Below are positions 1 through 22,618 of a stretch of 22,618 nt of DNA, piece after piece. Source of the stretch: a virus. The notes beneath the pieces are model-generated. The model was not told the origin of the DNA. It saw nothing but the letters and a program-made list of their open reading frames with translations, and ran no database searches. How positions within the stretch are numbered: the first letter of the stretch is position 1; each line of letters starts with the position of its first letter. Both the position numbers and the translations under genes were made by a program. The stretch is taken from positions 1 to 22,618 of IMG/VR virus record IMGVR_UViG_3300038566_000032; one strand, 5' to 3'.

Positions 1-17
1 GTTTCCCAGTCACGATC
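1..17 (+). other. Synthetic amplification primer at left edge
   Basis: The first 17 bases (GTTTCCCAGTCACGATC) are repeated as an exact reverse complement at 22602-22618. The sequence matches the tag primer family used for random-primed (SISPA-type) amplification of viral DNA and resembles the M13 forward primer. It is almost certainly not phage sequence. Genomic bases begin at about 18. Confidence 0.93.
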
Positions 18-18
18 C

Positions 19-333
19 AGTAGCTCCGATAGGGTACATTATTTTCCACATCATATAGGCCTTAGTATTGATCTATGGTTCTCGTCTAAGTTTACCTTAT
101 CTGTGTACCATGAGCTGGGCCATATGCAGCATCCATTAGGCACTGATGTAGACACGTTAACTAAAGAACTAGCAGCATGGCAATGGGCGATTGATAATAT
201 TCCAACATTCACATTAAATGATTTTGCTAATATACATTTATGGTTTGGTTCCTATTGGAAAGAGGGCAATAGAGCACATTATAGATATTTCGCTGATGTA
301 ATTAACCAAATGGTATCTAAGAGGTTTTTCTAA
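19..333 (+). CDS. Putative zincin-like metallopeptidase domain protein, 5'-truncated
   Basis: The reading frame is open to the left edge, so the gene is partial and its start is outside the window. The visible protein carries an HELGH motif (His codon at 109-111), the zinc-binding HExxH signature of zincins, in the context SVYHELGHMQHP. About 15 residues later an acidic position in KELAAWQWA could be the third zinc ligand, as in ImmA-type peptidases. The last ~75 residues are aromatic-rich and end in KRFF. The stop TAA overlaps the next ATG by one base, so it belongs to the rightward early operon. The substrate is unknown. A host regulator or virion role is possible, but neither is shown. The motif is clear; family membership is inferred. 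Confidence 0.6.
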   Translation, partial: SSSDRVHYFPHHIGLSIDLWFSSKFTLSVYHELGHMQHPLGTDVDTLTKELAAWQWAIDNIPTFTLNDFANIHLWFGSYWKEGNRAHYRYFADVINQMVSKRFF

Positions 334-533
334 TGAAACTAACAGTAACACAGAGTACAACTAGATCTGGGGTACATGTTCTCCGATTTGATAATGGCGA
401 TACTGCTACATATAATATAGAGACTGATCAATTGTCTGTATCATTTCGTCCATCTAAACATACAGAACAATACCTCATTACTGTTCTAGAAACAGTGGAA
501 CGAATTAAAGCACGTACAGGACACTTAGTATGA
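333..533 (+). CDS. Hypothetical protein, 66 aa
   Basis: A small soluble protein I do not recognise. Its ATG shares a base with the stop of the upstream metallopeptidase-like gene (TAATG), and its stop overlaps the next ATG (ATGA), so it is translationally coupled in the early operon. Residues 1-45 look beta-rich (alternating hydrophobic and polar, with a VLRFDNGDTATYNI stretch). The C-terminal 20 residues look helical and basic. There are no cysteines, membrane segment or catalytic motif. Tight packing between frames supports a real gene. Confidence 0.65.
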   Translation: MKLTVTQSTTRSGVHVLRFDNGDTATYNIETDQLSVSFRPSKHTEQYLITVLETVERIKARTGHLV

Positions 534-805
534 AACAAGTACACCCAGACGATTTAAAACATGGTGACATTTACATCCGTCATCCAAATAGAAGCACTGA
601 TGTTAAGCCATTTATTGCGCTTAGTGTAGGTGAAGAGGTATGTGGTCGCTTAGCTGTAGATTATACTCAAATATGGGGAACCCTCCATCCTGTATCTGAC
701 TTAGTGGAGGGAGAGCCTAAATTATTCACAGTTATTGGACGATTGTCAGATTTAGACACACCTTTACAAAAAATTGCAGAAGAGGTATTGACGAATGAGT
801 CTTGA
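530..805 (+). CDS. Hypothetical protein, 91 aa
   Basis: An unrecognised soluble protein starting on an ATGA overlap with the previous gene and ending 11 bases inside the helicase gene. It opens with HPDDLKHGDIYIRHP, a pattern seen in small beta-barrel/SH3-like phage proteins, followed by alternating hydrophobic strands and an acidic helical tail. There are no membrane segments and no recognised catalytic residues. Its position immediately before the helicase suggests an accessory replication role, but nothing in the sequence proves it. Confidence 0.65.
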   Translation: MKQVHPDDLKHGDIYIRHPNRSTDVKPFIALSVGEEVCGRLAVDYTQIWGTLHPVSDLVEGEPKLFTVIGRLSDLDTPLQKIAEEVLTNES

Positions 806-2048
806 TTTACTCTCCGTATTGGGAGACAGGGAACACTACTACCGCTTCAGGCACTTCATCCGTGATGAAATCCTTAGCCATGAAGTTAAACAAATTATTA
901 ATGACTTGGAGAATTATTATGAAACACATGCATCAATTGATTCTGTAGACTGGGAACAGTTTAGTGAATGGTTTGTATTAGTTAAACATCCAACGTACAA
1001 ACGAGATAAGGTTGGTAATTATGAAAAAGTATTCGACCGTCTGTCACTACACACCACCACTGATCTTGCCTCTGCAATCGTGGAAAAGTATATTAAACAA
1101 GATTACTGTGCCAGAATTGCAGACATTGCACTACGGGGTAGTGAAGGAGAAGAAGTTGATCTGGCTGATGTCGAAGTGCTTCTTGATGATTGGTCATCAG
1201 AGACAGAAAGGGCTAGCAAGCTAGACACATTCATTGTAACAGATGATTTAGAATCACTAGTGGAGACAGTGGTTGAGAATGGCTACAAGTGGCGTATGCA
1301 GTTTCTTAATGAATCCATAGGCTCTGTTCGTAAAGGCAAGCTAATGTGCTTTGCAGCTCGTCCTAACACAGGCAAGACAACATTCCTAGCATCAGAGGCT
1401 ACATTCATTGCCCCACAACTTCCAGATGATGAGGTTGTGCTGTGGTTTAACAATGAAGAAGCTGGCGAGGATGTTAAGTTCCGTGTAGTACAAGCAGCAT
1501 TGGGGTGGGATGCTGATAAGATTCGCAAAGATGTACGATCAGCAATGTATACATATGAGACAGTTGTTAATGGTAAGGGTAAGATTGTTATTGTTGATAA
1601 AGCAGACCTGTCCACTAAGGACATTGAAGAGTTTGTTAGACAATACAATCCCGGACTAATTGTTGTAGATCAGTTGTGGAAGGTGCATGGGTATGAGAAG
1701 TCTAGTGCAACAGACACAGCCCGTCTGGGTCATATATTCCAATGGGCACGAGAGATTGCTAAGAAACATGCTCCAATCCTAACAGTACATCAGGTTAAGA
1801 CAGAGGGAGAGGGTGTTGATTATTTAACACCATCTATGCTCTATCTATCGGGCACTGTTATTCAAGGTGAGGTGGATAGTTTAGTTATGATGGGACGTAA
1901 GTATGAAGCTGGATATGACGATGTACGTTTCTTAACCATTGCTAAGAATAAGGGAGCATATGGTCCAGATGTAAATCCCAAAATGAGAGAGGGGAGAGCA
2001 GAGGTGATGATTGTTCCTGAAACAGCACAATATAAGGAGGTTGTATGA
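795..2048 (+). CDS. DnaB-like replicative helicase (RecA-fold ATPase)
   Basis: A 417-aa protein with a C-terminal RecA/DnaB-type ATPase core. Walker A is ARPNTGKTT at residues 188-196, followed by NNEE at 219-222, where DnaB-family helicases place the catalytic glutamate. Walker B is GLIVVD at 287-292, and the sensor-like TVHQ is at 330-333. In this family the motor unwinds duplex DNA at the fork as a hexamer. The first ~165 residues match neither a zinc-finger/Toprim primase, as in T7 gp4, nor a clear DnaB N-terminal domain. Any primase activity must therefore come from elsewhere. AGAGG at 781-785 supports the ATG at 795. The next gene starts on an ATGA overlap, and the DNA polymerase follows 0.5 kb on. 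Confidence 0.88.
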   Translation: MSLDLLSVLGDREHYYRFRHFIRDEILSHEVKQIINDLENYYETHASIDSVDWEQFSEWFVLVKHPTYKRDKVGNYEKVFDRLSLHTTTDLASAIVEKYIKQDYCARIADIALRGSEGEEVDLADVEVLLDDWSSETERASKLDTFIVTDDLESLVETVVENGYKWRMQFLNESIGSVRKGKLMCFAARPNTGKTTFLASEATFIAPQLPDDEVVLWFNNEEAGEDVKFRVVQAALGWDADKIRKDVRSAMYTYETVVNGKGKIVIVDKADLSTKDIEEFVRQYNPGLIVVDQLWKVHGYEKSSATDTARLGHIFQWAREIAKKHAPILTVHQVKTEGEGVDYLTPSMLYLSGTVIQGEVDSLVMMGRKYEAGYDDVRFLTIAKNKGAYGPDVNPKMREGRAEVMIVPETAQYKEVV

Positions 2049-2470
2049 GTGATTTTAATGTAGGCGATTCAGTTATTATCAGCCGTAGGGTTGAGGAGAG
2101 TGGTGATAAGTCCTGTGTGTGGCACGATAAAGGACTTATGGACAATCTTATAGGGAGGATAGGTGTTATTCGTGACTGGAATACTGCAGAGGATCGCTGG
2201 CTAGTTGAATTCTCCGACGGCATGGACTGGTGGTTTTTACCAGAGTGTTTCGAAAGCCCTCCAGATATTTCCTCTCTATACACAACAGGTCCAGATAACA
2301 CTGTCTATGTAGGAGAGACATACATACAACGTGCTAAGCGTAAGAAAGACGGAGAAGCACAATATATTATTCAATACTCTGACACAAAAGGACGTAGTGC
2401 TTGTGTTAAGAAGAAAGACTTGCTTGCCTTAGCAGCAGCTCTTATTGATTTAGCAGGAGAAGAGAAATGA
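2045..2470 (+). CDS. Hypothetical protein with SH3/KOW-like N-terminal domain, 141 aa
   Basis: The start overlaps the helicase stop (ATGAG), preceded by AAGGAGG at 2035-2041, a strong ribosome-binding site. Residues 3-75 follow the pattern of small beta-barrel repeats (FNVGDSVIISRR, then IGRIGVIRDW, then WLVEFSDGMDWWFLPE), as in KOW or MIB/HERC2-like domains. Residues 85-125 are a basic beta-rich segment and the end is an alanine-rich helix. No catalytic motif is visible. Its place between helicase and polymerase suggests a replication accessory or nucleic-acid/protein adaptor role, which is inference only. Confidence 0.65.
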   Translation: MSDFNVGDSVIISRRVEESGDKSCVWHDKGLMDNLIGRIGVIRDWNTAEDRWLVEFSDGMDWWFLPECFESPPDISSLYTTGPDNTVYVGETYIQRAKRKKDGEAQYIIQYSDTKGRSACVKKKDLLALAAALIDLAGEEK

Positions 2471-2515
2471 AAGCGTTTTATTTTGAAATTATGATGTTTA
2501 TTTGAGGGGGTTGTG

Positions 2516-3697
2516 ATGACACAGAAGATATTATACTATGACTGTGAGACAACAATTAATAATAAAGGAGAGGATGCTGTTGGAAAACACCAAGCATCTC
2601 CCTACCACCCAGACAATGAGATCGTATATGAGGGATGGTTGTTTGAAGGAGACAAACAAGTAAGTACATTACGTTCCGATATACATGAGAATACGTTCCT
2701 TAATGTAGAAGAGTGTTGTCTCTTTGTAGCACATAATAGCTCCTTTGACTTGTCTCACCTATTGATGGGTGAACAAGGGGAGGAGTGGATGGAATGGATT
2801 ATTCGAGGAGGACGAATTTGGGACACACAAGTAGTTGAATACCTGCTAACAGGACAGGATAGTGTATGGCCTAGTTTGGATGATGTTAGTGAAAAATACG
2901 GAGGGACAGTTAAAGATAGTAGAATGAAGGAGTACTGGAAAGCTGGTGTGTGTACCAAGGATATTCCAGCAGATGAAATTATTCCATACTTAGAGCAGGA
3001 TGTTCTTAACCTCCAGATTATTCTTGAAAAGCAATTAGCTGAAGCCTATCGACTAGATATGATGCCCCTTATAGAGAGCCAGATGGACGCTAGGCTAGCT
3101 ACAATTGGTGCTGAGTACAATGGTATGGCCTTTGATCAGAAGGCTGCTAACAAGCTCTCTAAGAAGCTACAGAAGCAACTAGATGTTGTGGAAGATAAGC
3201 TACGTAATGAAATGGCATACACAATTGGCATTGAACTAGATGAAGTTAATCCGGGATCAACTAAACAATTAAGTGCTATGTTGTTTGGTGGTACTATTGA
3301 TGTTGTACGAGATATGCCTGCATTAGACGAAGATGGTGAGGAGGTTGTGTATAAGTCTGGTAAACGTAAGGGAGAAGTTAAGACTAAGAAAACAAAGATT
3401 CCTATTACAGTTAATGGACAATACATAAGTGATAAGCCTCTGGGACGTAGTGGTTCATATCCTGTAGGAGATGACATCATCACTAAGCTTCCAGTGAAGG
3501 GAGACTTTGTAACTAATCTACGGAAGTATCGAGAGCTAAAGAAACAACTCTCCACATACTTCGACGGATATGCTGCTCTTGTTTATCCTGATGGGTGTCT
3601 ACACGGCTCCATCAATCATTGTGCTACAGTGACAGGACGTATGAGTAGTAGCAACCCAAACCTTCAGAACATCTCCAATAAAGAGAGTAAGGAGTAG
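2516..3697 (+). CDS. Family A DNA polymerase, N-terminal cistron (3'-5' exonuclease and thumb)
   Basis: The N-terminal part of a T7 gp5-like polymerase. The proofreading exonuclease motifs are intact: ExoI YYDCETT (D9, E11), ExoII HNSSFD (N74, D78), WDT at D103, and ExoIII YLEQD (Y158, D162). The thumb region follows, and the frame stops just after the conserved TGRMSSSNPNLQNIS segment with the tail NKESKE and an amber codon. Polymerase motifs A, B and C are absent here and appear downstream from 4215. The two cistrons add up to 393 + 296 residues, close to T7 gp5 (704 aa), so nothing essential is missing. GAGGGGG at 2504-2510 selects the ATG at 2516; a GTG at 2513 is an alternative. The N- and C-parts must presumably associate as separate chains. 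Confidence 0.92.
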   Translation: MTQKILYYDCETTINNKGEDAVGKHQASPYHPDNEIVYEGWLFEGDKQVSTLRSDIHENTFLNVEECCLFVAHNSSFDLSHLLMGEQGEEWMEWIIRGGRIWDTQVVEYLLTGQDSVWPSLDDVSEKYGGTVKDSRMKEYWKAGVCTKDIPADEIIPYLEQDVLNLQIILEKQLAEAYRLDMMPLIESQMDARLATIGAEYNGMAFDQKAANKLSKKLQKQLDVVEDKLRNEMAYTIGIELDEVNPGSTKQLSAMLFGGTIDVVRDMPALDEDGEEVVYKSGKRKGEVKTKKTKIPITVNGQYISDKPLGRSGSYPVGDDIITKLPVKGDFVTNLRKYRELKKQLSTYFDGYAALVYPDGCLHGSINHCATVTGRMSSSNPNLQNISNKESKE

Positions 3698-3699
3698 CT

Positions 3700-3936
3700 A
3701 TGGACACTAGAATTATACAAGACCAAGACGGAGTTATAGTGATCACTAGCTATGATCCAAATGACGATGCTTGGATATTTATTAACAATAGAGCGGATTA
3801 TGATGGTAATGATGTAGGGTATGGCGCCACTAGTCCTGATGAATGGTCTGATGCATCAGCTATTAAAAAAGAATTAACATCGGAACAAGTGAAGCAAGTG
3901 TTTGAGGCATTAGGGGAGGTGTTTGATGCAATGTAA
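3700..3936 (+). CDS. Hypothetical acidic protein inserted between polymerase halves, 78 aa
   Basis: The first of two genes lying between the polymerase cistrons. AAGGAG at 3689-3694, which overlaps the end of the polymerase N-part, sits well for the ATG at 3700. The protein is strongly acidic, with an N-terminal beta-hairpin-like stretch (IIQDQDGVIVITSYD), a Tyr/Asp-rich middle and a C-terminal amphipathic helix. No nuclease (HNH, GIY-YIG, LAGLIDADG) signature is visible, so it is not an evident homing gene. Function unknown. Its ribosome-binding site and close coupling to the following gene suggest it is expressed. Confidence 0.65.
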   Translation: MDTRIIQDQDGVIVITSYDPNDDAWIFINNRADYDGNDVGYGATSPDEWSDASAIKKELTSEQVKQVFEALGEVFDAM

Positions 3937-4213
3937 AGCATGTGGACAAGAATCTGGATTAAAGCAGAAGAGAGCACTTGATCAGAACAACCAGAAAGAT
4001 ATTCCAGAAGATGAGCTGGAAGATTTATGTTCTAGCTGTCTCTCTATTGCACATGAATGCTATGCAGGGTATAATGTAGAAGCAGAGGTTAGAGATAAAA
4101 TGTTAGAATACTACTGCCGTTACCCTGACTTCTTTGACTTTGGTTCAGAGCTTGATGAACTCTTTGCTAATTACAAAGGGGAACAGGCTATTTGTAATAT
4201 AGTGAGCGAATAA
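3926..4213 (+). CDS. Small protein with CxxC/CxxC zinc-binding motif, inserted between polymerase halves
   Basis: A 95-aa protein starting at ATG 3926 after GGGGAGG (3913-3919) and overlapping the preceding gene by 11 bases. It opens MQCKACGQESG, with a second pair in LCSSCLS about 30 residues later, forming a plausible four-cysteine zinc site. Further cysteines occur in HECYAGY and YYCRYP. The rest is acidic and helical. HNH proteins also use CxxC pairs, but no HNH histidine/asparagine core follows. It ends two bases before the start of the polymerase C-terminal cistron. It could be a zinc-ribbon adaptor for DNA or polymerase, but that is unproven. Confidence 0.65.
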   Translation: MQCKACGQESGLKQKRALDQNNQKDIPEDELEDLCSSCLSIAHECYAGYNVEAEVRDKMLEYYCRYPDFFDFGSELDELFANYKGEQAICNIVSE

Positions 4214-4214
4214 T

Positions 4215-4491
4215 ATGAGCAGTGTAAATATTAAGACATGCTTCATTTCCAGATGGGGGAATGATGGTTATGTAGTGGAAGCAGACTTCTCACAGCTTGA
4301 GGTTATTGGAGCAGCCTATATCTCTGGTGATGAGAATATGTATGAGGATATTCTGAACGGCGTTGACAGCCACTCTCAGAGTGCTTCATGGCTAAATCCA
4401 TATTCATATGAAGACATCCGAGAAGGCTATTTAAATGGAGATAAGTTCTTCGATAAGATGAGAAAGAATGCAAAAGGTCCACGCTTTGAGT
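4215..4491 (+). CDS. Family A DNA polymerase, C-terminal cistron, exon 1 (motif A and start of motif B)
   Basis: The reading frame starts with its own ATG at 4215 and resumes the polymerase exactly where the upstream cistron stopped. Motif A is VEADFSQLE, with the catalytic Asp at residue 24. Motif B (O-helix) begins RKNAKGPRFEL, with R83, K87 and F91 matching Pol I R754, K758 and F762, and is then interrupted by the group I intron. Unspliced translation would end two codons later at TAA 4497-4499. With the intron removed, the Leu codon at the junction (T|TA) restores FELQYGAG. The ribosome-binding site is weak (GTGAG at 4202-4206), so coupling to the preceding gene is likely. Exon 1 plus exon 2 is 891 bases, giving 296 aa. 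Confidence 0.9.
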
Positions 4492-4793
4492 TAATATAAT
4501 AGCTCCTTCATGCAGGAATGCATGTCGAATAATCTGGTGAACTCAGGGGAACTCCAGCCCGGACAATCCTGAGCCAAGCTTGAGCTTCCTAGTACAATAT
4601 CTAGGAGGTACTTATGGTAATAAGTGCTGGGAAGCTTTTGAAGGTGCAACGACCATCCCGAAAGGGAGTACACAGAAGTCTGTGGAAGCGCCAGACATCC
4701 AGAACGGATGATGATATGGTCTGCTCTATATAGGAATATATAGCTGCATGTAACGATGCGGGGGAGGATTAACGACCCTCCTTGAACACAAGG
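4492..4793 (+). ncRNA. Self-splicing group I intron (302 nt) in the DNA polymerase gene
   Basis: The splice sites obey group I rules: exon 1 ends in U (4491) and the intron ends in G (4793). P1 pairs exon GAGU (4488-4491) with intron GCUC (4502-4505), giving a U4491·G4502 wobble at the 5' site, and extends by U4492-A4501 and A4493-U4500. P2 is the hairpin 4509-4524 (CATGCA, GGAA loop). The P/Q-like core AATCCTGAGCCAAG lies around 4565-4578. P7 is formed by GACCAT (4651-4656) with ATGGTC (4716-4721), with R-like GTGCAACGACC and S-like GATGATATGGTC contexts. Hairpins CCCGAAAGGG and CACAG/CTGTG lie inside P7 (P7.1/P7.2-like), suggesting subgroup IA. P9-like is 4726-4743 (CTATATA, GGAA loop). It encodes no endonuclease. 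Splicing restores the polymerase frame. Confidence 0.93.
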
Positions 4794-5407
4794 TACAATA
4801 CGGAGCTGGCGCTAAGAGCATTGCTGAGAATAACAACCTAACACAGGAACAAGCACAAGGCTTTATTGATCAATACTATGGACGATATGCTGGCCTAAAG
4901 GACTTCCAAGATTATGTTATTGAACAAGTGCAGTTGTCTCGTAAACCATCCCCTAAACGTACAGAGAGCCTACTACCTGCTGGTATAGGAGAATACAGAA
5001 GCATTACAGGAAGGCTGTATAGATTTACAGAGTATGATGCTCCAGAGTTCTTAGTAAGACGAGGCACTCGTACATCATTCTCTCCAACACAATGCAAAAA
5101 CTATCCCATACAGGGATTTGCTACAGGGGACATTGTTCCAGAGGTGTTGGGTAGAGTGTTTAGGGCTTTGCTTGCTGATGAAGAACTACGAGAGAAATGC
5201 CTAATCATTAACACAGTACATGACTCCATTATATTTGATTGTCATAAGAGTGTGTTAGATAAAGCATGTCGCTTAATTCGGAGTGTGATGGAAGATGCTC
5301 CTAAATGGATGGAAAAACGTTACGGATTTAAAATAGACCTGCCTTTGAATGTTGATGTTGAGTATGGACATTCATGGGATAGTTTGGAGAACTGGAAAGA
5401 TGAATGA
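4794..5407 (+). CDS. Family A DNA polymerase, C-terminal cistron, exon 2 (motif B end and motif C)
   Basis: Begins at the 3' splice site with TA completing a Leu codon, then QYGAGAKSIAENN, the second half of motif B. Palm motif C is TVHDSIIFD, with the catalytic Asp at about residue 236 of the spliced product (codon 5222-5224). The usual HDE is HDS here, as in some phage family A enzymes. The conserved YPIQG segment and a C-terminal VDVEYGHSWDSLENW tail are present. Together with exon 1 this is the complete fingers and palm. It needs the N-terminal cistron for exonuclease and thumb. Its last 8 bases overlap the next ATG (5400). Confidence 0.92.
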
Positions 5408-5546
5408 GAATAGTATTGACATTATTGTAAATAGACTAGCAGATATAACACGAGAACTGGAGGATTTAACAGAAGCATCTCAGGAGCTATTGCAAGAAGC
5501 CGTAGCCCTACAATTTCAATTAGAATTAGAAGAGGAACAAGTATAA
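5400..5546 (+). CDS. Small coiled-coil protein, 48 aa
   Basis: The ATG at 5400 overlaps the polymerase stop, with GGAG upstream at 5387-5390. The short product is nearly all amphipathic helix, with leucine/isoleucine heptads (IIVNRLADITRELEDL, then LLQEAVALQFQLELEEE) and an acidic end. Its stop shares a base with the next ATG (TAATG). It is probably a small helical partner of neighbouring replication proteins, but no family is recognised. Confidence 0.6.
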   Translation: MNENSIDIIVNRLADITRELEDLTEASQELLQEAVALQFQLELEEEQV

Positions 5547-5995
5547 TGGCACTAGTAACTGGCACAGTTGATGCAACCAACGACAACTACGGCAAGGTTA
5601 ATATTAATGTAGCAGGCAAGTGGTATTCCACTAAGCGTGAATGGTGGAAAGGCAACGATCCTGTTGTAGGAGACAATGTAACATTCGATGATGGTGGTCG
5701 TAATTACATTAAGAATTACAAGGTATCATCAGGAGCACCCGCTCCAGCATCTGGTGGTGGTTCAGCCCCTCCTCGTCGATATGAGAAGACATTCCCTATT
5801 GCAGCACTTGATCCTTCTCGTGCAATCAATCGACAGAATGCATTGACAAATGCTGTGAACTTCGTAACAACAACAGCGGTTCCAGAAGCCTCACCAGATG
5901 ACGTTATTCAGGTGGCTCGTTTGTTTGAAGCCTACACTACAGGTGATTTGGATGCTGAAGAAGCACAGGCTATGCTAGACTCAATGGGAGGATAA
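5546..5995 (+). CDS. Putative OB-fold single-stranded DNA-binding protein
   Basis: A 149-aa protein. Residues 1-60 form a beta-rich domain (TGTVDATNDNYGKVNINVAG, KWYSTKREWW, VVGDNVTFDDGG) resembling compact OB folds. A flexible Ala/Pro/Gly linker follows at about 63-78 (GAPAPASGGGSAPPRR). The C-terminal half is helical and ends in an acidic tail (DLDAEEAQAMLDSMGG). Beta domain, low-complexity linker and acidic tip make a typical ssDNA-binding protein layout, where the tip recruits partners. It lies between polymerase and 5'-3' exonuclease, where an SSB would be expected. No sequence family is recognised with certainty, so the role is inferred from architecture and context. Confidence 0.55.
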   Translation: MALVTGTVDATNDNYGKVNINVAGKWYSTKREWWKGNDPVVGDNVTFDDGGRNYIKNYKVSSGAPAPASGGGSAPPRRYEKTFPIAALDPSRAINRQNALTNAVNFVTTTAVPEASPDDVIQVARLFEAYTTGDLDAEEAQAMLDSMGG

Positions 5996-6003
5996 TATAA
6001 ATT

Positions 6004-6762
6004 ATGAGAGTAGTGGCAATAGACGGTGATATAATTGTCTATTCCTGCGGCTTTGCGGCAGATGATGAGCCTCTTGCTCATTGTCTGTCCACAGTTAAGA
6101 AGATGGTACAGAATATATGTGCTCACACAGGAGCTGATATTTATACAATCTATCTAACTGGGAGAAACAACTTCCGTAAGGATGTAGCAACTCTCCAAGG
6201 CTATAAGGAAAACCGTAAAGACAAACCAAAGCCCCGACATCTAGAAGATATTCGGGAATATTTAATTAATGTACATGATGCTATTGTTATTGAGGATGCA
6301 GAAGCAGATGATGCTTTGGGAGAATGGCTCTCAGAGAAGGGACATGACGAAGACCGTGTTCTAGCATCTCTTGATAAAGACCTAGACATGATTGCTGGAG
6401 AGCATTTCAATTGGAGGTCTAATCACTGCTATACAATGCCAGAAGATGAAGCAGATATGTTCTTTGGTAAACAGCTATTAACAGGAGACAGTACAGATAA
6501 CATTCCGGGCTTATATAAGATGGGTGGTGCTAAGGTCACTAGGAAGCTCGTAGACGCTATGGAGGACAACTACCGTGAGGGTGGGTTTGGTCAGATGGTA
6601 GAAGCTGTTAGAGCGGCTTACAGGGCGGCTAAGGAGGTTAATGAGGAATGTCGTATGGCTAAGGAAGACTTAAACCCTGATGCTGTTGTTGATGAAATAG
6701 GAGAGCTTCTATGGATTAGACGTACAGGAGCTAAGAGCTTCAAGGAGCTATGTAATGATTAA
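6004..6762 (+). CDS. 5'-3' exonuclease (FEN/PIN-fold, T7 gp6-like)
   Basis: A 252-aa nuclease of the flap endonuclease/5'-3' exonuclease superfamily, which removes RNA primers and trims 5' ends in phage replication and recombination. Acidic metal ligands are in the expected order: AIDGD (D7, D9), EDAEADDA around 97-104, SLDKDLDM at 122-129, and the H2TH entry GDSTDNIPG at 161-169. The substrate-handling YKENRK lies at 67-72. GGAGG at 5988-5992 precedes the ATG, somewhat distant. The gene ends on an ATGATTAA overlap with the next. As a separate protein it supplies the activity missing from the polymerase, as in T7. Confidence 0.92.
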   Translation: MRVVAIDGDIIVYSCGFAADDEPLAHCLSTVKKMVQNICAHTGADIYTIYLTGRNNFRKDVATLQGYKENRKDKPKPRHLEDIREYLINVHDAIVIEDAEADDALGEWLSEKGHDEDRVLASLDKDLDMIAGEHFNWRSNHCYTMPEDEADMFFGKQLLTGDSTDNIPGLYKMGGAKVTRKLVDAMEDNYREGGFGQMVEAVRAAYRAAKEVNEECRMAKEDLNPDAVVDEIGELLWIRRTGAKSFKELCND

Positions 6763-6976
6763 AAGAAACTATTTTATTGTTGTAGAGATTAAGCCACAAT
6801 ATTATCAAGAACAATTTGATAAAGGGCTTCCTGTAATTGGTACGGGGATTCTTGCGCATAATAGCGTATTTGCTGATCCAGATCAAGCCGTGGCAGATGC
6901 TCATAAGCTCATTATAGACCAAGTTCCTAGCTTTACTACAGAGAACACTATTGTAACTAATTTTACGAGGTGTTAG
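6755..6976 (+). CDS. Hypothetical protein, 73 aa
   Basis: A small unrecognised protein starting inside the exonuclease stop region (ATGATTAA overlap). It opens IKRNYFIVVEIKPQYY, a beta-strand typical of small alpha/beta proteins, and continues with an alpha-helical stretch (DPDQAVADAHKLIIDQV). The HNH gene's ATG follows its stop directly, so it is coupled to it. No membrane segment or catalytic motif is seen. Confidence 0.6.
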   Translation: MIKRNYFIVVEIKPQYYQEQFDKGLPVIGTGILAHNSVFADPDQAVADAHKLIIDQVPSFTTENTIVTNFTRC

Positions 6977-7354
6977 ATGCCGAAGGTAAAGAAGCCTAGA
7001 GTTCCTAGAACTAGGGCTGGGGAAACAATGACGGAGGCAGCTTTCTGGAGTTTTATCCGTAGTGGATTACGTTCCAAAAGTCAGCGCTGGCCTCCCCGTT
7101 ATCAAGTGTTAGCTGATGCTAAGAAGTCTGTGAAAGGAAAACGTCACAGATTTGAATACCAATGCGCTGAGTGTACTAAGTGGTTTAAGCAGAAGGAAGT
7201 TGAGGTGGATCATATAGAGCCATGTGGCTCATTGAAAAGCTTTGATGATCTGCCACAGTTTGTAGAACGATTATTCTGTGAGAAGGATAAATTAAGGGTG
7301 GTTTGTAAGCCCTGCCATAAAGCTATTACAGCAGCTGAGAGGAGTAAGAAATGA
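6977..7354 (+). CDS. HNH endonuclease, free-standing
   Basis: A 125-aa basic protein with an HNH (beta-beta-alpha-metal) domain in its C-terminal half. The zinc-knuckle pair CAEC (C63, C66) is followed by VDHIEPCGS (D78, H79), with KLRVVCKPCHKA (C110, C113, H114) closing the domain. The N-terminal 50 residues are rich in Lys/Arg/Pro and could contact DNA. GAGG at about 6966-6969 precedes the ATG, and the stop overlaps the next ATG (ATGA). Such free-standing HNH genes in phages are often homing endonucleases that spread themselves or a nearby intron. A repair, packaging or recombination nuclease is the alternative. It lies about 2.2 kb downstream of the group I intron. Confidence 0.85.
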   Translation: MPKVKKPRVPRTRAGETMTEAAFWSFIRSGLRSKSQRWPPRYQVLADAKKSVKGKRHRFEYQCAECTKWFKQKEVEVDHIEPCGSLKSFDDLPQFVERLFCEKDKLRVVCKPCHKAITAAERSKK

Positions 7355-8109
7355 AGACACATATGTTTATTCCAGACGTACAAGTGAGAGATGGTGTGGA
7401 CACAAGCCACATCAAAGCAGCAGGGAAGATGTTAATTAAACGTAAGCCAGATGTTGTTGTAGTTATTGGAGACTTCTGGGACTTCCCCAGCCTATCAACA
7501 CATACACCAGCACAGAAGATTGGCTATGATCATCGAACATACACTAAAGACTTACAGGCTGGTATCAAAGCAATGGAGCTGTTCCTCGCTCCTCTAGAGA
7601 AATACAATGCACGTCAGAAGAAGAACAAGAAGAAGCTATACAATCCCCTATTAGTGTTTACATGTGGTAATCACGAGTACCGTGTAGACAGACTGCTAGA
7701 GCAGAACACAGTGTTAGATGGGGTGTTGCCTCGTTGTGAAGACTATTTAGCAGATAAGGGATTTATTGTAGTTCCATATAAACAGAAGACAACAATTGAT
7801 GGTGTTACATATAGCCACTTATGCCCACAAACTAAGAGCGCTGGTGCTGTAGAACGAGCACATCTAATCATGCAGAAGCGTAATAGCTCATGGAGTGTTG
7901 GGCATTCCCAAGTGTTAGATTATTTTGTTAGTCCACATGAACCACGTATCCAATGTCTAATTGCTGGAGCATTCTATACCCATGATGAGGGATATAAGAC
8001 AGGCAGTAATGATCATTGGCGAGGCCTAGTATATAAGCATAATGTTAAGGATGGTACATATGATCCTGAGTTTATTAGTATAGATAGATTGATGAAGGAG
8101 TTTGGATAA
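7351..8109 (+). CDS. Calcineurin-like metallophosphoesterase
   Basis: A 252-aa protein with metallophosphatase motifs in order: IPDVQ (D9, with Q11 where His is usual), VVVIGDFWD (G40-D44), TCGNHEYRV (N107, H108, E109), and later VGHSQV, a GHSQ in place of the common GHxH. These are the two-metal ligands of the calcineurin phosphoesterase family. The DxQ and GHSQ forms are departures that other phage members may share. The substrate is not predictable; nucleotide or nucleic-acid phosphodiester hydrolysis fits the neighbourhood. The start is an ATGA overlap with the HNH gene, and TAATG joins it to the MazG-like gene. Confidence 0.85.
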   Translation: MKTHMFIPDVQVRDGVDTSHIKAAGKMLIKRKPDVVVVIGDFWDFPSLSTHTPAQKIGYDHRTYTKDLQAGIKAMELFLAPLEKYNARQKKNKKKLYNPLLVFTCGNHEYRVDRLLEQNTVLDGVLPRCEDYLADKGFIVVPYKQKTTIDGVTYSHLCPQTKSAGAVERAHLIMQKRNSSWSVGHSQVLDYFVSPHEPRIQCLIAGAFYTHDEGYKTGSNDHWRGLVYKHNVKDGTYDPEFISIDRLMKEFG

Positions 8110-8465
8110 TGAAAGACCCACTAGACACACAGACAATTGATATGTTCGACCAAGAAGGAGAAACAATGTCCAAATACCTAGAAGCTCTTGTAATTAAATG
8201 GGCAGAAGACAAAGGCATTATGAAACATGCTGATAAGCTCTCTCAATTCTCCAAGACACAGGAAGAAGTTGAGGAGCTGTATGAAGCTATTGCTAATAAT
8301 GATGTAGATGAAGCTAAAGATGCTATTGGAGATGTTATTGTTACATTGATTATTCAGGCAGAGATGTGGAACCTTAGTGCTACAGATTGCCTAGCTCATG
8401 CATATGGTGTTATCAGTCAACGTACTGGTAAGATGGAAAATGGAGTATTTGTTAAGGATGAATAA
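8109..8465 (+). CDS. MazG-like NTP pyrophosphohydrolase
   Basis: A 118-aa all-alpha NTP-PPase. The helix pair carries the acidic metal ligands in KTQEEVEELYEAI and DEAKDAIGDVIVTLII, i.e. the ExxE and ExxD pattern of the MazG/dUTPase-like superfamily. Members hydrolyse (d)NTPs to monophosphates, removing non-canonical nucleotides or altering host alarmone pools. There are two plausible starts: ATG 8109, with AAGGAG just upstream at about 8096-8101 and coupled TAATG, and ATG 8166, with a very strong AAGGAG at 8155-8160. The latter would remove 19 residues that lie outside the domain. The stop overlaps the thyX start. Substrate unknown. Confidence 0.82.
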   Translation: MKDPLDTQTIDMFDQEGETMSKYLEALVIKWAEDKGIMKHADKLSQFSKTQEEVEELYEAIANNDVDEAKDAIGDVIVTLIIQAEMWNLSATDCLAHAYGVISQRTGKMENGVFVKDE

Positions 8466-9186
8466 ACAAATCACATGTGAACTAGTAGACAGTATGGGCA
8501 GCGATTTGTCAACAGTTAATGCAGCCCGTGTAAGTTTTAATAAACAGAAAGAAGAGATGGACGGAGGAGATGTTAAACTGATTCGCTATCTAGCAGATCA
8601 TAAACATATGACACCATTTCGACACAATGCTATCCAGCTACGCTGTAAGGCTCCAATCTTCCTAGCCCGTCAGCTTGGCAAGCATCAGGCTGGATTGAGT
8701 TGGAATGAGGTATCTCGTCGATACATCGACTCGGAGCCAGAGTTCTATGAACCTACAGAGTGGCGAGCGAAACCTAGTGGTAGTATTAAACAAGGTAGTG
8801 AGGGAACAGTTGATTTAACTCTACATGCAGATGATGGAGAACATATAGATATAACTGTAGTGAGACAAGGCATTGAGCCAGATTCAACTAGATATATCCC
8901 TGAGTGGAGCTTGGAAGACCAGCTAGATGATGTGATGGATAACATCAATCGTTTATATAAAGGGCTATTGGCTGCTGATATTGCTCCTGAGATGGCTCGT
9001 ATGGTGTTGCCACAATCAATGTTAACAGAATGGGTGTGGACAGGAAACCTTCTAGCATTTGCTCATGTATACAAAGAACGTATGGCAGAAGGGGCACAGC
9101 TAGAAGCTCAGATGTTTGCTAAAGAACTAGACGGCATCATCCGTCCTTTATTCCCAGAATCATGGAGCGCCTTAGTAGATGATTAA
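8458..9186 (+). CDS. thyX: Flavin-dependent thymidylate synthase
   Basis: A 242-aa ThyX enzyme, which methylates dUMP to dTMP using FAD, NADPH and methylenetetrahydrofolate. HKHMTPFRH (48-56) matches the HxxPFxH segment. The signature region RQLGKHQAGLSWNEVSRRY (71-89) aligns with the ThyX RHRxxSxNExSxRY motif, with KHQ in place of RHR but the S-N-E-S-R-Y residues kept. The C-terminal half includes the conserved ARMVLPQSMLTEW stretch. I use the ATG at 8458, which overlaps the MazG-like stop; longer frames would add residues lying antiparallel to family boundaries. The gene sits in the dNTP block with glutaredoxin and RNR. Confidence 0.93.
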   Translation: MNKQITCELVDSMGSDLSTVNAARVSFNKQKEEMDGGDVKLIRYLADHKHMTPFRHNAIQLRCKAPIFLARQLGKHQAGLSWNEVSRRYIDSEPEFYEPTEWRAKPSGSIKQGSEGTVDLTLHADDGEHIDITVVRQGIEPDSTRYIPEWSLEDQLDDVMDNINRLYKGLLAADIAPEMARMVLPQSMLTEWVWTGNLLAFAHVYKERMAEGAQLEAQMFAKELDGIIRPLFPESWSALVDD

Positions 9187-9403
9187 AGTATATAGTAGAA
9201 AGGCTTGTCACCTATGCCAACGACTAAAACAAATCCTTGACAATAAACAAATTCAATACATCACTGTAGACCTAGACCTACAACCAGACGAAGCAACTAA
9301 GCTACGGGAGATGGGAATACGAGAGCTTCCTCAGATGTGGGATGGTGTTGAGTATATTGGAGGATTTAACACATCATTACGTTATATTGAGGAGCAGGTA
9401 TGA
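9179..9403 (+). CDS. Glutaredoxin / NrdH-like thiol redox protein
   Basis: A 74-aa thioredoxin-fold protein with the redox motif CHLC at residues 10-13, right after the first beta-strand (IKVYSRKACHLC). The cis-proline ELPQMW and the GGFNTSLRYI glutathione/partner-binding segment follow. Glutaredoxins of this size re-reduce the C-terminal cysteines of class I RNR. Here the gene overlaps the thyX stop and its own stop overlaps the nrdA start (ATGA), strongly suggesting it serves the phage RNR. The length matches phage glutaredoxins. Confidence 0.9.
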   Translation: MIKVYSRKACHLCQRLKQILDNKQIQYITVDLDLQPDEATKLREMGIRELPQMWDGVEYIGGFNTSLRYIEEQV

Positions 9404-11232
9404 AAGAAGAATACAGAGGCATTCTCATAGACAATAGTCGAGATGGGTTGTTTAATGATATGACTACACAACTCCTTAATGATTATTACATGCAAGAGGG
9501 AGAGTCGTCAGTACAACATGCATTTGCACGAGCATCCATTTGTTTCTGTGGAGGAGACTTAGCTCTAGCACAGCGTCTATATGATGCTGCTAGTCAACGA
9601 TGGTTTAGCTATTCATCTCCAATCCTATCTAATGCACCTACAGGTGGTTGGGAGAACGGACGATTTAAAGCAGACCATACACGAGCTATGCCTATTAGCT
9701 GTTTCCTTTCTTATGTAGACGATAGTATTAAAGGACAGATAGAAGCTAGTAGTGAGCTTGCAGCTCTCTCTGTATCAGGAGGAGGTGTTGGACAACACTT
9801 CAAGATGCGGGGAGTTACTGATAAGAGTCCGGGAGCTATTCCCTACCTCAAAACATCAGACAGCAATATTCTATATTATAAACAAGGTAAGACACGTAAG
9901 GGTAGCGTAGCTGCCTATCTAGACATCTCCCATCCAGACATTATTGAATTCCTTAATGTACGTGTTCCAACAGGAGGAGACATTAATAGGAAGTGTTTGA
10001 ATGTACATAATGCAATTAATATTACAGACGAGTTTATGGCCGCAGCGGTTGAAGGAACATCTTTCAATCTCCGCTGTCCTCATACTAATGACACTACTGA
10101 CGTAGTAGATGCACGAGAGCTTTGGCAGAGTATTCTAGAGACTCGGTTCCGTACTGGTGAACCATACATCAACTACATAGATGAGGCTAATCGACAACTC
10201 AGTGGTGAACTAAAACTACAGGGGTTTGAGATTCATGGAAGTAATTTGTGTAACGAAATTCATCTACCTACTGATCATAATCACACTGCTGTGTGCTGTC
10301 TATCTTCCGTAAACTTAGAACACTATGACGAGTGGAAAGACAAAGGACTGGTAGCAGACCTAATTACAATGTTAGATAATGTCCTAGACTATTTCATTGA
10401 ATATGCTCCAATGGGACTGGAGAAGGCTGTAGCTAGTGCTAGAGGATTCAGAGACTTAGGACTAGGTGTTATGGGAGCACACTCCTATTTCCAGAAGAAC
10501 AGCATTCCGTTTGATAGTGTGGAAGCATACACAATTACAAATACACAGATGAGAACTATTAAGGAGGAAGCAGATGAAACCACTATTCGATTGGCACATA
10601 AGCGTGGCGAACCATCTTACATGTTGGGCACTGGTAGGCGTAATGCTCACCTACTCGCCGTTGCTCCTACAGCAAACAGTTCCATCATTGCAGGCTGTAG
10701 TCCTTCAATCGAGCCGTGGAACGCAAATACCTACACCCATCGGACGAGACTTGGAAGCCACATAGTAAAGAATAAAGCATTAGATGAATTGTTATGGGAT
10801 AAAGCAGAACAGTTTGCTTATGCATACGAAGCTTCTGTTTGGGTGGAGAAGCAGTGGGAGTTAATTATTCTAGATAATGGTAGTGTTAAGAGTTTAGAGT
10901 ATTTAACAGAACATGAGAAGGCTGTGTTCCGAACAGTGTGGGAGGAGGATCAGAATGCGTTGGTTAAACATGCCAGAATCCGTCAGCAATACATTGATCA
11001 AGGCCAAAGTGTCAACTTGTTCTTTCCTAGAGGCGTGGAAAAATCGTATGTTAATCAAGTGCATCTGGCTGCATTTGCATTGGAAGGTGTCGGCTCTCCG
11101 CTTAAAGGTTTATATTATCTTAACACCGACCGTGGGAAAGGTATGGAGAAGCTTGGGAAAGCTGTTGTCAGAGATGCGCTTAAAGATTACCAAACACAAG
11201 AAGTAGAGGAGTGTGTAGCATGTCAAGTGTAA
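9400..11232 (+). CDS. nrdA: Ribonucleoside-diphosphate reductase class I, alpha subunit
   Basis: A 610-aa catalytic RNR subunit reducing NDPs to dNDPs. Active-site elements are complete: C101 (CFLSY) and the partner C299/C300 (AVCC), and the loop NLCNE with thiyl-radical C284, N282 and E286. Also present are PTANSSIIAG (423-432) and the radical-transfer tyrosine pair Y572-Y573 (LKGLYYLNTD). The C-terminal CxxC (C605, C608) would be regenerated by the glutaredoxin encoded just upstream. The length is short for NrdA and there is no obvious N-terminal ATP-cone domain, so dATP feedback inhibition is probably lacking, a common trait in phage enzymes. It is separated from nrdB by one small gene. 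Confidence 0.95.
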   Translation: MKEEYRGILIDNSRDGLFNDMTTQLLNDYYMQEGESSVQHAFARASICFCGGDLALAQRLYDAASQRWFSYSSPILSNAPTGGWENGRFKADHTRAMPISCFLSYVDDSIKGQIEASSELAALSVSGGGVGQHFKMRGVTDKSPGAIPYLKTSDSNILYYKQGKTRKGSVAAYLDISHPDIIEFLNVRVPTGGDINRKCLNVHNAINITDEFMAAAVEGTSFNLRCPHTNDTTDVVDARELWQSILETRFRTGEPYINYIDEANRQLSGELKLQGFEIHGSNLCNEIHLPTDHNHTAVCCLSSVNLEHYDEWKDKGLVADLITMLDNVLDYFIEYAPMGLEKAVASARGFRDLGLGVMGAHSYFQKNSIPFDSVEAYTITNTQMRTIKEEADETTIRLAHKRGEPSYMLGTGRRNAHLLAVAPTANSSIIAGCSPSIEPWNANTYTHRTRLGSHIVKNKALDELLWDKAEQFAYAYEASVWVEKQWELIILDNGSVKSLEYLTEHEKAVFRTVWEEDQNALVKHARIRQQYIDQGQSVNLFFPRGVEKSYVNQVHLAAFALEGVGSPLKGLYYLNTDRGKGMEKLGKAVVRDALKDYQTQEVEECVACQV

Positions 11233-11393
11233 TGAGACTAGGTATATATCTAGAATTCCAACACGATGGTGGCGAGGATAATCTCAAAAGTCTTGAGGCA
11301 ATGAAGGAGCTTGTTGAGAAGAAATTACTATCTAAAGCTGATCAGGAAAAGCTGCTTAAGGTGGAGGTTATACGGGAGATAGTAGATGAGTGA
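11220..11393 (+). CDS. Hypothetical protein between nrdA and nrdB, 57 aa
   Basis: A small gene overlapping the nrdA stop by 13 bases and the nrdB start by 8 bases. GAGGAG at 11206-11211 sits 8 bases before the ATG at 11220 and supports that start; ATG 11232 is an alternative. The product begins MSSVMRLGIYLEFQHDGG and then forms a charged helical hairpin (KSLEAMKELVEKKLLSKADQEKLLK). No known domain. Its wedge between the two RNR genes suggests co-translation, perhaps as an RNR accessory, but no evidence for that function is visible. Confidence 0.6.
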   Translation: MSSVMRLGIYLEFQHDGGEDNLKSLEAMKELVEKKLLSKADQEKLLKVEVIREIVDE

Positions 11394-12348
11394 TTTTGAT
11401 TGTGTGTTAACTTCCTATGCTCAGACATATAAGCCCTTCCATGAGGACTGGGCTATGGAGTTGGCTAAGGAACATGAAAATAAACACTGGATTGAGGAAG
11501 AGGCTGATTTATCGTCAGATGTATCAGACTGGAAGAATAAGCTAACAGATAGTGAACGTAATTTAGTACACCAAATCCTACGACTGTTTACACAATCAGA
11601 TGTACAGGTTGGCCAGAACTACTGTGAGTTTTACATCCCAACATTCAAGAACAATGAAGTACGCTGTATGCTGCTCTCATTCGCTGCTAGGGAAGGAGTT
11701 CATCAGAGGGCTTATGCTCTCCTCAATGACACTATAAACCTCCCTGAGAGCGACTACAGAGCCTTCCTAGACTACGAGGAGATGGCAGACAAGATTGAGT
11801 TTATGGCTGATCAATGTACAGATACAAAGGTTGGTGTTGGCTTGGCTCTCTCTAAGACAGTGTTCAATGAGGGATGTAGTTTGTTTGGTGCATTCTCTCT
11901 TCTATTCAATCTAACACGTTCTGGACGTATGAAAGGAATGGGAGAGATTGTACGCTGGAGCATTGAAGATGAAGACTTACATGTCCAAGGAATGTCTAAA
12001 CTATTCCGTCGATGGTGTGAAGAACATCCATCAATTGTAACAGATGAGTTTAAACGTAACATCTATGAACAAGCACGTATTACAGCAGAGCTTGAATGTG
12101 CATTCATTGAGTTAGCCTTTGATCAATTTGAAATAGCTAATATCAATAAGGATGAGATTAAAGCATTCGTTAAATATCTCTGTGATAGACGATTAACACA
12201 GATGGGACTAAAGCCTAACTTTAATGTTCCTTCCAACCCTCTTCCTTGGATGGATGAGATTGTTGGTGGTAGTACGTTAACAAATAGATTTGAAGCTAGA
12301 GCTACAGACTACACTAAAGTTAGTATGGAGGGTGTTTGGGGATGGTAA
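11386..12348 (+). CDS. nrdB: Ribonucleoside-diphosphate reductase class I, beta subunit
   Basis: A 320-aa ferritin-like subunit that holds the metal centre and tyrosyl radical and passes the radical to NrdA. Ligands and radical residue are all present: D72 (SDVQ), E103 and H106 with the radical Y110 in AREGVHQRAY, E162 (FNEG), and E196/H199 (DEDLHV). The retained Tyr separates it from radical-tyrosine-lacking NrdB variants. The aromatic C-terminus (YTKVSMEGVWGW) is where NrdB docks on NrdA. GGGAG at 11374-11378 precedes the ATG. The stop region overlaps the next gene (ATGGTAA). Confidence 0.95.
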   Translation: MSDFDCVLTSYAQTYKPFHEDWAMELAKEHENKHWIEEEADLSSDVSDWKNKLTDSERNLVHQILRLFTQSDVQVGQNYCEFYIPTFKNNEVRCMLLSFAAREGVHQRAYALLNDTINLPESDYRAFLDYEEMADKIEFMADQCTDTKVGVGLALSKTVFNEGCSLFGAFSLLFNLTRSGRMKGMGEIVRWSIEDEDLHVQGMSKLFRRWCEEHPSIVTDEFKRNIYEQARITAELECAFIELAFDQFEIANINKDEIKAFVKYLCDRRLTQMGLKPNFNVPSNPLPWMDEIVGGSTLTNRFEARATDYTKVSMEGVWGW

Positions 12349-12548
12349 AGAAATACTGTCCTCATTGTGACAGTCCTGTTGTACTAGTTGGTACTCAGAA
12401 CTTAAAGATGTGTTCTAATGGTAAGTGTGGAACACGACTGCTCTGGAAATGTGATGTTACGCAGGAGAATGTATATGGTGGAACTAAAGAAGACAATCAT
12501 AATCGGCAACCAGACAGTGGGCAAATACCACAAGAAGTGGGAAACTGA
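12342..12548 (+). CDS. Zinc-ribbon protein, 68 aa
   Basis: Starts on an ATGGTAA overlap with nrdB. Residues 6-30 are a zinc ribbon (YCPHCDSPVVLVGTQ, then KMCSNGKCGT), giving CxxC and CxxxxC pairs about 20 residues apart. The C-terminal 30 residues are polar and look disordered. Its last 74 bases overlap the next gene in another frame. T7-type phages carry several small zinc-ribbon proteins of unknown role. This could bind nucleic acid or a host protein, but no family assignment is safe. Confidence 0.6.
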   Translation: MVKKYCPHCDSPVVLVGTQNLKMCSNGKCGTRLLWKCDVTQENVYGGTKEDNHNRQPDSGQIPQEVGN

Positions 12549-12750
12549 TGATGTAATTGTATATATAGATGTATATGGGGTGTTAGAGCTATTCAAGGTA
12601 TCATGTCCAGCCCTCCAGCATGGCTTAAAGAAGCTTCTACAGCCGGGGAATAGGGGACATAAGGGTAAGATGAAAGACCTCTGTGAGGGCTATGAGAGCG
12701 TTAGAACAGCAGTTCATATGGAAGCAGTTAGGGAGGATTTGGGTGACTAA
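12475..12750 (+). CDS. Hypothetical phage protein with SCPALQH...RGHKGK motif, 91 aa
   Basis: GGAG at 12463-12466 supports ATG 12475, although the frame is open 19 codons further up. The N-terminal third is beta-rich (KKTIIIGNQTVGKYHKKW, then IVYIDVYGVLELF). The helical C-terminal part carries VSCPALQHGLKKLLQPGNRG and HKGKMKDLCEGYESVRTAV, a pattern I associate with small uncharacterised phage proteins encoded beside nucleotide-metabolism genes. No function is known to me. It overlaps the zinc-ribbon gene by 74 bases and the following NTP-PPase gene by 8. Confidence 0.7.
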   Translation: MVELKKTIIIGNQTVGKYHKKWETDDVIVYIDVYGVLELFKVSCPALQHGLKKLLQPGNRGHKGKMKDLCEGYESVRTAVHMEAVREDLGD

Positions 12751-13069
12751 ACTTGTGAGAGATAAGATTCCTGCTATTATGTTAGAGAATAAGAAGCAGG
12801 CAATTACAGAGAATGTAGAGAATACAGACTATGCTGTAGCTCTTTGGAGTAAGTTTCGAGAGGAGTGTATTGAGCTAGAAGAAGCTATTGAGGAAGGTGC
12901 TCCGAGAGAGGAGATTGTAGACGAGATAGCTGATGTTATTACAGTGCTAGAGGCTCTATCACGGAATGTATTTAAAGCAAACATTGCAACAATTATTGAG
13001 GAGAAATTAAATGAATCAGGCGGATTTGAACAGGGTGTTATCCTTAAAGGATTTGAATGGATTGCTTGA
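12743..13069 (+). CDS. All-alpha NTP-PPase (MazG/HisE-like house-cleaning pyrophosphohydrolase)
   Basis: A 108-aa protein with the classic opening TKLVRDKIPAIM of the predicted NTP-pyrophosphatases related to HisE/MazG. The acidic helices KFREECIELEEAI and REEIVDEIADVITVLEAL (ExxE and ExxD ligands) give the catalytic magnesium site. I choose GTG 12743 because GGAGG (12731-12735) is 7 bases upstream and the protein then begins at the family's usual N-terminus; an upstream ATG would add unrelated residues. It is the second NTP-PPase in the window, distinct in sequence from the one at 8109, and closes the nucleotide block. Confidence 0.85.
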   Translation: MTKLVRDKIPAIMLENKKQAITENVENTDYAVALWSKFREECIELEEAIEEGAPREEIVDEIADVITVLEALSRNVFKANIATIIEEKLNESGGFEQGVILKGFEWIA

Positions 13070-13310
13070 GGGGCTACAAATAATCCCAGAAAATGGGGAT
13101 GTGTTAGTGATTATAGGGAGTCACTGTAGAGCAGTGTCTATCCACAGAAAGACTACATTAAGGGGAAAGATTGATAAGATAGCAGAGGCAGTCTTGGACT
13201 GCCTCCTTATAGAAGCTAATAAGGTCAGCTCAGACAGCGTAACGGTTGCGGCTCATACGGGTGTAAAATGGGCTATTTCCTCTTCTTCATCAACTGTCCG
13301 ATGCCCTTAA
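13011..13310 (+). CDS. Possible terminal early gene, 99 aa (doubtful)
   Basis: A frame open from ATG 13011 with GAGGAG at 12998-13003. That ATG lies 59 bases inside the NTP-PPase gene, and the GAGGAG is also that gene's Glu-Glu codons. The product has a beta-rich middle (PENGDVLVIIGSHCRAVSIHRK) and a helix (IDKIAEAVLDCLLIEANKV). It contains the perfect hairpin at 13185-13205 and runs 38 bases into the oppositely oriented holin gene, ending in a low-complexity serine run. No homologous family is recognised. It may be genuine or only an open frame over the convergent transcription junction. Confidence 0.3.
   Translation: MNQADLNRVLSLKDLNGLLEGLQIIPENGDVLVIIGSHCRAVSIHRKTTLRGKIDKIAEAVLDCLLIEANKVSSDSVTVAAHTGVKWAISSSSSTVRCP
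13185..13205. terminator. Perfect inverted repeat at the convergent junction, candidate bidirectional terminator
   Basis: GAGGCAGTC (13185-13193), TTG loop, GACTGCCTC (13197-13205): a 9-bp perfect, GC-rich stem with a 3-base loop. It is located just where rightward early and leftward late transcription meet. A clean U-tract is not seen on either strand; only short T-containing stretches (CCTTATAG, or CTGCTATCTTATC on the other strand) follow. Intrinsic termination would therefore be weak, or it may need another factor. Confidence 0.4.
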
Positions 13311-13629
13311 CACCAAATGCAGCACTAATAGCAATACCTAACACATACTGATACCACTCAGGGAGTTTTGCTAATACATCAAAACCAGCAAGAACGTATA
13401 TGTCCATCCCCGGAATAAAAACAAGAATAAGGGGAATGGACAATACAATAGTCCACCACTCATCCTTATAACTATCCTTAGAGTTAGTTGCTTGAATCTC
13501 TTCCCATGAAGCATTGTCTTTTATAAGCTGTGCTTCCCTATCATCACGAGCAGCTTGTTTCTTCTGCTTCCCGTCTAGATAAGTTTTAGCCAATCCAAAC
13601 AATCCTGTAACAACACTAATCATCATCAT
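13273..13629 (-). CDS. Holin, 3TM gene-transfer-release type
   Basis: A 118-aa membrane protein. After a short hydrophobic start (MMMISVVTGLFGLA) and a charged cytoplasmic-looking loop (about 20-55), two strong membrane segments follow (WWTIVLSIPLILVFI and YQYVLGIAISAAFGV). The PEWY element precedes the last, and the end is basic (KKRK). This layout and the LPEWYQYVLGIAISAAFGVKG stretch fit the 3TM holin family PF11351, though I am recalling the family from its pattern. Three consecutive ATGs occur at 13629, 13626 and 13623; GGGGA suits the third. It overlaps the upstream gene's end by 14 bases and completes the lysis cassette. Confidence 0.75.
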   Translation of the reverse strand: MMMISVVTGLFGLAKTYLDGKQKKQAARDDREAQLIKDNASWEEIQATNSKDSYKDEWWTIVLSIPLILVFIPGMDIYVLAGFDVLAKLPEWYQYVLGIAISAAFGVKGIGQLMKKRK

Positions 13630-13915
13630 GTCCCCATAGTTCTGGAATATCACCAAACTTAAATGCAAGAATAAAAGCAGCAGTCCAACCTAAAGCTTTC
13701 AACACTTTGATTACAGTTTTATACACATTAACATCTTCGTGTAGTTTATGTATACGTGCTGCAAGCTCCTCAGTAGTCTCTTGTTCCTTCCTTGCATGTT
13801 CTTTGAACATGTCCTTAAGCTCTGCTAGAGTCTCACTGTTCTGTTCTACAGTGGCCTTTAGGTAGCCCAGTTCTTCGTCAGACCGTCTACGTCTATCCTC
13901 TCCTTCCCAACTCAT
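13616..13915 (-). CDS. Coiled-coil protein with C-terminal membrane segment (lysis accessory)
   Basis: A 99-aa protein starting at ATG 13915, two bases beyond the endolysin stop. Residues 1-15 are highly charged (MSWEGEDRRRRSDEEL), and 16-68 form a coiled coil (LKATVEQNSETLAELKDMF, then LAARIHKLHEDVNVYKTV). One hydrophobic segment at about 73-90 (ALGWTAAFILAFKFG) ends near the acidic tail GHDDD. The layout recalls XhlA-type or spanin-like accessory membrane proteins, but neither a lipobox nor a signal peptide is present. It lies between endolysin and holin, so a role in lysis is likely. Alternative: a second, atypical holin. Confidence 0.6.
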   Translation of the reverse strand: MSWEGEDRRRRSDEELGYLKATVEQNSETLAELKDMFKEHARKEQETTEELAARIHKLHEDVNVYKTVIKVLKALGWTAAFILAFKFGDIPELWGHDDD

Positions 13916-13916
13916 C

Positions 13917-14264
13917 TCAGTATGTCCATATAAGATCAACTAGTTTATCTGGATCATAGTCTACGTGAACAAACCCATCACTAACACCAATCCTATCAAA
14001 ACCTGCTGCAATTAAAGAAGAAATAATATTCCAACGATGTCTGGAAGAAGGGCAGGCAATATCAGCTGCCCATCCCTTCGTATGACTACTTCCTGTAACA
14101 CCACCGATAGCTTTGTTATGCTCAGGACAACGATAGCCTGATGTAATGACAAAAGGAACAGAGGACAAGGCTCTGGCCTCATCCAATCGTTCTAAGAACT
14201 CTTCCTTCATTTCATTCTCTTGGCAACAAGAACATTCAAACTCATCTAATGTGAAATACCTCAT
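13917..14264 (-). CDS. Endolysin, peptidase M15 family (D,D/L,D-type peptidase)
   Basis: A 115-aa zinc peptidase that cuts peptide bonds in peptidoglycan. The conserved segments are SGYRCPEHNKAIGG (42-55), SSHTKGWAADI (59-69) and HVDYD (100-104). H61, D68 and H100 are the expected zinc ligands of the M15 (peptidase_M15_3-like) fold. There is no signal peptide, so export depends on the neighbouring holin. The start overlaps the stop of the upstream virion gene (ATGA). Its length is typical for a single-domain enzyme without a cell-wall-binding region. Confidence 0.88.
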   Translation of the reverse strand: MRYFTLDEFECSCCQENEMKEEFLERLDEARALSSVPFVITSGYRCPEHNKAIGGVTGSSHTKGWAADIACPSSRHRWNIISSLIAAGFDRIGVSDGFVHVDYDPDKLVDLIWTY

Positions 14265-16141
14265 ACATTAAACCCCGCCTTCCGTAGGACAGCTGTACGC
14301 TGCCTAGCTGACATATTGTTAAAGTCTTCTTGTGTTAATGTAGACAGATCATCAGGAAGTGCGTCTGCTTCTTCAGGAGCTTCTATAGCTTGTTCTTCTG
14401 GAGTTAGTTCATTAGTGGTGTCTTGTCCTGCACCTCCAACAAACACCTGGTCTCGTGTGAGAATACCAGCTTGTTCCATCTGAAGAACACTAGCTCCCAA
14501 CACTTGTGTCATCTCACCGACCTGCACCTGCCCCCTAATCTGACTAGGAGCACGACCTACAATAGAACTAGTTCCCGGATCAAGAACAGGATCACCAATA
14601 ACAGGCAAACCTCTATCATCAATAGTAATTGGAATATCTAACTCAGCAGCTCTGCGTTGAATCTCAATCCAAATCTGCTGTCTACCCTCTACAACAGCCT
14701 GCTTGCCACGAGGACCACCTTGTGTAGCAAGTTTCATTCCTTGTGCATGGCCTGCCTTAATAATATCAGCTACATCCCCAGAGGTTCCATCAATACGGTA
14801 GGTGTTGTTGTATTGTTGTACTTGAATCTCTGTAGCTATATTATCATTCCCATCAATCTGACTCTTACTAAGAATCAACCCATCATAGAACTTACGTTGA
14901 CTAGGAGACATTTGTAAGTCAGCACTAGAAGCATAGCCATTAGTTACTAGAGATGCCATATAACGACTAACTGATGTTTTGGCTTCAGCTATTGAATTAA
15001 TAGTTGGATTGTTGTCCATTATAATGCGTAGCTTAGTTTCATCACTTAAAATACGATTAAGTGAGTCAAAGTTCTGAGAGCCTAACATACCACCATTAGC
15101 AAGAGCACTCATTTGCTCAGCACTCATACCAGTTTGTGCTTCATACATACTGTCAGCAAGCTTGTTACGGTTGTTTAGTACATCCAAAGCACTACGTCCC
15201 TTCAAATACCCCTCATCGAATACAGTGGTTGTGTACCACTCTGCTTGTTTAACCAACTCAGCCTTCATAGAACGAATAGCAGCTTGATCAACCACCTCGT
15301 TACGAGCACGAGCCTCTGCTGCCTTTTGATCAATATGTAATAGTGTTTCTTGTAATGTTGTATTAACTTGGCTAGTATGCATAGCACGTTGATCATCAGA
15401 GAATGCATTACCCTGCTGTTGTGCTAATTGGGAGAATTGTAGATTGAGACGTTGCATTGAAATATCGAATGCTGTATTAACTTGATTCCCTAAGTTAGTT
15501 AGTGTCTTAATTCCTTGTTGAGTCATAGAGGCAACATACTGTTGCTTACCAATAAACTCACCAACCTTAGCTTCATCCCAGTCATTGCCATGCATGGCAT
15601 TCATCTGCTGTTCAATAGTTTGTCGCTGGGGATCAATAGCAAAAGCTGGAGATCGCCCTTGGTTGAATATGGAATTAATATTAGCTTGTATTCCTAAATT
15701 CTCTACACGAGCTAAAGCAGAACGTTGTAAAGCATTCATACGAATGCTGAACACTTTATCATTCAATACACCAGAACGTCTAGCTTGATTTAATGTATCA
15801 AATTGTCCCTGTAGTCCATCTAGTGTACGTTGCTCCTCTGGAGTTACAACACCATCAGCATGAATACCAGCAACAGTTGTATCAGCCTGTTCACGATCAA
15901 TCTGGAGCCGTGTACGCTCATCTTGTAGATCAAGGATGTTCGTAGCTGTATCGCCAACAGCTCGTCCTGCATCAAGCCTCTGCTGCTCTTTACGAGCAGC
16001 TTCAGCACTAGCACCAAAGGATGTTACAAGATTGGATAGTCCAGCTAATGCTCTAGCATCTGAATCATCCACCACCCCCCGTTGGGGGATGGATGCTGCT
16101 CTAACATTAGGGGCTTGTAGATCAGCTGTTAAATTAGCCAT
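14261..16141 (-). CDS. Internal virion protein (T7 gp15-like position), 626 aa
   Basis: A large soluble protein, glutamine- and alanine-rich, with long helical stretches and several coiled-coil-like regions (about residues 55-130 and 200-300). It starts on a TAATG overlap with the 1628-aa gene, with GGAG upstream. Its size and position after the gp16-like gene suggest it forms part of the ejection machinery, as T7 gp15 does, although T7 orders gp15 before gp16. No catalytic motif is visible. The C-terminal acidic, low-complexity tract (NELTPEEQAIEAPEEADALP) precedes a final conserved-looking segment. Function is inferred from context, not from direct similarity. Confidence 0.65.
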   Translation of the reverse strand: MANLTADLQAPNVRAASIPQRGVVDDSDARALAGLSNLVTSFGASAEAARKEQQRLDAGRAVGDTATNILDLQDERTRLQIDREQADTTVAGIHADGVVTPEEQRTLDGLQGQFDTLNQARRSGVLNDKVFSIRMNALQRSALARVENLGIQANINSIFNQGRSPAFAIDPQRQTIEQQMNAMHGNDWDEAKVGEFIGKQQYVASMTQQGIKTLTNLGNQVNTAFDISMQRLNLQFSQLAQQQGNAFSDDQRAMHTSQVNTTLQETLLHIDQKAAEARARNEVVDQAAIRSMKAELVKQAEWYTTTVFDEGYLKGRSALDVLNNRNKLADSMYEAQTGMSAEQMSALANGGMLGSQNFDSLNRILSDETKLRIIMDNNPTINSIAEAKTSVSRYMASLVTNGYASSADLQMSPSQRKFYDGLILSKSQIDGNDNIATEIQVQQYNNTYRIDGTSGDVADIIKAGHAQGMKLATQGGPRGKQAVVEGRQQIWIEIQRRAAELDIPITIDDRGLPVIGDPVLDPGTSSIVGRAPSQIRGQVQVGEMTQVLGASVLQMEQAGILTRDQVFVGGAGQDTTNELTPEEQAIEAPEEADALPDDLSTLTQEDFNNMSARQRTAVLRKAGFNV

Positions 16142-19100
16142 TAATTATCTCCGTCAATTGTATGTCTGAATGCTGGGTAGACATCACTACCATCTCTCAT
16201 ATATCCTTGGTAGAACTTCTGAGACTGTTTATCTAAGTCTGTCTTAGGACTGAATACACTATCTAGTACACGTTTCTTAACAGTACGTTGATCAACCTCA
16301 GAGAAAGGTGCTAAAATAGTCATCTCCTCTGATTTCAATCTATCAATATTACCATGCTGTAAGTAACGATTGTATGCTTTCTGTAATTCAGTTTTAGCAA
16401 ACCTAATCTCACGTTCCCGATCAATGTTAAAACTCTTCTGGTTGTAGTAGGCATCTTCAATATCGAAGTTAAATCCTAATGCTCTCATCCATAAAGTAGA
16501 GTCGTTCATTTGCTCAAAACGTTCTGGGGCAATCAGTGTTGCTCCTTGCTTACTCTGAAGTCCTATAGCATGTAGTGCTCTAACCTTACGAGCATTACTC
16601 CATGTACTAGTCATAGCTGCTATATCACCAGTGAATCCCATGACAAGGTAACCAGAGTTCTCCCAACTAGGTGTTGTCAATAGTACATCCACATTATGTG
16701 CAAAGTTAGTGACAACATCACCCCCTCGACGTAGCGAGTTAACAGAAGCACCTAATACATCATCAATACCTACACGAGTGTCGCCATCAATAATACCTTC
16801 CATCAATCCTCTAACAGCTTTAGATACAGGATTCTCTGAGAAGACCCCCTGAACCAAACTAGCAGAAGTGGAGAAGTTATTCTCAAAGCCTAGAGCAGCT
16901 GTGAATACACCCAGTACCCCTTCTTCAATACCTTCTAATAATGTTGGATTGTTTTCTGCAAACTCTTGGGGAGTAACTCCCATCATATCCGCAACATAAG
17001 AAGATAAATCTTCAGCAATTGGAATACCAATAGTTCCGTATAGAGCAAGCTGTCCTGTAAAGGCGGCAGCCTTCTCCTTACCAGTCCACTTAGCACTACC
17101 ACCAATAGCTGTAGGTAGAATGTTCTCAATAAACTTAGCCTGTACTTGTAAGAACTGTGTAGGAATACCTAACACACCCTGCTGCCATCTAGCTGAGTTA
17201 GCTGTAGACAAGTCCATAGTTAGTCGTGTAGTTTCATCAGAAAGCTGTCTAGCTGTAGCATCCTTTCCTAAACGACGACGAGCTATGTTCCATGCCATGA
17301 TACGAGATGCTAATTCACCTTCCTTGAAGAACACTTGTCCTGCTTGAGCAGCCTTACGGAATGTCTTAAAGGATTGATGTGCTACACCAGTAGCATGATT
17401 GTTCCAATCACCCTGTCGAATAATACCATCAATCAAACCAGATTGTTTAAACTTCTGAATACTATCAACAAAATCATCACTATCCATTCCCGGATTAAGA
17501 TCAGCATACTTACGCCATACAGCAGGACTGTCTGAGAAGATGGCTGCTCGCATTGCCATACTATCAAGCATAGCTGCTGGGGCATGTTGGGGACTGACAC
17601 TAACAGCAATTGCAGCATTCTGTGCCTGTACAAACAACTGTCGAATGTTAAACCATCCCAAGTGTAAGTTGAATGTAGTGCCCTTTAGTGCTGTAATCGG
17701 ATCACCGTTGATGTTATTCAATACCCATTCACGAGGCTTACCACCAATAATAGACTTCCCATACATCTTATCAGCCAACTCTGCCATCCAAGATGATGTA
17801 GCTAGTTCTTCATTAGTTGGTACACCAGCCATATCAGCTATGTATGTACGTACAGCTTCCATATCAGCGTTCTGCTGACCGGATAGTCCTGTAGCAGATT
17901 GTCTATCACGGAAGTTAACCTTACGTGCAGCATCTTCCTTACCATCAGCCTTTAGCATAGTAGATACAGTATTTTCCCACTCCTTAGCCAAACCAGAACG
18001 ATATTCGTTTAGTGGAATAGTATTGGAAATTGATTGGATGTAACTCTCTGTTGCATCATTAACGGACACACGTTCTGCTTTACGGAAAGCGTCTTCTCCA
18101 TCTCTAACCAACAGGGGCTTCTTACTACGAGTGCCTGTATACAGTCCACCAAATCCATTAGCGTTCTCTACAAGAGATTCACTAGTGTCCAACTCACTGT
18201 CACGTTTAACAGCATACTGAATACCATCCTCTCCCTCATCTGTGGCTTTAGCAGCCCACTGTTGAGCAAGTTCTTTAGTTTCTGCTGCATATAGTGTTGT
18301 ATTGTCTACATCACTCTTAACAAACCAATAGCCTTTACGGTAGATACGTGGAACATATCCTTTAGTGTAATTCAATACACGAGGGGGTAATCCTGCTAGC
18401 TTGGATTGTGAAGCAGCATCAGCTGTGTTCATAATACCATATCTAACTTTCTTACCTTTAATAACACGAGGCTCTAGAAGACGTACATATTCAAAGCCGT
18501 TGTTCTCAACAAAAGCACTAGCGGTGTTCTTATTAATATACTTAGCTCGTTTGTTAGCGTCTGCTGTTACATCAAAGATGAATTCATCAGTGGAACGTGC
18601 AACCTGCTCTGGGGTAGCTTTAGAGGCTACCAACTTCTGCACAACACCTTTGCTGTTCTTGTAAGAGAGTTCTTCCATTCCCTCAAACTGCATTTGTCTA
18701 CGCATATAATAATCACGCATAGAATGCATTTCATCGTAGAAGGCTCGTTTGGCGAAGTATGCATCAATAACATCACGATCAAACTTCTTCTTACCAACAG
18801 AAGCTAACTCAACAGTACCATCTAGTAGTTCACGGAAAGTGAATACACGATGCTCTTCATCTCCAGCCATCAACAAACTATCTACTTCTAAGCTCTGTTG
18901 TTTAGATAGGCCTTTCTCAATGTCTTTAAACTGTTGCCCTAATGCATTAATAGAACGAGCCACTTGGTCTTGTGCGACCTTGATGTCATCAACCATTGTC
19001 TGCTTATAGTTCTGTAGCATAATACGGGGACTAGCTACATTACGCTTAACACTAGCAATAATTGAATTACTAGCGGTTGCTGTAGATTCGAATACACCAA

Positions 19101-21027
19101 TATCATTAACAGTCCAAGTATAGTCTAGCTCTTTATCTACACCATCTAATGCATACTTAACACGGAAGCCTTTATCAGTTTTAGCTGGAATACCTATACT
19201 AATCTCCTGACCAGCAACACGAGCAGCCTTTTGTAGGTCTTCTACAACACTAGCCTCAATCTTACCCATCTGTTCATCAGATAGGGCATGGGGTGCCATA
19301 GCATCCAATTCATCAGCAAGCTGTCTCATAGGAGCAACTACAGCAGCTTTCAGTTGATTAGCATACTCCTCACTAACACCATATAGCTCTGGATTATCAA
19401 TTAGTTTATTATTATGTGTGGCCTTCTGTAGTGTGTCATTAGTTAGAAGTTCTGATCCTCCAGAGCGAGCTTTAGCTGCTTCTCTAAGCTTACTGCCTAT
19501 TTCATCAGAAGCCCCAGCACGGATAGCTAATTCTTTAGTAACCTTCTCAGCTACAATAGCATCAAATTGACCACGCATCTCATCAGGGATAATTCCCTGT
19601 TCCAGCCTAGACAGATTAGCTCTAGCTGCTTGTTTAGGAACATTCAGCTCAAGTTTTAATTGACGAATATCAATCTGTGTCTCAAGCGCTTTAATCCTAT
19701 CCTTAGTGGATGCAATCATCTCTTGTACAGCACCACGAGCTGCTGCATTGTGCCTAACACTCTTCATGGAGGTTTTAGCTACTTGTAAGGCTCTCTGAGC
19801 CGATTCTAGCTTGAATTGTAGGCTACGTATACCCTTGGTTAAGTTACGGCGTTCTCCTCGTGAGAGGCCTTCAGCTGCGTCCTGAGCCACACTATCAATC
19901 ATCTGCTGTGTGGTTGTCTTACGCGCTCGCTGTACAGCATCACTAATGTCATCCATAGCTCCTACAGAAGTTTCTGGGGAAACATGCACATCAGCACTAC
20001 CTGCTGCATCTTGTTTAGAGATACCTGTTGGGGTTGCATCATCAACCTTACCAGCTACAGCTGTAGTAGTGGCAGCAACTTCATCATTACCCATCTGCTT
20101 ATACTGCTTGCCAATATTACGAGTGGCGGCAGCAGCCTTACCCATATTGAATAAAGCACGAGCACCCTGTGCTGCTTCGAACACAAAGGTAGCATCTAGG
20201 AAGCCAGACAATACCACCTCAGATAACGCATCAGGATCAAACAGAAGCTCAGTGAATGCTAAGGCAGACATTTGATTGTCAGCCGCTGCTTCCATAATGC
20301 GAGGGTGCCACTGTTCTTGATAAACAACACGTTGCTCTTCAGGATCAAGTCGTTGGAATGCATAAGCTGCTTCTACAAACTCAGACATACCACCAAAGGT
20401 TTTACCAACAACTTCATTGATATCTTTAGTGAAGGCGAGAGGTAGGATGTTCTCACCAAAGTCTGTAGCTACGTCATAGAAGGAACGTTCTCCCATATCT
20501 TCAATAACAGTACGTACAGCTTCTTGACGAGCCATCTCTTTACGAACCATTAGTTCATCAGTGGAGCCTGTAGCGTACAAGTCTGCTTTCATACGTTCTA
20601 TACCATCACTATCTAGGTATAGTCCAACAGAAGCATTCACTTCATTCTGGATTTGTGTGAAGTCTGGGAGTGATTCTACAGGAACACCTGCCTCAACTGA
20701 TCTACGAATCTGTTCATTGATTAAATTAAGAGCATCTTGTTCTACTTGTGCTGTATAATTTAATTTAGCTTCATCATAAACAGCATTCAGATCAGCACCA
20801 CCTTCCAATTGGCCTAGTGTATTCTGATACTCATCAATAGGATTTGTACCATTAACACCTGCCTGCAAGTAAGCAACATTAGCTGCTAAGTCTTGATTAG
20901 CTCGAAAGTTACGTGCTGATGTCTGAATACTATCCAGAAGAACAGAGGCAGTAGACTGCTCTGGAGCACTAAATGTATTGTCCTCGAAATCAATCACTTC
21001 ATCTAGATTAATTACAATCTCTGCCAT
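16141..21027 (-). CDS. Large internal virion / DNA ejection protein (T7 gp16-like), 1628 aa
   Basis: By far the largest gene in the window. After an acidic N-terminus (IVINLDEVIDFEDNTF), the protein is mostly helical, with a long charged segment of coiled coil at roughly residues 340-480. An ordered region at about 1,100-1,260 contains WVLNNINGDPITAL, TTFNLHLGWFNIRQLFVQAQ and the hydrophobic ALYGTIGIPIAED. The size fits T7 gp16 (1,318 aa), which enters the cell envelope to carry DNA. I see no lytic transglycosylase signature at the N-terminus, where T7 gp16 has one. GAGG at about 21040 supports ATG 21027. It shares a leftward operon with the 154- and 626-aa virion genes. Confidence 0.8.
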   Translation of the reverse strand: MAEIVINLDEVIDFEDNTFSAPEQSTASVLLDSIQTSARNFRANQDLAANVAYLQAGVNGTNPIDEYQNTLGQLEGGADLNAVYDEAKLNYTAQVEQDALNLINEQIRRSVEAGVPVESLPDFTQIQNEVNASVGLYLDSDGIERMKADLYATGSTDELMVRKEMARQEAVRTVIEDMGERSFYDVATDFGENILPLAFTKDINEVVGKTFGGMSEFVEAAYAFQRLDPEEQRVVYQEQWHPRIMEAAADNQMSALAFTELLFDPDALSEVVLSGFLDATFVFEAAQGARALFNMGKAAAATRNIGKQYKQMGNDEVAATTTAVAGKVDDATPTGISKQDAAGSADVHVSPETSVGAMDDISDAVQRARKTTTQQMIDSVAQDAAEGLSRGERRNLTKGIRSLQFKLESAQRALQVAKTSMKSVRHNAAARGAVQEMIASTKDRIKALETQIDIRQLKLELNVPKQAARANLSRLEQGIIPDEMRGQFDAIVAEKVTKELAIRAGASDEIGSKLREAAKARSGGSELLTNDTLQKATHNNKLIDNPELYGVSEEYANQLKAAVVAPMRQLADELDAMAPHALSDEQMGKIEASVVEDLQKAARVAGQEISIGIPAKTDKGFRVKYALDGVDKELDYTWTVNDIGVFESTATASNSIIASVKRNVASPRIMLQNYKQTMVDDIKVAQDQVARSINALGQQFKDIEKGLSKQQSLEVDSLLMAGDEEHRVFTFRELLDGTVELASVGKKKFDRDVIDAYFAKRAFYDEMHSMRDYYMRRQMQFEGMEELSYKNSKGVVQKLVASKATPEQVARSTDEFIFDVTADANKRAKYINKNTASAFVENNGFEYVRLLEPRVIKGKKVRYGIMNTADAASQSKLAGLPPRVLNYTKGYVPRIYRKGYWFVKSDVDNTTLYAAETKELAQQWAAKATDEGEDGIQYAVKRDSELDTSESLVENANGFGGLYTGTRSKKPLLVRDGEDAFRKAERVSVNDATESYIQSISNTIPLNEYRSGLAKEWENTVSTMLKADGKEDAARKVNFRDRQSATGLSGQQNADMEAVRTYIADMAGVPTNEELATSSWMAELADKMYGKSIIGGKPREWVLNNINGDPITALKGTTFNLHLGWFNIRQLFVQAQNAAIAVSVSPQHAPAAMLDSMAMRAAIFSDSPAVWRKYADLNPGMDSDDFVDSIQKFKQSGLIDGIIRQGDWNNHATGVAHQSFKTFRKAAQAGQVFFKEGELASRIMAWNIARRRLGKDATARQLSDETTRLTMDLSTANSARWQQGVLGIPTQFLQVQAKFIENILPTAIGGSAKWTGKEKAAAFTGQLALYGTIGIPIAEDLSSYVADMMGVTPQEFAENNPTLLEGIEEGVLGVFTAALGFENNFSTSASLVQGVFSENPVSKAVRGLMEGIIDGDTRVGIDDVLGASVNSLRRGGDVVTNFAHNVDVLLTTPSWENSGYLVMGFTGDIAAMTSTWSNARKVRALHAIGLQSKQGATLIAPERFEQMNDSTLWMRALGFNFDIEDAYYNQKSFNIDREREIRFAKTELQKAYNRYLQHGNIDRLKSEEMTILAPFSEVDQRTVKKRVLDSVFSPKTDLDKQSQKFYQGYMRDGSDVYPAFRHTIDGDN

Positions 21028-21053
21028 AATATCCTCTTATTCTTAAGTGTAGA

Positions 21054-21518
21054 TTACACACCGTCAAATGCGCTAAATCCACCTGCTGCATTAAATATAC
21101 TAGTACCCAGCCCAGCCACAGAACCAGCGAACGCTGCATTGCTCTGTGCATTAGCTGCATCAATATTAAAGATGGATGCTTGTCTGCTTAGCCCCTGTAC
21201 CGTGTCAATAAAACTTAGATTAGCACCAAGCTGTGTACCAACTTGGCTCGCTCCACTAACTGCTGAACTACTGCCTTGAATACTCTGCCCCACTGCTGTG
21301 GATTGTATCTGTGCTCGTTGTTGTCGTGCTTGTCTAACTTGTTGTCTTCGCTCACGAGCTGTTTGTGCATCACGAATACGTTGTTGTGTTTGTTCGCTAC
21401 GTGTCCGTGCTGCTGCTGCTCGCTTGCCCTGTTTACGTTGTTCTATTGTGCCTACAACTGCTGCTGTAGCACCTACGCCTCCAGCAATAGCGGCAATGGC
21501 TGTTGCTTCAAGTCCCAT
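21054..21518 (-). CDS. Internal virion protein (T7 gp14-like), 154 aa
   Basis: An Ala/Gly/Gln-rich protein. A hydrophobic N-terminal segment (ATAIAAIAGGVGATAAVVG) is followed by a very basic, heptad-like helix (residues 27-73, many Arg/Gln), and a final small-residue region (VAGLGTSIFNAAGG). This is the pattern of T7 gp14-type internal virion proteins, which insert in the outer membrane during ejection. AGAGG is embedded in the end of the upstream gene and supports ATG 21518. The 1628-aa gene follows after a 26-base gap, matching the gp14-gp16 module. Confidence 0.75.
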   Translation of the reverse strand: MGLEATAIAAIAGGVGATAAVVGTIEQRKQGKRAAAARTRSEQTQQRIRDAQTARERRQQVRQARQQRAQIQSTAVGQSIQGSSSAVSGASQVGTQLGANLSFIDTVQGLSRQASIFNIDAANAQSNAAFAGSVAGLGTSIFNAAGGFSAFDGV

Positions 21519-21520
21519 AA

Positions 21521-21823
21521 CTAAATCCTCTGTCTATATAAAACACTATCAGCGAATGTCAATATAGGCTCAAACCCAAACATACGCTGGAACTTATTGA
21601 CCTTCTCATCATGTAAAGGAATCAATGTAAATAATTCATCAATTCCCTTAGCTTTTAGATGCTGTTTAATAACAATCCAATCTTTCTTCCACTCCTTGAA
21701 CTTACTTAAGCTCCATTGATTCTCTCTAACTGTGAGATGAATCATACTAGTGCCTGCTGGAGTGGTTTCTAATTCTAAATCTGCCATTTCGTCATATGCT
21801 AATAGCATTCTTGGATTAGACAT
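21521..21823 (-). CDS. GNAT-fold-like small protein (T7 gp13 position)
   Basis: A 100-aa protein. ATG 21823 is chosen because GAGG lies just upstream and it overlaps the upstream stop by 8 bases. The C-terminal half (ELFTLIPLHDEKVNKFQRMF, ending GFEPILTFADSVLYRQ) resembles the last strands of a GNAT acyltransferase, including the peptide F-GFEP common to that fold. However, the acetyl-CoA-binding RxxGxG/A loop is absent. In T7-like phages the gene just before gp14 (gp13) is a small morphogenesis protein; a comparable role is likely. A working acetyltransferase is doubtful. Confidence 0.65.
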   Translation of the reverse strand: MSNPRMLLAYDEMADLELETTPAGTSMIHLTVRENQWSLSKFKEWKKDWIVIKQHLKAKGIDELFTLIPLHDEKVNKFQRMFGFEPILTFADSVLYRQRI

Positions 21824-22601
21824 TTCTACGTCCCTCCACGCTAACAGCCCATCCATAGATGTATTGGTCTTTACCCGGCTCTGTATCAAATCGTAGGCTT
21901 ATAGCCCTCCCAGAGCCTCTCAGACGGTTCTTAGTGGTTATTACAGCCCAACCATAATCAAACTCATCATCATCGCCAGAGGGCATGTAGAAGCGTGTCA
22001 GGCGATAGCCTTGGAATTGTTTTCCCCACTTACCACTATTAGCACTGTTAGCAAAGTCCCATTGAGCCTGTATCAAACAACTAGAAGCATTAGTAGCTTC
22101 TAAATTACCATCACTAATTTCCTCAAAACCTGTCTCGGTTCGTTTGAAATGCATAGTTAGATAGTTAACTTGTTTGCTACGTTGACTGTCTGCAAACAAC
22201 TCATATCCTGTGATTAGGAATGCCGCAGCATCCACACCAACATCATCGGCTGTTTTCCAATCTAGGAAGTCTGGTTCAATATAATGACTAAATGTAAAAC
22301 CATAATTACTACTTACAGCATTAGGCTTAATTGTTAAATACTTAGTTTGTGAAATACCACGACTACGTACTCTTTCACTAACTACAACATCCTCACCATT
22401 AACCTGAACAGGATCACCGTTAGCTACAACTTGTTGTGTAATAACAGATGCTAGAAAGTTTGGAGTAGGTAAGTATCCTGCTATATATGGACTATTACTA
22501 GATAGGTCATAAACAGTTGCTGTACTAAAAGCACCCAACACCGTATCTAGAGTAAGTTCTCTATTGTATTTATTTCTTAGTACACTGCCATCATACCCAC
22601 C
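21816..22601 (-). CDS. Tail nozzle / structural protein C-terminal part, 5'-truncated
   Basis: The frame runs to the edge of the genomic sequence without a stop, so the N-terminus is missing. The visible 261 residues are beta-rich, with repeated aromatic turns. They open GGYDGSVLRNKYNRELTLD, and later contain SSNYGFTFSHYIEPDFLDW, the strand-rich FQGYRLTRFYMPSG and YIYGWAVSVEGRRNV. Position immediately upstream of the gp13/gp14/gp16-like genes fits a T7 gp12-like tail nozzle (tail tubular B) protein, the next upstream gene in T7. No motif proves this. Calls of another beta-rich virion protein would also be reasonable. Confidence 0.55.
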   Translation of the reverse strand, partial: GGYDGSVLRNKYNRELTLDTVLGAFSTATVYDLSSNSPYIAGYLPTPNFLASVITQQVVANGDPVQVNGEDVVVSERVRSRGISQTKYLTIKPNAVSSNYGFTFSHYIEPDFLDWKTADDVGVDAAAFLITGYELFADSQRSKQVNYLTMHFKRTETGFEEISDGNLEATNASSCLIQAQWDFANSANSGKWGKQFQGYRLTRFYMPSGDDDEFDYGWAVITTKNRLRGSGRAISLRFDTEPGKDQYIYGWAVSVEGRRNV

Positions 22602-22618
22602 GATCGTGACTGGGAAAC
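22602..22618 (-). other. Synthetic amplification primer at right edge
   Basis: The last 17 bases are the exact reverse complement of bases 1-17, i.e. the same primer in inward orientation at both ends. They should be trimmed. The resulting inverted termini are not phage ITRs. Confidence 0.93.

What the first reader, a model, noticed from the sequence alone, without database searches (positions are those of the whole stretch)
2516..5407. DNA polymerase split into two cistrons with two unrelated genes between them
The family A polymerase ends in-frame after the conserved NLQNIS segment at 3697 and restarts with its own ATG at 4215, continuing immediately into the segment leading to motif A. Two genes (3700-3936 and 3926-4213) with their own ribosome-binding sites fill the gap. 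The two chains sum to 689 aa, close to T7 gp5 (704 aa), so the halves together look complete and should assemble as two proteins. A full intron core cannot fit in the inserted DNA, which is nearly all coding.
Basis: partly seen in the sequence, partly recalled or inferred. Interest (0 to 1): 0.8.

Follow-up and report, generated by a model that had tools for sequence, protein, structure and literature searches.

The report
Phage DNA polymerase in two pieces
This marine-type phage makes its DNA polymerase as two separate proteins instead of one; the same cut is found in a whole group of related phages, so it is a stable, real trait in which the spot between the halves has become a parking place for unrelated genes.

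Summary
The split is real. polN (2516-3697) ends after NLQNIS; polC starts at ATG 4215; two codon-biased orphan genes with good ribosome-binding sites lie between them. The finding does not mention that polC is itself interrupted: a 302-nt group I intron (4492-4793, Rfam 75.5 bits) sits in motif B, so ORF 4215-4499 encodes only 94 aa and polC is complete (296 aa) only after splicing. The three pieces tile the Pfam DNA_pol_A model end to end. The break is not private to this contig: 38 of 127 related loci with a readable junction are split (ICP2, VP41s3, MEP401/402, ctOsX528, many IMG/VR contigs), always in one of two neighbouring loops before motif A. The gap content turns over: nothing (ATGA stop/start overlap), 9 bp, several HNH genes, an R67-DHFR-like gene, DUF3310, MT-A70, or orphans. 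No intron was found in any gap tested, and gap-free relatives rule out splicing there. Both halves evolve under purifying selection. Best reading: a stable two-chain family A polymerase with an insertion hotspot at the break. Split phage polymerases are known (T4-like gp43A/B; MEP401/402), so this is a new variant of a known kind, not a new category.

The parts
2516..3697 (+). polN cistron: 3'-5' exonuclease domain plus N-terminal part of the polymerase domain, ends after NLQNIS-NKESKE (GTG at 2513 is an alternative start)
   Evidence: Pfam DNA_pol_A 6.5e-18 over profile 55-135; PHROG 9556 matched over 3-441 of 441, i.e. a family of free-standing N halves; exo residues D9, E11, D78, Y158, D162 invariant in A1
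3700..3936 (+). inserted orphan gene, 78 aa; its Shine-Dalgarno AAGGAG lies in the last codons of polN
   Evidence: no relative in 50,697 phage records
3926..4213 (+). inserted orphan gene, 95 aa, with CxxC...CxxC pairs; overlaps the gene before it, stop TAA one base before the polC ATG
   Evidence: no relative found
4215..4491 (+). polC cistron, exon 1: motif A (VEADFSQLE) and first part of motif B (RKNAKGPRFE)
   Evidence: Pfam positions 137-217; PHROG 2573 from its position 4
4492..4793 (+). group I intron, 302 nt, no endonuclease ORF, interrupting motif B; boundaries inferred from the reading frame, the U-G pair in P1 (GAGU with GCUC) and a terminal G
   Evidence: Rfam RF00028 75.5 bits at 4482-4743; fold z -3.5; spliced product
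4794..5407 (+). polC cistron, exon 2: rest of motif B (LQYGAG), motif C (VHDS), C-terminus; spliced polC is 296 aa
   Evidence: Pfam positions 217-380; PHROG 2573

Best explanation
The phage encodes a family A replicative polymerase as two chains, PolN (393-394 aa: exonuclease, thumb, entry to the palm up to NLQN) and PolC (296 aa after self-splicing of a group I intron: motifs A, B, C). The chains are translated separately from one operon and most likely assemble into one enzyme. The break lies in a loop between the NLQN segment and the helix leading to motif A. The split is an old, inherited trait of this phage group, probably first present as a stop/start overlap, and the junction has become a site where genes (homing endonucleases, small cargo genes, here two orphans) are gained and lost without further harm to the polymerase. 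Shown: the split, its conservation, insert turnover, absence of a detectable intron in the gap, purifying selection on the halves in relatives, full coverage of the domain. Inferred: splicing of the group I intron, assembly of the two chains, order of events.
For: Same region broken in 38 of 127 readable loci, 89 unsplit; isolates ICP2, ICP2_2013, MJW, Saratov-12, JSF23, VP41s3, MEP401/402, and ctOsX528. Gap content unrelated between relatives: HNH of two PHROG families in ICP2 and MJW, DUF3310, R67-DHFR-like (2.7e-22), MT-A70 (5e-33), HNH_3 in L115, orphans, or none: -4 ATGA overlap in L101, L126-L130, L132, L133, L136, -1 in L118, -8 in L135, +9 in L019/L111. No Rfam intron in any gap tested. 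dN/dS 0.10-0.15 for N and 0.04-0.14 for C between related split phages. Pfam pieces tile without loss. AlphaFold model of unsplit relative L022 (pLDDT 88; best PDB matches Bst Pol I, Z 33) has both break sites in loops flanking the short helix 378-382 before the motif A strand 391-397. Trees group the split loci on one side (82/77; 69/24).
Against: No experiment here shows the two chains together. polC has a weak ribosome-binding site (GTGA), so its yield depends on coupling. One origin is not firmly supported, and the MEP401/ctOsX528 group breaks about 16 residues later, so a second split is possible. Selection could not be measured on the window itself, as no close relative was found.
Confidence: 0.83

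Rival explanations
1. The gap 3698-4214 is an intron (or a trans-splicing site) that is removed from RNA, so that one chain is made, as suspected for MEP401/402 in PMC10580990 and as drawn by the join in the ICP2 record.
For: The ICP2 record annotates the polymerase as a two-part join around an HNH gene; PMC10580990 raises an intron; a real group I intron lies about 280 bp downstream.
Against: No intron covariance match in the gap of the window even at E 5, nor at gathering threshold in the other split loci scanned; relatives with no gap are still split; the insert is coding by codon usage.
Confidence: 0.04
2. A homing endonuclease created the split by inserting into an intact polymerase gene, and the inserts seen now are its remains or replacements.
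For: HNH genes sit in the gap of ICP2, MJW, JSF23 and L115; conserved segments of polymerase genes are classic homing sites; precedent Aeh1 nrdA/mobE (PMC2988022).
Against: In the L115-L136 group most tree representatives are insert-free with ATGA overlaps and the HNH form is nested among them, as if endonucleases entered an already split gene; the window's inserts have no endonuclease match.
Confidence: 0.3
3. Separate breaks arose independently several times in a permissive region rather than once.
For: Two break sites about 16 residues apart (MEP401/ctOsX528 against the rest); low support for one split clade (69/24).
Against: Best trees need only one change of state; the two sites could be one break that later shifted.
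Confidence: 0.4
4. The polymerase is broken or degenerating and another polymerase does the work.
For: Two interruptions in one gene; the window is a fragment, so another polymerase cannot be excluded directly.
Against: Catalytic residues are kept, the domain is complete, dN/dS is far below 1 for both halves in relatives, no second family A polymerase in the fragment.
Confidence: 0.04
5. Readthrough or frameshifting at the junction makes a fused chain.
For: In ICP2_2013 and Saratov-12 the halves are in frame, separated by one TAA and three codons.
Against: The halves are in different frames in many other loci, including the window; two whole genes with their own stops lie between them here; polC has its own start in all but one of the split loci (no ATG, GTG or TTG was assigned in ctOsX528).
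Confidence: 0.03

Closest known systems
Split DNA polymerase of Methylophilales phages MEP401/MEP402 and related metagenome genomes (Zobellviridae; PMC10580990)
   Same: Family A polymerase in two ORFs with a small unknown ORF between; related phage group
   Different: Break about 16 residues further downstream; one different orphan insert; no group I intron found there; the authors left an intron as possible
Polymerase of Vibrio phage ICP2 and relatives (Icepovirus) and VP41s3
   Same: Same break after NLQN(I/L)SN, closest relatives of the window (40-42% identity for N, 55-60% for the C piece)
   Different: Gap holds HNH genes, an 88-aa orphan or nothing; no intron in polC; ICP2 is annotated as a join
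Split gp43A/gp43B of T4-like Aeromonas phages 25 and 44RR (family B)
   Same: Replicative polymerase in two cistrons; phage 25 halves co-purify and are active (PMC2988022)
   Different: Different polymerase family and break; inserts are a seg endonuclease or untranslated sequence
Aeh1 nrdA split by mobE
   Same: Enzyme gene split in a functionally critical region, two chains form an active enzyme (PMC2988022)
   Different: Ribonucleotide reductase, endonuclease insert
Group I introns in DNA polymerase genes of T7-like phages (e.g. Salmonella phage Vi06)
   Same: Similar intron core (about 83% over the matching parts) in motif B of the polymerase
   Different: Window intron sits about four codons further on and has no endonuclease ORF

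Membership tests
Family A DNA polymerase (PF00476) | Whole polymerase domain with motifs A, B and C | tested here: met
   Three pieces cover profile 55-380; DFSQLE, R-K-F-Y of motif B and HDS present in the spliced product
Family A DNA polymerase (PF00476) | 3'-5' exonuclease residues in the N-terminal part | tested here: met
   D9, E11, D78, Y158, D162 invariant among five split relatives
Split (two-chain) phage replicative polymerase | Two separate cistrons, each with own start, together equal to the unsplit enzyme | tested here: met
Split (two-chain) phage replicative polymerase | Chains associate and are active | not testable with these tools
   Needs co-expression; precedent in phage 25 only (PMC2988022)
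Split polymerase of Zobellviridae (MEP401 type) | Break at the same residue | tested here: not met
   MEP break follows SRYG, about 16 residues later
Split polymerase of ICP2/VP41s3 type | Break after NLQN(I/L)SN and nearest in the tree | tested here: met
Intron-interrupted gene (gap 3698-4214) | Known intron family core in the gap | tested here: not met
Group I intron (4492-4793) | Covariance match above gathering score and in-frame splice product | tested here: met
Group I intron (4492-4793) | Self-splicing | not testable with these tools
   Needs in vitro transcription or RT-PCR

The most novel reading that the evidence does not exclude
A widespread lineage of podoviruses uses an obligate two-subunit family A polymerase that has been split since the ancestor of the group, with the inter-subunit junction acting as a long-lived landing site where endonucleases and cargo genes are exchanged inside the replication operon without damaging it.
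Probability: 0.5. Interest if true: 0.65.

Novelty: new variant of a known kind. Interest (0 to 1): 0.5.

Why it matters
Split replicative polymerases were known mainly from a few T4-like phages and were noted once in Zobellviridae. Here a family A polymerase is split in many phages at one of two neighbouring loops before motif A, with and without inserts, so one can ask how the break arises, why it lasts and whether endonucleases make such splits or merely use them. It also gives natural break points for two-part Pol I-type enzymes, and warns that annotation pipelines will miss or wrongly join these polymerases.

Tried and rejected
Intron in the gap: permissive Rfam scan of 3600-4300 gave only a chance snoRNA match. 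Relatives of the two inserted genes: none in phage records; the 95-aa protein also gave none in viral contigs. A C-half pattern search gave only three loci. StenR_269 and HTVC033P were left out of the later trees as long branches. Two hmmscan calls failed on a wrong coordinate. The original ICP2 paper is not held. Pseudoalteromonas phage HP1 came up only through its introns; no polymerase half was found in the stretch fetched. Intein and chimeric assembly were considered and dropped because of frames and recurrence.

Full report
Observation. polN ends ...NPNLQNISNKESKE* at 3697; an orphan ORF of 78 aa follows two bases later, a second of 95 aa overlaps it, and polC starts at ATG 4215. Both orphans have strong Shine-Dalgarno matches and the phage's codon bias in the annotated frame only. 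polC has a weak site and starts one base after the stop of the gene before it, which points to coupled translation.

What the finding leaves out. ORF 4215-4499 stops after 94 aa because a group I intron begins at 4492. Rfam reports RF00028 with 75.5 bits over 4482-4743. The boundaries 4492-4793 follow from P1 (GAGU pairing GCUC with a U-G at the splice site), a terminal G and the frame; splicing yields KGPRFELQYGAG and a polC of 296 aa. The intron lies in motif B, resembles introns of T7-like phages such as Vi06, but sits about four codons further on. polN, exon 1 and exon 2 match Pfam DNA_pol_A positions 55-137, 137-217 and 217-380, so nothing is lost.

Relatives. The window is an IMG/VR virus fragment. 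Its nearest relatives are Zobellviridae: ICP2 and VP41s3. Their polymerases break at the same place. PHROGs already holds a family (9556) of N halves that ends where polN ends, and one (2573) of C halves. I collected relatives with several queries and classified each locus whose junction could be read: 38 split, 89 unsplit. These counts reflect how loci were sampled and include near-identical contigs; they are not frequencies in nature.

Break and inserts. In most split loci polN ends within a few residues after NLQN/NMQN and polC starts shortly before motif A. In MEP401, MEP402, ctOsX528 and L096-L100 the break is about 16 residues later. Gap contents are unrelated: HNH genes of different families (ICP2, JSF23; MJW; L115), an R67-DHFR-like gene (ctOsX528), DUF3310 plus small ORFs (L009 group), an MT-A70 gene (L125), orphans (VP41s3, MEP, L121, window), 9 bp (ICP2_2013, Saratov-12), or a stop/start overlap (L101, L118, L126-L130, L132, L133, L135, L136). 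No Rfam intron was found in any gap scanned. So the break is found with many different inserts and with none.

Selection and structure. Between related split phages dN/dS is 0.10-0.15 for N and 0.04-0.14 for C. The AlphaFold model of unsplit relative L022 (pLDDT 88) matches Bst Pol I (Z 33, 544 residues aligned). Its NLQN is residues 370-373; both break sites fall in loops on either side of helix 378-382, before the motif A strand 391-397. PolN of the window alone gives a confident model (pLDDT 88). A two-chain model could not be run.

History. Trees of the joined chains place all split loci on one side (support 82/77; 69/24 with the wider set): one origin is favoured, not shown. In the L115-L136 group insert-free overlaps prevail among the tree representatives and the HNH form is nested, which suggests that endonucleases entered an already split gene.

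Known work. PMC10580990 reports split polymerases in MEP401/402 and most of their metagenome relatives and leaves an intron open. PMC2988022 reviews phage 25 gp43A/B, whose halves co-purify with activity, and Aeh1 NrdA. The window is therefore a new variant of a known kind: a family A polymerase split at the ICP2-type site, with two orphans in the gap and a group I intron in the second cistron.

Noticed in passing
window 4492-4793: Group I intron without endonuclease ORF inside motif B of polC, related to introns of T7-like phage polymerase genes but at a site about four codons away.
   Followed up: yes
L105 4639-4845 (ctOsX528, MW202697.1): An R67-type dihydrofolate reductase-like gene (PF06442, E 2.7e-22) sits between the two polymerase halves.
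   Followed up: partly
L125, about 2157-2714: An MT-A70 methyltransferase gene (E 5e-33) occupies the polymerase gap.
   Followed up: partly
L003 4946-5216 and 5720-6001 (Pseudoalteromonas phage HP1): Two group I introns at gathering threshold around ORFs annotated as hypothetical; the genes they interrupt were not identified.
   Followed up: no
L019 4650-4664 and L111: In ICP2_2013_A_Haiti and Saratov-12 the two polymerase halves are in frame and separated by one TAA and three codons.
   Followed up: yes
window 6977-7354: Free-standing HNH endonuclease gene (PHROG 1985, 7e-30) in the replication block.
   Followed up: no
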